NCBI GenBank assembly: GCA_026626905.1 | Contig: JAPNUX010000004.1 | Location: forward strand, 1 to 64,000 | Source: Desulfurococcus sp. | GTDB taxonomy: Archaea; Thermoproteota; Thermoprotei_A; Sulfolobales; Desulfurococcaceae | Direction of reading: 5' to 3' | Length of the DNA stretch: 64,000 nucleotides | Shown here: positions 1 to 64,000 of the stretch, piece after piece | Layout of the letters: every line of letters begins with the position of its first letter | Numbering within the stretch: the first letter of the stretch is position 1 | Translations under genes and position numbers: made by a program | The notes under the pieces: generated by a model | What the model saw: only the letters and a program-made list of their open reading frames with translations | What the model was told of the DNA's origin: nothing | The model's database searches: none

Positions 1-1172
1 TCGGGGAGCCATCCTATCCTCGCTATTCTTGAAAACTTCTCTTTGAAGTATAATTGACCGTATAATAGTTGTCTTGCAAGAGACTCCCCAGAAACCAGGT
101 TTGTATCCGGTTCAACCCACATTCCTCCGACAGGGATCCACCGCTTCTCATTTACTCTTCTTGCAACAGCTTCGAACAGGCTTTTATCCTGTTCTTCAAG
201 CCACTTGTAGTATTGTGCAGAACTCTGCGCGAATGAAAGATCGTATCCATGCTCGAATAAAGCTAGCACGTTAGCAAACGTTCTCGGAATCTTTCTGAGA
301 GTCTCACTGTAAGGCCACAGCCATGCTGCATCGATGTGGGCATGCCCGAATACTATGACCTCCCCTGTTTTCCCGTACTTATCTGCAAGGTTCTTGAGAT
401 CCTCTATGAACACTTTGTACGCTTCTTCAATGCGAACTTCTGCTTCAAGGATTGCTGGATCCTCTACATCCCTATAGATCCCAAGGAGAACTGGTATACC
501 ATAAACGCTTGTAATATAACCTCTATCCCATCTACTTTCAAGGTTCTCGAATAATGCGTGTGCAGCTGTTACTTGCCTTATAGTGGGGACAATATCGATT
601 AGCGAGAGAGCTTTTGAAAGTGCCTGGAGAAGTTCTGTCTTCAATGAATCCTGAGCATTCCTCGCTAGTTTTAAAGCTTCAAGCATTCCTATGCCAAGTG
701 AAATCCCCTTCCAGTTTGCAGCTGCTGCAAGCGCGTAATTAAAGGTAATAGACCAGGGGTTTTCCCCGAAGAGGCTTCTAGGTGTAACCTCTAAGCGTAC
801 TGAGTGCTCGCCACTCTTCACAAACGTGAAACTATGATACGGGTCTATACCTTGATGAACTTTACCATTAATTTTAAGCAGGCCGTTTCCACTCAAAGAG
901 AACTTTAATATCCACTCAGTATTCTCCACCTCTCTAAGCTTAACGCTAGTTTCAAACACATAGAGCTTATCAGGAGTACTCCTTGAAGCGTATGGAAGCT
1001 CTACTCTACCCACTCCTTCTAAACTCCACTCCATTAATGGGATAACTTCCTTAATGCTGAGGCTGACAAGATCGAATATTCTTCTATGTATCTCCTGTTC
1101 ATTATATACAACCATATTCCTACTCACCACTTCAAGTACTCCATTCAATTCAATATAATATGTTCCCCTCAC
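1..1172 (-). CDS. GH38 alpha-mannosidase, partial (N-terminal part)
   Basis: This gene runs off the left edge, so only about 390 N-terminal residues are visible. Reading the minus strand from a GTG at 1172 gives one open frame in the stretches I translated. It contains GHAHIDAAWLWP (codons near 350-315), the zinc-ligand His/Asp signature of glycoside hydrolase family 38, followed by the typical stretch with GGMWVEPD and a GESLARQLLYGQ-like segment (near 130-70). The first ~270 residues match the beta-rich N-terminal region of long archaeal GH38 enzymes. The likely role is cleavage of alpha-mannosides in glycans, in the cytoplasm because no signal peptide is seen. The catalytic nucleophile Asp lies beyond the edge. 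The GTG start is chosen because the frame before it lacks a better start; an ATG at residue 24 is possible. Family assignment is firm; substrate is not. Confidence 0.88.
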   Translation of the reverse strand, partial: MRGTYYIELNGVLEVVSRNMVVYNEQEIHRRIFDLVSLSIKEVIPLMEWSLEGVGRVELPYASRSTPDKLYVFETSVKLREVENTEWILKFSLSGNGLLKINGKVHQGIDPYHSFTFVKSGEHSVRLEVTPRSLFGENPWSITFNYALAAAANWKGISLGIGMLEALKLARNAQDSLKTELLQALSKALSLIDIVPTIRQVTAAHALFENLESRWDRGYITSVYGIPVLLGIYRDVEDPAILEAEVRIEEAYKVFIEDLKNLADKYGKTGEVIVFGHAHIDAAWLWPYSETLRKIPRTFANVLALFEHGYDLSFAQSSAQYYKWLEEQDKSLFEAVARRVNEKRWIPVGGMWVEPDTNLVSGESLARQLLYGQLYFKEKFSRIARIGWLP

Positions 1173-1482
1173 AAAATTTAAATGTTCATTAGATTTGGAA
1201 ATCTGGTAGAAAGATGTGGTAAAGCTGATCTGACTGCAGCATAAATATACTGTATCCTATAGTTTTCATACAGGAATGCTATTATTAAATCTCAATGGTT
1301 TAATCTACTGATCTAGAGGGGGAAGAGAGTAATCACCGTGATGCCTGGAAGCTTTACTGGAGATACTGGGGGTGCTGGTGGAGAGGGTTGCTGCCTGGAG
1401 GTAATCTCGCCGTATAGTTCATTTAAGCTGGATGGGTTAGATGCATCCTTCAAATGGAGGATTAGGTTAGAGGTGTAGATGT
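1173..1482. other. Intergenic region; one 45-codon open frame
   Basis: Divergent region between the mannosidase and the glycosyltransferase. It is AT-rich near 1175-1310, with a TATA-like stretch near 1247 that could serve the mannosidase. An ATG at 1341 opens a 45-codon frame ending at 1478, five bases before the glycosyltransferase start. Its product is Gly-rich at first and ends LEVISPYSSFKLDG..RIRLEV. I recognise no family, so it may be a small leader gene, a relic, or chance. Confidence 0.3.
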
Positions 1483-2595
1483 GTGAGGATAGCAGTAGTG
1501 CACCACGGCTTGAATACCTTGGGTGGTGCGGAAAGGCTTTGTCTTTCCACCATTGAAGCCTTCGTGGAGCGCGGCTGGCATGTTATCCTGGCTACTATTG
1601 AGCCGACCGACTGGTCTAGGATATCATCGCGGTGGGGGAGTGTGGTTAAACCGGATGAAGAGATAACTGTTTCAATACCTGTAAAAGGCTTCACGATCTA
1701 CAAGCGTCTTTTAACATCACTTATTATTCCAGGTCTTAGGAGGCAGGTTGATCTAGTAGTTAACACGCATGGAGACGCTCTAGCCGCTAACGCAGATATA
1801 ACGTACATGCACTTCCCTGTATTCACCTTGTGGGAGTGGGCTCACCACAAGTATGAGAGAGGCTTCTGGAGGCTATACTTCACCCCCTACTATCTTCTTC
1901 AAAAAGAGCTCGCTAAGAGGCATACCAGTACAGTGCTACTAACAAACTCTAGTTTCTCAGCATCCGTGATCTATAGGGCACTCAATCGTAAAGCACTAGT
2001 CCTCTATCCTCCCGTGGATATCGACAGATACATAAGCCTGGAGGGTAGGCGAGAGACCAGCGTGGTGTCTATTGGAAGATTCTCCCCCGAGAAGAGGTAT
2101 GAGTTTATAGTGGAGGTTGCAGAGAGATTAAGGGATACATTCTTCTACATAGCAGGCTCAGTGTCCGGTACTAAGGAAAGCAGAAGATACTATGAGAAGA
2201 TAAAAAGCATGGTGGAGGAGAAGGACTTAAAGAATGTTGAGCTGATACCAGACGCCTCCGATAAGAAGTTGATGAGCATTCTATCCACAGCAAAGATCTA
2301 CTTGCATTCAATGATCAACGAGCATTTCGGAATATCTATTGTTGAAGGGATGAGCGCGGGACTAGTACCAGTAGTACATAAAAGCGGGGGGCCATGGCAC
2401 GATATAGTTGAGTACGGGAGGTACGGTTACGGATACTTGAATACTAGTGAAGCTGTTGAAGTGATCAAGCATGCAATAAGCAGCTATGATAAAATGAAGG
2501 ATGCCGTCAGAATAAGGTCCATGTTTTTCTCTAAAAACAAGTTCAAGAAGAAGATTGTGCGCGTAGTAGAGAAATATGCTGAGTTGAAAGTGTAA
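1483..2595 (+). CDS. Glycosyltransferase family 4 (GT-B fold)
   Basis: A 370-residue protein with GT-B architecture. The N-terminal Rossmann domain begins IAVVHHGLNTLGGAERL, with the glycine-rich donor-domain loop of GT4 enzymes. The C-terminal domain opens with SIGRFSPEKRYE and carries NEHFGISIVEGMSAG (residues 279-293), the E-x7-E nucleotide-sugar binding motif, here in the form seen in ALG11-like mannosyltransferases. It probably transfers a sugar from an NDP-sugar to a lipid-linked or protein-linked glycan on the cytoplasmic face. The GTG start puts the first beta strand at residue 2. The neighbouring GH38 mannosidase suggests a glycan metabolism locus, but the two genes are divergent and no direct link is proven. 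Confidence 0.9.
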   Translation: MRIAVVHHGLNTLGGAERLCLSTIEAFVERGWHVILATIEPTDWSRISSRWGSVVKPDEEITVSIPVKGFTIYKRLLTSLIIPGLRRQVDLVVNTHGDALAANADITYMHFPVFTLWEWAHHKYERGFWRLYFTPYYLLQKELAKRHTSTVLLTNSSFSASVIYRALNRKALVLYPPVDIDRYISLEGRRETSVVSIGRFSPEKRYEFIVEVAERLRDTFFYIAGSVSGTKESRRYYEKIKSMVEEKDLKNVELIPDASDKKLMSILSTAKIYLHSMINEHFGISIVEGMSAGLVPVVHKSGGPWHDIVEYGRYGYGYLNTSEAVEVIKHAISSYDKMKDAVRIRSMFFSKNKFKKKIVRVVEKYAELKV

Positions 2596-2857
2596 TACCT
2601 GCTGTAAGAGGCGGCTGCGTAATCCAGCACTGATACCTCTTGGAACATGACACGATACCCTAGAGCGGGGGGATCATGCTCCAGCAACCCTCTCAAGCGG
2701 AGAATTTCCATCCTGATACCTCGAGAAGGCTCCTTAAAGTATAGGGGATTTGATATTGTTGAGACGAGGGTGATTGAGGATATTCTAGAGGGTTGGAGAG
2801 CTCGTAGCAGAATGGAGAAACTACGGGAGGCTGTCGGGGAGCTGTAGCTGGTTGAAT
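2596..2857. other. Intergenic region with possible gene fragment
   Basis: No convincing gene. A plus frame from 2647 to 2847 (66 codons) ends in a well-formed amphipathic stretch (VIEDILEGWRARSRMEKLREAVGEL), which reads like the C-terminus of a real protein, but its N-terminal half looks non-coding. A relic is possible. Confidence 0.25.
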
Positions 2858-3661
2858 CTAGCTTAAGGCTACGTCAAGTGATAGCATTACGAGGAAGCCT
2901 ATGAAGAAGCCTAGGGTTGCATGAGCTTCATGCCCGCTCCTATGGCTTTCTGGGAGTGCTTCATGGCTAACCACGTAGACCATTGCGCCTGCAGCGAAAG
3001 CTAGGACTAGTGCTAGGGTTACAGCTCCTCCTCCAGCTGCGAGTACTGCTATAAGTGCTGTAGCCACCTCGCTTAACCCGCTGAGTGCTCCGAGAGCCAC
3101 CGCTAGTTTAAAGCTCCCTGTTGAAGCGTATACTGGGAGAGAGACTGCAAGTCCTTCAGGGAAGTCCTGTAGCCCTATAGCTAAGCCTGTAGCAATACCC
3201 AGCGGGATACTGTAGGCTGTTGAAGCACCTATAGCCATACCTTCAGGTAGATTATGAATTATCACTGCTATCGCTACAAGCCAGGCTGCTTTAATCTTTC
3301 TTCTAAGGCTTTCAGGACCCTCATAGCCTCTCACAAGATGCTCGTGGGGTGAGAGCTTGTTAACCACGTGTATTAAGAGTGCTCCAAGCGTGAAGCCTGC
3401 AAGCGATGTGGGGAGGCCTGCTAGATCTATTGCTGGAAGCAGGAGGCTCGTGAAGGATGCAACAATCATTACTCCACTGCTGAAACCCATTCCAACATCA
3501 AGGAGAGCTTCCAGCCTACCCTCTCTAGCTTTTCTAGCGAGTACTACGAGGATGCCGCCTAGAGTTGTAGTGAGAGCAGCGTACAACGATACGAGTAGTG
3601 CTGCTAGTAAAGGATTCTCCATTGAGAGCCCGGTGAGAACAGCAGTAAGTTCCTTCATCAT
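2858..3661 (-). CDS. ZIP family metal transporter
   Basis: A 267-residue, eight-helix membrane protein. Helix IV carries HNLPEGMAIG (residues 136-145) and helix V carries QDFPEGLAVS (165-174), the paired metal-site motifs of the ZIP (SLC39/ZupT/GufA) family. The His-rich cytoplasmic loop is short (SPHEHLVRGYEG). The family imports divalent metals such as Zn2+, Fe2+ or Mn2+ across the cytoplasmic membrane; which metal is not readable here. Only three bases separate it from the upstream aspartyl-protease-like gene on the same strand, so the two are likely co-transcribed. Near the C-terminus, HEALPESHRSGHEAH adds potential metal-binding histidines. Confidence 0.92.
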   Translation of the reverse strand: MMKELTAVLTGLSMENPLLAALLVSLYAALTTTLGGILVVLARKAREGRLEALLDVGMGFSSGVMIVASFTSLLLPAIDLAGLPTSLAGFTLGALLIHVVNKLSPHEHLVRGYEGPESLRRKIKAAWLVAIAVIIHNLPEGMAIGASTAYSIPLGIATGLAIGLQDFPEGLAVSLPVYASTGSFKLAVALGALSGLSEVATALIAVLAAGGGAVTLALVLAFAAGAMVYVVSHEALPESHRSGHEAHATLGFFIGFLVMLSLDVALS

Positions 3662-3664
3662 GTT

Positions 3665-4045
3665 TCAACAACCATCAGGTAGCCTGCGGCCTTTAAACCC
3701 CTTGAGAGTAGAGTAGTCTTCACTGGACTGCGAGTCCGGCTTAGAGGAGAGCCCTAAAGCCTCGACTACTGAAGCACCTATAACAGGGGCTTCAACACCA
3801 TCCTCCACGATGACTCGTGTCAGCGCTCTCTCACGGCCCACCTCAACTATCACGTAGGACTCCTGGATGACTCCTACACCACCAGGCCTCCTCTCGAATA
3901 TTAAGGGTAATTGTAGTCTCTCAGCTATATCCGGGCCTACTATAGTGAAGGCTTTACTCGAGTCTACCACTGCATCTACATCAACACCTACACCGGTTTG
4001 AGGGTTAACTAATCTTACTCTCAGAGTCACCATTCTCCATCCCAT
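3665..4045 (-). CDS. Retropepsin-like aspartyl protease domain protein
   Basis: A 126-residue protein consistent with the single-domain clan AA (retropepsin-like) fold found in archaea: a beta strand, then AVVDSSKAFTIVGPDIAERLQLP, and later APVIGASVVEALGL, which matches the ILG(x)xxLE element of the fold. The usual catalytic Asp-Thr/Ser-Gly is Asp-Ser-Ser here, so activity is uncertain. The last ~25 residues (Ser/Asp/Lys-rich) look unstructured. The start could be ATG 4045 or the in-frame ATG at 4033, which directly precedes the first strand (MVTLRVRLVNP). It lies three bases upstream of the ZIP gene, suggesting an operon. Confidence 0.65.
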   Translation of the reverse strand: MGWRMVTLRVRLVNPQTGVGVDVDAVVDSSKAFTIVGPDIAERLQLPLIFERRPGGVGVIQESYVIVEVGRERALTRVIVEDGVEAPVIGASVVEALGLSSKPDSQSSEDYSTLKGFKGRRLPDGC

Positions 4046-4473
4046 TTACATCTCTCAGAATTTCCTGGCAATAACGTAATAATACATTCCAGCTAATAAC
4101 ACTATTCTACGAGGAGATCACCAGTTCAATCATCAGCAACCCTCCCCTCTTTGATAGCAGCTACCCTAAAGCTTATTTTACTCCTTCCAGCCACTCCATA
4201 GCTGTGTTTTTAAGTAATAGATTCCTCCGAGCACTTCTACATTAGGTTCGCATTTTTAACCCGTAGTTCAGCTACCTCTAGCTTTAACAATAGATTTAAT
4301 ACTGCTTTAGGCTCACTATGGAGTATCTTATTGGCTCAGCAGCTGTATAAGCCTCTCAATTATCTTCTAGTAGTTTAATACACTTCTCTACGCTTTAATA
4401 ACTCAACTACACTGGGCTCGGAGTTAACCTGCCTCTACAGTTATATAAGCTGGGTATTTTCAAGAGCAGAGTT
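4046..4473. other. 428-bp gap, no gene seen
   Basis: AT-rich DNA with stop codons in all frames. I see no RNA gene, repeat or recognisable remnant. It carries the promoter of the protease-like/ZIP unit at its left end and presumably 3' sequence of the MNT gene at its right end. Confidence 0.4.
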
Positions 4474-4890
4474 TCAAGAGTGAGGATTGTATGAGGGGAT
4501 CCAGCCGGCTCTCGTTCTTATTAACCGCTTCTCTCTAATGTATTCTAAGGCTTTCTCTCTAGCTTTCTCTAAGATTACTCTATCACCGCATAGAAGTTTA
4601 GCATCAGCTAGAGCATCTAGAATTATCATAGACCATCCGAGAACTTCTTCAATTCTATCTAGAGGCAGCCAGAGGATTTGACCTATACTAGTAGATTCAA
4701 TCCTGTACTCGCCGCTCTCCACTACAGCTAGTAGATCCCAGTCGCTTAAAGGAGTGTTATCACCACGGGCTCTAGAGCCGAATAAAGCTACAGCTAGTGC
4801 TCTACCACACAGCTCTTCGAGAAGCCTTCTAAAATCAGCTTCTCTCTCAGCTCTAATCTCTCCAACCAGTGAGATTATATCCCTGGACAT
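4474..4890 (-). CDS. MNT-type nucleotidyltransferase, antitoxin of HEPN/MNT pair 1
   Basis: A 138-residue minimal nucleotidyltransferase. It has the polymerase-beta fold signature GSRARGDNTPLSDWDLL, with Gly38-Ser39 and the metal-binding Asp50/Asp52. In HEPN/MNT modules the MNT partner neutralises the HEPN toxin; the MntA class does this by AMP transfer to the toxin. The gene overlaps the upstream HEPN gene by 38 bases on the same strand, the usual order in such modules. The first of three HEPN/MNT pairs in the window, all arranged HEPN first. Confidence 0.85.
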   Translation of the reverse strand: MSRDIISLVGEIRAEREADFRRLLEELCGRALAVALFGSRARGDNTPLSDWDLLAVVESGEYRIESTSIGQILWLPLDRIEEVLGWSMIILDALADAKLLCGDRVILEKAREKALEYIREKRLIRTRAGWIPSYNPHS

Positions 4891-5248
4891 AACTCCAGAT
4901 AACCTCCATGCATTCTATAGCTCTCTCAGCCTCCCACCGCCTATACTCACTTATCCTTGCATCAGGATACCTTGCCTGCACGTAGTGTTGTTCTAGTTCT
5001 TCAGAACATCTAATAACAGATTCAGGTATTCTTCCATCGAGAGCTCTCGAAAGAATAGCCAGTAGCTCGGATGTCGAGCGAGTTAGAGGTCTAGCACCAG
5101 TTAACTTAATTAAGAAGGCTTTTAGCAGTAGTTCAACTGACTGATGAGAGTAGAAGGCTGCCGAGTCAAATCTACCTTTCTCTAAATCCTCTTTCGCATA
5201 CCTCCTGAATCTCTCAGCTTTTGCAAGCCAGTTACTCCACATCTTCAT
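4853..5248 (-). CDS. HEPN domain protein, pair 1
   Basis: A 131-residue all-helical protein. Residues 8-45 (AERFRRYAKEDLEKGRFDSAAFYSHQSVELLLKAFL) are typical of the HEPN fold (PF05168-type), where AxxxSxQAVELxLKA is the conserved core. I do not see a clear R-x4-6-H catalytic motif; the segment VQARYPDAR is the characteristic loop of this subgroup. It may therefore be a non-RNase HEPN or bind nucleotides or RNA. It is translationally coupled to the MNT gene by overlap. Probable toxin or substrate-binding half of a toxin-antitoxin or abortive-infection module. Confidence 0.85.
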   Translation of the reverse strand: MKMWSNWLAKAERFRRYAKEDLEKGRFDSAAFYSHQSVELLLKAFLIKLTGARPLTRSTSELLAILSRALDGRIPESVIRCSEELEQHYVQARYPDARISEYRRWEAERAIECMEVIWSYVQGYNLTGWRD

Positions 5249-5372
5249 CCAGACTTGTTGAAACCATTAAATGCTAATAAGTTTAACACCAGCTGAAAAT
5301 AGACTACAAAATACGCTTGATACAAGTGAAGAGTACTAGAGAATGTGGAAAAAGTATAGATTAACTGCATGA

Positions 5373-6615
5373 TTAGAGGGAGTTCTTCAGTAAGAGTAGG
5401 GAGTATACTGCTATCGCATCTAAGAGCTGCTGGATCTCAATGTACTCGTCTATGATGTGTGCTAGGTTTTCATCTCCTGGACCGAATGTGAGTGCTTTAA
5501 TACCCTTGGAGCCGAAGAGAGCCATTTCTGTGAAGCCTGTTTTAACGCTGACTCTAGGCTTCACCCCGATGATTTTCTCTGTAGCCTGCATGAGAGCCGT
5601 AGTGAACTCTTCACCACCCTGCATGACGTAGGAGTTCTCCATGTCTTCGATAATGATTTCGTATGAGACTCCCAGCTCCTTGCTCTTAGCTTCTATGAAT
5701 TCAGCTATCTCGCGGTAGGCTTCCTGGGTATCTTCATCTGGTAGTACTCTTCGATCGATCGAGAAGCAGAAGCTACCTGGGATTACATTGATTTTCTCTC
5801 CGCCTTTAACATACCCGCCTAGCTCCATTGTAGCTCTCCTAGACTCCTGGTCGTGGAAATCGTATCTAGATACTCTCCCTGTAATCCTGGGTTTAAGCTC
5901 TGAGAGAATCATGTATGCTAGTTGAACCCCCTTCTCGAATGCGTTCTCACCAAGCCACGGCCTTGAAGCGTGTGCAATCCTCCCCTTAACGCATATCTTC
6001 AACCATACACCTCCCTTACAGCCTATATCAATGCTCTTCAGGGATGTCGGCTCAGCTATCACAGCGTAGTCTGCTGCTACAAGATTCTCCTGGAGAAGAT
6101 ACTTTGTCCCCATGGAGGTTGTCTCCTCATCGGGGACTAGCGAGGCATTCACCCCGACATCCAGGTGGTCCTCGAACTCGCTTAGAATCCTCAGCATGCT
6201 GATTATGCTTGCTACACCACCCTTCATATCACTGGCTCCTCTACCGTAGAGTCTTCCATTGATGATTGCACCGGAGAATGGGTTGACGCTCCAGCCCTCC
6301 CCCGCTGGTACTACATCGTAGTGTCCATTGAAGTGTACTGTAGGCTTTCCCTTTCTTGAGCTCTGCTAGCAGGATGAACCTGGGGTACTCCCGTGGATTC
6401 TCAACGAACTGCCTAGCGTAGTCATCAGGGATTCTCACGATCTCTGTTCTCACGCCTCTCTCACTCAAGTACTCTCTCGCTCTCGCAGTGAACTCCTCGT
6501 AGTTCTCGCCTGGTGGATTCTGAGTTGGAATAGCGACTAGATCCCTGAGAATCTTGATGATATCATTCTTCTCCTCTCTGATCCTCTCGAGGACTTTCTC
6601 TTCTACTGCTACCAC
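5373..6615 (-). pseudogene. M20 family peptidase/deacylase (ArgE/DapE type), frameshifted
   Basis: Two frames together give one M20 metallopeptidase of about 410 residues, the normal family length. The N-terminal frame starts at a GTG at 6615 behind a GAGGTGG ribosome site and ends soon after AELKKGK. The +1 frame then continues in register as PTVHFNGHYDVVPAGEGWS (metal-ligand His and Asp) and SDMKGG, and runs on through VPDEET (general base and metal ligand Glu) to the stop at 5373. One extra base near 6343-6345 explains the break. Such enzymes hydrolyse N-acyl amino acids or small peptides in the cytoplasm. The gene sits 15 bases downstream of a decayed YfcC-type carrier and presumably formed an uptake-and-hydrolysis operon. 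Real inactivation, programmed frameshifting and sequence error are not separable here. Confidence 0.85.
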
Positions 6616-6629
6616 TTCTACCACCTCTA

Positions 6630-8068
6630 CTAGAATGGCCCGAGGCGGATGATCACTGCTATAGATATGAATACTGCTGCAGTCAACCATAGTTTTACTG
6701 CTAGTGGTAGAATATACCTCAGCCATCTATCATAGGGTATCTTAGCCATAGCTATTGTAGCCATTACTATACCGCATGTCGGGTAGATCATGTTGGTTAT
6801 TCCGTCACCAAACTGGTATGCGAGTACAACCGTCTGCCTTGTAACCCCTATAATGTCTGCTAGAGGCACCATAACTGGCATTGTGACAAGAGCCTTCCCG
6901 CTCCCCGAGCATATGACGAAGTCTAGTACGATGTGGACTAGGAAGACGCCTACACCGAATAGTTCATGGGGTACTCCTGTAAGTGGCTGGAATAGCATGT
7001 ATACTATTGTATCCAGTATCCTGCCTTCACGTAGAATAACAGCTATAGTTCTAGCGAATCCTACAAGCAGTGCACCGTAGGTTAGTGACGCCGCTCCCTT
7101 TATGAAGTACTTTACAATATCGTTGGGGTGCATTCTGGCAATAAAGCCTGTGACAATAGCGCTAGCCATGAAGAGAGCTGAGATCTCATCTATATACCAC
7201 CCGTACTCTAGCACACCGTATACTAGTACTGCGAATGTAGCCATGAAGCTTAAGAGCACTAGCTTCTGGCGTGTAGAAAGCTTAACCTCCCCGGTTCCCT
7301 GGGTGAGCCCGGCTTCCTCGTAGGGTATGTCGGCTACTATACTAGCCTTTGGATCCCTCTTCACTCTTGAAGCATATGAAGCATAGGATAGAACATGGTG
7401 TATTGCTATAGCTGTAAAAGCCAGCCAGACAATGAGTCTGAACTCTATGCCTGAGAATAACGGGAGCTCAGCTACTGATTGCGCGACTCCTATCGTGAAT
7501 GGATTCATGAATGCTCCAGCGAAGCCTGCTGAAGCCCCCCACAAACGATATTGAGATCCCTACTACTCTATCATAGCCCATAGCTACACCAAGCCCTATC
7601 ATTAAGGGAACGAATGCAAGAGTCTCCTCTGACATGCCGAATACAGCGCCTCCAAGACTGAACAGCAGCATTAGCACAGGAATGAAGAGTTTCTCCCTAC
7701 CCTTCATTTTCAATGCTGCTGCTGTGAGACCTGCTGTTAGAGCTCCTGATGCTTCAACAATCCCTATGAGGCCGCCGATTACCAGTATGAAGAATACTAT
7801 TGATGAAGCCTCATTCAATCCTTTAATAATGGATGTGAAGACCCCCAGAGGTCTACAGGACTCCTTTCAACGTAGTGGAATGTCCCTGGGACTACTAGAG
7901 TCCTCCCATTCACCTTTGTACGCTCGAATTCACCGGCAGGAATAACCCATGTTGCAGCAGCTGCTAGGAGTATTATGATGAATATTATAACATTATGTAT
8001 CTGGGACTTTTACTACAGCTAGTCTATTACGTCTACTCCTCCTTTTCGCAATCCACTCCGCTCACCAT
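6630..8068 (-). pseudogene. YfcC/DcuC-type membrane carrier, multiply frameshifted
   Basis: Pieces in different frames align end to end as one large polytopic carrier of the YfcC (C4-dicarboxylate/arginine-ornithine antiporter-like) family. From the N-terminus they read AVVKVPDT, then [41 protein letters not shown] (written here only to show the family's hallmark ATWVIPAGEFER), then the segment with [17 protein letters not shown], then [21 protein letters not shown] and FVICSGSGKALVTMPVM. Indels are needed near 8048, 7996, 7842-7846 (five C where six fit) and 7535-7540 (six C where five fit). The start is taken at ATG 8068. Two of the four breaks lie in homopolymers, so assembly error is possible, but several hits in one gene followed by a broken M20 gene favour decay. 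Confidence 0.8.
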
Positions 8069-8285
8069 TATTTCAGCGATGTGGAGAACTCAGGGTTAAT
8101 AAGCTTTTCGCTCTCCGTCTTCAAGGGAGTATACTCCTGCCGGCAAGTTACACCATCCTAGTAGACGGGGATGTTGAGTCTAGTCTACGCGAGCTTTCAT
8201 CACCTGTATCTAGCTCTAACTATCGGTTATTTAAGTTCACTGCTAGCGGTATTTGCTAGTGATTTTCAGCTGGCTGCTGGCTTAG
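8069..8285. other. Short gap, no gene seen
   Basis: 217 bases between the carrier pseudogene and the 3' end of the Sm-like gene. I see no conserved structure. Confidence 0.4.
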
Positions 8286-8576
8286 CTAGAATGCTACTTT
8301 ATCCGGCGCTACCTGCCCGTAGTTTGTGCTTATGAACTCTACGTGGCTTCCTCTAATTATTATCTTACCGTATCTTGATGATGGTTTACCGTTGTTATCG
8401 TACTCTGTGCAATCGCTTAAAACAATATTCATAGTGTTATCTATTAGATCCAGCACGCCGACGTACTCATGCCCGCCTTTAACTCTAACCAGTACTATCT
8501 GGCCTTCAGCACTCTTCAAGATCTTTAGGGGTGAAGGGGGTCTATACCTCTGCATGTTGCTCACGTACTCCACCAC
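8286..8576 (-). CDS. Sm-like archaeal protein (LSm/SmAP)
   Basis: A 96-residue protein with the complete Sm fold. Sm1 spans PLKILKSAEGQIVLVRVKGGHEYVGVLDLIDNTMNIVLSDC in pieces: the G-h-hxGxL strand, then D-x-x-MN near residues 46-49. Sm2 ends IIIRGSHVEFIS, with the invariant IRG motif near residues 72-76. Such proteins form heptameric rings that bind U-rich RNA and act in RNA processing and stability. A TATA-like element (gcttttaatattta on the minus strand, about 8600-8613) lies some 25-35 bases upstream of the GTG start, consistent with a leaderless transcript. An internal ATG at residue 8 is an alternative start. Confidence 0.93.
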   Translation of the reverse strand: MVEYVSNMQRYRPPSPLKILKSAEGQIVLVRVKGGHEYVGVLDLIDNTMNIVLSDCTEYDNNGKPSSRYGKIIIRGSHVEFISTNYGQVAPDKVAF

Positions 8577-8669
8577 TACAGGCTATTCAATGTAGCTCTA
8601 AATATTAAAAGCATGGGGCTTTTTAAAGCATTTACTGTGAGACCTCCCGCGGAAGCTGGATCCAGGGGG

Positions 8670-9203
8670 TCATAAGCTGCAAGCGTAGAATTCATCAATG
8701 TGGACTGCTACAAGCCTGAAGCACTGGTTGTAGATGGAGGGAGGTGGCGCCTTATGCTTAGCGTGGCTGGATACAATGATCAACCCGCCTCTCCTTGCGA
8801 CTCTTAGAAGCTCTCCTAGAGCCTTCTCTTTACCCTTGATATTACCCCATGCTGTGATTGAGAGAACTAGATCTACGGTTGAGTCTTTTAGCGGGGATTC
8901 CTCAGCGTAGGCTACGATAGGTATGACTCGGTGATCAAGCTTCTTTTCAAGGAGTCTTGCCAGCATCCCCTCGCTTGGATCAAGGCATATGTATCTGGAG
9001 TAGGTGTCAGCCCTGCTATCCCTTAAGTACTCAGCGAGCAATCCAGTTCCACAGCCGACATCAAGGATTAAAGCATCCCTAATTCTCTCTCCAGCGAGCT
9101 CTACGAGCACCCTGTACTTGCTGTACTGCTCCTCCCTGTACAACTCGTCGTAGGATGATGCTGTTGTATTGTAGAGTAGTATAGTGTCAGCGCTACCCTC
9201 CAC
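8670..9203 (-). CDS. Class I SAM-dependent methyltransferase
   Basis: A 177-residue protein with a UbiE/Methyltransf_11-type fold: SYDELYREEQYSKY, motif I ILDVGCGTGLLAEYL, the acidic post-I residue in ICLDPSEGML, and motif IV region VDLVLSITAWGNIK. The C-terminus is short (about 170 rather than 200-250 residues) but appears complete. Substrate unknown. It overlaps the 3' end of nucS by 11 bases on the same strand, so it is probably co-transcribed and translationally coupled with the repair nuclease. Confidence 0.88.
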   Translation of the reverse strand: MEGSADTILLYNTTASSYDELYREEQYSKYRVLVELAGERIRDALILDVGCGTGLLAEYLRDSRADTYSRYICLDPSEGMLARLLEKKLDHRVIPIVAYAEESPLKDSTVDLVLSITAWGNIKGKEKALGELLRVARRGGLIIVSSHAKHKAPPPSIYNQCFRLVAVHIDEFYACSL

Positions 9204-9996
9204 TCTCCCCCAGCCCTCTTCTACGAGTATATTTGAAGAGGCTTTTCTTCAACCCCTTCTCTACTGCGAGCTTGTAGAGCTCTCTTGGATCTACACGCTT
9301 ATACTCTAGTTTAAGCCTGTGGAGGGCTTCGAGAGCTGAAGGGGAGAATGAAGGAGCCACCAGTATTCCACGGGGCCTCCTACCATACTTCGACTCGTAG
9401 GATTCAACGTAGCTGTAGAGCTGGAGTACTGCTTCTCTTGAAGCCGTCACCCGCTTTAACTCTACTATAACAGGGTTTCCATTCTTATCCAGCCCGTATA
9501 TATCGGCTTGCCCTGCCTCAAGCTTCTTCTCGTCTTCTACCACCCTGAACCCCGGCTCCACGATCTCAGGGTGCCTGACTATAATACTCTTCATTTCAGC
9601 TTCATCAAGGTACATAGTGTACTCAGCTTTATCCTTTAATCCAGCTATAACCACTAAGTCTACTCTCGTGAAGGATACATCCAGGACTTCTCTAGGCTTA
9701 CTTCTCACTGAGAGTACCCTTAGTGCTGTATCATCGCTGCTCCATACCTCTATGGTTGATGAACTAGGCTGCCAGTTGATAGGTGAGTAGCCGGTGGGCC
9801 TGTGGAGGAGTACTGAGCCATCCTGCTTTATCACGAGGATTCTCTCACCGCTTCCTAGTCTTGATGCACCTCTACCCTCGTATTCAACACTACACTCTCC
9901 TATCACTATTACAAGCCTGCCCTCCCTGACAGCCTTCCTCAGTAGGTCTGGGAGCTGAGGGGAACTGGGCTTCTCGAGTACCACTAGGTCTTCCAC
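9193..9996 (-). CDS. nucS: Mismatch-specific endonuclease NucS/EndoMS
   Basis: A 267-residue protein with the two-domain NucS layout: an N-terminal beta-rich DNA-binding and dimerisation domain (residues 1-120) and a C-terminal RecB-like nuclease domain. The catalytic residues Asp165 (GQADIYG), Glu179 and Lys181 (VIVELKR) fall at the positions known for the archaeal enzyme. NucS dimers cleave both strands at mismatched base pairs and replace MutSL-type mismatch repair in many archaea. The C-terminal tail (KSLFKYTRRRGLGESGG) is basic and lacks an obvious PIP-box. First in a run with the methyltransferase gene downstream. Confidence 0.95.
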   Translation of the reverse strand: MEDLVVLEKPSSPQLPDLLRKAVREGRLVIVIGECSVEYEGRGASRLGSGERILVIKQDGSVLLHRPTGYSPINWQPSSSTIEVWSSDDTALRVLSVRSKPREVLDVSFTRVDLVVIAGLKDKAEYTMYLDEAEMKSIIVRHPEIVEPGFRVVEDEKKLEAGQADIYGLDKNGNPVIVELKRVTASREAVLQLYSYVESYESKYGRRPRGILVAPSFSPSALEALHRLKLEYKRVDPRELYKLAVEKGLKKSLFKYTRRRGLGESGG

Positions 9997-10015
9997 TCAC
10001 GCTCCCTCCAGTCTT

Positions 10016-10657
10016 CTACCCGTTATCCTTAAGCTCCTTCCACACGTGCTCCGGCAACCTCCTGTAGGTTAGGTAGTATACTAGCTCGCTTGATATAAGT
10101 GGCCTGCCATCAACTAGAGGATACCTGTAGGGTAGGTGTATCACACCGTTCTGTGTCTCAATTGTGACTCCATCCACGTAGCTGTAGCCTTCTAGGCCTT
10201 TACGAGTATACATGTAGTGCACGTAGTATACTGCCCCATCAATACTATACTGTCCCCCGCCGATATTGAAGGCTTCAACCCCTCTCAGCCTGCTTGTTAG
10301 AAGCTCTCTTGTTCTTCCTCTAGGCGGGTGGTCGCCTAGTATTCCCCCTATAACCACGTACCTCTTCTCGACGAGAACACTATATGCTAGGGGCTTCGGG
10401 CTTGAAGGATCCAGGATTAATAGTTCACTCGGCTTTACAAGCCCCTTCTCAACCATTTCAACTATGCTTTCAGGGAAAGGCCTACCATACTTTGAGAGCA
10501 GCTTACAGTATCTTCCAGGAATATTAGTGAAGAAAACGCAGTGTGAGCCGTAAATAGATGATAGATGCCTGTACTCTAGTAGTATCCAGGGTGTGAAATC
10601 CTCCTCTAAGTGCTCTACTACTATAATAGGCTTACTGCACGAGGACTCCTCTAGCAT
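10016..10657 (-). CDS. SFM1-like SPOUT methyltransferase (DUF431 family)
   Basis: A 213-residue protein starting with IIVVEHLEEDFTPWILLEYRHLSSIYG, the distinctive opening of the PF04252 family, whose yeast member Sfm1 methylates ribosomal protein uS3 on arginine. The knot-forming C-terminal part includes YVVIGGILGDHPPRGRTRELL (the GGILGDHPPRGRT core binds AdoMet) and LPYRYPLVDGRPLISSELVYYL. Length fits the family. The archaeal target, RNA or ribosomal protein, is not settled by sequence. It ends 19 bases before nucS on the same strand, so it may share the transcript. Confidence 0.85.
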   Translation of the reverse strand: MLEESSCSKPIIVVEHLEEDFTPWILLEYRHLSSIYGSHCVFFTNIPGRYCKLLSKYGRPFPESIVEMVEKGLVKPSELLILDPSSPKPLAYSVLVEKRYVVIGGILGDHPPRGRTRELLTSRLRGVEAFNIGGGQYSIDGAVYYVHYMYTRKGLEGYSYVDGVTIETQNGVIHLPYRYPLVDGRPLISSELVYYLTYRRLPEHVWKELKDNG

Positions 10658-10772
10658 GGCTTAATCACCAGCTCACACTAAGGGAATCCACTCGGCTCAT
10701 ATTAACAATTAGTATATTAATACCTGCAGCCGCTGCAAACTCCTATAGGAGTAGTAGGGGGATGGTAACACT

Positions 10773-11057
10773 CTAGCCTGGCTTTAAGAGATCGTAGAGC
10801 ACAAATACTGTTGCAAGCCATGACGCGTAGAACTCTAAGAGGCCGGTTACATACAAGTGCCATTTCCTAGCAGGCCTGTACTTTAAGTAGACGTATACTA
10901 TTGTCGCATAATACACCATGGGCGAGAAGCTCCAGGCTACAGCTGTAGCTCTAATGGGATCCATGAAGTACAGTAGAATGAAGACTACCACGCCGTAGGC
11001 TACACCGGCTGCAAGCCTTGAAGCCCATATCTTGTCGTCTACATCCATGTACTGCAT
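10773..11057 (-). CDS. Small membrane protein, unknown function
   Basis: A 94-residue protein with three predicted membrane helices (about residues 12-30, 38-58 and 67-90). It has aromatic-rich loops and no recognised motif. Codon use and composition match neighbouring genes and the frame is clean, so I regard it as real. It is divergently placed against the Rqc2 gene with 38 bases between starts. Confidence 0.6.
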   Translation of the reverse strand: MQYMDVDDKIWASRLAAGVAYGVVVFILLYFMDPIRATAVAWSFSPMVYYATIVYVYLKYRPARKWHLYVTGLLEFYASWLATVFVLYDLLKPG

Positions 11058-11095
11058 CCCATCATAATAATCCAGGATTGAGGTAATTAAGTGAA

Positions 11096-13078
11096 GTGGT
11101 GGTTGAAGTGCTTAAGAAATCCATGGATATCCTCGACGTCTACGCTTGGGCGTCCAGGTACGCGGGAAGTCTCCAGGGATGCTTCATCGACAACATATAC
11201 CGCTCTAAATCCTACTGGATTCTCAAGGCTAGGTGTACTGAAGGCTTAACGCACATTAAGGTTGAACCAGGAGTTAGAGTACACTTCTCCCAGAGCATAC
11301 CTGAAGAAAAAGGGATCGATGCGTTCACAAGATTCCTGAGAAGCAGGGTAAGAGATTCAAGAGTAACACTAGTTAAGCAGCCGTGGTGGGAGAGACTCCT
11401 GCTGCTCGAGACTACTCTAAGGGGAGTAGTGCTAAGACACTACATTGAGATCGTGCCGAGAGGCTTATGGGTTATCGCTGATACAAGCGATAGAATAGTG
11501 TACTCAACAAAGTTCACCGAGTTCAAGGATAGAGTTATCAAGCCTCTAGAAGCCTACAAGCCTCCACCCCTCAAGAATCCACCACCCTGGAGTAGAGAGC
11601 AGTTGCTTAGAGAGCTGGAAGCTGGAAGAGACCTTGTTAGAACAGTAGTTTCAGCATGGGGTCTCCCAGGCTATATAGCTGAAGAGCTACTCTACAGAGC
11701 GGGCTTGCTGGAAGTAAAGAACACTGACCCTAAGAGCATACCTAGAGTGGATTTAGAGAGGCTGGCAAGCGAGTACGAGTTGCTAGCATCCGAGGCTGGA
11801 AGAGGAGCCGGCTACCTAGTCTACGGTGACAGCACTCTCGAGTTATACACCTCCTACAAGCCACTGCTCTTCAGCGAGGTATACGATAAGAGTGTGAAGA
11901 CCACGGGAGACTTGAATACAGCTATAGACGCCTACTTCACTGAGTACGAGGCTCTACTAGAGCATCAGAGGAGGATTGAGGAGGCCAGCAGAGCTCTGCG
12001 TGAAGCCGAGGAGAGAGTTAGAAGGCAGGAGGAGCTGATTGCAGAATACCGTAGAGAACTAGAGGAACTAGAGCATAGGCTTCAAGTAATATACAGCAAC
12101 TACACTCTACTAGAAGAGGTATTAGAGTGCGCACGCTCCACTAGGGAAGCGAAGGGATGGGACTATATAACCAGGGAGTGCAGGCATGTAGCAGGTGTAG
12201 CCAGGGAGAAAGGAGCTATCACGGTAAGCTTGGATGGAGAGCTAGTAGAGCTGTCACTACGCGTGGACCTCGGGAGACAGGTTATAGAACTCGAGAAGAA
12301 GAAGGGTGAGCTGAAGAAGAAGATTGAGGTTGCAGCAGGAGTACTCGAGGAGATGAAGAGGAGGATGGAGGAGGCTTCTGGAAGCATTATCCACGAGGAG
12401 AAGACTATTGAGAAGCCCTCACCAGTCTTCTGGTATGAGAGATTCCACTGGCTTTACACTAGAAGCGGCCTCCTAGCTATCGGGGGCAGGGATCAATCCC
12501 AGAATGAAGTAATCGTTAGAAAATACCTGGGTGAAAGCGACGTCTTTATCCACGCTGACGTACACGGGGGTTCAGCAGTAGTCTTAAAGAGCAGTGGGAG
12601 ACACTCAATCGAGGATGTAGTTGATGCAGCCTGTATAGCTGCATGCTACTCGAAAGCCTGGAAAGCCGGATTCAGCTACATAGAGGTATTCTGGGTTCCC
12701 GGGAGCCAGGTCTCGAAGACACCTCCTTCAGGCGAGTACCTTCCACGAGGAGCCTTCATGGTGTACGGTTCAAAGAACTACCTGAGAATCCCGTTGAAGC
12801 TGGCAGTTGGCGTTAGACTATTCAGTGATGAAGTATACGGGGAGTACGTTAAAGTAATCGTAGGACCCGAAGAGCTTCTCAAGGGATCCAGTATAGCGTA
12901 CGCTATACTAGCACCGGGAGACAAGTCTCCCAGCGAAGTAGCAGGGATCCTCGGAGAGTTCTTCGAGAAGACTATACTAGAATGCAAGGGAGTACGGTAC
13001 AGAGTACCTAGAAACGAGATTGAATCGAGGATCCCTGGGGCATCACGGATACTAGGGCTATACAAGCAGTGCTCTTAA
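11096..13078 (+). CDS. Rqc2/NEMF/RqcH-family ribosome quality control factor
   Basis: A 660-residue protein with the NFACT layout. The NFACT-N domain starts at about residue 10 (MDILDVYAWASRYAGSLQGCFIDNIYR). A helix-hairpin-helix middle and two coiled coils (about 285-350 and 390-430, Glu/Arg-rich) follow. The NFACT-R/DUF814 domain is at 440-560, with WYERFHWLYTRSGLLAIGGRDQSQNE and FIHADVHGGSAVVLK, the conserved DxHG-S element. The family binds 60S/50S-tRNA complexes stalled in translation and directs C-terminal tailing or rescue. The start is uncertain: GTG 11096, GTG 11099 or ATG 11123, the last fitting family alignments best. Confidence 0.92.
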   Translation: MVVEVLKKSMDILDVYAWASRYAGSLQGCFIDNIYRSKSYWILKARCTEGLTHIKVEPGVRVHFSQSIPEEKGIDAFTRFLRSRVRDSRVTLVKQPWWERLLLLETTLRGVVLRHYIEIVPRGLWVIADTSDRIVYSTKFTEFKDRVIKPLEAYKPPPLKNPPPWSREQLLRELEAGRDLVRTVVSAWGLPGYIAEELLYRAGLLEVKNTDPKSIPRVDLERLASEYELLASEAGRGAGYLVYGDSTLELYTSYKPLLFSEVYDKSVKTTGDLNTAIDAYFTEYEALLEHQRRIEEASRALREAEERVRRQEELIAEYRRELEELEHRLQVIYSNYTLLEEVLECARSTREAKGWDYITRECRHVAGVAREKGAITVSLDGELVELSLRVDLGRQVIELEKKKGELKKKIEVAAGVLEEMKRRMEEASGSIIHEEKTIEKPSPVFWYERFHWLYTRSGLLAIGGRDQSQNEVIVRKYLGESDVFIHADVHGGSAVVLKSSGRHSIEDVVDAACIAACYSKAWKAGFSYIEVFWVPGSQVSKTPPSGEYLPRGAFMVYGSKNYLRIPLKLAVGVRLFSDEVYGEYVKVIVGPEELLKGSSIAYAILAPGDKSPSEVAGILGEFFEKTILECKGVRYRVPRNEIESRIPGASRILGLYKQCS

Positions 13079-13208
13079 ACCCCTACTCCTAAAAGCCCTG
13101 GATGAAGCGCAAGTGGATTCTTCTCACCGGGCATCTTAGCCGAGGATATAGACTTAAATTCTCTAACATGTTATACTCTTGATTAAAACCATCAAGGAGG
13201 GTTACCCT

Positions 13209-14447
13209 GTGTCCGCGAGGAGACATATAGAGGTGGAGCTGCTGAGAACAGTTAGTGCGGGTAAAATGAGGGTTGAGCTAGTGGAGAGAAAGGGGGTTGG
13301 GCATCCAGACCACATTGCTGATGCTGCCAGTGAGGCTGCTTCAAAAGCTCTTTCTAAATTCTATTTGAAGGAGTTTGGCACAATACTACACCATAATCTC
13401 GATAAAACCCTGCTGGTGGGAGGCCAGTCTAACCCGAGGTTCGGTGGCGGCGTGGTCTTAGAGCCAATATACATTATAGTCGCGGGTAGAGCGACCACGA
13501 GAGTTAGAGTCGAGGATGGAGAAGTGAGAGTACCCTTCGGTAAGATCATCGTTGAATCCGTCAAGGAGTGGATTAAGAAGAACATGAGGTACCTTGACCC
13601 TGAAAGCCATGTTATAGTCGACTACATGGTTAGACCTGGTAGCGCTGACCTTGTAACAGTCTTTGAAGCTGGTAAGTCCATGATACCCTTAGCGAACGAT
13701 ACAAGTATGGGTATAGGCTACGCTCCCCTCACGCCACTAGAGAACCTAGTGCTTCAAGCCGAGCGGCTGCTGAACAGCCCTGAATTAAAATCTAAGATCC
13801 CTGCTGTAGGTGAAGACATTAAAATCATGGGTTTAAGGAGGGATAAAGAGATTACTCTAACAGTAGCTGCAGCCATAGTGGACAGGGAGGTTAGAGATAA
13901 ATACGAGTACCTTAAAGTTAAAGAAGATATAGCTGAAGCAGTCCTCGAGCTAGCAAGCAGGATAACACCTGACTACAATGTTAAAGTAAACGTTAATACA
14001 GCCGACATCCCCGAGAAGAACAGCTTCTACCTGACTGTTACAGGCACGTCAGCTGAGCACGGAGACGATGGTGCTACAGGACGGGGGAACAGGGTTAACG
14101 GGCTGATAACACCTTTAAGACCCATGAGCATGGAGGCTACTGCTGGAAAGAACCCAGTCAACCATGTCGGTAAGATCTATAATGTGCTTGCTAAAAGCAT
14201 CGCTGAGAAGATATACAGGGAGTACAATGGGATGTTCTCCGACGTCTACGTTGAATTACTCAGCCAGATCGGTAAGCCAATAGACCAGCCGCTCATAGCT
14301 AGCGTGAAGCTAGTGCCGGATAACTCCTCTATGAGCGATATACCCAGCCACATTAAGAGCGATGTTAGCAGTATAGTTGACAGAGAGCTATCTAACATCA
14401 AGAGGATTACAGAGCTGATAATCAACGACCAGGTGACACTGTACTAG
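13209..14447 (+). CDS. mat: Archaeal S-adenosylmethionine synthetase
   Basis: A 412-residue archaeal-type methionine adenosyltransferase, which makes AdoMet from ATP and methionine. Motifs include [18 protein letters not shown] near the N-terminus, [11 protein letters not shown], and [18 protein letters not shown], all diagnostic of this divergent archaeal family. I prefer the GTG at 13209 because a strong AGGAGGG ribosome site ends eight bases before it; the same frame is open back to a TTG at 13179. The gene is convergent with the DUF460 gene: both stop codons share the CTAG palindrome at 14444-14447. Confidence 0.95.
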
Positions 14448-16342
14448 GAGAGTGGTGTCTTAAACCTAGACTTCTGGTACTCCTCGATCATCTTGAGTAT
14501 TCTTTCACGCCTCTCAATCTCCTCCAGCTCCTCTATCCTACGCCAGAGCTCTCCCGCCTTTTCTGAAACACCCCTATCTACTAGAACGTAGTCTCCGACT
14601 TCATGGACTACTACGGGTTTAACCACAGGTATTCTCTCCTTTAAGGAGTCTACTTCCACTATCGGTGAGACTATAAAGCCCTTTGACTCCACCAGCATCT
14701 TTTTTAGCTCGCTGGGTATATTGCAGGCTTTCTCCATGTAGACGCCTTTTACAGCCCCCTTCCACTCTCTCAGAGCCCCTGCTTTAGGTAGTAGTAGGAG
14801 CTCGCCGCGTCCAAGCTCCACGATCCATTCTTCAAGTGCCAGCAGCTTACTGTAGAGTTCTCTCACAACGCTATCCTTATCTTCAATTCTCCTCCTGAGG
14901 GCCTCTACTTCTGCTTCAAGCAGGCTTATTCTCCTCTCATATTCCTCTATCCCTGGCTTCCTGGAGCGGGCTAGCTTCAACTCTAACTCTAGATCCCTTA
15001 TGTACTGCTCTCTCCTCTCCTTCTCCTCTAAGAGCCTCCGGACTAGTGCTTCAAGAGCATTCACGCTCTCCACTAGCTTACTACATCCCTGCTGAGCCGG
15101 CTGCTCTCTCCTCCACTCTACTACAGGCTGCTCGTGTGCCACGCTTCTCTTAAAGTATTCCTCGAGGACTTCGCTGAGAGGCCTGCCCTTCAAGACTTCT
15201 GCTATCAGCGAGTACTTATCGACTCCTCTTATTGATGCAAGTTTTGATTTAACCTCCTCAATTGTATTCCTGTAGCTATTGTATGCTTTCACAGCTGCCG
15301 CTAAGGCGTCCCGGGCATGGGAGTCAGGTATATCTAGAGAGTACTTTTCAGCGTACTCCTTTGCAATCCTATTCTTGTCTTCAACACTGATATCCTGCTC
15401 TGGAGTGTAGAGTATAGCGTTGAGCATGCTTGCCAGCTTAACGACTGTTTCAGGGGGCTTAGCGACATCTACTGCTACTATAACAGGTTTACCTAGCTTA
15501 GCTACCGCTTCAATTATTTCATCTCTATCAGGGTTCTTCACGCTTACAGCGAGGAGGGGTTCACCGTCTAAAGTGATTACTGCTACACCCGCACTCATCC
15601 CCGGGTCAACGCCTACTATAACAGGCCTTCTCAGCTCCCTCTCATCTGTAAAGAGTCTTCTACTCCTGTAGGGTTTAACAATAATCCTTACATTCTTGTA
15701 CTTGAAGGGCTTGACTAAACCGTAAAGCCTCTCCCGTGGAGCGTAAACTATGAAGACACTTCTCTCTAAACCCCCCTTACTCTTCTTTAACATCATATCG
15801 TAGTCTAACCCCTCCTCGTCTAGAACCCGCTTTAAATCCCTTGTCGCCTGGATTATACTTGCTCTTATACTCCTGAGGAATCTATCCCTGCTCATCCCGC
15901 CCTGGCTAACACTCCTCCCCTTCGTAACCACTATCTTCGTCTTCTCAGAGAATATTTTTAACTGGGAGCCTACACCCTTGTAGGCTGCTAGAGCATTCAC
16001 GTAGGCTGTTTTAAGCGGGGTTTGAGGTGCTGAAACCCCTAGCTCCCTGGCAATCTCGCCCATGCTCCTTGTGGAGCCGGGAGGCCCTGTAACCTGTACT
16101 ACTTTAACCCCGCTGGGGAGTAGCTCTAGGAGTCTTCTAAGAGATGACTCGGAGGGTGCTAGCTCGTACACGTTGTCAACTGCTATTGTATCAACATGGT
16201 ACTCTAATACCAGCCTCAGCAGCCTGTGTATCTCGATTGATTCAAAGGATGCTATGATCTCCCCATCCCTGAGTATAACTACCGAGTACCGTGGCTGCCT
16301 CCCGCTGCCGGGGGATGAGCCGGGCTCTATGTCAACGCCCAT
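14444..16342 (-). CDS. DUF460 protein, RNase H-like (RuvC/YqgF-related) fold
   Basis: A 632-residue archaeal protein of the COG2433/DUF460 family. An N-terminal RNase H-like half includes DTIAVDNVYEL. A second RNase H-like core starts with VIVGVDPGMSAGVAVITLDG and continues with VIVAVDVAKPP and DSHARDALAAAVKAY, which supply acidic residues resembling the RuvC-type active site. A long coiled coil (about residues 420-510) and a C-terminal region follow. The function is unknown; a role in RNA or DNA processing is inferred only from the fold. Length and domain order match the family. Confidence 0.88.
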   Translation of the reverse strand: MGVDIEPGSSPGSGRQPRYSVVILRDGEIIASFESIEIHRLLRLVLEYHVDTIAVDNVYELAPSESSLRRLLELLPSGVKVVQVTGPPGSTRSMGEIARELGVSAPQTPLKTAYVNALAAYKGVGSQLKIFSEKTKIVVTKGRSVSQGGMSRDRFLRSIRASIIQATRDLKRVLDEEGLDYDMMLKKSKGGLERSVFIVYAPRERLYGLVKPFKYKNVRIIVKPYRSRRLFTDERELRRPVIVGVDPGMSAGVAVITLDGEPLLAVSVKNPDRDEIIEAVAKLGKPVIVAVDVAKPPETVVKLASMLNAILYTPEQDISVEDKNRIAKEYAEKYSLDIPDSHARDALAAAVKAYNSYRNTIEEVKSKLASIRGVDKYSLIAEVLKGRPLSEVLEEYFKRSVAHEQPVVEWRREQPAQQGCSKLVESVNALEALVRRLLEEKERREQYIRDLELELKLARSRKPGIEEYERRISLLEAEVEALRRRIEDKDSVVRELYSKLLALEEWIVELGRGELLLLPKAGALREWKGAVKGVYMEKACNIPSELKKMLVESKGFIVSPIVEVDSLKERIPVVKPVVVHEVGDYVLVDRGVSEKAGELWRRIEELEEIERRERILKMIEEYQKSRFKTPLS

Positions 16343-16402
16343 GACTGTGGACGCTATGATACCACCTAGTACTCCTAGTAGTATTTAACACCTTAAATGT
16401 CT

Positions 16403-17293
16403 TTAAGACCTCGAGGCAATCTCCCTGAAGACCTCCTCGGGGTTCACGTTAACCTTGTAGACTTTGCTGAAAAACCTGGTGATGTAGTAGACGTCTCTTC
16501 TAAGTAATTCAAGGGCGTTTGGATCATCGCGGTAGACGTATTGGGGCCAGTCAATAATGTATGGTTTCTCAGCTTCGATCGATACAATAATGTTGTACTC
16601 GCTTAGATCCCCGTGTACTATGCCTGCATCCCTGTAGGCCTTTCTAATAGTATCGACTATCAAGCCCAGCACTCCACCGGGGTCGCTTAGCTCTGGCCGC
16701 GTGTAGAGTTCAACTCCTTCAATATACTCTGTGACCACTACGTGCCTGTTGAATCCCAGTGGCGCCGGGACAAGAGCCCCTATACCTGAAAGAGCTTTCA
16801 AAGCCTTAAACTCTCTTTCAGCAGCAAGCTTCGACTCCTCGTACCATGATGCACTTGGTTTAATAGTACTCCAGGATCTCAGCCGCTTCGTCTTACGGAA
16901 GCTTGTCCTCCCAATCCTCAAGACTTTTACAGCTACTTTTACTCCACCTGGCGCTAGCCCGAGGTATATCTCGCTCTCCTTACCTACGCCTACTCTATCC
17001 CCTATAGCCTCAAGTACATTGCTTTTCGCGAGGGCTTTAAAGGCAAGCATATCGTAGCCTAGGTAGGTTAGCCTGTAGGCTTTAACACCAGCTATCCAGC
17101 CTCTTCTCACTAGTTTCAGCTGGTGGAGTTTACTGAGAATTAAAGCTAGTTTATCCTCGTGGATCCCGCTTATCTTCTCGATAACTTCAACTGGAGCTAG
17201 CTCTCTGCCTCTAGCAATACTCTTCTCTATGGCTGCGAGTACTCTGAAGTCCTCGCTGGTGAGAGAGGCGTATACTTCACCCTGGTTCACCAA
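16403..17293 (-). CDS. rio2: RIO2 atypical protein kinase
   Basis: A 296-residue RIO2 kinase. The N-terminal winged helix (residues 1-80) is specific to RIO2 rather than RIO1. The nucleotide loop is VGVGKESEIYLG, the catalytic loop is HGDLSEYNI, and the metal-binding motif is IDWPQ in place of the usual DFG. RIO2 acts in late maturation of the small ribosomal subunit as an ATPase-like checkpoint. It lies 13 bases upstream-to-downstream of the mfnA-type gene on the same strand. Confidence 0.95.
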   Translation of the reverse strand: MVNQGEVYASLTSEDFRVLAAIEKSIARGRELAPVEVIEKISGIHEDKLALILSKLHQLKLVRRGWIAGVKAYRLTYLGYDMLAFKALAKSNVLEAIGDRVGVGKESEIYLGLAPGGVKVAVKVLRIGRTSFRKTKRLRSWSTIKPSASWYEESKLAAEREFKALKALSGIGALVPAPLGFNRHVVVTEYIEGVELYTRPELSDPGGVLGLIVDTIRKAYRDAGIVHGDLSEYNIIVSIEAEKPYIIDWPQYVYRDDPNALELLRRDVYYITRFFSKVYKVNVNPEEVFREIASRS

Positions 17294-17306
17294 AAACTAT
17301 ACACCC

Positions 17307-18428
17307 TTACAGCGAGTGTATCTCTCTTAGAGTATTAATTAGCTTATCCAGGTGGCTTCTGGTTACATGTGGTGCTACAACAACACGTAGAGCCTTGAGG
17401 GACGGCGACTTATACAGGTATAGCCTCCTCTCGAACAGCATTCTAAGCAGCTCCTCATAGCTGTACAAGCTGGATTTGAAGACGTTGATTGGTAGAATAG
17501 GCTTGTAGGCTACTAGACCCGGCACCTCTATGAGACCCTTGTAGAGGTAGAGGGAGTTCTCCATCATTTCCACAGCATTCTTCTCGTATCCTTCAACACC
17601 AGTAGCCATGTAGGCTGCTGCAGCAGCTATAATAGCACCACCAGGCCTAGTCCCCAGCAGCCCGCAGGAGCGGCTTGAAGGCATGTAATCCATGTTGAAG
17701 CATGCCTCCTCGAGAAGCCTCTCCTCGGAGAAGAAGAGTAGGCCTGAAGGTATAGGGCTACCTCCATTCTTATGCATATCCACGCTGATGCTTGAAACCC
17801 CTGGATACATCTTTAAGTCGACGCTTAAATACCCCCTCCTGTAGAGGAATGGAATCAGCAGCCCACCATAGGCTGCATCCAAGTGGAGGTATATATTATA
17901 CTCCTCCGCCAACTCCCCGGCTTCTCTCACAGGATCCACTACTCCGGTCTCAGTAGTACCAGCTGTCACAACTACCGCGAAGGGCTTGTACTTCCTCACG
18001 TACTCCTCGAGTACAGCTGGATCCACAGGCTTTAATGGATCAACAGGTATCTTAACTAGCCTGCATCCTAGGAGAGCGCAGGCTTTATCCACGGAAGCGT
18101 GGACTGTTGAAGGAGCTACAACAGTATTGGTCTCGCCTCCTCTAAGCTTCCTTGCAACGTAGAGGGCGAGTATATTGGATTCCGTGCCCCCTGACGTGTA
18201 GAGTCCATGCTGGGCTTTAATTAACCCGCCTACACCTTTAACAAGTATCTCTAAGGCTTCTCTTACAACAGGAAATACCACTGGGTCATTACCGTTAACG
18301 TGGATGAACTCTGTGAATGCTTTAACAGCAGTAGGGTGGGGTTGGGTTGTCATGGAGCCTAGTATAGAGCCGTCGCTATGCCTAGGGGTTCTACGACTCC
18401 ACTCTTCAAGCCATGCTAGAACATCCAC
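17307..18428 (-). CDS. mfnA: PLP-dependent aspartate/tyrosine decarboxylase (MfnA type)
   Basis: A 373-residue group II PLP decarboxylase. It shows GLYTSGGTESNILALYVARK (cofactor phosphate loop, cited for the TSGGTESN core), HLDAAYGG (Asp binding the pyridine nitrogen) and SVDMHKNGGSP, where the Lys forms the Schiff base. In methanogens MfnA makes tyramine for methanofuran. In other archaea the homologue decarboxylates aspartate to beta-alanine for coenzyme A synthesis, the more likely role in a crenarchaeon. It lies between rio2 and the TIP49-like gene on the same strand. Confidence 0.9.
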   Translation of the reverse strand: MDVLAWLEEWSRRTPRHSDGSILGSMTTQPHPTAVKAFTEFIHVNGNDPVVFPVVREALEILVKGVGGLIKAQHGLYTSGGTESNILALYVARKLRGGETNTVVAPSTVHASVDKACALLGCRLVKIPVDPLKPVDPAVLEEYVRKYKPFAVVVTAGTTETGVVDPVREAGELAEEYNIYLHLDAAYGGLLIPFLYRRGYLSVDLKMYPGVSSISVDMHKNGGSPIPSGLLFFSEERLLEEACFNMDYMPSSRSCGLLGTRPGGAIIAAAAAYMATGVEGYEKNAVEMMENSLYLYKGLIEVPGLVAYKPILPINVFKSSLYSYEELLRMLFERRLYLYKSPSLKALRVVVAPHVTRSHLDKLINTLREIHSL

Positions 18429-18473
18429 GCTAGCACACCATGCAGCTGGATGTCGGTTTAAAAGAAATTAAAG

Positions 18474-19823
18474 CTACTTTAGGAAGAGCTTCTCGTACTG
18501 CTTTAAGTACTCGGTGCTCACTGTGGAATCTATGAAGAGTTTTCTCGCTCTCTCCACGTCTTCAACTTCAATTCTGCTGGAGCCTCTATCTCCTGCTATA
18601 ATTCTCGCTGGCTCGAGTAGTTGTACAGCGTAGCGGAGGCTTGTCTTGCTTCCTATTTCAACAAGCTTCTCTAAGGCTTCACTAGATAGCTCTATCTCCA
18701 TCTCTTCAGCTCTAATCCTAATAATCTCCCTGATCTCGTCCGGCGTGTAGGGTCTTGTAGGTATTATCAGCAGCCTGTCTAAGAGGTCTAGTGGGATCCC
18801 GTGAGGTGACTCGATGTCAGTGCCTCTAATCCTGGCTACACCGCGGTTTGTCGCCAGTATTAGTATTGGAGCAAACTCACTCTCCATGGCTCTAGTAAGG
18901 AAGCTGAATGCCTCTATATCCAGCATGTGGGCGTCGTCAATGAAGAGTACCCCGGGTATTATCTCCGCTTTCCTCTCGCTAATCCACTTTCTAACCATTT
19001 CATCAACCTGGCTTCTAACCTCTGATGGAATCTCTCTTTCCATGAATAAGCCTAGCAGGCTTACACTCCTCTGCGCCGCGTACACTGTATCCAGGTCGTG
19101 GAGTGTTAGAACATTTACTATCTCTTTCTCCTTCCTTACAGGTCCTTTAGGTATCTCGACAACCCTTTTAGTTTCAACATCGTATGCTCTCGCCCCCTCG
19201 ATTTCTCTTGTACGGCCGACTCTGTGAACTCTACCTGTCTCAGCGTCAATCCAGATTACATCTCCCTTACGTACTCCTAGCTCGAGAATCTGCTGTGTGA
19301 CCTCCTCGGGCACTGTGAGAGTGAGCTCTTCATCCTTGGTGGCTAAGACTACTCTAGCCTCCACGGGTACTGTAAGATAGGGGACCATGGGGTGTCTTGC
19401 CCTGCGGACCTTTAAATCTTTTACCACTCCTTCGTATACTTTTCTTACCTCCCTCAGCCTCACGCCAAGGGATCTTCTAAGTGCCTCCATGAGGATCTCA
19501 GTTTTCTTCTTCTCCGTGCTGTATATCTCGCTTCCACTCATAGCTACGAATGGTGTCTCCTCGCCTAGCTCTCTCGCAATAGCTACAGCGAGGGCTGTTT
19601 TACCTGTGCCTGGGGGACCGACCAGCAGTATTCCTCTACCGGCTATACGGCCTTCTCTAATCATCTTGACAACTATCCCAGCGGCTTCTCTCGCCTCGGT
19701 CTGGCCGACAAGACCATCTCCCACCGGCTTAGCTCTACCCTTCTCGTCGAGCCCGAGCCCCATTATATGGCTGTGAACACTTATTCTTCTACGAGTTGGG
19801 GCTTCAACACGTATACCACTCAT
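18474..19823 (-). CDS. TIP49/RuvB-like AAA+ ATPase
   Basis: A 449-residue protein related to eukaryotic RUVBL1/2. It opens with RRISVHSHIMGLGLDEKGRAKPVGDGLVGQ in pieces typical of TIP49. Walker A is GPPGTGKTALA and Walker B is VLFIDDAHMLD, with Asp-Asp where eukaryotic members have Asp-Glu. Sensor 1 lies in ILATNRG. Between Walker A and B sits the inserted OB-like domain II (about residues 125-260), the hallmark separating TIP49 from bacterial RuvB. The likely role is an ATP-driven assembly or remodelling factor. Its promoter side faces the candidate C/D box RNA. Confidence 0.92.
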   Translation of the reverse strand: MSGIRVEAPTRRRISVHSHIMGLGLDEKGRAKPVGDGLVGQTEAREAAGIVVKMIREGRIAGRGILLVGPPGTGKTALAVAIARELGEETPFVAMSGSEIYSTEKKKTEILMEALRRSLGVRLREVRKVYEGVVKDLKVRRARHPMVPYLTVPVEARVVLATKDEELTLTVPEEVTQQILELGVRKGDVIWIDAETGRVHRVGRTREIEGARAYDVETKRVVEIPKGPVRKEKEIVNVLTLHDLDTVYAAQRSVSLLGLFMEREIPSEVRSQVDEMVRKWISERKAEIIPGVLFIDDAHMLDIEAFSFLTRAMESEFAPILILATNRGVARIRGTDIESPHGIPLDLLDRLLIIPTRPYTPDEIREIIRIRAEEMEIELSSEALEKLVEIGSKTSLRYAVQLLEPARIIAGDRGSSRIEVEDVERARKLFIDSTVSTEYLKQYEKLFLK

Positions 19824-19901
19824 CAGGGTTCACCCTCAATACTATTATATAATTATAATATTCTCAGTCTCCATTTAAGCCGTTTAAGCTGGTTTAAACT
19901 A

Positions 19902-19971
19902 GGTTTCAGCACCGCTGAACTCTTCACGGGCTTCAGCCCCTGAAGCCTCAGATCTACTCTTCATCACTGTG
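19902..19971 (-). ncRNA. Candidate C/D box sRNA (2'-O-methylation guide)
   Basis: On the minus strand the gap shows boxes in C/D order: box C GTGATGA (19961-19967), D' CTGA (19933-19936), a 5-nt spacer, C' GTGAAGA (19921-19927), an 11-nt guide (19910-19920), then D CTGA (19906-19909). The 11-nt D guide and the short D'-C' spacer are standard for archaeal sRNAs. The C-D' interval of 24 nt is long, and a second CTGA at 19948-19951 could instead be D'. The D guide reads GTTCAGCGGTG. From memory, its complement shares nine bases (ACCGCTGAA) with a conserved segment near the 3' end of 23S rRNA. No promoter was identified. Confidence 0.45.
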
Positions 19972-20065
19972 GAGGCAGGCTTCAAGCCATATGAATATTA
20001 ATCCTGGAGTCTATTAGTGTTTTACCAGGCTTATAGATTTACCTGGGTTTAACGAGGGTTGAGTA

Positions 20066-20905
20066 TTGAGTGAAGCTTCAAGGCCTGTGGTGAGCGCTGT
20101 CTTAAGGGATCTAGGGGTTCTTGAATCCAAGTTGAGGGAGCGGGGGGTACCGGAGGAGTGGCTTGGAGGCCTTAGGAGAGCAAGGTTAAAGCTGAGTGGT
20201 GTGAGAGCACCAGTGATTGCTAGCAGGGGGCTTATAGAAGCCTACACGTATGTTCAAGCCTTAATAGGAGAGCTCCAGATGCTACTGGATAGTGGAGCTG
20301 GTCTTCTAGACGCATACGTGCTTCTCAACGAGGTCTCAGAGAGGCTTGATGTATTCGCGGAGGCAGCTAGAAGATCGTATGTAAGGGAGAAAATCCAGTT
20401 GTCAATACCTTTAGTAATGGCTGTCTCCCTCCAGGCTCTCTCACTGTTATCCGGGTTCAAGCCGCCGAGCGTGCTCTCAATCCTAGTGCTTGCCGCGGGG
20501 GCTGTAGCCTACTACTTTAATACTCTAGCCGGGCTCGTGTTCACAGCTGCAGGCATCTCGCTGGGTATTGCTTCAACGCTAGTACTCTACGGTGGTATGC
20601 CTCTAGACGAGCTGCTGCTTGAGCTAATAGTACTGTTATCAGCTATACTCCACATCTACATTCTCCTGGAGGCAGGCGGCGTGCAGTACCGTCAGCGTGT
20701 CAGCGAGGTGCTTAAAGCCCTTGATACCATCATCATGGATAGCCTTAAACCCTCCGACCCCAAGGCTCTCACAGGCTTCCTAAGCAGCCTACTAGAGCAG
20801 TATAAGGGTGGTAGTATAGCTGAGCTCGCAAGATACAAGGCGGTAGTTATGCTGATGAATGGTTATAGTATTGAAGAAGTAAGAAGGACACTTCAATCCT
20901 CCTAG
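20066..20905 (+). CDS. Membrane protein of unknown family
   Basis: A 279-residue protein with an N-terminal helical soluble part (residues 1-115), a block of four or five membrane helices (about 116-205: LVMAVSLQALSLLSGF, VLSILVLAAGAVAYYF, LAGLVFTAAGISLGIA, LLLELIVLLSAILHIYI) and a C-terminal helical cytoplasmic domain. The soluble-membrane-soluble arrangement recalls TadC/FlaJ-type pilus platform proteins, but I see no convincing motif and it is shorter, so I do not assign it. The TTG start at 20066 follows a GAGGGTTGAG stretch. Monocistronic, with a gap of about 100 bases on its 3' side. Confidence 0.6.
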   Translation: MSEASRPVVSAVLRDLGVLESKLRERGVPEEWLGGLRRARLKLSGVRAPVIASRGLIEAYTYVQALIGELQMLLDSGAGLLDAYVLLNEVSERLDVFAEAARRSYVREKIQLSIPLVMAVSLQALSLLSGFKPPSVLSILVLAAGAVAYYFNTLAGLVFTAAGISLGIASTLVLYGGMPLDELLLELIVLLSAILHIYILLEAGGVQYRQRVSEVLKALDTIIMDSLKPSDPKALTGFLSSLLEQYKGGSIAELARYKAVVMLMNGYSIEEVRRTLQSS

Positions 20906-21004
20906 CTTGTGGAAGCCTGGCTTGAATACTACTAGCTGAAACCTTATTTAAGGGATTAGAATCCTCTATAACCCTTTAGAACTCTAACTCCAGGTGGCAT
21001 CGTC

Positions 21005-21484
21005 ATGCCGAAAGCCGAGAAGAAGCCTCAGCAGGAGGCTGGTAGCGAGAAGAGCAAGGAGGTTAAAATCATAGCTAGACAGGTTGTTACACCCCACGAC
21101 TTAGAGAGGAATACTAGAGCAGTCAAGCTACTATACCTGGTATCTCTTAACGGTGGCAGTGGGATAAGCGAGAAGGCGCTAGTGAACCTTGCATACTTAA
21201 TGAAGCAGAGCGGGTATGACTTAGGCTATAGCTTCGTGCTACTAGGCCAGAACCCCTCCAGCAGGGATCTCCTCAACGATCTAACAATGCTCAAGTACCT
21301 GGGCTTCGTTGAGGTTAATGCAAAAAGGAAGCTGGTTGCAACAGGTCTTGGAAAAGAGTTTCTTGAAACACACGCTACTATCATCAGCGATGCTGAAGTC
21401 TTGAAGAATCTCTTCAATGAGCTTAAACCTAAGATTGCACCCTTCGATGTAGAGGTGGATGTAAAAGCTAGGAGGAGAGCCTAG
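21005..21484 (+). CDS. Conserved small protein, probable winged-helix
   Basis: A 159-residue protein with a Lys/Glu-rich disordered N-terminus (residues 1-25). Alternating helices and short strands follow, consistent with a winged helix (RNTRAVKLLYLVSLNGGSGISEKALVNLAYLMKQ, then DLLNDLTMLKYLGFVEVNAKRKLVATGLGKEFL). The second part reads as recognition helix plus wing, as in archaeal PadR/DUF-type regulators. Function unknown. The gene is convergent with the next one, with one base between stops. Confidence 0.6.
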   Translation: MPKAEKKPQQEAGSEKSKEVKIIARQVVTPHDLERNTRAVKLLYLVSLNGGSGISEKALVNLAYLMKQSGYDLGYSFVLLGQNPSSRDLLNDLTMLKYLGFVEVNAKRKLVATGLGKEFLETHATIISDAEVLKNLFNELKPKIAPFDVEVDVKARRRA

Positions 21485-21485
21485 G

Positions 21486-21884
21486 CTATATTGTCGGTGA
21501 AACCCTCCTCCCGCCCTCCCTCTCCCCCTTCTCGATCATGAAGAGAGGATTCAAGGCGTTATCCTCCATAAGCTTCTTCAAGTGCTCGCTGAACTTGCTT
21601 GTATGCTCTATATCTAGGTCTATTAGCTCGTAGAGTATGACTCTCAGCTTAGACCAGAGTTCAACAAGCATTTCTCTAGGCATGTGGCTGGCTATCATTG
21701 GATCCTTCAGCCACTGGTCGAATGCCTCTATAGTCTTATTGATGTGCTGGAATGCTGCTCTCGAGAGAGTTATAAGAGCTAGTCTATCCAGGTTCTCGTA
21801 GTTTAACTCAGCCTTCTTAAACATCTCTTTAACAGCATCCTGCCTTTTAACCCATGCTTCTAGGTTCTCAAAGAATCCATCCAC
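21486..21884 (-). CDS. Helical archaeal protein, DUF2153-like
   Basis: A 132-residue, almost entirely alpha-helical protein (WVKRQDAVKEMFKKAELNYENLDRLALITLSRAAFQHINKT...). Composition and length recall the crenarchaeal DUF2153 family, but this is memory-based and unverified. No catalytic motif or membrane segment. It ends one base from the convergent upstream gene, which supports both stop assignments. Confidence 0.55.
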   Translation of the reverse strand: MDGFFENLEAWVKRQDAVKEMFKKAELNYENLDRLALITLSRAAFQHINKTIEAFDQWLKDPMIASHMPREMLVELWSKLRVILYELIDLDIEHTSKFSEHLKKLMEDNALNPLFMIEKGEREGGRRVSPTI

Positions 21885-22016
21885 GATACTACACCTCTCC
21901 TGAATTCAAGGTTGATAAGCCCTTATATACTCGTATCTACAGTTCCGTGTTGAAGCTGCTATTAAACCCTTTGAATCTAGGAATTAATTAGTTGGATCTA
22001 GGGGTTGAGCTAGATT

Positions 22017-22796
22017 ATGAGCGTGAAGCCTGCTAGAACAGTTAGGTTTCAGGATGTATTAATATACGAGTATCCTGAAGGAGCCTCCAAGCCCGTGAAC
22101 CACCTGGTCCTCAGCTTCCCTGACACAGGTCTCGTGTCATCAATTATCGGCAGGCATCTCGTCGTCCACGAGGGCTTTAAGCTTGCTGGAGAAGTAGATC
22201 TACCGCAACTCCACAGTATCTCAGTAGTGCATGATGGCAGGGCTTTAAGCCCTGTGCAGATTTACCGCTTGGAGAGTCGAAGCGTGATGCTAGTACTCTC
22301 CGAGGTACCTCTACCACCGGATGCCACTGCATCCTTGATTGACGCGGTACTATCGTACTCGAGTAGCCTGGGTGTTAAAAGCATACTAGCTGTCACAGGT
22401 ATTGCCGTGCCAAACAGGCTGGATTTAGAGAAGCCCGGGGTATTTGTTCTCCCGATAGGAGAGTGGATAGATATCAGTAGACTTCAAGTAGAAGAGTTAA
22501 AGGAGGGCTTTATAACAGGAGCCTATGCTACACTGATCAGGGAGGCTAAGAAGAGGAGTTTAAATGCCCTAGTAATATTCGTTGAATCCTTCTACGATAT
22601 ACCGGATCCAGAGTCAGCTGCCATCGGCCTTCAGGTTCTCTCGAGGATCATAGGCTTCGAGGTCAGCGTGGATAAGCTACTCGAGGAAGCTGAAGCATTA
22701 AAGCTCAGGCTACGCGATTTAATGAGGCAGACACGGGATGCTATGAGTAGAACCAGTAAGGATCTAGAGGCTAGAATGCCCTTAATGTACACGTAG
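22017..22796 (+). CDS. PAC2 family proteasome-assembly chaperone homologue
   Basis: A 259-residue PAC2/PbaA-type protein with a purine nucleoside phosphorylase-like fold. It shows LVLSFPDTGLVSSIIGRHLV near the N-terminus, SILAVTGIAVPNRL in the middle, and a C-terminal coiled coil (about residues 220-255). Homologues help assemble the 20S proteasome or act as tetrameric or pentameric chaperone-like particles. First gene of a plus-strand run with hsp20, rnhB and the DRG GTPase (gaps 15, 17 and -23 bases), probably one transcript. Confidence 0.88.
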   Translation: MSVKPARTVRFQDVLIYEYPEGASKPVNHLVLSFPDTGLVSSIIGRHLVVHEGFKLAGEVDLPQLHSISVVHDGRALSPVQIYRLESRSVMLVLSEVPLPPDATASLIDAVLSYSSSLGVKSILAVTGIAVPNRLDLEKPGVFVLPIGEWIDISRLQVEELKEGFITGAYATLIREAKKRSLNALVIFVESFYDIPDPESAAIGLQVLSRIIGFEVSVDKLLEEAEALKLRLRDLMRQTRDAMSRTSKDLEARMPLMYT

Positions 22797-22811
22797 AGGG
22801 GGGCTGGTTGA

Positions 22812-23213
22812 ATGAGCTTGGAGCCATTTGATGAGTTCATTAGGAGGATTAGAGAGCTAGTGAGGAGCCTAGAGGAGTCTGCTAGCAGGCTGGAAACCAC
22901 GAGGAGAGAGTTCATTGAGCCATTGTATAGTGTATACGAGTACACGGATAGATACGTGATAGTAGTAGACATGCCGATGGCCGACTTCAACGTGCTCTCA
23001 GTTGACTTGAGAGGGCGGAGGCTCAGCTTAGAGTGCAGGCTGAGAAGTGATGTGAGATTCGAGAGGTGGAGCATGCATAGGACTACTGGGTTCAAGTACT
23101 ACAGGCTTGAGCTACAGCTACCAGAGGATGTAGTACCAGAGGAGGCCAGCATTGAGAGCATTCGATCCAAGTCAATGGTGAAGATCACTATACCCAGGAG
23201 GATCAGGCGGTAG
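22812..23213 (+). CDS. Small heat-shock protein-like (Hsp20/alpha-crystallin domain)
   Basis: A 133-residue protein. A short helical N-terminus (EEFIRRIRELVRSLEES-like) precedes an alpha-crystallin/CS beta-sandwich: YVIVVDMPMADFNVLSVDLRGRRLSLECRL, then FKYYRLELQLPEDVVPEEASIESIRSKSMVKITIP, matching the closing strands of Hsp20. The C-terminal IxI tail used for oligomerisation is missing apart from TIPRRIRR. It is probably a divergent holdase or CS-domain adaptor. It follows the PAC2 gene by 15 bases. Confidence 0.8.
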   Translation: MSLEPFDEFIRRIRELVRSLEESASRLETTRREFIEPLYSVYEYTDRYVIVVDMPMADFNVLSVDLRGRRLSLECRLRSDVRFERWSMHRTTGFKYYRLELQLPEDVVPEEASIESIRSKSMVKITIPRRIRR

Positions 23214-23230
23214 GCGGGCAGGGTTTAAGA

Positions 23231-23974
23231 GTGAGCGGCAGGCTGATTGTAGAGATAGGTATTGATGAAGCAGGGAGAGGCCCCTTCATAGGAGACATGG
23301 TTATAGCCGGCGTGGCTGCCCCTAGAAGCGTCTTCGAAGAGCTCTCTAGAATCGGCTTAAAGGATAGTAAAGCTATTAGTCCTTCTAGAAGACGCATGCT
23401 GCTACAGGAGATCGTGTCTAGAGGTGTTGACATCGCAGCTGTCTACGTTGCACCACACCTAGTTGACTCGAGTAATATGAATAGACTAGAGTACACTGTG
23501 ATGTGCAGTCTACTAGAACTCCTCTCATACAGCCATATGCTGAAATCCTCCAACAGCCTTGTAAAGATATACGTGGATGAAGTTAAAGGCTATGGGAGGC
23601 TCCTCGAGGAGTGCGCAGTGAGAGTCTACGGTGGCATTGAGGTACATGTAGAGCCAGACGCTGACGCTAAGTACCCTGCTGTCTCAGCTGCAAGCATAGT
23701 AGCCAAGGTGTTCAGAGACAACGGTATTAGAGCACTTAAGTTAATTGCTGGTGAAATAGGCTCAGGATACCCTAGCGATCCTACTTCAAGAAGATGGCTG
23801 ACTACAGCTTACACGAGTATGCCGGAGCCCCCGGTATACGTTAGGAGGAGCTGGGGGCTGCTGAGAGAGCTTGCACCAGGATGGTATACTGTTAAGCATG
23901 CTAAACACTCGAGAACTAGAAGCCTACTAGACTACACAGGGGTCTCCCAGCATGGTGACAAATCTACCGGCTGA
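23231..23974 (+). CDS. rnhB: Ribonuclease HII
   Basis: A 247-residue type 2 RNase H, which removes RNA from RNA:DNA hybrids and misincorporated ribonucleotides. Motif I is GIDEAGRGPFIGDMVIAG (catalytic Asp-Glu). Further acidic sites are YVDEVKGYG and EPDADAKYPAVSAASIVAKVFRD, and the Gly-Tyr-Pro-Ser-Asp-Pro element (SGYPSDPTSRRWL) is typical. The GTG start places the family's first strand at residue 5. It overlaps the DRG GTPase gene by 23 bases. Confidence 0.95.
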   Translation: MSGRLIVEIGIDEAGRGPFIGDMVIAGVAAPRSVFEELSRIGLKDSKAISPSRRRMLLQEIVSRGVDIAAVYVAPHLVDSSNMNRLEYTVMCSLLELLSYSHMLKSSNSLVKIYVDEVKGYGRLLEECAVRVYGGIEVHVEPDADAKYPAVSAASIVAKVFRDNGIRALKLIAGEIGSGYPSDPTSRRWLTTAYTSMPEPPVYVRRSWGLLRELAPGWYTVKHAKHSRTRSLLDYTGVSQHGDKSTG

Positions 23975-25112
23975 AGCTAAAGCTAAATGGCTTAAAGTCA
24001 TTGAGGCTAGAACCCCTGAGGAGAAGATTAAAGCTCTAGAAGACTTTCTATCCAGCGTGCCTAAGCATAAGGGTACAGAGAAGCTTAGACTATGGGCTAC
24101 GCGGAGGCTAGCAGAGCTGAGAGAGGAGGTTGAGGAGAGGAAGAGGAAGAAGGCTGGGCGTGGAGTATCCTTCCTCGTAGAGAAAGCCGGGGATGTTCAG
24201 GTTGTTGTAGCAGGCCCGCCTAATACTGGTAAGAGCATGCTTGTAAACAGGCTTACCGGCGCCAAGACTATTATAGCTGACTACCCTTACGCTACAGTGA
24301 CACCTGTACCAGGCATGCTGAAGTACGAGGATATTTATATTCAGCTAGTAGACTCGCCGCCACTCGCTAGGAGTAGCAGGATGCTCAACAGGGTTCTAGG
24401 GCTTGTTAGAAATGCTGATGGACTCCTAATAGTCCTAGATGCTGCACGCAACCCTCTAGGTGAGCTCGAGGAGACACTAGAGATACTAGAGGAGTCGGGT
24501 ATACTAGTCACTAAGCCTCGTGGAAGAGTAGTTGTAGAAGTCTACAGGAGCGGGGGGCGCGGGATACGCTTTACTCTAATGGGTAGGCTGGTTAATGCAA
24601 CTCTCGATGATGCACGCAGGCTGCTAGAAGAGTACAGAGTGTACAATGCTCACGTGAAGATATATGGTGAGGTAGAGTTAGACGACATCGAGCAAGCATT
24701 ATTCGGGAGCATAGTCTATAAGCCTACAGTAGTATTCATTAATAAAATCGATGAAGCAGGCAGCGTGGAGCAAGTCGCCGATGCTATTAGAGGTAGAGGT
24801 ATCCCGGCTGTATTAGCAGGCTCAGCTCTAAAAGGTGTAGGCTTGGAGAGCGTGGGGGAAGCCCTCTTCAAGCAGCTAGAACTAGTGAGAGTCTACACTA
24901 AGTCACCTAACACTCAGCCCTCCAGTAAGCCACTAGTACTCAGGAGAGGGGCGACTATTAGAGATGTCGCTGAGGAGATACACAAGGATTTCGTGAGAAA
25001 CTTCCAGTATGCTAGAGTATGGGGGAGATCCGTCCACTACCCTGGCGAGAAAGTCGGGTTAGACCATGTTGTTGAAGACAAGGATATAATTGAAATACAT
25101 ATTAAAGGATAA
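23952..25112 (+). CDS. DRG-family GTPase with TGS domain
   Basis: A 386-residue Obg/DRG-type GTPase. A Lys/Glu-rich helical N-terminus (residues 1-75) precedes G1 GPPNTGKS, a Thr-containing switch I (YPYATVTPVPG) and G4 NKID. G3 is LVDSPPL rather than the usual DLPG. The C-terminal 80 residues form a TGS domain (PLVLRRGATIRDVAEEIHKDF ... VVEDKDIIEIH). Archaeal and eukaryotic DRG proteins bind ribosomes and influence translation. Its start overlaps rnhB, so translation is probably coupled. Confidence 0.92.
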   Translation: MVTNLPAEAKAKWLKVIEARTPEEKIKALEDFLSSVPKHKGTEKLRLWATRRLAELREEVEERKRKKAGRGVSFLVEKAGDVQVVVAGPPNTGKSMLVNRLTGAKTIIADYPYATVTPVPGMLKYEDIYIQLVDSPPLARSSRMLNRVLGLVRNADGLLIVLDAARNPLGELEETLEILEESGILVTKPRGRVVVEVYRSGGRGIRFTLMGRLVNATLDDARRLLEEYRVYNAHVKIYGEVELDDIEQALFGSIVYKPTVVFINKIDEAGSVEQVADAIRGRGIPAVLAGSALKGVGLESVGEALFKQLELVRVYTKSPNTQPSSKPLVLRRGATIRDVAEEIHKDFVRNFQYARVWGRSVHYPGEKVGLDHVVEDKDIIEIHIKG

Positions 25113-25117
25113 TGCTG

Positions 25118-25471
25118 CTAGCACTTTACAATAGGTATCGGCAGCTTCTCCAGTATCACTGTTAAAGCTGTGAGAGAACCCTTCTCATCGCATACGTAGG
25201 CTTTGGAAGGAGTGTAAACTGAGATTAATTCTAGTACTTTCTCCTCAAGCCTCCTCCCTCCCAGAACTACTACTTCAAGACCCCCCAGGGCTTTAAGCAG
25301 CTTCATCTTCTGGAGCAGTCTAATGGTTTCAGCGTCTGCCACGAGAACTCTAGCATCACCTGCTAGAGCCTTCTCCATGAATGCTAGCTCGCTCTCACCT
25401 AGTCTCCTAAGTGATACAGCTATAATCTCCATTACGGTAAGCCACCTGGATGGTGATATCAAGGCCTGCAT
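25118..25471 (-). CDS. Small protein of unknown function
   Basis: A 117-residue protein with alternating helix/strand character and no membrane segment. Two Rossmann-like strands are visible (ARVLVADAETIRLLQ and LEVVVLGGRRLEEKV). The spacing suggests an alpha/beta domain, but I cannot name a family. Convergent with the DRG gene, five bases away. Confidence 0.55.
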   Translation of the reverse strand: MQALISPSRWLTVMEIIAVSLRRLGESELAFMEKALAGDARVLVADAETIRLLQKMKLLKALGGLEVVVLGGRRLEEKVLELISVYTPSKAYVCDEKGSLTALTVILEKLPIPIVKC

Positions 25472-25527
25472 CTTATTTACTCTTATAGCTGGAATTATCT
25501 AACTGAGAAGGTAGTGGTGTTTCCGGA

Positions 25528-25893
25528 ATGATTAATGATTTAGCTGATTTCCTCGCGAGAAATGGTTTTACTCCTGTAGTCCAAGGTAAAAGCTCGCTGA
25601 GAGTTTACGACTCCGAGCTACCAGTATACCTGGAGGCTAGACTGGAGGATAACAAGGTTTACACTTACATAGGCTTTACCGGCGAGCTGAGAGAGAAGCT
25701 CGAGGAGGCTGCTTTAAGCGGTGAGGATATCGAGGAGATGGTAGAAAACTCTCTCAGCTACCTGAATACCTGTGCTCTACTAGTTAAGAAGTGGGCTGAT
25801 GAAAAGAGACTTATAACTGTCTTTAAGCTTAGAGAAGGAAGTGTTGAGCTAATGGAGCTGCTAGAAGACATCATGGAGGAATTAAAGGAATGA
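25528..25893 (+). CDS. Conserved archaeal protein of unknown function
   Basis: A 121-residue acidic alpha/beta protein: VYLEARLEDNKVYTYIGFTGELREKLEEAA, then a helical C-terminus ending ELMELLEDIMEELKE. No catalytic motif seen. Its stop overlaps the start of the phosphohexomutase gene (ATGA, four bases), so it is almost certainly in one operon with it and the Trm112-like gene. Confidence 0.65.
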   Translation: MINDLADFLARNGFTPVVQGKSSLRVYDSELPVYLEARLEDNKVYTYIGFTGELREKLEEAALSGEDIEEMVENSLSYLNTCALLVKKWADEKRLITVFKLREGSVELMELLEDIMEELKE

Positions 25894-27263
25894 GTGGTCA
25901 GTCCAGGTTCTTCGGTACAGATGGAGTTAGAGGAGTACTAAACGAGGATTTAAACCCTGAGTTCCTTGTTAGGCTTGGATTAGCCATTGGATCCTTCTTC
26001 GAGAAGGGGTCTAGGATACTTGTAGGCATGGATGCTAGAGCAGGAGGCGATATCATAAAGCACTTGGTGATAGCTGCAGTAATGTCTACAGGAGTGAAAG
26101 TATATGATGCAGGGTTAACGCCAACACCAGCATTACAGTACGCTGTGAAATCCAAGGGGTTTGACGGCGGTATAATGGTGACAGCAAGCCACAACCCCCC
26201 TGAGTATAACGGCGTGAAGGTCATCGGCCCGCACGGGATAGAAGTAGATAGAGATGAAGAGAGAGTTATCGAGGAGTTATTCTGGGAGAACAAGTTTAGG
26301 AGAATCAGCTGGAGGGAGGCACTACACCGTGTTGAAGCATACCCGTATGTGAACGAAGAGTACGTTAAAGCTGTTATAAGCCACGTGGATGCTGAGAAGG
26401 TTAGAGCAAAGGGATTCAAGATCCTAGTAGATCCAGCTAATAGTGTGGGTGTTCTTACAACACCACTAATAGCTCGAGAGCTAGGTGTTAAACCAGTAGT
26501 AGTAAACGGCTCACTAGACCCCTTATTCCCTGGGAGGCTGCCTGAGCCTACAGCAGAGAATCTAGCTGAGACAGCCAGGCTTGTAGTAGATGTAGGCGCA
26601 GTAATAGGTGTAGCCCATGATGCAGATGCTGATAGAGCAATAATAATCGATGATAAAGGAGTAGTACAGTGGGGGGATCGCTCAGCAACTCTTCTAGCAA
26701 GATACCTCCACGAGAAGGGTTTAACTGGGAGGGTGTATACAGCTGTCTCCTCTAGTATTGTAGTTGAGGATGTCTTAAAGCCGCTTGGTGTTGAAGTAGT
26801 ATGGCTTAAGGTTGGAAGCGTGGATATAGCTCACACAATGAGGAGGAGCGGGGATGCTTTATGCGGGTTTGAGGAGAACGGGGGCTTCATGTATCCTCCA
26901 CACCAGTACGTGAGGGATGGAGGCTTAAAGACAGCTCTCTTCCTTGAAATGCTAGCCACCTACGGGAAGAAGGCTTCAGAGCTCTTCGCAGAGCTGCCGA
27001 GATACTATGTCTTGAAAACCAAGTATAGGATGGATCGCGAGAAAGCCTTGAAAGCCGTCGAGATAGTTAAAGAGGCATTTAAAAACGAGCGCTTGATAAC
27101 TATTGATGGTGTTAAAGTAGTCTCTAGAGACTACTGGCTTCTCGTGCGTCCAAGTGGAACTGAGCCGCTTCTACGCGTCATGATTGAAGCGAAGAGCAAG
27201 GAGCAGCTAGCTGAACTATCATCCTACGTAGAGTCACTGGTGAAAGAGGCTGAGGAGCATTGA
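25890..27263 (+). CDS. Phosphoglucosamine/phosphohexose mutase (GlmM/PMM type)
   Basis: A 457-residue alpha-D-phosphohexomutase. It shows RFFGTDGVRG at the start, the phosphoserine loop TASHNPPEYNG, the metal loop DADADR, the sugar-binding loop GFEENGG and the phosphate-binding RPSGTEP near the C-terminus. It interconverts hexose or hexosamine 1- and 6-phosphates for nucleotide-sugar and glycan synthesis. Archaeal members are often bifunctional, so I leave glucosamine, mannose and glucose open. Overlaps of four bases with both neighbours indicate a tight operon. Confidence 0.93.
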   Translation: MSGQSRFFGTDGVRGVLNEDLNPEFLVRLGLAIGSFFEKGSRILVGMDARAGGDIIKHLVIAAVMSTGVKVYDAGLTPTPALQYAVKSKGFDGGIMVTASHNPPEYNGVKVIGPHGIEVDRDEERVIEELFWENKFRRISWREALHRVEAYPYVNEEYVKAVISHVDAEKVRAKGFKILVDPANSVGVLTTPLIARELGVKPVVVNGSLDPLFPGRLPEPTAENLAETARLVVDVGAVIGVAHDADADRAIIIDDKGVVQWGDRSATLLARYLHEKGLTGRVYTAVSSSIVVEDVLKPLGVEVVWLKVGSVDIAHTMRRSGDALCGFEENGGFMYPPHQYVRDGGLKTALFLEMLATYGKKASELFAELPRYYVLKTKYRMDREKALKAVEIVKEAFKNERLITIDGVKVVSRDYWLLVRPSGTEPLLRVMIEAKSKEQLAELSSYVESLVKEAEEH

Positions 27264-27649
27264 TGAGGTACTGGGGTCTCGATGTACTAGTATGCGTTCA
27301 CTGCAAGCACCACCCGTTAGAGCTGGTAGTCATAGAGACAGTAAAGCAGGATGTTGATACAAGCAGTATTACAACACCTGTATGCAAGGAGTACTGCGGG
27401 TACTTGAAGGAGAAGATAGATAAGAATAAAGCATACCCCTGCCAGGAGTGCCTTAGAACCGGGATTAAGACTGGAGTCCTCTACTGCCCTAGCTGCGGGA
27501 GATGGTATCCTATCAGGAATGGGATAGTCTACATGCTAACAGACAGCAAGAGGAATTTAAAGCAGGATAGAGAATTCCTAGAGGCCTATAAGGATAGAAT
27601 ACCGGAATACATTTTAAAGCAGGGTAAGCCGGTTAACCTTGAATCCTAG
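27260..27649 (+). CDS. Trm112-like zinc protein
   Basis: A 129-residue Trm112-family protein. DVLVCVHCKHHPLELVV supplies the first CxxC, and YCPSCGRWYPIRNGIVYML supplies the second zinc half-site and the diagnostic YPIxxGI. An extra Cys-rich insertion (PVCKEYCGYL, PCQECLRTG) lies between, giving eight further or nearby cysteines. In eukaryotes and Haloferax, Trm112 activates several tRNA, rRNA and protein methyltransferases. Its start overlaps the mutase stop by four bases, and it converges on the cysteine synthase gene with adjacent stops. Confidence 0.88.
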   Translation: MMRYWGLDVLVCVHCKHHPLELVVIETVKQDVDTSSITTPVCKEYCGYLKEKIDKNKAYPCQECLRTGIKTGVLYCPSCGRWYPIRNGIVYMLTDSKRNLKQDREFLEAYKDRIPEYILKQGKPVNLES

Positions 27650-28834
27650 CTAGCTTTCAACGCACTCCCTGGCTACAAGCGTCTCTAGTAGCTCAGTATA
27701 CTTGGTTCCATGGTCTGGGAATACTACTACAACATCACCTCTCACTAACCCCTCCTCGGCGAGCTTTACTAGAGCGTGTACTACGGCTCCAGCACTAAAG
27801 CCTGGGAGTACTCCGTCGCTTCTAGCTACTCTTAGCATGCCTTCAAGAGCTTCTTCGAGTGTTACATCTATGATCCCGTCTACTTCAACCATGTGTAGCC
27901 ATTTAACACCTGTCTCTACTCTCCTCAATCCTGGTATACTGGAGTCTTGGGCTGGCTGCACGCCTATAACCTTGATGTTCTTGTACCGTTTCTTGAAGTA
28001 GAATGAGAGAGCTGAGAGATGCCCGCTTGTACCAAGCCCGGATACTATAGCGTTAGGCTTAACATTCTTTCTCGCTAGCTGGTAGTCTATTTCCTTAGCT
28101 GTATAGCTGAGGTGGACTAGGAAGTTGTAGTCGTTCTCGAACTGGTTTAACACGGTGGCGTTATCTCTAGAGGCTTCTAGTATAACTTTACCTAGCATGC
28201 CTGTTGTTATAGGAGTACTCTCTCTTCTCACCTCTGCACCCATAGCTTGAAACACGTACTCAATGCATCTCTGAGCTGTGGATGGAAGGTAGACTCTTGT
28301 TTTAATCCCATAGTAGTTTCCCAGCCCTGCGAGAGCCAGCCCTGTGTTAGTTGAAGAGGGCTCGTAAACCACGCTGGGCTTAATGTTCTTCTCGAGTAGT
28401 CTCTGAAGCATGTACCAGGCTACTCTATCCTTAATGCTAAGGCTGAATGGATGGTACCATTCCAGCTTAGCCCATACTCTCACACCTTGATCCTCGAGTA
28501 GCTTTAATCTAACTAGTGGTGTCGGGTTGTCTAATGCTACTAGCTCGGCGAGTGAATCGTATACTCTCGCATCACTGCAGCGTACATTGTAGAATGGGTC
28601 TAGTAGGTCTAATGGAACTTCTCCTCTCTCATCTTCTCTATCAGCTACAGGAATGTATTTCACCTTGAACTCGCGTAGAGCCTTATATACTACTACATCT
28701 TCATCTACTACTATATTTCCTCTAGCATGGATTAACGGAGCTCTCCACGTGGAGATCAAGTCTCCGAGAGCATTAATATATTCTTCGAGCTTTAAGTCTA
28801 CTTCTCTAAGCCCTCCTGCTTCAACCAGCCTCAT
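27650..28834 (-). CDS. O-phosphoserine sulfhydrylase / cysteine synthase
   Basis: A 394-residue fold-type II PLP enzyme. The ~80-residue N-terminal extension plus the catalytic core resembles the crenarchaeal O-phospho-L-serine sulfhydrylase known from Aeropyrum, about 390 residues long. The PLP lysine lies in SLSIKDRVAWY, the substrate loop is SSTNTGLALAG and the phosphate-binding loop is SGLGTSGHLSAL. It makes cysteine from sulfide and O-phosphoserine (or O-acetylserine). It lies close to suf and a TusA-like gene, giving a sulfur-handling neighbourhood at 27.6-34.3 kb, though not one operon. Confidence 0.88.
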   Translation of the reverse strand: MRLVEAGGLREVDLKLEEYINALGDLISTWRAPLIHARGNIVVDEDVVVYKALREFKVKYIPVADREDERGEVPLDLLDPFYNVRCSDARVYDSLAELVALDNPTPLVRLKLLEDQGVRVWAKLEWYHPFSLSIKDRVAWYMLQRLLEKNIKPSVVYEPSSTNTGLALAGLGNYYGIKTRVYLPSTAQRCIEYVFQAMGAEVRRESTPITTGMLGKVILEASRDNATVLNQFENDYNFLVHLSYTAKEIDYQLARKNVKPNAIVSGLGTSGHLSALSFYFKKRYKNIKVIGVQPAQDSSIPGLRRVETGVKWLHMVEVDGIIDVTLEEALEGMLRVARSDGVLPGFSAGAVVHALVKLAEEGLVRGDVVVVFPDHGTKYTELLETLVARECVES

Positions 28835-28910
28835 AAAGCACCCCTAGTCTGCTAGTGCATCTTGATTTAAGGGCTCTTAAACCTGCTATCCTACCGGCTG
28901 GTTGAAAAGC

Positions 28911-29762
28911 TCACTTAGAGCGCTTTAACTCAGCTATAGATGCAATGTATACTGCTAGTATTATCAGGCTTCCACCAGCCACCTTATAGAACTCTACCTC
29001 CTCGAGCCCCATTAACACTGAGAAGATTAAGGCGAATACAGGCTCTAAGAGGTATACTAGGGCTGCAGTCAACGGGGATACCTGTCTCTGCCCTAGTACT
29101 TGGAGGAGGGTTGCAAGCAGTGAGCAGAAGACTGCTAGGTATACTATATACCAGAATACCTGGGGGCTTGCTCCTCCATCTAGTATTACCGCGAGAGGGT
29201 ATACGAGAGCTCCAGGCGTGAACATACCGTAGAGTATCTCGGTTAACCCAGTGCTGCTGAAACGCGAGACAAGAATTATCTGGGCAGCCCAGGCTAGCGA
29301 GCCGAGGAATACTAGGATAACACCTACTGTAATACCGCCTCCAGGTGATGTTAGAATGTAGAGGCCTAGTACTGCTAGAGCTAGGGCTACACCATCCAGC
29401 CTACTATACCCTCCTCTAGCCGCCACGATATACAGGTGAACGTGCACTGAGTTCAAGCCTGTCACGAAAGCACTTAGAGAAGGAGTTGTGTAGACTGTGC
29501 CAGCAGCTTGGAGATAAAGCCCTGTGAAGTATGCTATACCAGCTTGAACCCCGTTTACCAGTCCCCTAGCGTCAAGTCTTCCTCTAACAGCTTTCACAGC
29601 AATGAATGGAGTTAAGATTAGAACTGCTATCAGGCTTCTTAGAGCAGTATACATTAGCGGGGTTACATCTGAAACCGATAGCTTTATGAAGGAGAAGGAT
29701 GTACCCCAGAGTAGCGAGACTAGTAGAAGTAGTAGTAAACCCTTTAAGAGCTCCCTATCCAT
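28911..29762 (-). CDS. EamA/DMT superfamily transporter
   Basis: A 283-residue protein with ten membrane helices in two EamA repeats. The first starts LLLLLLVSLLWGTSFSFIKL, with the WGtsF signature; the second repeat starts near LVFLGSLAWAAQIILVSRF. The family exports or imports small metabolites such as amino acids or nucleotide precursors; the substrate is unknown. It lies 33 bases downstream of carbamate kinase on the same strand. Confidence 0.9.
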   Translation of the reverse strand: MDRELLKGLLLLLLVSLLWGTSFSFIKLSVSDVTPLMYTALRSLIAVLILTPFIAVKAVRGRLDARGLVNGVQAGIAYFTGLYLQAAGTVYTTPSLSAFVTGLNSVHVHLYIVAARGGYSRLDGVALALAVLGLYILTSPGGGITVGVILVFLGSLAWAAQIILVSRFSSTGLTEILYGMFTPGALVYPLAVILDGGASPQVFWYIVYLAVFCSLLATLLQVLGQRQVSPLTAALVYLLEPVFALIFSVLMGLEEVEFYKVAGGSLIILAVYIASIAELKRSK

Positions 29763-29795
29763 CCTCTAAGACACCCAGGCTACCAGGCTTGTTAT

Positions 29796-30770
29796 CTAAC
29801 CTGGCACTATCCTCGTGCCAGCTTCTCCTCTTAAAGCCTCGTAGGCTTGATTCAAGTGTGCTATTACAGCCATTTCTCCCCCGTTAGCAATGAATCTCAC
29901 GGCTGCAAGTACTTTCGGCCCCATGCTCCCCGGCTTGAAGTGTCCTTCCTCATAGTATCTTAAAGCCTCGCTAGCTTTCAGCACGCTGAGGGGTTTAGCC
30001 TCCGGTGTCCCGTAGTTCAAGTAGACTCTATCTACATCTGTTAGTATCACGAGTATCCTGGCTCCTAGAGCTGTAGCAAGTCTTTCAGCAGCTAGATCCT
30101 TGTCTATTACTGCTTCAACCCCATGGATGAATCCTCTTTCATCCCTGTATACTGGTACCCCGCCGCCACCACTAGCTATAACCATGAATCCCTGGTCTAC
30201 TAGAGTTTTAACAGCTTCTACTTCAACCTGCACTACTGGGTCTGGGGATGCTACAACCCTCCTATAGCCGCCGCGCGGGTCAGGCTTGAAGACCCAGCCT
30301 AGTTCTCTTGAAAGTTTTTCAGCCTCCACGCTACTATACCATGGCCCAATATACTTTGATGGATTCTTGAATGCTGGGTCTCCTGCATCGACTAGCGTCT
30401 GTGTTATAATGGATACAACACCTTTAACCTTCGAGCCTAGTAGCCTTCTTCTAGCTAGCTCATTGTATAGAGCTTGCTGCAGCATGTAGCCCAGCCACCC
30501 CTGGCTCATTGCTCCAGCAACATCCAGGGGCATCGGCTGTATACCTTTCTCCTTTAACCCGAGGCTCATTAACTCTGCTATAATGCCTACCTGAGGCCCA
30601 TTGCCGTGTGTCACTACTATACTGTAGCCTTCATCTACTAGTCTAGCTATAAGGCTTGCCGCCGTGTAAGCGTTCCTCCAGTAGTCTTCAGCTGTCCCTT
30701 TATCACCCTTACTCTGGAATGCATTACCGCCGAGTGCAACTACTATTAGGTTTCTTGAAGCCCTGCTCAT
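29796..30770 (-). CDS. arcC: Carbamate kinase
   Basis: A 324-residue amino acid kinase-family protein: VVALGGNAFQSKGD at the N-terminus, THGNGPQVGIIAEL, QTLVDAGDPAF, and GSMGPKVLAAVRFI near the end, all diagnostic of carbamate kinase. The enzyme interconverts carbamoyl phosphate and ADP with carbamate and ATP. Archaeal versions can serve carbamoyl phosphate synthesis as well as catabolism. No arginine deiminase gene is in the window. Confidence 0.94.
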   Translation of the reverse strand: MSRASRNLIVVALGGNAFQSKGDKGTAEDYWRNAYTAASLIARLVDEGYSIVVTHGNGPQVGIIAELMSLGLKEKGIQPMPLDVAGAMSQGWLGYMLQQALYNELARRRLLGSKVKGVVSIITQTLVDAGDPAFKNPSKYIGPWYSSVEAEKLSRELGWVFKPDPRGGYRRVVASPDPVVQVEVEAVKTLVDQGFMVIASGGGGVPVYRDERGFIHGVEAVIDKDLAAERLATALGARILVILTDVDRVYLNYGTPEAKPLSVLKASEALRYYEEGHFKPGSMGPKVLAAVRFIANGGEMAVIAHLNQAYEALRGEAGTRIVPG

Positions 30771-30939
30771 ACCTAATCCTCACTCTTAGCTCGAGGAGCA
30801 TGAATTCCCATGGTAGACTCAGCTAATAACTATTACGCTACAAGTGGGATTAAAGCATATAAAAGTGTTTTACAGGCACTCAATACATCCCACTAGCTTT
30901 ATAAGGTTTAATTGTATACTAGTTATCTCAGGTGGCCTG

Positions 30940-31674
30940 ATGCTTGAAGCAAGAAATCTAACAGTAGAAGTAAATGGCAGGATAGTCGTAGAGGATGTAA
31001 GCTTCACTCTGAGCAGCGGTGAGATCGTAGTATTCATGGGGCCTAATGGAAGCGGGAAGACTTCTCTAGCCTACGCTTTAATGGGGCATCCAGCCTACAA
31101 GGTGGTTAAAGGCAGCATCATCATAGATGGAGAAGACTACACAGGTAGGCCTGCATACGAGAGAGCATTAGCAGGATTATTCCTAGCCTTCCAGAACCCT
31201 GTTGAAGCACCAGGCGTAACCCTAGAAATACTCTTGAAGAGCGCGTTGAATAAGAGGCTGGGTAAAACTGATCTCTCGGAGAGTATCCCAGGACTCTCCA
31301 GCAGGCTGAGAAGCGAGGCTATACTACTAGGATTAAAGGAGGATATACTAGCCAGGGATTTAAATATTGGTTTCAGCGGCGGCGAGAAGAAGAGAAGCGA
31401 GATACTCCAGGCTAGAATCCTCAAGCCTAGATACCTGATACTAGATGAAGTAGACAGCGGCTTAGATGTCGACGGGATTAGACTACTAGCAGACTACATT
31501 AATGAAGTAGTAGGAGGCGGGGGAGGAGTACTCCTTATAACGCACAGCCCTTCACTCCTCAAGCTGGTGTCACCTAGAGTAGTCTACGTGATACACCGGG
31601 GGAGAGTAGTTTTAAGCGGGGGTATTGAGGTAGCCGAGAAGATATCAGCTGAAGGATACAGCTGGCTTAGGTGA
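30940..31674 (+). CDS. sufC: SufC, Fe-S cluster assembly ATPase
   Basis: A 244-residue ABC-type ATPase: Walker A GPNGSGKTSLAYALMG, Q-loop FLAFQNPVEAPG (the SufC-specific form), signature FSGGEKKRSE and Walker B YLILDEVDSGLD. SufC drives the SufBCD scaffold that assembles Fe-S clusters. I place the start at ATG 30940, five bases after GGTGG; the same frame is open upstream to 30844 but that extension is unlike the family. First gene of sufCBD. Confidence 0.95.
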   Translation: MLEARNLTVEVNGRIVVEDVSFTLSSGEIVVFMGPNGSGKTSLAYALMGHPAYKVVKGSIIIDGEDYTGRPAYERALAGLFLAFQNPVEAPGVTLEILLKSALNKRLGKTDLSESIPGLSSRLRSEAILLGLKEDILARDLNIGFSGGEKKRSEILQARILKPRYLILDEVDSGLDVDGIRLLADYINEVVGGGGGVLLITHSPSLLKLVSPRVVYVIHRGRVVLSGGIEVAEKISAEGYSWLR

Positions 31675-31679
31675 GAAGC

Positions 31680-33086
31680 ATGCCGTTAGAGCTCGCTGAA
31701 AAACTAGGAGAGCTAGAATTAGAGCCCGTGGAGTACAAAAGAGAGATCGAGGTTAAAGGTAGGTTATCGAGAAGCCTTGTAGAAGAAGTCTCGAGAGCTA
31801 AGAAAGAGCCAGAGTGGATGAGGCTCTACAGGCTTAGAGCACTAGAGATGTTCGAGAAGCTGCCTTCACCAGCATGGCTACCCTGGGTTGAAAGCATAGA
31901 CCTCGACGAGATATCCTCGTACTACGTTAAGCCTGAAGCCTCCCGAGTGGAAAGCTTTGATGAGCTCCCAGAGGAGATCCGGAGGATCTACGAGAAGCTA
32001 GGGCTACCAGAGGCTTACGTAAAGTATCTCGCCGGCCTCACAACAGTCCTAGACAGTGAGACAGTCTACGCTGTCATGAAGGATCTACTCAAGCAGCTAG
32101 GGGTTATAATGGTGCCAATGGAGGAGGCTGTTGAAAAGTATCCAAGCCTTGTTAAAGAGTATTTTGGTAGAGTATTCCCCTACACAGACCACAAGTTTGC
32201 AGCACTACACTACGCTCTCTGGAGCGGTGGTGTCTTCGTCTATGTTCCAAGAGGAGTTAGAGTACCATACCCTGTTGAAGCCTTCTTCTTCATTGGAAGC
32301 GAGCTGGAAGGGCAGTTCGAGCACACTATTGTTGTAGCTGAGGAGGGAGGCGAGATAACATTCATTGAGGGGTGTAGTGCACCCAGGTTAAAGAAGTACA
32401 GCTTCCACGACGGCATGGTTGAACTCTACGCTCACAGAAACTCGAAGATAAGCTTTGTAACTGTTCAAAACTGGAGTAGAAGCATAGTTAACTTCAATAA
32501 TAAGAGAGGAGTGGCTGAGGAGAACGCTGTAATCGAGTGGATTGAAGGAAGTATTGGGAGCAGGGTAACAGTAACCTACCCTTCAACAATACTAAAGGGG
32601 AGGGGTTCTAGGACAACAAGCACTGTTATAGGTATAAGCAACGGTAGTCTTGTAAAGGATACAGGCTCTAAGGTAATCCATGCAGCTCCTGATACTACTA
32701 GTAGAATAGTATCAAAGAGTATTAGTGGTAGGGGGGGTGTGAACATCTACCGCGGCCTAGTACAGGTTAACAAGGGGGCTAGGAGGGCTAGAAGCTACAC
32801 TCAGTGTGATAGCCTGATACTAGATGAAGCTAGCACGGCTAGCACTTACCCTATAGTACACGTATTCGAGGATGACGCTGATATAGGTCATGAAGCATCA
32901 ACAGTTAAAGTTACAGAAGACCAGCTCTTCTACCTGGCTTCAAGAGGGCTCAGTGAGAGAGAGGCGCTCTCAATGATAGTATTAGGCTTTGTCCGAGACA
33001 TTCTACCCAAGCTGCCATTCGAGTACGCTGCTATGCTATCGAAGGTCATACAGCTAGAGTTCAAGGAGCTCGGAGGCGTGGGGTGA
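31680..33086 (+). CDS. sufB: SufB, Fe-S cluster scaffold subunit
   Basis: A SufB of about 468 residues. After a helical N-terminal domain comes the right-handed beta-helix core, with GGVFVYVPRGVRVPYPVE, EGGEITFIEGCSAP and the conserved C-terminal region HEASTVKVTEDQLFYLASRGLSEREA. It receives sulfur and iron for nascent Fe-S clusters. A GGTGA ribosome site sits five bases before ATG 31680, the same spacing as in sufC, so I prefer this start over the overlapping GTG at 31671. Confidence 0.95.
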   Translation: MPLELAEKLGELELEPVEYKREIEVKGRLSRSLVEEVSRAKKEPEWMRLYRLRALEMFEKLPSPAWLPWVESIDLDEISSYYVKPEASRVESFDELPEEIRRIYEKLGLPEAYVKYLAGLTTVLDSETVYAVMKDLLKQLGVIMVPMEEAVEKYPSLVKEYFGRVFPYTDHKFAALHYALWSGGVFVYVPRGVRVPYPVEAFFFIGSELEGQFEHTIVVAEEGGEITFIEGCSAPRLKKYSFHDGMVELYAHRNSKISFVTVQNWSRSIVNFNNKRGVAEENAVIEWIEGSIGSRVTVTYPSTILKGRGSRTTSTVIGISNGSLVKDTGSKVIHAAPDTTSRIVSKSISGRGGVNIYRGLVQVNKGARRARSYTQCDSLILDEASTASTYPIVHVFEDDADIGHEASTVKVTEDQLFYLASRGLSEREALSMIVLGFVRDILPKLPFEYAAMLSKVIQLEFKELGGVG

Positions 33087-34091
33087 GTGAACAGCGTGAA
33101 AGCCAGGGGGTCCGGTGACTCACCGACGATCAGAGAGTACATTGACAGAAGGAGTATAGTAGAGCTAGTTGAAAGAACCCTTAGAGGAGAAGTAGCTGCT
33201 AGCACAAGCCTTCTAACCGTGCTCGGTGGCGCAGTAGTCATCCAAGAGCCCTCTAAGCAAGGCAGTGGCTTCAAGCTGCTATCACCCGCGGGATACCGGG
33301 GACTCCACAGAGTTAAAACCACGAGTGGTAGAAGCGAGATTATAGTTAAAGGACTCGAGGAGAGCCCGGTGAACCTAAGCCTCTTAGAGTTGAACTTAGA
33401 GTCCAGTGGGTTAACAGTAGTCAGGGTTACAGGGGGCTCGGGCTCCAGGCTTACAGGCTTGAAGATACATGCTGCTAGGGGTGTAAGCCACGAGGTCATC
33501 GTGATACAGGATCCAGTGGGAGAGAATACAGAGGTCACCGAGATCATAGTAGAGCAGGAGGATTCAAGCAGTCTAATCCTGACAATTCTACTGAAGCCTA
33601 GCTCACTATCGTACACGAGTATTACTTCAAGACTTGCCGCCGGCTCGAAAGCCAGGAAGAATATTATCGTGAACCCACTGCCAGGAGCACGCGTAGACGT
33701 CGAGGATACCTCCCTAGTATCCGAGCCTGAGAGTAGTGTTGAATCCTACATTAGGTCCCGTCTCGAAGGAGGTTCAACCACAGCGCTACGCGGTAGAGGT
33801 GTAGTAGAGAGGAGTGCTAGGGGATCTAGAGTAGTCTACGGTATTGAATCACTGCTGTGCGATGAATCTAGTAGAGTCTACATGCAGCCCTTCCTAGACA
33901 TACACACAGGTAGCGTAGTAGAAGCTAGACACTACGCTAGAAGCTACATGCTAACCCTAGACAGGCTATTCTACATTGAGACACGCGGGTTGAATACGAG
34001 TGAAGCCCGCAGGCTGCTAGTTAAAGGCTTTCTAACCCAGGGTTTAAGTGATACAGCTAGAAGAGTAGTTGAAGAGTCTATTTTCTCTTAA
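33087..34091 (+). CDS. sufD: SufD-like Fe-S assembly subunit
   Basis: A 334-residue SufB/SufD-family beta-helix protein. It is shorter and more divergent than SufB. The C-terminal part is clearest: SSRVYMQPFLDIHTGSVVEARHYARSYMLTLDRLFYIETRGLNTSEARRLLVKGFL, in which the ..RGLnxxEArxLLvxGF element is the family signature. It starts directly after the sufB stop (GTG 33087; GTG 33096 also possible), consistent with SufB-SufC2-SufD assembly from one operon. Its 3' end overlaps the convergent TusA-like gene by 14 bases. Confidence 0.88.
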   Translation: MNSVKARGSGDSPTIREYIDRRSIVELVERTLRGEVAASTSLLTVLGGAVVIQEPSKQGSGFKLLSPAGYRGLHRVKTTSGRSEIIVKGLEESPVNLSLLELNLESSGLTVVRVTGGSGSRLTGLKIHAARGVSHEVIVIQDPVGENTEVTEIIVEQEDSSSLILTILLKPSSLSYTSITSRLAAGSKARKNIIVNPLPGARVDVEDTSLVSEPESSVESYIRSRLEGGSTTALRGRGVVERSARGSRVVYGIESLLCDESSRVYMQPFLDIHTGSVVEARHYARSYMLTLDRLFYIETRGLNTSEARRLLVKGFLTQGLSDTARRVVEESIFS

Positions 34092-34308
34092 ATAAGTACT
34101 CTACTAAGCCGCCCCCAGCCTCTAGGACTACTACTTCATACCCGTATCTTAAGCCTAGAAGTCTTGCTAAGCCTTCAGGGAGGATCTCAGGTTTAGATTT
34201 AACTCTTACTTCAGTATCCTGCTTCTTCAACACATCTAGTAGAGTGGTTAAAGGGTTCTCGCTACAGCTACCACTACTCGTTAAATCAAGCTCTCTAATC
34301 CTACTCAT
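34078..34308 (-). CDS. TusA/SirA-like small protein
   Basis: A 76-residue protein with the beta-alpha-beta-alpha-beta-beta pattern of TusA: RELDLTSSGSCSENPLTTLLDVLKKQ, then a central PEILPEGLARLLGLRYGYEVVVLEAGGGLVEYLFKRK. The Cys of the sulfur-carrier CPxP motif is kept (SCSENP) but the first Pro is Ser. It converges on sufD with a 14-base overlap. A sulfur-trafficking role is suggested by position and fold only. A true TusA would normally keep CPxP, so a divergent paralogue is likely. Confidence 0.55.
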   Translation of the reverse strand: MSRIRELDLTSSGSCSENPLTTLLDVLKKQDTEVRVKSKPEILPEGLARLLGLRYGYEVVVLEAGGGLVEYLFKRK

Positions 34309-34386
34309 ACAGGCACCTAATTGAACAGCTAGTTTAACCCTAATTTAAGTCTTCCCGTGGAGGAAGGCTAGTTGAGCAACCCTATT

Positions 34387-34401
34387 GAAATATTTAAAAG
34401 C
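34387..34401 (+). promoter_or_regulatory. TATA box of the tiny Lys/Glu-rich gene
   Basis: The stretch gaaatatttaaaagc is a near-ideal crenarchaeal box A. It lies 30-40 bases before the ATG at 34430 and no larger gene follows. Confidence 0.55.
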
Positions 34402-34429
34402 ATGTTCTACCCAAATTCAAGCCTTGGGG

Positions 34430-34492
34430 ATGGAAATGTCCAAGAAGGCTGAGAAGAAGAAGGAGGAGAAGAAGGAAGAGAAGAAGAAGTAG
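34430..34492 (+). CDS. 20-residue Lys/Glu-rich microprotein (candidate)
   Basis: ATG 34430 opens 20 codons: MEMS, then KKAEKKKEEKKEEKKK, then TAG. A second ATG at codon 3 could be the start. The peptide is an extreme run of Lys and Glu that would form a charged single helix. Evidence for a real gene is its own TATA box 30-40 bases upstream and a T-rich terminator-like tract 30 bases downstream, giving a transcript of about 120 nt. It could instead be a decayed N-terminus of a larger Lys-rich protein or a small RNA. Confidence 0.4.
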   Translation: MEMSKKAEKKKEEKKEEKKK

Positions 34493-34520
34493 ACGGCTTC
34501 ACTATCACCTTACCTCACGA

Positions 34521-34532
34521 TTATTCTTTTTA
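34521..34532 (+). terminator. T-rich terminator-like tract
   Basis: The sequence ttattcttttta lies 29 bases after the tiny gene's stop, in a pyrimidine-rich strand. This is the usual form of an archaeal intrinsic terminator. Confidence 0.4.
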
Positions 34533-34685
34533 CCTCTCCCGCCCTCCCAGAGCCCTGCGCGATGAAGGGTAGCGGGATTAAATTCTATAGTGGATGTATT
34601 ACAGTTGAAGGTACTTCTGTTATCACTGCTTCCATGGTAAGCGTGGAGTACTGAGTGGAGGTGGGGGAGTAGGCTGGGATCCGGG

Positions 34686-34919
34686 TTAAGGCTGGGTTAG
34701 ACTACGTTTAGCGAAGGGGCAGGTTCTCCAGAGGGTTTCACATCTTTTTACAGCTGACTTGGTCAGGTATCTCTCGAGTACTGTGCAGTAGGCTACACAG
34801 TATTTTACTCCGTCTTTCTCGAACTCGAGTATCTTGAGGTTTACACAGGGGTCTTTAAGCTCGCATCTAGGTAGAGCGTGGATTGGCGTGTATATCTCCT
34901 TCGGTCTCCGTGACTCCAT
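34686..34919 (-). CDS. Small Cys-rich protein
   Basis: A 77-residue protein with six cysteines spaced RC-ELKDPC-(15)-YC-VAYC-(14)-RC-ETLWRTC-P. The pairing of CxxxC-like and longer spacings suggests a zinc or Fe-S site or a disulfide-stabilised fold. I recognise no family. The frame is clean and codon use matches neighbours. A plus-strand frame of 30 codons at 34562-34654 in the preceding gap is probably chance or a relic. Confidence 0.6.
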   Translation of the reverse strand: MESRRPKEIYTPIHALPRCELKDPCVNLKILEFEKDGVKYCVAYCTVLERYLTKSAVKRCETLWRTCPFAKRSLTQP

Positions 34920-34980
34920 TTGCTTACACCGCCTACTAGATTACTTAGCGTCGAGCTGTGTTTTAAGCTCTCATGCCTGC

Positions 34981-36243
34981 TTAAACTCTACGCGGGCCCC
35001 CCTGTCTTCCACCAGCTATCTTTCTTGATATCTGCTCGCTGAGATACTGCTCTAGCTTCTCTAGGGGACCGTAGTGTAGTGATATCATGGTTGTCCTGCC
35101 TCGGTTGCCAAGGCTTTTCACTGTAGTAGAGATTACTCCTGCTCTTGTAAGACTCCTCACGTACTCGTATAGCTGTGTATGCTTACGCGGGATCTCATTG
35201 TAGAGGCTGCACAGCATTCTATATTCTTCTTCAACCTCGCCTATTCCTACAGCACTAGTATTCCTCCTGCGTAGGAGTCTCACGATGCTTAAGAGTAGTA
35301 GCTGCTCGTGGAGTGCTAGATACCCTACTAGATCCGTGATTCTCACGAGCTCCCTGCTCAAGCCTGCTATAGCTCTTCTAACATGCTCAGCACTCAGCCT
35401 GTCAGCACCTTCTCTCTCAGCTATATCGCCGGCTGTGAGGAGTACTGTTAGAGCGTGCCTAGCATTACCTTCACCTCCCCTGTCAACCCCCTCGTAGTCT
35501 GCTATTAGCTCTAAGACTTCATCACTATAGGAGTCCTCGCGTAGAGCCTGGGAAGCCCGGTATCTTAGGATGTCTAGTAGCTGCTTTGAGGTATAGGGGT
35601 TTAACTTGACTACATGCCTGCTGAGGTAGGATTCAGTCACGGGATCCATGAATCTCGCTACACCTGTATCAGTTGAAACCAGGATTGTGTTTAATCTTCT
35701 AGCAGCATCCCTTGACTCGTATATTCTAGCGAGAAAGTAGAGGTCTTCTCTACCAGCCATGCTTGCAAAGTAGTGGAAGTCGTCTAGTATGAGGAGTAAG
35801 TGCTTATCTTCCTCCTCTAGGCGTGATAACACTAGATCCATTACCTCCATTGGAGACAACCCTCTAACCGGCACGGGGATCCCCTGCTGAAGAGATATCT
35901 CGCTGATAACACTGTAGAGTGTTCTATTCCTATAGCAGTTTACGTAAGCGTAGTCTAAGCTAACCCCTCTCTCACCTGCAATCTCCACTAGGTTTTTAAC
36001 GAAGACTCTAACCAGAGTAGTCTTACCTGTTCCAACCCCTCCTGTCACCAGGATGCTTTGATGCATGGAGCCAGGGTTCTCGAGGAGGCTCTTGAAGTAG
36101 GAGGCTAGAGCTCTAAGCTCGCTATCCCTGTGTGGTAGAGCACTAGGAGTATACTCTGGTGCAAGACTCTCCCTACTCTTAAACAAGCTCCTCCTACCCA
36201 CCTCGCTTTCAATTAGTCTCCTAGCATCCCACTCCACAGTCAC
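34981..36243 (-). CDS. cdc6: Orc1/Cdc6 replication initiator
   Basis: A 420-residue AAA+ ATPase. It starts SLFKSRESLAPEYTPSALPHRDSEL (the LxPxYxPxxLPHRxxE lead of archaeal Cdc6). Walker A is VTGGVGTGKTTLV, Walker B is LLLILDDFHY, and a winged helix ends the protein (about residues 320-410: EVEEEYRMLCS, YVRSLTRAGVISTTVKSLGNRGRTTMISL). It binds origin DNA and loads MCM. Crenarchaea usually carry two or three paralogues and some lie beside origins, but I found no convincing ORB repeat nearby. Four bases separate it from the upstream THUMP gene. Confidence 0.93.
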   Translation of the reverse strand: MTVEWDARRLIESEVGRRSLFKSRESLAPEYTPSALPHRDSELRALASYFKSLLENPGSMHQSILVTGGVGTGKTTLVRVFVKNLVEIAGERGVSLDYAYVNCYRNRTLYSVISEISLQQGIPVPVRGLSPMEVMDLVLSRLEEEDKHLLLILDDFHYFASMAGREDLYFLARIYESRDAARRLNTILVSTDTGVARFMDPVTESYLSRHVVKLNPYTSKQLLDILRYRASQALREDSYSDEVLELIADYEGVDRGGEGNARHALTVLLTAGDIAEREGADRLSAEHVRRAIAGLSRELVRITDLVGYLALHEQLLLLSIVRLLRRRNTSAVGIGEVEEEYRMLCSLYNEIPRKHTQLYEYVRSLTRAGVISTTVKSLGNRGRTTMISLHYGPLEKLEQYLSEQISRKIAGGRQGGPRRV

Positions 36244-36247
36244 GCAC

Positions 36248-36751
36248 CTAAACTAGACTCCTCCTAACACTCTTACACAAGCCTACACCAAGATATACTA
36301 CTCCACCCACCCCTTCAATGAAGAGGCATGTAGGAGATGATGGATCATGGGTTACACCCATACTCCTCAACACCTCGGCAACTCTAGCAAAGAGAATCCT
36401 GCTTAATCCTCTCACACCCCTCATTCTAATCTTAATCTTCACTCTACCCGGGTATACTAGATTCCTGAGGATTACACCTGGATCCCTGAGGAAATCCTCG
36501 AGGCTAGCACTCCCGTGCACTGGGATAATGTTCTCTACGAAACCATACTCACTGCTAATAGCCCTCCTGTAAACCCTCTCAACACTAAGACAGCTGCGGA
36601 CGAAGAGAACACCGGGGAATCCAGCCTCCTCTACAACAACATTACTATCTAGAGCGTAGAGTACATCACCAATCTCCCGAATACACCACTCAACACTACC
36701 AACCCTGCACGTAGCAATCAGCACAATACTACAAGCCATAAGCCAGCTCAA
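36248..36751 (-). CDS. THUMP domain protein (Tan1/THUMPD1-like)
   Basis: A 167-residue protein. It opens IATCRVGSVEWCIREIGDVLYALDSNVVVEEAGFPGVLFVRS, cited for its ATCRxGsvEwxIrEIGDvL and pGVlfV elements, which begin stand-alone THUMP proteins. The THUMP core continues with IIPVHGSASLEDF and VKIKIRMRGVRGLSR. Homologues bind tRNA and assist Nat10/TmcA-type cytidine acetylation. It lies directly upstream of cdc6 on the same strand. Confidence 0.8.
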   Translation of the reverse strand: MSWLMACSIVLIATCRVGSVEWCIREIGDVLYALDSNVVVEEAGFPGVLFVRSCLSVERVYRRAISSEYGFVENIIPVHGSASLEDFLRDPGVILRNLVYPGRVKIKIRMRGVRGLSRILFARVAEVLRSMGVTHDPSSPTCLFIEGVGGVVYLGVGLCKSVRRSLV

Positions 36752-36878
36752 CCCCTCGAGTAAACTCTTACCCTAGCACACCGTAAAAGAACAGGATCCA
36801 GGTGGTAAACCCAGTAATACACCACCATAGAATATTTAAACTACCACGCATACTAAAAGTATTATCGGTGAAGTAGTA

Positions 36879-37382
36879 GTGAAAGCAATCTCACCAGTAA
36901 TAGCAACTGTCATCATAGTAGCTGTGACTATAGCTGTAGCAATAGCTGTAGCACTATGGATCTCAGGGTTAACCGGGGCATTCACAGGAACAGAAAACCT
37001 ACAAATAGTGACAGCATACGCTACAGCATACGCTACTACAAACGAAACATACTGGAATATAACATTAGAAGTCAAGAATGTAGGGACAACGGATGCTACA
37101 ATAGACCAGATATTCATAAACGGAAAGCCGTATACTGCGTATGGGGACAACATAACAGTTTCTGAAGTAACAGTAAGCACGAATACCATGCAAACTAATA
37201 CTACGACTCCTACCATGCAAACTAATACTACGACTCCACCTTTATCGCTACCTGCTGGTAGCAATATAACCATACTCATAACGATCAAAAAAGACGCGGG
37301 GTTCACGTCAGGTCAGATGGTTGAGATTAAACTTCACACTGCTAGTGGTAAAGAGTACCCGAAGATGGTCACCCTCCCCTAA
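36879..37382 (+). CDS. Type IV pilin/archaellin-like secreted protein with internal duplications
   Basis: A 167-residue protein starting MKAISPVIATVIIVAVTIAVAI, a class III (prepilin) signal followed by the hydrophobic assembly helix. The ISPVIATVIIV form is the standard archaeal pilin N-terminus (DUF1628/PF07790-like). The exposed domain is Asn/Thr-rich with many NxT/S sites (NET, NIT, NTT), so it is probably N-glycosylated. Two exact in-frame duplications are present: 12 bp giving TAYATAYA and 27 bp giving MQTNTTTP twice. The GTG start at 36879 gives the canonical signal length. It is alone, with no pilus assembly genes adjacent. Confidence 0.85.
   Translation: MKAISPVIATVIIVAVTIAVAIAVALWISGLTGAFTGTENLQIVTAYATAYATTNETYWNITLEVKNVGTTDATIDQIFINGKPYTAYGDNITVSEVTVSTNTMQTNTTTPTMQTNTTTPPLSLPAGSNITILITIKKDAGFTSGQMVEIKLHTASGKEYPKMVTLP
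37011..37034 (+). repeat. 12-bp tandem duplication inside the pilin gene
   Basis: The unit acagcatacgct occurs twice back to back (37011-37022 and 37023-37034), adding four codons (Thr-Ala-Tyr-Ala). Confidence 0.9.
37184..37237 (+). repeat. 27-bp perfect tandem duplication inside the pilin gene
   Basis: Two identical 27-base units starting taccatgcaaactaatac (37184-37210 and 37211-37237) keep the frame and duplicate nine residues rich in Thr and Asn glycosylation sites. Confidence 0.95.
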
Positions 37383-37406
37383 CATAACAGTCTAACTTAG
37401 TCCTAG

Positions 37407-37415
37407 TGTTTTTCC
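37407..37415 (+). terminator. T-tract after the pilin gene
   Basis: gtgtttttc, 25 bases after the pilin stop, in pyrimidine-rich sequence. A likely archaeal terminator. Confidence 0.4.
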
Positions 37416-37577
37416 ACCTATCCCCTTCCTCTCCTAGTCTCCTAAGGGTTCCTGGTGTAAGTAGATGTGAATACCGTTAAACCCTCGATGTAATGTAGAG
37501 TGTTTTCAGGCTTGCTGCGGCCACGTCTCACTTAAGCTTATACTTCTCTTTCTCCTTCTTTTAATACACTCTAAGTG

Positions 37578-37670
37578 CTTTCAGTCTTTTTTATTGCTTC
37601 GGGTTATCTATGAATGTATCAAGGAGTGTATTCCACGCATTCTCATATTTCAGTCTTTTCTGATCGCTTC
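37578..37670 (-). CRISPR. CRISPR-like mini-unit: two repeats, one 46-nt spacer
   Basis: Read on the minus strand, a 24-base repeat (37670-37647) starting GAAGCGATCA and ending AAAAGACTGAAAT is followed by a 46-base unique stretch (37646-37601). A second repeat (37600-37578) then starts GAAGCAATAA and ends AAAAGACTGAAAG. The form (GA- start, -GAAAG end, 24-25 nt, spacer above 40 nt) is that of crenarchaeal CRISPR repeats. The two copies differ at several positions, so this is a degenerate unit, not an active array. Four related single copies occur elsewhere in the window. No cas gene is present. Confidence 0.45.
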
Positions 37671-37692
37671 TAGACGTTGATTCTCACTGTAA

Positions 37693-37714
37693 GAGTCTAT
37701 AAGCTTTTCGGCTA
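37693..37714 (-). promoter_or_regulatory. Leader/promoter shared with the 48.6-kb repeat
   Basis: The 22-base minus-strand sequence containing CCGAAAAGCTTATAGACTC lies 22 bases before the first repeat of the mini-unit. It matches 48648-48669 at 20 of 22 positions, including a TATA-like core. A promoter reading into the repeats is the simplest interpretation. Confidence 0.5.
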
Positions 37715-37822
37715 AGCTTCCCGCGAGCCGGTGAGATGCTAACTACGACTCTATGAAAAGTCAAGCATTCAGAATGCCATGAGAAAACCGGGGGTCAGTT
37801 TAAAATAAGCGGAACTAATAGT

Positions 37823-38062
37823 CTAGGGGTTAATGATGTATTTTTCGTATTTTCTCAGGGATTCCTGGTATTTCTCGAATTTAGGGCATATTAGCTTGAG
37901 AGTCCTCCAGAATCTCTTGGTGTGTCTCTTTACAAAGATGTGGGCAATCTCGTGAGCAATAATGTATTTTAGTGTACTTTTAGGTAGTGCTATAGCGTTC
38001 AGTTTAACTAGAATCTTGCTGCCTTTAAGCTTTACAATTCTCTGCTTCTTGCTATATAACCT
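37823..38062 (-). pseudogene. Metallopeptidase fragment (YgjP/SprT-like, HExxH)
   Basis: An 80-codon open stretch on the minus strand encodes ..LPKSTLKYIIAHEIAHIFVKRHTKRFW, the C-terminal zinc site of YgjP-like (DUF45) metal-dependent hydrolases, then a tail ending at TAG 37823. In that family HExxH is followed by H(S/T)xxFW, as here. No start codon exists; the frame is closed upstream by a TAG at 38063-38065, and the neighbouring frame carries coding-like sequence. It is therefore a 5'-truncated or frameshifted remnant. Confidence 0.6.
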
Positions 38063-38165
38063 CTATCACTCTCGAATACGTTTTCACGTAAGCCCACAGA
38101 TTACTTTAGAGGTAGTTATTGAACCAGCTTCAGCCGATTGCCTGTAAATCTTTAAGTGGGAGAGG

Positions 38166-39264
38166 CTACGGGAAGTAGTGGATAATGACGTAGGGTTCGT
38201 GCTTTATCATGCCGACACAATAGTCGCTTTCAGAGGCGAATGGGTCTACTATGATCCAGGTATCTCCTTTTATTTCAAGGTATTTGACGCTGATGATATC
38301 TGGAAGCCTTGAACCTAGACCTACAGCTTCAGCTATCTCTTCCTCAGCATTCAAGAATTCCTTAAGGGAGCGCGGATAGCGGACAAGCACTGCGAGGTGA
38401 TCGATGACTCTGTCGCCGTCTGTATCGACTTCAATAAACTTTGTTTGAAGACCCAGTGCCTGATACATTGAAGCTAAGAGTATAGCTACATCATCACAGT
38501 CACCCGCCTTAAGTTCAAGTGTCTCACTCGGCTTCTGGAAGAGTTCAAAGCCAGGGTCTTTAACATAACGGATGTTCTTCGCAACCCAGACATTCACAAT
38601 CCATATATACCAGGCATCCCTGTCATCAATGTAGCCATACAAAGTTCTCGGTAAGCGGTTTTAGAGATTTCACAATCATTAATTTTACTCTCGCATCACC
38701 ATAGCTAGCAGATACTATAAAATAGTAAGTCCCCTTCACTGGTACACGCCATTCAAAGCTAGAGGAGTAAACAGCTTTACGTGATAGTATAGTATAGTAG
38801 AATGAGCCTTTCTCCCTAAAGAGCTCGTAGTCATCCTCGCTCATAACATAGAAGTCGATGGGAGCTGTAGAGGAGAGAGAACCGTTCACGTAATCATACC
38901 TGTCGAGTTCAACTCTGATCGCCCAGTAATATCCTCTGCTGACATGCTTCTCCTCACTTACAAGTACATTTGAAGACCAGAGCTCAGGAAATGTTTCCAG
39001 AGGATTTGTTGCTAAGGCGACAGCGAATTTCCTCACAGACATGGGGTCAACAGCTTTTAGAACCCTTTCCTCGAAACTCGTTATATTATACCAGGAGGAG
39101 GCAATACTCGTTGTATTATACCAAGGAGAAACACTAAGGCGTGAGGCGTTGAAGTCTTAACCAATATAAGAATAAGATACTTCTAATACAAGCACCGTGG
39201 ATGCTATCAAAATTACCGCGACAGCACGCTTCCGCCTCTCATCCTCACTCACTCTCCCATTCAT
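38166..39264 (-). pseudogene. Membrane-anchored transglutaminase-like protein, broken
   Basis: Three pieces form one secreted protein of about 365 residues. ATG 39264 opens a short basic N-terminus and a membrane helix (VAVILIASTVLVLEVSY). An in-frame TAA (39157-39159) interrupts it, then the frame continues through Asn-rich sequence to a beta domain (GYYWAIRVELDRYDYV). A frameshift near 38640 leads into a transglutaminase-like cysteine protease domain with GDCDDVAILLASMYQALGL (Cys), DHLAVLV (His) and IIVDPFAS (Asp). The catalytic triad is intact, so decay is recent or one of the breaks is an error. The likely former role is cell-surface peptide or protein processing. Confidence 0.75.
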
Positions 39265-39300
39265 ACCCTCGCCTCGAATAGATTACTCCTAAATACACTT

Positions 39301-39876
39301 GTCTCGAACATGCCTAATAGTATTTTTATCAAATTAAACTTTATTTTTAGCGCCCTTAAGTTGCTTTGGGATCAATGGTACTTTTATCAGGCTCACACAT
39401 ATGGATGATGCTAACTTTTCCCGCTTTTACTAATTGATCCCCGTTAATCTAAGATGAGCGAGACTGAGAGATAATACTTTTCATGAGAGCCCGGTACTTC
39501 CAGGCTCCTAGAATTCAGCTTAAGCTTCAACAGGGTATTCCTATTTACTTTCTTTAATTAAACTGAGATACACCGGCACGATACTTCACGTTGCTCCATG
39601 CAGGCATTTCCATATAAACCTTAGCAGGAGACTCTAATACCTCGCTGTGAAGCCTAGTATCCTTAAATCCCCAGCTATCATTCAACACGTACCAGTATAG
39701 TAGCTAGTATAGGCATGAATACCACGGTACCCCTACAGTTCCCACTCTCCAAGCCTCCTCGTGTTAGATACACCTTCACTCTGCTATCAAGCCGAGAACA
39801 CGCGTGCACGGCACTAGACCCCATGCGTCCCTCTAGGATGCCACCGAGTTTAAGCCGTGATTTTAATGAGGGGGAG
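39301..39876. other. 576-bp gap with a coding relic
   Basis: No intact gene. A minus-strand stretch from about 39709 to a stop at 39554 reads coding-like (YWYVLNDSWGFKDTRLHSEV ... MEMPAWSNVKYRAGVSQFN) without a start. It is likely the C-terminal end of a lost gene of unknown family. The remainder is AT-rich with no recognised signal. Confidence 0.35.
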
Positions 39877-39952
39877 TGCGGCGGCCGGGATTTGAACCCG
39901 GGATCTCCGGCTTGGGGGGCCAGCGTCCTAGTCCAGGCTAGACGACCGCCGC
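39877..39952 (-). tRNA. tRNA-Gly (anticodon CCC)
   Basis: A 76-base cloverleaf on the minus strand: acceptor GCGGCGG/CCGCCGC with discriminator A (39877), D-arm with AGCCTGGACTAGG, anticodon stem CTGGC/GCCGG, and T-arm CCGGG-TTCAAAT-CCCGG. The seven-base anticodon loop is CCCCCAA, giving anticodon CCC (Gly, GGG codons) and, unusually, C instead of U at position 33. No intron. CCA is not encoded. Confidence 0.9.
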
Positions 39953-40000
39953 TCTAATACTAGTCTAAGAGATGTCGTGCTTTAAAATATTACTTCATTG

Positions 40001-40024
40001 TCTTAGTTTTGCTTGTTTTGAACT
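40001..40024 (+). repeat. 24-nt direct repeat, copy 1
   Basis: Identical over 24 bases to 48507-48530 and in the same orientation (it begins tcttagttttgcttg and ends ttttgaact). Copy 1 lies between the 5' end of tRNA-Gly and the start of the secreted-protein gene. Confidence 0.9.
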
Positions 40025-40042
40025 AGATGATAGAGCCTGTTA

Positions 40043-40549
40043 TTGCTACTGCTAGCAGTACTCCTACCCGTATATACAACACCTGTTAATGCAAGCTTAG
40101 AGTTAGGTCTAATAGCATACGATGCAGAAGCCAATGGATATACAGGGCCTTCAACGACATTAACCCTTGAATTCTACTATGGTGGCGCAATATTGAAGGC
40201 AAGTGTTAGCGTTAATGGTGCTGATGCCTATGATGCCGCTCTGCTAGCAATAGTAGGAAGCTATGATACAACTCGAGGTGTATGGGTAAGTTTGGGGAAC
40301 GTAATACAAGGGTATACTAAAAGCTGGTCAGGATCCTTGAACTGGGAGTCATATGATATCCGTTTAAAGAGCACCTATAAAACTGGTATTATTGTTACTC
40401 CCGGTTATGGAGGCTGTATTGTAGAAACCAGTGGATACGCTACTTTCGCTGTAACTCATTCCACGTGGTGGGGACTAGTAAGAGAAGAAAGAATTGATCT
40501 AATACCTCTTACTGCAATAGGAATCATCTGTAGTTCTGTAGGGTGTTAA
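40043..40549 (+). CDS. Secreted protein of unknown function
   Basis: A protein of about 168 residues with an N-terminal hydrophobic signal (LLLAVLLPVYTTPVNA, likely cleaved after Ala) and a beta-rich exported domain with many Thr, Ser and Tyr. It ends GIICSSVGC. Only three cysteines occur, two near the C-terminus. No family recognised. The start is unclear: TTG 40043 is the first option and the frame is open only to a TAG at 40031, just after the 24-nt repeat, so the original start may have been lost when the repeat joined. It lies 48 bases upstream of the surface-protein gene of cassette 1. Confidence 0.6.
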   Translation: MLLLAVLLPVYTTPVNASLELGLIAYDAEANGYTGPSTTLTLEFYYGGAILKASVSVNGADAYDAALLAIVGSYDTTRGVWVSLGNVIQGYTKSWSGSLNWESYDIRLKSTYKTGIIVTPGYGGCIVETSGYATFAVTHSTWWGLVREERIDLIPLTAIGIICSSVGC

Positions 40550-40597
40550 AAATTTCTTACTTATTCTTCTCTTTAAACCATTAACGAGGTTGAGTGT

Positions 40598-41427
40598 ATG
40601 CTTAAACCCATGGTATTCTACTCGCTTGCTCTCACCCTGCTACTCCTAGCTGGTGCTGTGAGCGCTGACTCTACTGTGTTAAAGTCTCCTGAGGTTCTCG
40701 CCTACTATGGCTCTATGTATTTTGTTGAGAGGCAGGGAGACAGCTTTAATTATAATGGAACTTACTTTGATGGGACTGTCACCATTGAGAAAATTGAACC
40801 CTTAAACGAGACAGCAGCCTGGGTTTATGTGGATATTACTGCCAGTGAAGTCTTGTATAGACCTGATGCATGCTCAGACACAGTAAACTTGACTATACCA
40901 GCTAAAATCGTTGTGCGTGACTACCGCTTGCAGTTGAAGTATCTGGTTGACACTGTAAGAAATTACGCGTGGGTTAATGGAGAGTTCATAGGCTTCTTCC
41001 CATTCTACATATTCCCTGAACTAAGCTATAGTAATGCATCTAAATACACCTACATCTACATGGAGGAGGAGCTAAAATTAGTCTCAGAAGAAGGTAAACC
41101 GCTCCCAAATGTAATAAGGCTTCCAGATAATACTACATTACCCACGCTCAATCTCGTGAACAAGTATATATCTATACTATACTATATCTATACCTATTTG
41201 TGTATCATTACCCAGTATCCATCTTTGGCTATGTACCTTTAGGGAATAACAGTTATCTGAAAGTTCGTCTATGGATTGATGGAAGCTGGCTTCCCTACTT
41301 GAAGTCTATTGACGACTACCCAAAATCTGTTACATTCATAGATTACAAGAAGCTAGCTTTAATTATCGCTACTATATCTGTAATCATAGTTTTAGTCATA
41401 GTATTCATTAAGAGAAGGAGGAAGTAG
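40598..41427 (+). pseudogene. Cassette 1 surface protein (signal peptide, ectodomain, C-terminal anchor), frameshifted
   Basis: Frame one (to 41242) encodes a signal peptide (FYSLALTLLLLAGAVSA) and a glycosylation-rich ectodomain. It ends abruptly after a low-complexity ta-rich tract (about 41160-41200). The next frame resumes YHYPVSIFGYVPLGNNSYLKV and continues to a C-terminal membrane helix (ALIIATISVIIVLVIVFI) with the tail KRRRK at 41427. Together they make a single-pass outward-facing protein of about 275 residues. The frameshift at about 41198 abuts the simple-sequence tract, consistent with slippage and possibly phase variation. The permease gene starts at the next base. Confidence 0.75.
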
Positions 41428-42188
41428 ATGAAGCTACCTTTAAGAGAGGCTTTTTCAGCATCAGTTATTTTTATGATGGCTCTCCTAGTATCCTCGCCAC
41501 TATTAATTGCTCTCCAGGGTTTTACACCCTACACTCTCAAAATTCAAGGCAATATCGCTAAGCAGTTTATCACTATAGGCTTTAATGAGAGTAGTAGAGG
41601 GCTGTGCCCGCCTACGGTGCTGGTGTACATTAATAGATCCATGCTTCTCTTAAACTACCGCGGGTATCTTGATGAGGTTTCAGCAGTATTCTTCATCATG
41701 CTAGGCGTTATTACAGCCTACATTATTGCTGAGCCATTAGAGTACAAGTACTTTTTCATTGAGGCTACTTATAGTGGTGGAAGACTAAGAGTATTTGCAA
41801 CTAGACTCATCATTATATATATGCTTGGAGGTATAGCATCACTCTCGGTGGAGTAAATCTTGCTGGTGTAGCATACACCCTCAACCTCTTCGAGAGTATT
41901 AGTGAAGCACTGCTATTCTCCACGGTAATGCTCTTCCTTGAAGCCTTAATCTCCATAGCAGTTTCATCAGTGCTGTCAGTAGCCTCTAGGAGAGTATCTA
42001 CAAGCATACTACTCGTTCTAGGTGTCCTAGTATTAATGCTAGCACTCGGCTTGAGATACGAAGTCTTTAATAGCGTAGTACTAGCTAGCAGGCTACTCGT
42101 AGATGGAAAAGGGATTGAAGTATACCTAGCAGTACTCCTTGTATCCCTAGCTACAGCTATCTGGAGGGTGGACTCCATTGAGTATTAA
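41428..42188 (+). pseudogene. Cassette 1 ABC permease, frameshifted
   Basis: Frame one starts MKLPLREAFSASVIFMMALLVSSPLLI and runs through TM helices to 41856. The next frame, open through GGVNLAGVAYTLNLF, carries the remaining helices (SIAVSSVLSVA, ILLVLGVLVLMLALGL, VYLAVLLVSLATAIW) to 42188. A single indel near 41840 joins them into a six-TM protein of about 250 residues. The hydrophobicity and position between surface protein and ATPase fit the membrane part of an ABC transporter. DNA around its start matches the relic at 46331-46540. Confidence 0.7.
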
Positions 42189-42570
42189 GACTAGAATAGC
42201 GGTTGCATTACTAGTACTAGCTGCTATAACACTCACAGAGTTCCTGGTGTTCATGCAGGGATACCTACCTCAATCTAGTATTCAAGTTGAAGTTAAAGCT
42301 CCACTCTACCCTGAGAAAACAGCTTATCTTTCAACTATTGATGTATTCCTCGGTAGAGGGTTATACGAGGTTAGAGTAAACCCTGCTACAGAACTCCAGG
42401 TATGCATTACAGCTGGAGGCAGTAGGAGTGAATTCAATGCTAGCAGGCCGGTAGTAGTCTACGTGTACAGTGAGACAGGGCTACACATTACTATTCTAGC
42501 TAGTATTGAACCATACCAGGTAGATTTAGGTTCTATCACGGTGGTTAGACGATGGGTGAAGATAGGGTAG
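42178..42570 (+). CDS. Cassette 1 exported accessory protein
   Basis: A 130-residue protein with an N-terminal signal/anchor (AVALLVLAAITLTEFLVFMQG) and a small beta-rich exterior domain. TTG start at 42178, overlapping the permease by 11 bases; its end overlaps the ATPase gene by 19 bases. The second cassette has a protein of the same size and position (60329-60697). No family is recognised. Conserved placement suggests a subunit or partner of the transporter. Confidence 0.65.
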   Translation: MSIKTRIAVALLVLAAITLTEFLVFMQGYLPQSSIQVEVKAPLYPEKTAYLSTIDVFLGRGLYEVRVNPATELQVCITAGGSRSEFNASRPVVVYVYSETGLHITILASIEPYQVDLGSITVVRRWVKIG

Positions 42571-43376
42571 TCTTAGAGAACATAGTTAAAAACTACAGGT
42601 ATTTCACTCTTAGAGTAGACTACGCTGAATTCAAGAAGGGGTTAAACCTAGTGATAGGATCTAATGGCAGCGGTAAATCTACGATTCTAAAGATTATAGC
42701 TGGATTTATATGGCCTAGCAAGGGTAGAGTTAGAGTCGTGCTTGAAGGCCGCGAGTACACTCCAAGAGAATCCATGAAGCATGTAGGCTATGTCGCAGAA
42801 GATGTCATTCCCCCGAATATCAAGGTTAGAGAACTCCTAGAGGCATTTGCTCCCAGCTCATCTACACTAGAGTATCTAGCAGGTAGCCTCAAGCTAACCG
42901 AGCACCTCGATAAGAAGTACATGGAGCTTTCAGCCGGGCTAAGGAAGAGAGTTCAGATAGCTATAGCTCTGCTAAAAGACCCTAGATTAATTCTGTTCGA
43001 CGAGCCCTTCTCAAACCTAGATGTCTCTATTATCCCAGCAGTGAAGAAGCTACTCGAGGAGCTTAAGAGTAAAGCTATAGTAGTAGTCACAAGCCACATA
43101 TGGGTAGACATGGATGTAGACACTATAACAATACTAGACCAGGGCAGGCTACTTTACCACGGCGACTCTTCAATAGTAAAGCAGAGCATTCTATTCGATG
43201 TAGAAGTAGAAGGCGAGAAGACTACAGTAGACTTAGACTCCCTCAACAAGATTATACACCCGGTGAAAATACATAGAGTGAAAGCCAGCGACCCTGTAGA
43301 AGCCGTCCTCCAAGCAGTCCGTGATAAACCTTCAGGAAGCTCGTACACCACTAGTACTCCCACCAACAGTAGTTAA
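42552..43376 (+). CDS. Cassette 1 ABC transporter ATPase
   Basis: A 274-residue nucleotide-binding domain with all motifs: Walker A GSNGSGKS (36-43), signature LSAGLRKRVQIA (divergent from LSGGQ) and Walker B LILFDEPFSNLD, then the H-switch in TSHIW. A C-terminal ~60-residue extension ends Ser/Thr-rich. It is the only clearly intact core gene of this cassette. The exporter-like subtype is similar to CcmA/DrrA ATPases, which pair with ABC-2-type permeases. It is followed 60 bases later by one of the dispersed repeats. Confidence 0.92.
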   Translation: MGEDRVVLENIVKNYRYFTLRVDYAEFKKGLNLVIGSNGSGKSTILKIIAGFIWPSKGRVRVVLEGREYTPRESMKHVGYVAEDVIPPNIKVRELLEAFAPSSSTLEYLAGSLKLTEHLDKKYMELSAGLRKRVQIAIALLKDPRLILFDEPFSNLDVSIIPAVKKLLEELKSKAIVVVTSHIWVDMDVDTITILDQGRLLYHGDSSIVKQSILFDVEVEGEKTTVDLDSLNKIIHPVKIHRVKASDPVEAVLQAVRDKPSGSSYTTSTPTNSS

Positions 43377-43435
43377 ACTTGAATAACCGTGAAGTCAAAG
43401 TGAACCATCCCTGCCCTTACGCATCTAGTAGCACG

Positions 43436-43459
43436 CTTTTCAGTCTTTTCTAATGCATC
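43436..43459 (-). repeat. Dispersed CRISPR-like repeat, solitary copy
   Basis: Minus strand: starts GATGCATTAG and ends AAAAGACTGAAAAG, a variant of the 24-nt element. It lies in the 3' flank of the cassette 1 ATPase gene. Confidence 0.5.
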
Positions 43460-43514
43460 CCCGTAAGGAATTACAGTTAACAGGCTTCACGATTTCTTCA
43501 GGCTCAAAGCATAA

Positions 43515-43526
43515 AGCTTATAAACC
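43515..43526 (+). promoter_or_regulatory. TATA box of the DUF438/PAS gene
   Basis: agcttataaacc lies about 35 bases upstream of the GTG start at 43560. A typical crenarchaeal box A for the DUF438-HTH operon. Confidence 0.5.
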
Positions 43527-43559
43527 CATGTACTCTTAGTTTGGTACGGGTGTTGACGC

Positions 43560-44897
43560 GTGTCAAATACACTTAAGCTCCGTGGTAGCCTAGAGTTACT
43601 GAAGACCCTGCTTAGGAGGATTAGTGAAGGCGGGGATGTTAAGGAGTTAATGGAGGAGGCTAGAGTTCTCCTCAAGGAGTTATCACCTGCTGAAATCATA
43701 CTAGCTGAGCAGCAGCTTGTCGCTGAAGGTATTGATGTAAGAGAGATTATGAGGGTTTGCGACCTTCACCTCGAGCTTGTTAAAGACTACTTGAGGGGTG
43801 TTGAATTAAAAGACGTGCCGGAAGGGCATCCACTCGACTACCTGCTTAGAGAAAACGACTATATTATCGCTCAAGCCGAGCTACTAGGCCTCTACGCTGC
43901 ACAGTTGTTAAAGCTTGCTGGAGCCAGCAGCACGGATGCATTAAAGAAGACTCTCACAGAGCTCCAGGGGTTCCTGAGAGACTTGTACAGGAAGTCTAGG
44001 CTACACTACAGGAAGATCCAGATGCTCATATTCCCCTATATTGAGAGGAGGGGATTCGATGCTATACCTAGAGTACTATGGAATAAGGAGGATGGAGTTA
44101 TAAGAAAGATAAGGGAGCTTGTAGACCAGTTGAACAAGATTCTCGCCGAGGGGAGCATTGATTCAGGCATCATTGAGAAAATAGCCGGCGACTTAAACTG
44201 GATTGCAAGAGAACTAGTAGACATAGCGTTCCGCGAGGATAAAATACTATTCCCGACAACATGGATTCTCTTCAGTGAAGGCGAGTGGACTGTAGTACAC
44301 GAGATCGGGGAGGAGATAGGGTATATTGTTGAAGCTAGAGGCGAGTGGAAGCCTTCTGCGAAGCCAGTGTACCCTTATGAAGTAGAGGCTAATTTAACCC
44401 CTGAAATCCTCGAGAAGCTGCCTGCTAGCGTGAAGAGCATGGTTAAAGAAGTGAAGCCAGACTCATATAGGATTGAAAAGGATAGTGATTTAAAGCTAGA
44501 GACAGGCTTCCTCACAGAGGAGGAAGTTGAAGGAATCTTCAAGGCACTACCCCTCGAGGTGACATACGCTAACATTGATGATAGAATCAGATTCTACAGT
44601 AAGAGCATGTTGAGTAAGGGGTTTGTTAGAACTAAAACTATCATCGGGAGGCAGCTGTACTACTGTCATCCACCGAGGCTTGAAGCCCTAGTAAGACAGG
44701 TTGTTAAGCAGGTGAAGACAGGGGAGAAGCCTTATAGAGAATTCTGGACTAAGCAGGGTGATAGAATAATCAGAGTACTAATAACACCAGTAACAGGTAG
44801 AGATGGAAGAATCATCGGTGCACTCGAGGTAGTCGAGGATCTAACAGAGATCGTGAGGAATCCAGAGGAGGTATTAAAGAAGATAGTGGTGCTCTAG
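43560..44897 (+). CDS. DUF438/PAS domain sensor protein
   Basis: A 445-residue protein of the DUF438-hemerythrin-PAS family. A DUF438 N-terminal helical domain (LKTLLRRISEGGDVKELMEEARVLLKELSP) is followed by a hemerythrin-like four-helix part with His/Glu candidates (HPLDYLLRENDYI, LHYRKIQMLIFPYIERRG, DLNWIARELVDIAFREDKILFP), then a C-terminal PAS-like domain with FVRTKTIIGRQLYYCHPP and RVLITPVTGRDGRIIGALEVVEDL. The arrangement suggests sensing of oxygen, nitric oxide or metal by a di-iron site. The HTH gene starts two bases after the stop, so the two likely work together. Confidence 0.85.
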   Translation: MSNTLKLRGSLELLKTLLRRISEGGDVKELMEEARVLLKELSPAEIILAEQQLVAEGIDVREIMRVCDLHLELVKDYLRGVELKDVPEGHPLDYLLRENDYIIAQAELLGLYAAQLLKLAGASSTDALKKTLTELQGFLRDLYRKSRLHYRKIQMLIFPYIERRGFDAIPRVLWNKEDGVIRKIRELVDQLNKILAEGSIDSGIIEKIAGDLNWIARELVDIAFREDKILFPTTWILFSEGEWTVVHEIGEEIGYIVEARGEWKPSAKPVYPYEVEANLTPEILEKLPASVKSMVKEVKPDSYRIEKDSDLKLETGFLTEEEVEGIFKALPLEVTYANIDDRIRFYSKSMLSKGFVRTKTIIGRQLYYCHPPRLEALVRQVVKQVKTGEKPYREFWTKQGDRIIRVLITPVTGRDGRIIGALEVVEDLTEIVRNPEEVLKKIVVL

Positions 44898-44899
44898 CC

Positions 44900-45283
44900 T
44901 TGAAATCCATCTACGAGATAGCGTACAGGTATATAGTGCCGTACGTTAACAGGCGTATCGTAGAAATTCTACGCGAGAAGGGACTAGCAGAGACGGAGAT
45001 AGCTAGGAGGCTAGCCGTAACCCCTTCAGCTGTATCAAGATACATGTCCAGGGAGAGAGGAGGCCAGGTGGATTTAACAAGGTACAGGGATGTCGAGGAG
45101 AAGATCAAGAGTATTGCTGAGAGAGTAGCCAGCGGGCAACCAGTAATCGAAACTTACATGGAGGTAGCCAAGGTAACAGCATACATACTCTCGAGGAAAT
45201 ACGCTTGCAGCATCCACGTTAAACTAGACCCAGAAGTGAACCCAGCTCAATGCAATATATGCCCCCAGCTCTTCAACGTATAA
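44900..45283 (+). CDS. HTH regulator with C-terminal Cys cluster
   Basis: A 127-residue protein with a helix-turn-helix at about residues 30-52 (LAETEIARRLAVTPSAVSRYMS) and a C-terminal cluster YACSIHVKLDPEVNPAQCNICPQLF containing three cysteines (one Cys, then CxxC). It resembles the archaeal COG2522-type predicted regulators. The cysteines could hold a metal or Fe-S centre. TTG start two bases after the DUF438/PAS stop: an apparent sensor-regulator operon, whose target genes are unknown. Confidence 0.8.
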   Translation: MKSIYEIAYRYIVPYVNRRIVEILREKGLAETEIARRLAVTPSAVSRYMSRERGGQVDLTRYRDVEEKIKSIAERVASGQPVIETYMEVAKVTAYILSRKYACSIHVKLDPEVNPAQCNICPQLFNV

Positions 45284-45361
45284 CCGCTTTGCCGGCTAAA
45301 CTAGAGGAGTGCGAGCTAGAGAAAGCCTTCCAGCAGTTTATGTTGCAGTTCTCATGAAATA

Positions 45362-45805
45362 CTAGTATTGCAGCTTGAATGCTTTCTCTGCTTTTGCCTT
45401 AATATCGTTAACCTCCTGTATTGACTTGAATCTCAGTCTCTCTGCTAATGCTACTTCTCTCTCAACGAGTACTACTCCTTCAAGCGCTTTTGCACGGAAC
45501 CATGGTGGAGCATAGTCTACTATAATGGTATCTACAGGTATTCCTACCAGTGGCCCTAGAGTTCTAGATAACTCTTCTTCATATGCTTCCACCTCGCTGT
45601 ACGGTATCTTGTACCCTGTGAATACTGCTACATCTATATCACGGAAGACACTGTACTTTACGAAGCCGCCGAAGACTACTGCCAGCAGCACCTCCCTCCT
45701 CTCAAGTAGAGCTTTAGAGAGGACTTCAACAACCCTCTTCTTCTCCTCCAAGCTTAACTCGTAGAAAGTAAACTTCTCTACGTCTTCACGGATCCTTAGA
45801 GACAT
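45362..45805 (-). CDS. MNT nucleotidyltransferase, pair 2
   Basis: A 147-residue protein with the minimal nucleotidyltransferase core AVVFGGFVKYSVFRDIDVAVF: Gly-Gly in place of Gly-Ser, and the catalytic Asp-x-Asp. It matches the MntA partner of HepT. Its start lies inside the last 20 bases of the HepT gene, so translation is likely coupled. Expected role: antitoxin, possibly AMPylating HepT. Confidence 0.85.
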   Translation of the reverse strand: MSLRIREDVEKFTFYELSLEEKKRVVEVLSKALLERREVLLAVVFGGFVKYSVFRDIDVAVFTGYKIPYSEVEAYEEELSRTLGPLVGIPVDTIIVDYAPPWFRAKALEGVVLVEREVALAERLRFKSIQEVNDIKAKAEKAFKLQY

Positions 45806-46241
45806 ACTCTTCTACCTCACGGATGAATGATTCAACAGCTTTTATACCGCTACTCTTAGCTTCACTGTATATTCTAGCATCATCAATACCCCAGTATCTA
45901 TGAACAATCATATTTCTCAGTGAGGCTAGTAAACTCATACCTCTAGCTGTATTATAGCTTAGCACTCCTTTCTCAGCTAGCTTCACAAATACCTCTCTAT
46001 AGCTCTCAGCTTTCTCGTTGAAGCATTGTCTAAGTATTGCTATACCGAGGTCGGCTGCAGCTTCAACTATAAGTATAATAGAGTATCTAGCTGTAAACCT
46101 CCTACTTTTATCACGCATAAAGCTCTCCATATCTAATGCCACGCTACTTCTAATTTCACTTAAACCCTCCTCAATCTCCCTGATAGTCTTCTCAACAAAC
46201 TCTCTATCTACTCCCGTCACATACAACACCTTATCCAGCAT
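45786..46241 (-). CDS. HepT-type HEPN toxin, pair 2
   Basis: A 151-residue helical DUF86/HepT-like protein. The RNase motif R-x4-H-x-Y is present as RNMIVHRYWGID (near residues 107-118), followed by the usual Asp. In other systems this HEPN class cleaves RNA (for example tRNA) when not silenced by its MntA partner. This is the only HEPN of the three pairs in which I see the catalytic motif clearly. Confidence 0.88.
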   Translation of the reverse strand: MLDKVLYVTGVDREFVEKTIREIEEGLSEIRSSVALDMESFMRDKSRRFTARYSIILIVEAAADLGIAILRQCFNEKAESYREVFVKLAEKGVLSYNTARGMSLLASLRNMIVHRYWGIDDARIYSEAKSSGIKAVESFIREVEEYVSKDP

Positions 46242-46330
46242 GACCTCTTAGTATGAAGTCTCCCTGCTCTTTAAGATTAAGCTAAGCAGTAAACTCCTCT
46301 AGCTTAGAGAACCATAGCAGAATGAGGTAA

Positions 46331-46540
46331 AAGGATTTCCACTACTGGACTCCCTACTTAAAGGCTACTCCGGAATTCGTGGCTGCATCCCCAGATTACT
46401 GGAAACCAGTCTCACCTACCATCATTATATCCGTTATACTATTAATCGTAGTGTTCACTAAGAAAAAGGTGGATATTAAAGCTGCATTTAAGAGAGGCTT
46501 TCCAGCATCAATTGTTTTACTGGGTTGCTGGAAACTCTAG
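46331..46540 (+). pseudogene. Relic of a third ABC/surface-protein cassette
   Basis: A 69-codon open stretch without a start encodes YWTPYLKAT..., a membrane helix (TIIISVILLIVVFTKKK) and then VDIKAAFKRGFPASIVLL. It matches the junction of the cassette 1 surface-protein C-terminus and the permease N-terminus. At DNA level, ttaagagaggcttt and cagcatca are shared with 41441-41465. The stop codon separating the two genes in cassette 1 has been lost, so both remnants read as one frame to TAG 46540. Confidence 0.7.
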
Positions 46541-46543
46541 GAT

Positions 46544-46615
46544 TCTACTGTAAGGGAAAGGGTTCCCCCAGGTGAAGTAGTAGAGGTAGCTAGAGTTGAG
46601 AAGCTAGTTAACTAG
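46544..46615 (+). pseudogene. Possible NfeD-like C-terminal relic
   Basis: A short open stretch reading RVPPGEVVEVARVEKLVN resembles the closing strands of NfeD-type OB domains (GxxVxVxxVxG). It is too short to be certain, is in another frame from the preceding relic, and has no start. Confidence 0.25.
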
Positions 46616-46667
46616 TGTAAGCTATATTAGGTCTTCCAGATATTCATATCCAGCTGGTGTCTAAGAG

Positions 46668-47186
46668 ATGGCTAGAAGAATCCTCTTCTTGATTGGACCT
46701 GAATACGAGGATATAGAGCTACTATACCCGCTTTACCGCCTGCAGGAGGAGGGCTACGAGACTGTTATAGCTGCACCAACCCGTGGTTCTATTAAAGGTA
46801 AAGTAGGCTATAGCGTGGAGTCTAATAAGACTTTTGATGAGGTGGACCCCGCTGAGTATGACGCGCTGGTTCTACCAGGCGGCCGGGGCCCGGAGAGAAT
46901 AAGGAATTATGAGAGTGTTAAGAGGATTGTAAGATACTTTATCCAGGAGAATAAGCCTGTAGCAGCTATATGCCATGGCCCGCAAGTCTTGATTAGTGCT
47001 GGAGTATTGAAGGGTAGAAGGCTGACTAGTACTCCAAGCGTGAAAGACGATGTAGTGAATGCTGGAGGAGAATGGATTGATCAACCAGTTGTAGTAGACG
47101 GGAATCTTGTGACAGCTAGGATACCAGCGGATATACCGGCATGGATGAGAGAGTTCACGAGGATTCTCAAGGCGGGTGAAAAATAA
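46668..47186 (+). CDS. pfpI: PfpI/DJ-1 family protein (archaeal deglycase/protease-like)
   Basis: A 172-residue DJ-1/PfpI protein: ILFLIGPEYEDIELLYPLYRLQEEGYE with the active-site Glu region, VLPGGRGPE, and AAICHGPQVLISAG with the nucleophilic Cys in the elbow followed by His. C-terminal DGNLVTARIPADIPAWM is typical. Members have been described as intracellular proteases and as glyoxalase/deglycases. It looks intact, in contrast to the relics just upstream. Confidence 0.93.
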   Translation: MARRILFLIGPEYEDIELLYPLYRLQEEGYETVIAAPTRGSIKGKVGYSVESNKTFDEVDPAEYDALVLPGGRGPERIRNYESVKRIVRYFIQENKPVAAICHGPQVLISAGVLKGRRLTSTPSVKDDVVNAGGEWIDQPVVVDGNLVTARIPADIPAWMREFTRILKAGEK

Positions 47187-47218
47187 CTGGATATTAGTCT
47201 AGCTAGACCACTATAGAC

Positions 47219-48121
47219 TTATTTTTCTCCTGCTACCTCTAGAAGGAACCTGTATACAGTCCCCCAGATACGGTTATCGCTTCTCAGCTTATTCTCAAAA
47301 TTGTTTACATGAGCCCACGTAGTGAACGCTGCCTCAGTCTCCTCGCTCCAAGCCCCGGTGACCTCGCCTTTATAGTAGCCTAGCTTCTTGAGAGCTGCCT
47401 GAATTCTTCTTACAGCCTCAATGTCGCTCTTAGAGACTGTATCCTCCGGCTTCTCTCTCGAGAGGAGTACTAGCTCCCATATCCTGAATATCCTCTTCAA
47501 CTCCTGCACGGGCTCCGGGTGGTCGTCTACTCTAATGTCAACGTATCTATCCGTGTAGCCTCCGTAACCGCCGTTCTCTCTGACAACTAGTATTGCAGCA
47601 GACTGCTTACCCCTCCTGTCACCACCAGCCTTCTCTCCTGCTTCTAGTGCAGCTATAAGCTTGTCTACGAGTTCTCCACTAGTGTTCTCGAAGGCTCTAG
47701 CCATCTCCTCTAGAACCTGGGGTCCAGCTAGAATATTCCCTTGAACACTATAGCCATCGCCTATTATGTGGCCAGCGAACTCGTAGCACTTGCTGCCAGT
47801 GAAGGCTGCAGCCTCACCACGAGAGTCAACTATCCCCACCTGCCTCATCTCTCTCAACGGGTCATCGCTGACTAGCATCTCGAGCACGTGGCGGGCACTA
47901 TAGCCTCTAGCTAGGAGCTCTAGTCCCCGCGGACCATATGAGACGTTAGCGTATGCTTGTGTTGCTATAGCACCAGTTCTAGCTTTAGCCCAGGGTACAA
48001 CAACTCCGACAGCAATGAACTTTGAGGCTACAGCTACACCTAGATCCCCTGTGCTAGGATCGTATGCGACAATACTATAGGTTGACGTGTAGACTGGGCT
48101 ACGGGACTGCAAGACATGCAC
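47219..48121 (-). CDS. DUF1028 family Ntn-hydrolase-like protein with C-terminal PG-binding-like domain
   Basis: A 300-residue protein. Residues 12-215 match DUF1028: TYSIVAYDPSTGDLGVAVASKF, IATQAYANVSYGPRGLELLARG, YSVQGNILAGPQVLEEMARAF, DRRGKQSAAILVV and YVDIRVDDHPEPVQELKRI. The C-terminal 70 residues (IQAALKKLGYYKGEVTGAWSEETEAAFTTWAHVNN) form a peptidoglycan-binding-like domain, as in many DUF1028 proteins. Function is unknown. Convergent with pfpI. Confidence 0.9.
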   Translation of the reverse strand: MHVLQSRSPVYTSTYSIVAYDPSTGDLGVAVASKFIAVGVVVPWAKARTGAIATQAYANVSYGPRGLELLARGYSARHVLEMLVSDDPLREMRQVGIVDSRGEAAAFTGSKCYEFAGHIIGDGYSVQGNILAGPQVLEEMARAFENTSGELVDKLIAALEAGEKAGGDRRGKQSAAILVVRENGGYGGYTDRYVDIRVDDHPEPVQELKRIFRIWELVLLSREKPEDTVSKSDIEAVRRIQAALKKLGYYKGEVTGAWSEETEAAFTTWAHVNNFENKLRSDNRIWGTVYRFLLEVAGEK

Positions 48122-48275
48122 CTAGTAGAGTAAATACTCTAAGCCTTTGATTTAAGCGTGACGTGAAGGCTTAAGCCTGTAAATCACCCCGGCTACTCCA
48201 CGGGTTAGTACTCGCGGGTGAAGAATCCAGCTACAGGCTTATAAGTCCTCGAGTCGTTTTAACGCTCAGGGCTAG

Positions 48276-48512
48276 ATGCTTATGCTTGATAGTAACGCTT
48301 TCGGTGTATGGAGTTTTATTGCTAAGAGGGCTTTCAAAGCTGTCTTCGAGAGGGCTTCAAGCGAGGAGGCCGCTGAGTCTATCAGCAGAAGCTTAAGAGA
48401 GCGTGAAGTAGCCTTATACATCCACATACCCTTCTGTACTGGCACATGTCTTTTCTGCCCGTATGTCAGGTACCCTATAGCTAGGAGTGAAGTAGAGAGG
48501 GTTCTATCTTAG
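48276..48512 (+). pseudogene. Truncated radical SAM (HemN/HemW-like) gene
   Basis: A 78-codon frame ends VALYIHIPFCTGTCLFCPYVRYPIARSEVERVLS. The CxxxCxxC cluster and YIHIPFC lead are those of coproporphyrinogen oxidase-like radical SAM enzymes, which are normally 380-450 residues. The gene stops at the 24-nt direct repeat, whose TAG (48510-48512) supplies the stop. A TATA-like ggcttataagt lies about 40 bases upstream of ATG 48276. The remainder of the gene is not in the window. Confidence 0.75.
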
Positions 48513-48530
48513 TTTTGCTTGTTTTGAACT
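48507..48530 (+). repeat. 24-nt direct repeat, copy 2
   Basis: Perfect match to 40001-40024, same orientation. It forms the junction at which the radical SAM gene is cut. Confidence 0.9.
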
Positions 48531-48647
48531 GGTTCCCACCTGGGTTTTTCAACTAGTCTTCTGTATGCTTGAATAGTTTTAAACTTTTCTTCAATGAGAG
48601 TGTTGTTAGCATTCTATGGGCTCGTGGAAAATCCTCCCGTTGAATGC

Positions 48648-48708
48648 TAGCCGAAAAACTTATAAACTCATCTTCAATGAGTAGAAGCAATCAAGAAAAG
48701 ACTGAAAG
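48648..48708 (+). CRISPR. Leader plus single CRISPR-like repeat
   Basis: On the plus strand the leader at 48648-48669 (containing CCGAAAAACTTATAAACTC) matches the 37.7-kb leader at 20 of 22 bases. Fourteen bases later comes a 25-base repeat (48684-48708) starting GAAGCAATCAA and ending AAAAGACTGAAAG. No second repeat follows, so this is a single-repeat unit. Antisense to it, the repeat encodes the last residues of the restriction-modification protein. Confidence 0.45.
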
Positions 48709-51700
48709 GAAAGGACACTAGGTCTAGTGATTTTTCTAGTGCTTCTCTACTATTATGCTTCTCCACGTACTCGTCGAGTATTCTAACAATCTCCTTGAAC
48801 TCAGAGTATTTATCGTATATGTGCTTTAATGCACTGGCTTGATTTGAGTATCCTCTAGCTTCTATCCTCCGGCTTAACTCTCTACTCAACTCTGCAATTC
48901 TCATTCTTGTATCCTTATTCACGCTACTCCAGCTTAAGCCGCTTAAAGCTACTGCTAGAAGAGGCCTTGCGAACTGAGTGCGTATGAAGCTTCTTCCCTC
49001 GGTGATAGCTTTGTATGCTAGGTAGTTGAGTACAGCTGCATAGTAGTATGCTTTATCTTCCTCCCTGCACTCTATGGATGCTACAGTAGAGTGTAGAACG
49101 AGATTCCTGCTGGCTGGCTTGACTACAAGTGACGTGAATACTCTACTAGCTCTGTATACAACGTAGTATGATTCAGGCTTCATTAACTCTAGTCTGCCTG
49201 GGTGAGCTATCTCCTCGAGGAGTCTTCTTATCTTCTCTTCATCCTCAAGCTTAATGCTATGCTTATTGTACTCTAAAGCATGATGCAGGAATTCTCTGAG
49301 TGGTTGAAGCCCGCCTTCAGAGAGTAGTACTGGTAGTGTTCTAGCTAGTTTAAACGGGTTTACCTCACTCATGTAGATAAGCTCGTAGACGCCTACCCTG
49401 TAGTTCTCCAGCCAGAATCTAGGTACACGCAGCTTTGATGTTGTCCCGTAGAGCTTGAACTCGAAGCCGCCTCCCGCGTACCTGTGCTCGCTGAGAACTA
49501 GGCCAGCGTAGGATCTACCCTTCCTGGCTTCTTTAAGCTCTCCTCCGAGAAGCCCTCTAATATACAAGCCCATTGGGATAACTTTCTCCACGCTGAGCGC
49601 TCTTGCAAGCTCCCCGCTACTCGTAGTAAAGTATAACAGGGGGGTTGACACGTAATCCTCGTATCTTATATTAAGCTTCTGGATTTCAAGTATATCTGGT
49701 TTTAGAGTTAGACTCTTAGTATAATTCTCTCTGTACCTGCTTGAGAGCCTGACTACGAGGAGCTCAGGCTCCTTCTTCAAACCTTTTTTAGCTATGACTA
49801 GCGCGGGATATATACCGTGCTGGAAGGCATCGTAGTCTACATCCACGAGCTTTAACTCGCCGTTAAAATCCTTTAGAACCGCGTATGCTGCTAGTATGCC
49901 GGCTCGCATTGAAGCCTTATGGTAGAATACCTGCTCTCTATTCATTACAAAGCCTACTCCTTCATCCACTGTGTTAACAGCCATCGCGAGAGCTACAGTA
50001 GCTACATCTGAGCCGTTGAGTATAGAAGTAATATTTTTCTTCTCGAGCTTCAAGCGCTTCTCTAATAGCTCCCCGAGGTATCTTCTAAGCTCTACCGCGT
50101 AAGAAGCTTTAAACTCTGTTAGCTTTATCCAGGGAGGATTAGTTAATATCAAGTCAACCCTGAGGTTTAGTAGGGCTAGCGGCACATACACTGAGGCTAT
50201 TACTAAACCCCATTCACCACTCTCCTTGTACTTAGCGATGAGTTCTGCAAGCCTTAAGGCTAGAGGAGGCTTTAACTCTCTAGCATGCCTGAGAAAGCTA
50301 TCCATTATAAGCCTGCTCAACTCTAAGGTGTTCTTCGAGTACTCACTAATATATTCTACTAGCTCTCGATCTATTACTTCTGCAAGATAGCTTCTAGCCT
50401 CGCTTTCACTCCACGCTAGACACTGGTTTCGAGTACACGAGTCGTAAGCTCTATAGAGAGCTAGTGTTAAAGCCTTCTCAATCCAGCTGAACGCTTCTAG
50501 GAGAGCTCTACTAGCTCCTTTAAGCCTTGGCGCTAAGTTAAAGTTTACTAGGATAGCAAGGTACTTCCAGGCGCTATCGAATAACGACTCTACCTCTGGA
50601 ACCCACATGCCTGGAGCTGGCGGCGTTGGAAGCTCTCTACGCTTAGCGAAGCTTAAGAAGACGTCTGCATGGTATACTCGGGGAGGCTGGTCAGGCGTCC
50701 TGCCTGCTACTCTCGAGTACGCTATTATAAGCTCGGCTCTAGCTATAGATACTGCTAGCGGGTTTACATCAAAGCCTACTAGGCTCTTATATGCTTCCTC
50801 CGGGCTCTCACCCTCCATGATCTTCTTGTAGAAGGCTTTCACAAGGAATGTTCCAGATCCGCAGAAGGGGTCTAAGACTAGTTTACCCTTCAAGTTGAAC
50901 TCGTTTAACATGTACTCGACTATCCATAGCGGTGTATAGTACTCGCCTATCTTCCTGCGTACCTCAGGCTCAACTAGAAGCTCGTAGAGGGATCTAAAGA
51001 CGTCTTCAACCTCCCCTATACTACTATGCTCCCAGTCTATGAGGCTAGCTTTAAAGACTATGCCTGCAGCTACCTCTCCAAGCTTCTCCCGTAGCCTGGG
51101 GGGCATTGACTCATCACTGTATACCACCCTCCACCAGTTAAGGTATGGTAGTGCTACATCCACGCCTAGCAGGATGCCACTACAGACATCTACAGGATCC
51201 CCCTTTACTCCAAGAGTCTTTGAGAGGCTAGCGTGGACTATCATATGCATTAGTGTATGCTTAATAAACATGTCTTCAAGAAACTCCTCTGAGGCTCTAC
51301 CGTAAAGCACCTCTAGGATTTTCCTGTAGGCTTCATAAAGGGGTTTAACCGCGGGATTCTCTCTTACATTCTCGAAGACTTCCTTCAAGGTGCTTACAGC
51401 CTCATCTATATTCCTAGTAAAGAACCTGCCTACAACTTCAGGTCTAGCTGGAAGCTTAACTCCCCCTAGAATACTAGGTAGAATCTGTGTTCTCAGAATC
51501 TCTACCGCGCTCGCTAATTCTACGTCTTTAGCAATAGATTTCAGCTCAAGCGCGCTATCCCTGCGTTCAACCCTATAAATCCTCCATAAATCGTAGTTAG
51601 TGATGACAACGTACTCCACGGTTACTGTCTCAGGGCATTGAAGATACTCCTCGAGAAGCTTGTAGTAAGCTTCATCAAATTCACCTGGCTGAGACTTAAT

Positions 51701-51940
51701 TTCCACGATTAGCTTGCCGTGGAATACCATGTCAACAATCTTCCTACCTCTACACACGTAAACCTCGAATTGCACCATTCCGCGGAGGAGTTCTTTAAGA
51801 GTGTTCCCAGCGAGATTAGCAAGAGGTGTGTGAGTGATTTTAACGATATCACTGGCAAGGTATACGAGGAGGTCTTGCAGGATCCTCCTTACCTCCTCAT
51901 GCTTACGCTCTCTCATAAGACTCATTGAAGTACACCGCAA
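48674..51940 (-). CDS. Type IIG restriction-modification enzyme (fused nuclease and N6-adenine methyltransferase)
   Basis: A 1088-residue protein. The N-terminal domain carries a PD-(D/E)xK site: Asp70 (IVDMVF) and Glu80-x-Lys82 (LIVEIKS). The methyltransferase core has motif I VLDPFCGSGTFLVKAFY, FDVNPLAVSIARAEL and motif IV LTNPPW. The C-terminal ~400 residues would be the target-recognition domain. Nuclease, methylase and specificity in one chain is the type IIG arrangement. Predicted role: defence by cutting unmodified DNA. The last residues (PFSLFLIAS..) are encoded by a dispersed repeat in antisense, so the original C-terminus may be altered. Alternative starts are Met6 and Met9. Confidence 0.88.
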   Translation of the reverse strand: MRCTSMSLMRERKHEEVRRILQDLLVYLASDIVKITHTPLANLAGNTLKELLRGMVQFEVYVCRGRKIVDMVFHGKLIVEIKSQPGEFDEAYYKLLEEYLQCPETVTVEYVVITNYDLWRIYRVERRDSALELKSIAKDVELASAVEILRTQILPSILGGVKLPARPEVVGRFFTRNIDEAVSTLKEVFENVRENPAVKPLYEAYRKILEVLYGRASEEFLEDMFIKHTLMHMIVHASLSKTLGVKGDPVDVCSGILLGVDVALPYLNWWRVVYSDESMPPRLREKLGEVAAGIVFKASLIDWEHSSIGEVEDVFRSLYELLVEPEVRRKIGEYYTPLWIVEYMLNEFNLKGKLVLDPFCGSGTFLVKAFYKKIMEGESPEEAYKSLVGFDVNPLAVSIARAELIIAYSRVAGRTPDQPPRVYHADVFLSFAKRRELPTPPAPGMWVPEVESLFDSAWKYLAILVNFNLAPRLKGASRALLEAFSWIEKALTLALYRAYDSCTRNQCLAWSESEARSYLAEVIDRELVEYISEYSKNTLELSRLIMDSFLRHARELKPPLALRLAELIAKYKESGEWGLVIASVYVPLALLNLRVDLILTNPPWIKLTEFKASYAVELRRYLGELLEKRLKLEKKNITSILNGSDVATVALAMAVNTVDEGVGFVMNREQVFYHKASMRAGILAAYAVLKDFNGELKLVDVDYDAFQHGIYPALVIAKKGLKKEPELLVVRLSSRYRENYTKSLTLKPDILEIQKLNIRYEDYVSTPLLYFTTSSGELARALSVEKVIPMGLYIRGLLGGELKEARKGRSYAGLVLSEHRYAGGGFEFKLYGTTSKLRVPRFWLENYRVGVYELIYMSEVNPFKLARTLPVLLSEGGLQPLREFLHHALEYNKHSIKLEDEEKIRRLLEEIAHPGRLELMKPESYYVVYRASRVFTSLVVKPASRNLVLHSTVASIECREEDKAYYYAAVLNYLAYKAITEGRSFIRTQFARPLLAVALSGLSWSSVNKDTRMRIAELSRELSRRIEARGYSNQASALKHIYDKYSEFKEIVRILDEYVEKHNSREALEKSLDLVSFPFSLFLIASTH

Positions 51941-52207
51941 GCTCTAACTTAAAGAGAAGTATCCTCTAAATCTAAACGAATCTTCATCTCGAAGTATTTA
52001 AGCACTACTAGGAGTCCACCATAGGTAAAGCCTTCTTCGAGAACCTCTACCTGTAACTCCCTCCTTTGATTACAGGTATAGGAGAAGTTTTGAGAACACT
52101 CCACGGGGAAAAACCCGTGAAGCACGACTTCTATACTTTTACTTTTACCGGTTAAAAATATTTATATTATCTTACCAGAAGAATAACTATATGGAGGATG
52201 GTATCTC
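51941..52207. other. Promoter region between R-M gene and DUF996 relic
   Basis: AT-rich divergent region. TATA-like elements occur near 51990 (minus-strand reading, for the R-M gene) and 52150-52165 (gttaaaaatatttatat, for the DUF996 gene). No other gene seen. Confidence 0.4.
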
Positions 52208-52895
52208 TTGTCTAGTGTAGGGAGGGAGTTCGAGCGAAGTAAAATGATTGGCGGGATAGGAGCAATACTAACTGTAATTAGTTTCCATAACGCCTTCCTC
52301 TTAAATCCGCTCGGTATCCTACTCAGTTTCGGGGTCCCCTTCTCCGCCTGGAACATTGTATTATTCTTGAGTATCTGGAGTATAAGTATCACTGGGGTTT
52401 AATACTAGTGTTATCAGCTATGAAGAGTTTCTCTGAAATCTATGGTGAAAAATCAATATTCAGCAGTGTTCTCTACGGCTATATCATCAACATTGTTGGA
52501 GATATAATATTGGTATAATTATGGGATTTGCGTTCTCTACAGCCATAGCGAGAAGAATTACATATAGCACCTACTCACAGTTAAGTCCTGCTGAATTATA
52601 CTCAATTCTTACCGAATCAATAGGAGTGTTAATATTAGCCTGGATAATGATTACGTTGTTTGCTATTTCTGGAGCCATATTCTATAGAACAGCATTCAAA
52701 CTACTCGCTGAGAAGTCGGGGGAGAAGCTATTTGATACTGCAGGACTACTAATGCTTATAGGCGCGGTCTTAACAATAATAGTCATCGGTGGAATCTTAA
52801 CTCTAATAGCATGTATACTTGCCGCTGTCGCATTCTTCTCAATTAAGCCGCCTTCCGCTGCAGCCCCCCAGCCACCCCCTCCATCTCCACAGTAA
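52208..52895 (+). pseudogene. DUF996 membrane protein, frameshifted
   Basis: Three frames make one DUF996-like protein: MIGGIGAILTVISF (start at TTG 52208), then VLILVLSAMKSFSEIYGEKSIFSSVLYGYIINIVGDI in the middle frame (cited for SIFSSVLYGYI), then GIIMGFAFSTAIARRI and the C-terminal GLLMLIGAVLTIIVIGGILTLIACILAAVAFFSI with a Pro-rich tail. Indels are required near 52400 and 52515. The ordered helices and closing AVAFFSI are typical. Function of the family is unknown. Confidence 0.7.
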
Positions 52896-52900
52896 ACTGC

Positions 52901-52910
52901 CTTTTTCTCT
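52901..52910 (+). terminator. T-tract after DUF996
   Basis: ctttttctct begins five bases after the DUF996 stop. Likely an archaeal terminator. Confidence 0.4.
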
Positions 52911-52936
52911 CTCCCAGCCCCCTCTCTACCAGAGCA

Positions 52937-52959
52937 CTTTCAGTCTTTTTGACTGCTTC
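52937..52959 (-). repeat. Dispersed CRISPR-like repeat, solitary copy
   Basis: Minus strand: starts GAAGCAGTCA and ends AAAAGACTGAAAG. It lies between the DUF996 relic and the GH12 gene with no leader match and no partner repeat. Confidence 0.5.
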
Positions 52960-52984
52960 ACATTCCTTTAGGGGTGGTGGGAGT

Positions 52985-53977
52985 TCAGTACTCTACTGTC
53001 ATTGACCACTCGTAGAGGGTGTATCCGAGTTCTACTCTTCCATTAATGTCGTTGAACTCCATTCCTACATTAATGGAATTTAGGTAGTATTGGCTTTCAT
53101 TTATTTCCGGGAATACCTTATTTATCCACCGGAACTCATCTTTTATGAAGAACGTTAGTGGGATGCTAACTTCTCCTTCTAAGTTCTTATTCGATAAATA
53201 GTATACTCCTATCCAACCAGTAGGAGAACCAGTATGAGGTAGCACGTACACGGTGAACGTCCACGTAGTTCTACTCCCATTCACGTAGATAGGTACTTGT
53301 ACCTCCCCCATCTTTATGAAGGGGGGTGGGAGAGCCTCACCTTGGTGGTGTAGCCAAATCATTAATTCGATGTCCGGGAAAGCTAGACGCTTGGTATTCG
53401 GATTTTGAGTCAACCAAATGTCATAAGAGAAATCGAGAATGTAGCCTTCTTTTACCCATAACGAGTAGCGGAGGATAGAAGTAATATCAGGCAGGACACT
53501 TACCTTCATCGGTAATACTAGGTGAGGATTCTGTATAGTTCCTGCATGCGGGAACCACCATCCTTCATAACCATATACTAGTTTAGGGTAGCCGACAACT
53601 GGGATGCTTGGAGATTTTTTCATGACATTCGAAAGATTAACATTAGCATATACAACTCCGTTTTTATAGGTGAGATTAACATTACCGTCAGCATATGCCG
53701 AATTCCACAGGTTGGGTGAAGCAAAAAGTGAGCAATCACCACAATGAATTTCAGCCGTAATGAACTCGCTATGGGTCTTATGACTTCCAATTAGTGAAAG
53801 CGAACAATCATTACCACAATAAAATTCAGCTACAGGGCTCTTATAGTATTCAATTATCGAGAAATATCTTCCCTGATTAGAACTGCATACTTTATATTGC
53901 AAGCTTTTAGTAGACGCACTATTAATATTAGAATAATGCGATGAAATGAAAGCCATACTTAACACCATACTTAACAT
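52985..53977 (-). CDS. Secreted GH12-type endoglucanase
   Basis: A 330-residue protein with an N-terminal hydrophobic signal. The catalytic domain follows the GH12 pattern: NLWNSAYADGNVNLTYKNG, YGYEGWW, then PDIELMIWLHHQGEALPPP, where the Glu in IELMIWL is the expected nucleophile, and a C-terminal ELGYTLYEWSMTVEY. Archaeal GH12 proteins hydrolyse beta-1,4-glucans outside the cell. The first ~90 residues include Cys-rich repeats (YCGNDCSLSLIG, HCGDCSLF) of unknown role. ATG 53977 is used; ATG 54008 (MKMRKK) is one base out of frame after a run of seven A, so the true signal peptide may be longer. Confidence 0.8.
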   Translation of the reverse strand: MLSMVLSMAFISSHYSNINSASTKSLQYKVCSSNQGRYFSIIEYYKSPVAEFYCGNDCSLSLIGSHKTHSEFITAEIHCGDCSLFASPNLWNSAYADGNVNLTYKNGVVYANVNLSNVMKKSPSIPVVGYPKLVYGYEGWWFPHAGTIQNPHLVLPMKVSVLPDITSILRYSLWVKEGYILDFSYDIWLTQNPNTKRLAFPDIELMIWLHHQGEALPPPFIKMGEVQVPIYVNGSRTTWTFTVYVLPHTGSPTGWIGVYYLSNKNLEGEVSIPLTFFIKDEFRWINKVFPEINESQYYLNSINVGMEFNDINGRVELGYTLYEWSMTVEY

Positions 53978-54137
53978 AATTATTGTAATTATTATTATGA
54001 TTTTTTTCTCATTTTCATTCCCAATAATACTCGTAAAATTGAAGGGTTTTTATATCTTTAATCTTAGAGCCTGGGAAACCCGTGAAGCTTATTGAAGGAT
54101 CAACCATTAAATAGAATTCTCTACTGCTGTGATTCCT

Positions 54138-54493
54138 TTACGAAGAAGTATTAGAAAAGACTGAAAGTGCTGGAATAATTCTGCCTCTCTTACTATACTC
54201 TTCTAGGTTCTCTCTGCCTACTATGTGGAGTTCTACTGGAGCGTAGAGTGGCAGGCCCTGCTGCTCAGCTTTCTCCATGATTTTTTCTCTGAGTTCAACT
54301 GCCTGCTGAAAGGATGGCTTCGAGGGGATCACTACTAGTATGTCTACATCACTCATAACAGTTAGCCTGTTTTCTGCGCACCTCCTACTACGTAGACTTC
54401 GGCTTCAGGTATAGTAGCTTTTACAGCTTCATATATTATTCTAGCATACCTCCTCCACTCCATTGGTATGCGTAGCGGGGTAATCCTAGTCAT
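54138..54493 (-). pseudogene. MNT nucleotidyltransferase, pair 3, frameshifted
   Basis: ATG 54493 opens MTRITPLRIPMEWRRYARIIYEAVKA...EVYVVGGAQ, then a one-base shift near 54380. The other frame continues ENRLTVMSDVDILVVIPSKPSF with the Asp-x-Asp of the nucleotidyltransferase. The natural order is VVGGA-ENRLTVMSDVDIL, so the break falls exactly between the Gly-rich loop and the catalytic Asp pair. Alternatively, 54356-54138 could be a functional short version. The C-terminus (PALSVFSNTSS) is encoded within a dispersed repeat. Confidence 0.7.
54145..54167 (+). repeat. Dispersed CRISPR-like repeat at the MNT gene 3' end
   Basis: Plus strand: starts GAAGTATTAG and ends AAAAGACTGAAAG, overlapping the last codons of the minus-strand MNT gene. 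Confidence 0.5.
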
Positions 54494-54502
54494 CTTAAAG
54501 CC

Positions 54503-54928
54503 TCATTCTAGTATTCTATTTCTATCAATCTCTCTAACTAAGTTTACAACCTGCCTTGAAGAATCAAGTATAGCCTCTGCTCGACTCCTAGTGTACTCGA
54601 ATACCCCATAGACAGCTCGCACGTGTGCTTCGTCAAGCTCTGCTAGAATCCTCCTATTCCTCCTAATGAAGTCAAATATCTTGTCGGCAAGCTGATCCAG
54701 CCCGTTTTCTCTAGCTGCGTACGCGGGAACCCCGACTAGCGAGCGGATACTATGGCCTCTCCACTCATCACCAGTTAACTGGTAGAGTACGGCTTTAACG
54801 TACAGCTGGGCGGCGTATTCAGCGTTGAGAACTGCGAGATCATACTCTCCTTCCTCGAGGAGTCTAATAGCATTCCTCAACATAGCTTCAGCCCTACGCT
54901 TCAGAAGCCTAGGGTAACTACCACTCAT
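54503..54928 (-). CDS. HEPN domain protein, pair 3
   Basis: A protein of about 141 residues: MSGSYPRLLKRRAEAMLRNAIRLLEEGEYDLAVLNAEYAAQLYVKAVLYQL (in pieces), the HEPN helix pair with the A-x3-Y/S-x-A-A-x-L-x-x-KA core. I use the internal Met at 54928 as start; the longer frame to 55000 adds an unrelated stretch. As in pair 1, I see no clear R-x4-H. Nine bases separate it from the broken MNT gene. With its antitoxin damaged, the HEPN is presumably non-toxic or also inactive. Confidence 0.8.
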   Translation of the reverse strand: MSGSYPRLLKRRAEAMLRNAIRLLEEGEYDLAVLNAEYAAQLYVKAVLYQLTGDEWRGHSIRSLVGVPAYAARENGLDQLADKIFDFIRRNRRILAELDEAHVRAVYGVFEYTRSRAEAILDSSRQVVNLVREIDRNRILE

Positions 54929-55003
54929 CACACACCACGAGTTAGCATTGTTTTCCGCGTCACTAGAATGAATAACTGTAGATAGCAATAATAAAAACAC
55001 TAG

Positions 55004-55159
55004 GCAGAAATAGTTCTACTACTGGGAACATATGGACTTGTAAACCAGGTTAAGCTGGGAGGACTGATCTCCAGAAGCACACTAAGCTTGAAGACTATGG
55101 TGATAGTTGAGGCTAAATACTACTCTAGGCGTGAACAAGTGCTGGTATTACTGTGCTGA
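55004..55159 (+). other. Coding-like relic
   Basis: A 51-codon open stretch without a start reads AEIVLLLGTYGLVNQVKL ... TMVIVEAKYYSRREQVLVLLC. The VIVEAKYY element resembles the E-x-K strand of PD-(D/E)xK nucleases, but this is weak. Possibly a lost nuclease or chance. Confidence 0.2.
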
Positions 55160-55412
55160 ATCCTAGATGTCTAAGCATCCCTAGACCTGTAGTGCACAGC
55201 TCACCTAGACGGATATTACAGCTTGACGAATCAGCATATATGATTGATCTCGGGAGTATAGCATTATATAGTGGTTTACGCCTACGGAATCTTAGACTGT
55301 AACCTAAGCCTATAACGGATACCACGCCGTCTACTGCTATCTTCTCCACGCTACCTCTACAGGTTTTCTCCAACTCCTCTTTAATGTATTCGAGTACCAC
55401 TGCTGCACTCAA
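55125..55412 (-). CDS. Hypothetical protein (uncertain)
   Basis: A 95-codon frame (MSAAVVLEYIKEELEKTCRGSVEKIAVDGVVSVIGLGYSLRF...) with a helix then strands. The first 45 residues look coding; the C-terminal part does not resemble a known domain. It could be a 3'-altered fragment. No recognisable partner. Confidence 0.35.
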   Translation of the reverse strand: MSAAVVLEYIKEELEKTCRGSVEKIAVDGVVSVIGLGYSLRFRRRKPLYNAILPRSIIYADSSSCNIRLGELCTTGLGMLRHLGFSTVIPALVHA

Positions 55413-55727
55413 GTATACTGTGGTGGAACGGTTTACAAGGACTCAGGACTCTCTCCCGCTCCAACTTTAAATCTAGTGGTATTGGTGAAGCCACATAAAG
55501 CAATGGAAGATAGAAGAGACTAATTATCTCTAGGTTTCCTTATCGTCTTTCAACTTGCTATTCGTTTTCGCAGCTATCTAAGGAGACGTTATCCACTACG
55601 CTATAGCTCCTAGGGTGAGCGTCTCCTTGTAGCATGTAGCTAACGACTTATCGGGCCCCAATAGAAGGGCTAGGATCAATCTAATAATTTGAAGGAGAGA
55701 TTTTGAAGGAGACGAGGTTTCTAAGGA
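55413..55727. other. 315-bp gap with a stem-loop
   Basis: Apart from an 8-bp inverted repeat (AGGAGACG at 55581-55588 and CGTCTCCT at 55620-55627, loop 31 nt), I see no gene. The ribosome site AGGAGA near 55713 and ATG 55728 start the methyltransferase. Confidence 0.5.
55581..55627. other. Inverted repeat upstream of the methyltransferase gene
   Basis: Perfect 8-bp arms flank a 31-base loop that includes CCTAGG. It could be an operator for methylase autoregulation, an RNA hairpin, or chance. Confidence 0.35.
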
Positions 55728-57167
55728 ATGGAGGATGCTGCCTCACGGAATGCGAGGAGAAGGCTGTTTGGGGAGCATTTAACTCCTATTCAGGTTTTCG
55801 AAGAGTTCATTCTACCAGAGATAAAAGACTACTTATACGATTACATATGGGTTGATCTTTTTGCAGGAGAAGGAAGCCTCATACTACCAATATTAAAGCA
55901 CATCCCGGGGGATAGGAGAGTAGAGTTCTTCAGGAAGCATATTTTCCTCTTTGATATCCAGGAGGAAATGGTGGAGAAAGCAGTAGAGAACGCGGTGAAA
56001 TACGGGATTCCAAGAGAGGTTGCCGCGCAGAATATTCTCCAGAGAGATACTCTTGAAGACTACCCGAGCTTTATTCTCAATAAAGGTCTACCTGTATACC
56101 ATATAACGAATCCACCATACCTGTATATCGGCTACATTGTGAAGCATAAGGAAGCATGGAGGTACTTAAAGTACTTTAAGGGGGTTAACGAAGGATACCA
56201 GGATCTCTATCAAATCGCATTAATGAATGATCTACGGCATGGAATCAAGAAAATGATCTACATAATACCCTCCAACTTCCTATACGGCTACTCTGTTTCA
56301 AATAAGATAAGAAGAGACTTCCTGAAGTACTATACTATTAAAAAGGCTGTAATCTTCGAGAAAAGGATATTCGAGCACACAGGGACGAATGTCGCTCTCT
56401 GCTTCTTCGAGAGAAAAGAGAAGCCGGGGCATGAAGTCCTCGTATTCGAAGGCATTAAGATAGATAAGACAGCTAGAAGGAGAGTGTACACGCTCGACCC
56501 TAAATACTATTATAGAGCTGGATACGAGTTTGAAGCCTTCGTAAACGAGTTTCAAGCCGTTCTCCCCCTTAAAGTAGAATTTTATTTAACCATTGAGGAA
56601 GTAGAGGAGAATAAAGGTGACCTCGAAGTCGAAGTTATTGACGCCAACTCATTCAACGGTAGAGAGTATAGGAGGATGAAAATACACGTGAACAACAGGC
56701 TGTACAGGAAGATTAAATCAAATATTCTCTTCGCTAGAACCCTTGATACAGGGGATCCAGCAGGGAGAGCCGGCCTCTACGTGGTAATAGAAGTCTTCGG
56801 GGTAGATGGAATACTGGTGACTAAAGCAAAGTATAGAACACACCCTATCCAGGTGTTCATAGAGCCGCAGCTTACAGTTGAAGAACAACTACTGTTAAAA
56901 GACTACTTTAATCTAGTACTCGAGTACTTCAGGGAGAAAACTGATAGTGAATTCATGACTACATACAAGTACTCTGATAGCGAGTATACACGAAAATACC
57001 TGGGGTTAACACAAGTTAAAAAACTGATACAGACATTCCCATGGCTAAAACTCTCAAGTATTGAACGCGAGTACTTCAGAGAGCTAGTTAGAAGTAGAAA
57101 TACTGAAAAACTAGTAGAATTCGTTAAGGAGAAGAATAGTAGAAAGCCGAGGCCCCATTTCTCCTAA
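55728..57167 (+). CDS. N6-adenine DNA methyltransferase
   Basis: A 479-residue methyltransferase of the N6_N4/Eco57I-like group: motif X region FGEHLTPIQVFEEFILPEI, motif I VDLFAGEGSLILPIL (residues 42-56), FLFDIQEEMVEKA, and motif IV ITNPPYLYIG (NPPY at 128-131). The C-terminal half (about 260-479) is a recognition domain with no recognisable nuclease motif. It may be an orphan modification enzyme, or its endonuclease may have been lost. It looks intact. Confidence 0.88.
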   Translation: MEDAASRNARRRLFGEHLTPIQVFEEFILPEIKDYLYDYIWVDLFAGEGSLILPILKHIPGDRRVEFFRKHIFLFDIQEEMVEKAVENAVKYGIPREVAAQNILQRDTLEDYPSFILNKGLPVYHITNPPYLYIGYIVKHKEAWRYLKYFKGVNEGYQDLYQIALMNDLRHGIKKMIYIIPSNFLYGYSVSNKIRRDFLKYYTIKKAVIFEKRIFEHTGTNVALCFFERKEKPGHEVLVFEGIKIDKTARRRVYTLDPKYYYRAGYEFEAFVNEFQAVLPLKVEFYLTIEEVEENKGDLEVEVIDANSFNGREYRRMKIHVNNRLYRKIKSNILFARTLDTGDPAGRAGLYVVIEVFGVDGILVTKAKYRTHPIQVFIEPQLTVEEQLLLKDYFNLVLEYFREKTDSEFMTTYKYSDSEYTRKYLGLTQVKKLIQTFPWLKLSSIEREYFRELVRSRNTEKLVEFVKEKNSRKPRPHFS

Positions 57168-57321
57168 TAGAGGAAGACTGTAGCGGCCATTGCCCCCAGG
57201 TTTCTACGCCACGGCCTTCTTGAATGCAAGTGGATAGCGTTCTCAGTGACAAATAGTTGAATCAAGCCTCACTTAGCCAGGCTTTACACGGGTAGTTGGG
57301 GGTTCTTAAACTAGTTATAAG

Positions 57322-57433
57322 GGCCCGGGCCGGGATTTGAACCCGGGTCCTCCGGGTTTCCACTACCCCTCCTCTACTATCACTGGAGGGGTGTCCACAG
57401 CCCGGCGCTCTGCCAGGCTGAGCTACCCGGGCC
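57322..57433 (-). tRNA. tRNA-His (GTG) with 37-nt intron
   Basis: Minus-strand cloverleaf: G-1 encoded at 57433, acceptor GCCCGGG/CCCGGGC with discriminator C (57322), D-arm GCTC/GAGC, anticodon stem CCGGG/CCCGG with loop CTGTGGA once spliced, T-arm CCGGG-TTCAAAT-CCCGG. Anticodon GTG plus the G-1:C73 pair marks tRNA-His. The intron is 57358-57394, at the canonical 37/38 position. Its inner CCCCTCC/GGAGGGG stem and adjacent strands can form the bulge-helix-bulge recognised by the archaeal splicing endonuclease. Confidence 0.95.
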
Positions 57434-57908
57434 ACTCTACGGGCTGCTTGTGGCCTGGGCTCGTCACCGCCTTACGGCTCTTGACCGGGCCCTTCACGCT
57501 AGCAGGGTAGTGCTTATTGACTACCGCGTTTTTATAGTTTAATTCCTGTAGCCTTAACACTATACCTCTTCATTAAACTACCTTCCGAATTATAATGTGT
57601 TTACTCATTCGAAACCTATTCAGCAATGCTAATAGCTTATCTAGTTTTCGATGGTTGTATATTCGCTTTTCTTACTATGAATACCTTTTATTCCCTAAAT
57701 TCATCGTGTACCATAAAGCTGTATTCAAGAGCCTCTATAACGTCTATTCTAGGTCTTTCTCTAATAGATTCCAATACTTCACCTCTAGTATAGCATTAAG
57801 GCTCTAAGGGAAATGAATAATTTCAATACCAACATCTACTGTTGAAAGGAAGCGAGCCATCATGGTTTTCCCAGGCAATTGATATAAAGCAGAACAGAGT
57901 CAGCAGAC
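57434..57908. other. 475-bp gap, no clear gene
   Basis: The left part is the tRNA-His promoter region with GC-rich sequence (57440-57510). The rest is AT-rich. A minus-strand fragment near 57720-57790 (EVLESIRERPRIDVIEALEYSF) looks coding-like but has no start and ends early, so I treat it as an unassigned relic. Confidence 0.35.
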
Positions 57909-58157
57909 ATGGTTTATATTCCGAAGGATTCACAAACACTTGTGATAGAGGTCGAGAAAATGATGCAATACAGTATATTTAGTGCTCTTAAAGATCTTGG
58001 TTTTAGAGTTGAAATTGACCCTTCAGCAAGCAGTTTAACGAAATACGCAATAAAAGTTGAAGTAGGACTGTATAATGTAAACGCATATGGAACGTTTAAG
58101 TTTCCACATCGTTCTATAGAACTGCCATTCTCCAAGCAAATTATTACAGGTCCATAG
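57909..58157 (+). CDS. Hypothetical protein upstream of cassette 2
   Basis: An 82-codon frame (MVYIPKDSQTLVIEVEKMMQYSIFSALKDLGFRVEIDPSAS ... LPFSKQIITGP). It has mixed helix/strand character, no signal peptide and no known motif. It lies 22 bases upstream of the surface-protein pseudogene, in the position the secreted-protein gene occupies in cassette 1. It may be a truncated remnant. Confidence 0.4.
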   Translation: MVYIPKDSQTLVIEVEKMMQYSIFSALKDLGFRVEIDPSASSLTKYAIKVEVGLYNVNAYGTFKFPHRSIELPFSKQIITGP

Positions 58158-58179
58158 GGTATTATATTAGGTGAAGTAA

Positions 58180-59497
58180 TTGAAAAGAATAGTGTGCTCA
58201 CTGGCATGTGCTCTATTTTTTATTTTACTCATTTTAATTTATCCAATAGTTAGTGGTGTAGGGATACAGGCTTTTAGTAATAGTGAAGAACTGGTATACT
58301 ACGTGAACGGGTTCGCTATTCCCATCAAGGATGTTAACTCGTTTGAACCCATAACTGTTGACCTATTACTGAGAGGAGTTGAAGAGGTTTACTCTATGGA
58401 TCATAGCTATATTCAGAACTTACTGAGAAAAATTGGAGTTAATGAAAGCTTTAATGCTGAAGGTATCCGTGTACTTTACAATTGTAGTGAGATTGCAGGC
58501 GAGAAGCCGATCACTTATAGTATTGGATCTGATGGATGGTACTGGGTTAGTATACCTGTTGGGCCCTGCGTGCTCCATAATATACCTTTAATTATGAGGC
58601 TTAACGGCACCGTCCATGTTAAACATGTCGTCCATAATAATGTATATGAATTCCACCCTATCAGATATTTTTAAACATAATCTTTCAGGCTATGAGGTGC
58701 TAGTTCGATATCCTCCTCTATTTCCAGAAAACTTTAATGGTAGTATAGAAGCTAGCTTAACATATATGATATGATAATAAATAATACTGCTGTATCTAGT
58801 AATGAAACGATTGGTTTCTCCCAGCTATACATTGTTTATCCCAGAAATGCTATAGAGGTTAAAGAAGTATATGATAAAAATTTACTCCAATACTTTACGG
58901 TATCCCATTAGAGTTTAAGATGGAGATTGTTACTGAAAAATCCTAGGACACGTTACTAATTATAGCTACATCACAGCTTATGCTCGCTCAAACAGGTTTA
59001 TCAGCCTAACATCATCTATTAGCAAAATAATGAATCAAGGAGTTTTCACTGAATACATGGAACCGAGATATAAGGATATGGATCTTTTCGATTTTTACGA
59101 TGATCTCGCCCTCCGCGTGGTCATAAAACATGAGAATGTAACAGAGAGTATAACATATGCTCCTTCGAAAGAAAGGTATATCTCATTCACATTTCTATAT
59201 AAGAATCTTAGTCTTCTATATAATCCTGATGGGAAGGTAGTTGATTATAGATGGGTTTATCCACTGAGGTTCTGGGGCGCTATTTTAAAGCTTGAATTGA
59301 GTAATGGCAGGTATCTATGGATATTGTTTTGGGGGGATGTGAAATATGATGAAAATGTTGACCCTTATAGTATTGATATAGGCTATTATAGTCCTGAAGG
59401 CCCTGTCGCAATAGATGTTAAGCAAATGCTATTGTTTATCGCGGTTATTGTATTGCCTATAGTATTGACAGCATACTATGTTTTAAGGAGGAGGTAG
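58180..59497 (+). pseudogene. Cassette 2 surface protein, multiply frameshifted
   Basis: Frames from TTG 58180 to 59497 can be stitched into one protein of about 435 residues: signal peptide (ALFFILLILIYPIVSG), a long Asn/Ser/Thr-rich ectodomain with many NxS/T sites, then a C-terminal membrane helix (MLLFIAVIVLPIVLTAYYV) and the tail LRRR. Intervening pieces (LSGYEVLVRYPPLFPENFNGS, NNTAVSSNETIGFSQLY, EFKMEIVTEKS, HVTNYSYITAYARSNRF) need at least four indels between 58670 and 58960; the first follows a run of five T. The architecture mirrors cassette 1 without obvious sequence identity. Confidence 0.65.
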
Positions 59498-59500
59498 GAA

Positions 59501-60312
59501 ATGTTGAAATAGTTTTCCGCGAGTATACCTATTTATTTTTCTCTAATAGTATTTGTGGCATCGTTTATCACGGTATACACGTATTACTCGCTAAAAAGTG
59601 ATGCAATATCATTTAGTAGTGTGAGCAATGTAATGGGTTCATCGTATGATGTATATCTACAATTCTTCGATTACGGTGTATTTCCGGATGCTGTACATGA
59701 CGCGATAGTTAGAGGTATTTCTAGAAATTATAACGAGTTATCCGTGATTTATGAAAGCTTCTATATTTCTAAAGTATACCATGAGGTTATAGGGGTTATC
59801 ATACCTCTAACCATTATTTTACAAGCTATGGCATCCTTAATTATCTTAGCAAACTTTAACCCGGAGGAAACACTGCAGATAATCACGCTTATTGGAAAGA
59901 GAAGGTTTTCCAATACATGCTATACATGGTTACTACTGCTGATTTACTTCTAGCAGTGGCTGTTGGTGCACCATATGCTATTTTCACTAAGGGGTTCTCT
60001 ACCCTGGAGCTTGCTATAAGTATTCTGTCTATTTTCAGCTCACTATTCATAATATCTCTTATCGTTCTAGTGTTTTTTATCTTGTTGAGTAATCCCTTCT
60101 TATCTCTGATGGTCGGGCTATCCGTTTTCATCGTATTCATTACTTACCCGGATATGATATTCTATATTTCACCATTTATTCGTGGACTAGAATATGCTGG
60201 TATCAATAACATTGTTTCTGAGTATAAATACTACATAGTGATGTACTGCTTATGGGTTATTGCTCTACTAGTGGTTTCCTATAAAGAGCTCGTAAGGAGG
60301 GAGCTTTACTAG
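59501..60312 (+). pseudogene. Cassette 2 ABC permease, nonsense and frameshift
   Basis: ATG 59501 is followed at codon 4 by TAG (59510-59512), then the same frame reads FSASIPIYFSLIVFVASF, matching the FSASVIFMMALLVSS start of the cassette 1 permease. A frameshift near 59900 joins the later helices (MVTTADLLLAVAVGAPYAIF, LSIFSSLFIISLIVLVFFILL, LSVFIVFITYPDMIFYI) to 60312. Together they give about 270 residues with six TM helices. Two lesions make loss of function likely. Confidence 0.7.
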
Positions 60313-60328
60313 TGTATGGGGGAAAGTT

Positions 60329-60697
60329 ATGTTTGTGCTTCGAGTAGTAATAGTATTGCTATCATTAATTGCTCCGTTAGGCTTTGGGTTCTCATATTAT
60401 ATTCGACCCGTAGTTTTCCACATACCGTTGTATGATGGGTATACTGGTGGTTTAACCCTCTATAATCCCCTAGGTTCACCCATAATTATCAGTATGTCTT
60501 GCGGAGTAAATGCTAGTATTAATGTGACGGTAATTCAAGACTCCAGTATTCAAAGCTTCATATTGACATGTAATTCCTCTAGAACGATCAGTGCTGGTAG
60601 TAGGACAGTATATATCGTGTTCCGCGTAGTTTTACATGGAGATTTGTACTTGCTGGGTGAAACTGCTAATATAACTGTAAGGCGAGTACTATGGTAG
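60329..60697 (+). CDS. Cassette 2 exported accessory protein
   Basis: A 122-residue protein with an N-terminal anchor (VVIVLLSLIAPLGFGFSYYI) and a beta-rich exterior domain with several Asn-glycosylation sites. It occupies the same position and has nearly the same size as the cassette 1 protein at 42178-42570. It overlaps the ATPase gene by seven bases. Family unknown. Confidence 0.6.
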   Translation: MFVLRVVIVLLSLIAPLGFGFSYYIRPVVFHIPLYDGYTGGLTLYNPLGSPIIISMSCGVNASINVTVIQDSSIQSFILTCNSSRTISAGSRTVYIVFRVVLHGDLYLLGETANITVRRVLW

Positions 60698-61485
60698 TTG
60701 TAATGGAGAATGTTGTGAAGAAATATGCTGGTAGCATAGTGTTGAAGAATATTAGTCTCAGTATATCAGAGGGTAGTCGAGTAGTTATTGTAGGACCAAA
60801 TGGTTCAGGTAAAACTACTCTGATAAAAATATTGCTGGGGCTGACGGGAAGGGATAGTGGAGTAGTCAAGGTATTCGGTATAGACCCATCAAGTAGGAAA
60901 TTCGATGAGATGAGAAGAAATATAGGGTATCTCCCCGAGAAAACAACTCTCATCCAAGGGATGAGGGTTGAAGACTATCTAGACTATGTATCAAGTATTA
61001 AGGGATGCTACGGGTATGAAGATGTATTAGATCAGTTCAACCTAGTAAAGTACAGGAGATATAAATTAAAGGCTCTCTCCCAAGGCTATAAGAGAAGAGT
61101 TCTATTAGCAGCCTCCCTCCTATGTAAACCTAGATTGCTAATACTTGATGAACCATATGCTAACATAGATCTTGAAACAAAGCTAGTTATAGATGACCTA
61201 TTAAACAACATAGCTAGGGAGCACATAACTATGCTTATGACAACACATATAGAGCCCTCTCTAAACAACTATACAGCGATTGTTATGATAAATGGAGAAA
61301 TAATTGGAAAGATAGAAATGGAAAATACAATTAAATTAACATTAATGTGTAGCGGTGAAAAGATCGAGCTCACTGAAAGAGAACTAGACAAAGTAAACTA
61401 TCTAGTAAGATCTGGATGCAACCTTACGGAAATATCAACAAGTTCCCTTACAGCGAGGCTTAGACACCTAATTCACCATCGATAA
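60691..61485 (+). CDS. Cassette 2 ABC transporter ATPase
   Basis: A 264-residue ATPase with Walker A GPNGSGKT (35-42), Q-loop GYLPEK, signature LSQGYKRRVLLA, Walker B LLILDEPYANID and the switch His in TTHIE. Like its cassette 1 counterpart it is intact although the permease is broken. Both have the NatA/CcmA-like exporter form. Confidence 0.92.
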   Translation: MVVVMENVVKKYAGSIVLKNISLSISEGSRVVIVGPNGSGKTTLIKILLGLTGRDSGVVKVFGIDPSSRKFDEMRRNIGYLPEKTTLIQGMRVEDYLDYVSSIKGCYGYEDVLDQFNLVKYRRYKLKALSQGYKRRVLLAASLLCKPRLLILDEPYANIDLETKLVIDDLLNNIAREHITMLMTTHIEPSLNNYTAIVMINGEIIGKIEMENTIKLTLMCSGEKIELTERELDKVNYLVRSGCNLTEISTSSLTARLRHLIHHR

Positions 61486-61640
61486 ATAATTCCCTAAATT
61501 AACTAGCATGTGATCTAAGCAATTCCCTCATATAGTATTGTAGTTTACCAACAATACCTATCGATGCTAATATGAGAATAAAATGGTGTAGAAAGACATA
61601 TAGATTAGTGGAGAGCTCACAGTAGACTTGATACGTGCTC

Positions 61641-62366
61641 TCAGAGCCCTCTAGTAAGACTTCTTCGCAGCTCGACTGCTCTATCAGGGTAGTCTGTAGC
61701 TATCCCGTCGACGCCTGCCTTATATGCTTTCACCATGTCGCTGGGGTTATTGATCGTCCAGGCGACAACCTTTAAACCCAGTTTGCGTGCAAGCCTGTTA
61801 GCCCTAGCAGTAGCAATCCTGTAGTAGGGGAGGACTATGCTTGCACCCAGCTCTCTAGCTCTAGTGATCTTACCGAGAGGCATGTAGTATATTAAGCCTG
61901 TAGCCACAGAGGGGTTGAGTCTTCTAACTTCAACTAGAACTTCCTCCAGGAAGCTTATTACGGCTACATTGCTTAAAGCCTTGTAGAACTCGATGAGCTC
62001 TACTGTTCTCTTAGTTGCCTCAGCCTCCTTGACTTCAATGAATACCCCGGCTCTCCCATCAACTAGCTCTAAGACTTCCTCTAGCAGAGGGATTACCTCG
62101 CCATTAATCCTCACGTTGCTTCGAAGCCACTCGAAGTCTACATCCCTAATGCTTCTCTCAACACCTGCTAGACGCTTAAGGTTAGCGTCATGGAAGACTA
62201 CTATCCTGCCATCCCTGGTGGCTCTTACATCAATCTCCACGATGTCGGCTCCAGCTTTTACACCAGCTTCAACAGCTTTAAGCGTGTTCTCAGGTGCTAT
62301 GCCACCGGCACCTCTATGGCCTACCACTGTGAAAGGCTTCATGTTAAGCTTCTCGAGTATACTCAT
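61641..62366 (-). CDS. Glycerophosphodiester phosphodiesterase
   Basis: A 241-residue GDPD TIM-barrel enzyme: VGHRGAGGIAPENTLKAVEAG (catalytic His and Glu), VEIDVRATRDGRIVVFHD (Glu/Asp metal ligands and second His), FIEVKE, and WTINNPSDM near the end. It hydrolyses glycerophosphodiesters to glycerol phosphate and an alcohol; in archaea it may act on polar-lipid headgroups. Complete length; cytoplasmic. Confidence 0.95.
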   Translation of the reverse strand: MSILEKLNMKPFTVVGHRGAGGIAPENTLKAVEAGVKAGADIVEIDVRATRDGRIVVFHDANLKRLAGVERSIRDVDFEWLRSNVRINGEVIPLLEEVLELVDGRAGVFIEVKEAEATKRTVELIEFYKALSNVAVISFLEEVLVEVRRLNPSVATGLIYYMPLGKITRARELGASIVLPYYRIATARANRLARKLGLKVVAWTINNPSDMVKAYKAGVDGIATDYPDRAVELRRSLTRGL

Positions 62367-62503
62367 TCAACCACTCTCAGAGCTATATTATGAGCAAATG
62401 GTGTTAATGAACCCTGCTTGCGAAAACTGCTGGAGGCGCTGCGGGATAGAAGACCCTGCTGCTTGGTAGGCTTAAAGGTATGCTTGAATATCCTGCTGGA
62501 AGC

Positions 62504-62791
62504 CTACTTGGAGCTAGAGTGCTGGGCGGGAATGTATACTGGTGCTCTCCTCCCACCGCTGTACAATTTAAGAATACCTTTCCTTGCAGCCTCGCGGAGT
62601 ATCTTTCTCGCTGTGCTAATTCTTATGTTTAGCTCCTGAGCCAACGTGTAGGGAGTATAGTACTTTACCTCTCCTCTGGATACACTAGCCTGTATCCTCT
62701 TCAGTAAGTCTCCTCTAGGCTCGAATATATTCGCCTTAGACTCCCTGCTACTTGGAGCCGGCTGTGGAGTAGTCTTCTTGCGCTCAGACAC
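62504..62791 (-). CDS. rps25e: Ribosomal protein eS25
   Basis: A 95-residue small-subunit protein. A Lys/Pro-rich disordered N-terminus precedes the winged helix YYTPYTLAQELNIRISTARKILREAARKGILKLYSGGRRAPVYIPA, matching eS25. Located 22 bases downstream of DUF998 on the same strand, so it may share that transcript. Confidence 0.9.
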   Translation of the reverse strand: MSERKKTTPQPAPSSRESKANIFEPRGDLLKRIQASVSRGEVKYYTPYTLAQELNIRISTARKILREAARKGILKLYSGGRRAPVYIPAQHSSSK

Positions 62792-62813
62792 TTAAACCAC
62801 CCTTTACAATCTA

Positions 62814-63359
62814 CTACCTGCATCCTGGATTTTTAAAAGCATAAGTGTAGAGGTAGGGGATAGTGAAGCATGCAATAGATACTAGCTCGGGGACTGCTGC
62901 TCCACGTGGAATCTTGTAGGCTAAGTGAAGAATCCATGCAGCCAGCCCTACAAGCAGGGCTACTAGGGATAGCGCTTTAACAGCTGGACCCTCCTCGACA
63001 ACCACCATCCAGGCTAGAAAGAATGCTGTCCCCATGAAGAATAGTATTGAGGCAGCAAGGTGAAGCCAACCGTAGGCTTCATTGAATACACCAACAAAGA
63101 CCAGGGATACTGATGTAAAGACGAGAATAGCATTATACGATCTACGGGTTGAACGAGATGTTAAAGCAACAGTATAAGCTAGCAGGCCGCCTAAGACGAC
63201 TCCCGTGTTAAAGACTGCTGCCACGCTACTCTTCTCCGAGTGGCCTAGGTCGCTTAAAGCATTACTTAAAGGATTAAACCAGCCTGAGAGAACTGAGGCT
63301 ACAACGATAAATACCAGCGGGATTGCAATTGAGAGGAAGGGCAGGTAGCAGTACCTCAA
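62814..63359 (-). CDS. DUF998 membrane protein
   Basis: A 181-residue protein with six membrane helices. It opens IPLVFIVVASVLSGWFNPLSNALSDLGHSEKSSVAAVFNTGVVLGG, cited for its NPLSNALSDLGHS-x-x-AxxFNTG element, which is diagnostic of DUF998. Function unknown. It lies seven bases downstream of the ABC-2 permease gene. Confidence 0.9.
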   Translation of the reverse strand: MRYCYLPFLSIAIPLVFIVVASVLSGWFNPLSNALSDLGHSEKSSVAAVFNTGVVLGGLLAYTVALTSRSTRRSYNAILVFTSVSLVFVGVFNEAYGWLHLAASILFFMGTAFFLAWMVVVEEGPAVKALSLVALLVGLAAWILHLAYKIPRGAAVPELVSIACFTIPYLYTYAFKNPGCR

Positions 63360-63366
63360 GCTGCTT

Positions 63367-64000
63367 TCACCCTATGAGGTTCCTCATGTAGAGCTTGTAG
63401 GCTGCAATCAACACCGTAATCGTCCATACGAGTAAACCTATAGTGTTGAAGAATAAGTCCACGCTCTCGTAGTAGCCGAACCCCCATCTATACATTGATG
63501 TAGCCATTGATAACGGTGAATAGTAGACTAGAGGGGCTGCAAAGCCTAGTCTAGCCTTTACAACCTGCTCGGGAAAGAAGACATTGGAGACTAGGAAGAG
63601 TAGATTGTAGGTTAGAGATCTAATTGTAGCCTGCAGATTAAAGTCTCTTGTGACAGTTGAAAGCGAGATTGAAAGGCTGGCCATTAGTGCTGATAGAGTG
63701 ATACTAGTGTAGGCTATGAACAGCCATTTCAAGGGGGATGGGAAACCCATTAATAGTGCTGCGAAAACAAGGAATCCAGCCTGATATATCAGCCCTCTTA
63801 ACATTCCACCCAGCATACGGCCTGCTACAAGCACGCTCCTCTTTACTGGGAGGGATACAAGGTATAGTGTAACCTCTCTTCTAAGCTCAACACCCACCTC
63901 TCTGCCGATACTGAACGAGGAGATGAATATGGATAACCCGAGTATCCCTGGAGTAATGAATTTAATGTAGTCTGGGATATACTTCGGGTTTACAATACCC
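63367..64000 (-). CDS. ABC-2 type transporter permease, partial
   Basis: The frame continues past the right edge without a stop (the first residues read, in order, VNPKYIPDYIKFITPGILGLSIFISSFSIGREVGVELRREVTLYLVSLPVKR). This gives at least 211 residues: the C-terminal five helices of an ABC-2 permease with the RE..GxLExLxxxPv-like element (REVTLYLVSLPVKRSVLVAGRMLGGM). The N-terminus lies outside the window. Likely an exporter subunit; its ATPase should be just to the right. Confidence 0.85.
   Translation of the reverse strand, partial: GIVNPKYIPDYIKFITPGILGLSIFISSFSIGREVGVELRREVTLYLVSLPVKRSVLVAGRMLGGMLRGLIYQAGFLVFAALLMGFPSPLKWLFIAYTSITLSALMASLSISLSTVTRDFNLQATIRSLTYNLLFLVSNVFFPEQVVKARLGFAAPLVYYSPLSMATSMYRWGFGYYESVDLFFNTIGLLVWTITVLIAAYKLYMRNLIG

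Follow-up and report, generated by a model that had tools for sequence, protein, structure and literature searches.

A probable orphan CRISPR relic and its dispersed leader-repeat relatives in a Desulfurococcus chromosome without detected cas genes

The repeat-spacer-repeat unit

The window analysed here is a stretch of 64,000 nt from the genome of Desulfurococcus sp. (contig JAPNUX010000004.1). About 3.1 kb of it, between the gene at 36251-36751 and a tRNA-Gly, hold a pilin gene, a mini-CRISPR unit and a transglutaminase-like gene. This segment is absent from the sister species (G002), in which the counterpart of gene 36251-36751 is followed at once by tRNA-Gly. The core of the unit, at positions 37670-37578 of the minus strand, consists of a 24-nt repeat, a 46-nt spacer and a 23-nt repeat, and the whole comprises the following parts:

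37670-37647, minus strand: CRISPR repeat R1, copy 1, GAAGCGATCAGAAAAGACTGAAAT; 24 nt, three mismatches to the family consensus, final G missing
37646-37601, minus strand: spacer-like unique sequence, 46 nt
37600-37578, minus strand: R1 copy 2, degenerate, GAAGCAATAAAAAAGACTGAAAG; 23 nt, one base lost
37671-37797, minus strand: CRISPR leader; its repeat-proximal part resembles copies on contigs C1 and C6
37696-37703, minus strand: TATA box CTTATAGA, 25 nt upstream of R1
37798-37821, plus strand: degenerate second repeat R2, GTTTAAAATAAGCGGAACTAATAG; at the distal side of the leader and pointing away from it, five mismatches to GTTCAAAACAAGCAAAACTAAGAG

An earlier note on this DNA had described a 22-base TATA-containing leader followed by a 24-base repeat, a 46-base unique sequence and a degenerate second repeat. 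The last three are all present on the minus strand. The TATA block (TAGCCGAAAAGCTTATAGACTC, 37714-37693) is present too, but it is only the middle part of the leader and does not abut the repeat: the 22 bases between them (37692-37671) are leader sequence as well, and the leader extends out to about 37797. The copies elsewhere in the genome and the degenerate R2 across the leader (37798-37821) are features beyond that description.

A chance repeat is ruled out by two controls. Shuffles of the window give 0.00 expected occurrences of the 24-mer with up to three mismatches, and the genome holds 10 matches to GAAAAGACTGAAA at up to one mismatch but none to the reversed pattern used as control. 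A comparison with known RNA families gave nothing above chance level. The unit holds a single spacer, whose 46 nt compare with about 37-52 nt in the arrays of relatives. A search of this spacer against viruses and plasmids, as the earlier note had proposed, yielded no target: no protospacer was found in phages, plasmids or viral contigs, the last being compared by exact 19-mers only.

In outline, two degenerate repeats flanking a spacer next to a promoter resemble a CreTA module as defined in PMC8501985, that is, a CRISPR-regulated toxin-antitoxin pair whose antitoxin guide is the degenerate repeat-spacer-repeat. This identity is hardly credible here. In the flanks, seed matches extend to 7 nt at most, a length that 35% of shuffled spacers also attain; the seed pattern 1-5/7-11 has no occurrence within 35-40 kb other than the spacer itself; and no Cascade gene was found with the Cas7/DevR model, the only one applied to this question. 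For the tested flanks the reading was rejected, the spacer seed (nt 1-5, 7-11) being without nearby complementarity. A conserved mini-peptide, MKLIEGSTIK, readable in the C1, C6 and 54-kb leader copies, was also considered as a CreT-like toxin and dropped, as its DNA is part of the common leader.

Repeat, leader and cas genes in related genomes

The consensus of R1, GAAGCAATCAAAAAAGACTGAAAG, has mismatch-free copies in the window genome (G000) at C1 and C6. In G028, which belongs to another genus of the same family, the exact 24-mer also forms arrays with over 40 repeats in all. A variant two mismatches away, GAAGCAATAAGAAAAGACTGAAAG, builds arrays in G040, G060 and G027, and GAAGCAATCAAGAAGAATTGAAAG forms arrays in G021, near its cas1 gene. 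Arrays in G028 and G040 are directly adjoined by cas6, with csa3 beside it in G040. The comparison with relatives thus identifies the repeat of the window genome as a CRISPR repeat, exact in G028 and near in G027, G040 and G060. The earlier note had named one outcome that would point elsewhere, for example to a terminator family: many copies lacking spacer-like spacing, of an element unrelated to the genome's real CRISPR repeats. Several copies do exist, mostly without spacer-like spacing, but since relatives' arrays carry the repeat, it is CRISPR-derived rather than an unrelated terminator family.

The leader leads to the same relatives. Over the 60 nt nearest the repeat, leader and repeat together are 87-88% identical to the C1 and C6 loci (E about 1e-14 to 1e-12), and the leader matches G027 with a BLASTN E of 1.5e-5. 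Immediately upstream of the repeat, C1, C6 and the array leader of G027 share CAACGACTA without any difference, and the window unit departs from it by one base. The TATA box stands 24 or 25 nt from the first repeat in the window unit, in C1 and C6, and in the array leaders of G027, G028 and G040, a distance reached in 3% of shuffled leaders. Judged by this end sequence and TATA spacing, which are common to relatives' array leaders, the element is a CRISPR leader. A promoter is predicted from the TATA box, and a short RNA may still be started from it; the TATA region is nearly palindromic (AAGCTTATAAA), and transcription in both directions would therefore be possible. G027 carries four leader copies, attached to a seven-repeat array, a short degenerate array, a single repeat and a broken repeat, respectively, so leader-repeat pieces have been shed beyond the window genome too.

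The genome of the window (1.27 Mb, 99.92% complete, 8 contigs) was searched for cas genes. Cas1, RAMP proteins and Cas7/DevR were not detected, nor was Cas6 with two profile models and a relative's protein as query; the same or parallel searches were positive in some relatives and controls, although the Pfam Cas6 and Cas7 models did not match every crenarchaeal control. An assembly break inside an array is ruled out, as no contig end carries repeats or arrays. The Cas7/DevR and RAMP tests say little for this system, because G028 and G040, with arrays and Cas6, lack such matches, and the weight of the absence rests on the Cas1 and Cas6 tests. That the genome is without cas genes is well supported, short of proof, as a gap in the 8-contig assembly could hide them. 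The earlier note's suggestion that Cas6 encoded at another genomic site could process the RNA finds no support, since no Cas6 was found.

Two side observations concern relatives. In G028 (L051, L052) and G040 (L053), long arrays and an adjacent cas6 come without a Cas7/DevR or RAMP match, and in G040 without a Cas1 match either; the effector of these systems would be either unrecognised or absent from the assembly. G001, of the same genus as the window genome, has no Cas1 and a Cas6-like stretch with stop codons (L106, G001 C1:1041248-1041886), possibly a CRISPR loss in progress.

A more active alternative is a leader-repeat RNA that is still live, with Cas proteins supplied by genes missing from the assembly. 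The TATA spacing is intact, the C1 and C6 repeats are unmutated and the assembly is in 8 contigs, all of which would suit such an RNA. With a completeness of 99.92%, four protein families absent, contig ends free of repeats, a base lost in the second repeat and the last G lost in the first, it is nevertheless very unlikely.

A dispersed family of leaders and repeats

At least nine leader copies, in two related forms, are found in the genome over five contigs' worth of loci: two at C1, one each at C6, C2 and C3, and in the window near 37.7, 43.5, 48.6 and 54.1 kb. Further R1 copies lie at C1, at C6 (two repeats 18 nt apart), at C2 and at 48.7 kb, and five of the R1 locations lie at most 17 kb from the variable stretch that holds the window unit. 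Besides the unit itself, the repeats of the family include:

40000-40023, minus strand: solitary R2
43437-43459, minus strand: degenerate R1 at the distal side of a leader copy, the leader being matched at 43484-43527
48506-48529, minus strand: R2 at the distal side of the leader copy near 48.6 kb; it contains the end of a HemN-like fragment
48684-48708, plus strand: solitary R1 after a leader copy; a type IIG restriction-methylation gene (48674-51940, minus strand) extends through it with its 3' end
52937-52959, minus strand: solitary R1, 23 nt, no leader recognised
54145-54167, plus strand: degenerate R1 at the distal side of a leader copy, the leader being matched at 54043-54114
L043:5910-5988 and L121:6357-6441: R2 elsewhere, singly or paired at the far side of leader copies

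The least expected part is the two-sided arrangement of repeats. The 48.6-kb, second C1 and C3 leader copies carry R2 (GTTCAAAACAAGCAAAACTAAGAG, 24 nt) on the side opposite the position of R1 and facing outward; at C1 and C3 the R2 copies are paired, with unique stretches of about 33 and 39 nt between them, and resemble small arrays. The degenerate R2 of the window (37798-37821) shares 19 of 24 bases with the R2 consensus, and in a shuffle test none of 5000 shuffles scored as well. At the 43- and 54-kb copies an R1-like repeat occupies the R2 position. Treating R1 and R2 as one diverged repeat is unsupported, as 21% of shuffles match their local alignment score. A two-faced leader, in which a short promoter region with outward repeats of two kinds (R1 and R2) would have been copied across the chromosome as a unit of roughly 200-250 bp, is put forward tentatively as one possible description. 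If true, fragments made of CRISPR leader and repeats would constitute a scattered and possibly mobile repeat family, one that outlasts the cas genes and remodels the ends of genes.

Several genes end at these repeats. The type IIG restriction-methylation gene (48674), a nucleotidyltransferase fragment (54138) and an aspartic-protease-like gene on C1 end inside them; a HemN-like radical SAM fragment of 78 aa (48276-48512, plus strand), the rest of which is not seen nearby, terminates within R2; and at C2 another large methyltransferase gene reaches its end at the opening bases of R1. The pattern agrees with rearrangement involving the units or with their insertion close to the ends of genes. 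A further reading is co-option as transcription terminators or gene-end elements: the opposite strand (CTTTCAGTCTTTTTTGATTGC) is a T-run that could end convergent transcripts, and at six of eight separate R1 locations the T-rich strand lies inside, or at most 61 nt past, the 3' end of a gene on the same strand. This pattern was spotted post hoc, however, and the six include degenerate repeats. At C6 the pair sits directly upstream of a phosphoesterase gene instead, and the window pair is 196-265 nt away from the nearest such gene end. Such a role is quite unlikely, and the CRISPR origin of the repeat leaves termination at best secondary.

Two copies tell something of how the family spread. A leader-repeat segment of 188 bp is 95% identical between L043:4822-5007 and L044:5096-5282 (on C1 and C6, respectively). 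On C6 it directly adjoins the 3' end of a tRNA-Lys, and about 20 nt of the same tRNA end accompany it on C1, which argues that at least this pair arose by duplication. These tRNA contacts would also suit a decayed mini-CRISPR of an integrated virus or plasmid, which would have come on mobile DNA and used host Cas proteins against rival elements, as in the portogloboviruses of Sulfolobales. The window unit lies inside the roughly 3.1 kb missing from G002, between the orc1/cdc6-side gene and tRNA-Gly, and the mini-arrays of viruses likewise combine a leader with one or two spacers and lack cas genes (PMC6858448). The neighbouring genes, however, encode a type IV pilin, Orc1/Cdc6 and a transglutaminase-like protein, with no integrase or virus gene recognised among them, and neither repeat nor leader occurs in any virus, phage or plasmid record searched; an origin of this kind is unlikely.

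Origin of the unit and comparison with known systems

The repeat and leader are those of relatives' CRISPR arrays, the cas genes searched for went undetected and the copies are dispersed; this much is established. The window unit is an orphan, because no Cas1, Cas6, Cas7 or RAMP gene was detected and no array lies at the contig ends. Its most probable identity is an orphan CRISPR relic, that is, a TATA-bearing leader with one repeat-spacer-repeat which has lost its cas genes and the remaining array and belongs to a scattered leader-repeat family. Of the two origins proposed in the earlier note, the decayed mini-array holds, in that repeat, leader end and TATA spacing match relatives' arrays and no cas gene is detected; the ancestral one is unsupported.

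An ancestor would have possessed a CRISPR system with the R1 repeat, possibly of subtype I-A, as suggested by csa3 at a relative's cognate Cas6 locus, and would then have lost its cas genes. Recombination between repeats may have reduced the arrays to one or no spacer, and leader-repeat pieces may have been duplicated to other sites or carried along in rearrangements of variable regions. A transcript from the promoter would, without Cas6 or an effector, have no known partner, and nothing CRISPR-like would be expected of it. Some findings speak against a relic. The C1 and C6 repeats are unmutated relative to a relative of another genus and so more conserved than long decay predicts, and a scatter of nine leader copies flanked by repeats on both sides calls for more than decay. 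If the cas loss was recent, the lineage would be a natural experiment on the death of CRISPR immunity; if the units spread by themselves or are kept for their promoters, CRISPR debris would be a raw material for new regulatory or mobile elements.

The closest known structures are the arrays of G028, G040, G060, G027 and G021, from the same family or order, which resemble the window unit in repeat (exactly so in G028), leader end (G027), TATA distance, spacer length range and orientation. They have 7 to 40-plus repeats, with cas6 beside them in G028 and G040, whereas the window unit has one spacer and no cas genes. Among archaeal genomes, that of Methanocaldococcus jannaschii holds many dispersed LR-SR elements, each made of a leader (the long repeat) and short repeats; that genome has cas genes and most of its units have several spacers, and the likeness to the window family is one of description, not of sequence.

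Orphan arrays, virus mini-arrays and solitary repeats are already known (PMC6858448, PMC8616872). The virus-borne mini-arrays of SPV1 and SPV2 have a leader with promoter, one or two spacers and no nearby cas genes (PMC6858448), and the window unit shares the promoter-bearing leader, the few spacers and the lack of cas neighbours; unlike them, it is chromosomal, in a genome without detected cas genes, with no viral genes recognised and a spacer without known target. CreTA modules (PMC8501985, PMC9458426) are likewise degenerate repeat-spacer-repeats outside arrays, but the window unit lacks nearby seed complementarity and its genome lacks detected Cascade genes. Searches of the literature on shared or divergent leaders and on ectopic repeats found no description of such two-sided cas-less units, and at least nine dispersed leader-repeat units in a genome without detected cas genes are undescribed in the literature searched. 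Solitary or stand-alone CRISPR repeats (PMC6858448, PMC8616872) are, as here, single repeats outside arrays; those reported in archaeal viruses are without leaders, whereas most copies in the window genome have one, and the presence in one chromosome of several leader-bearing units that lack cas genes and have repeats on either side appears to be a new arrangement.
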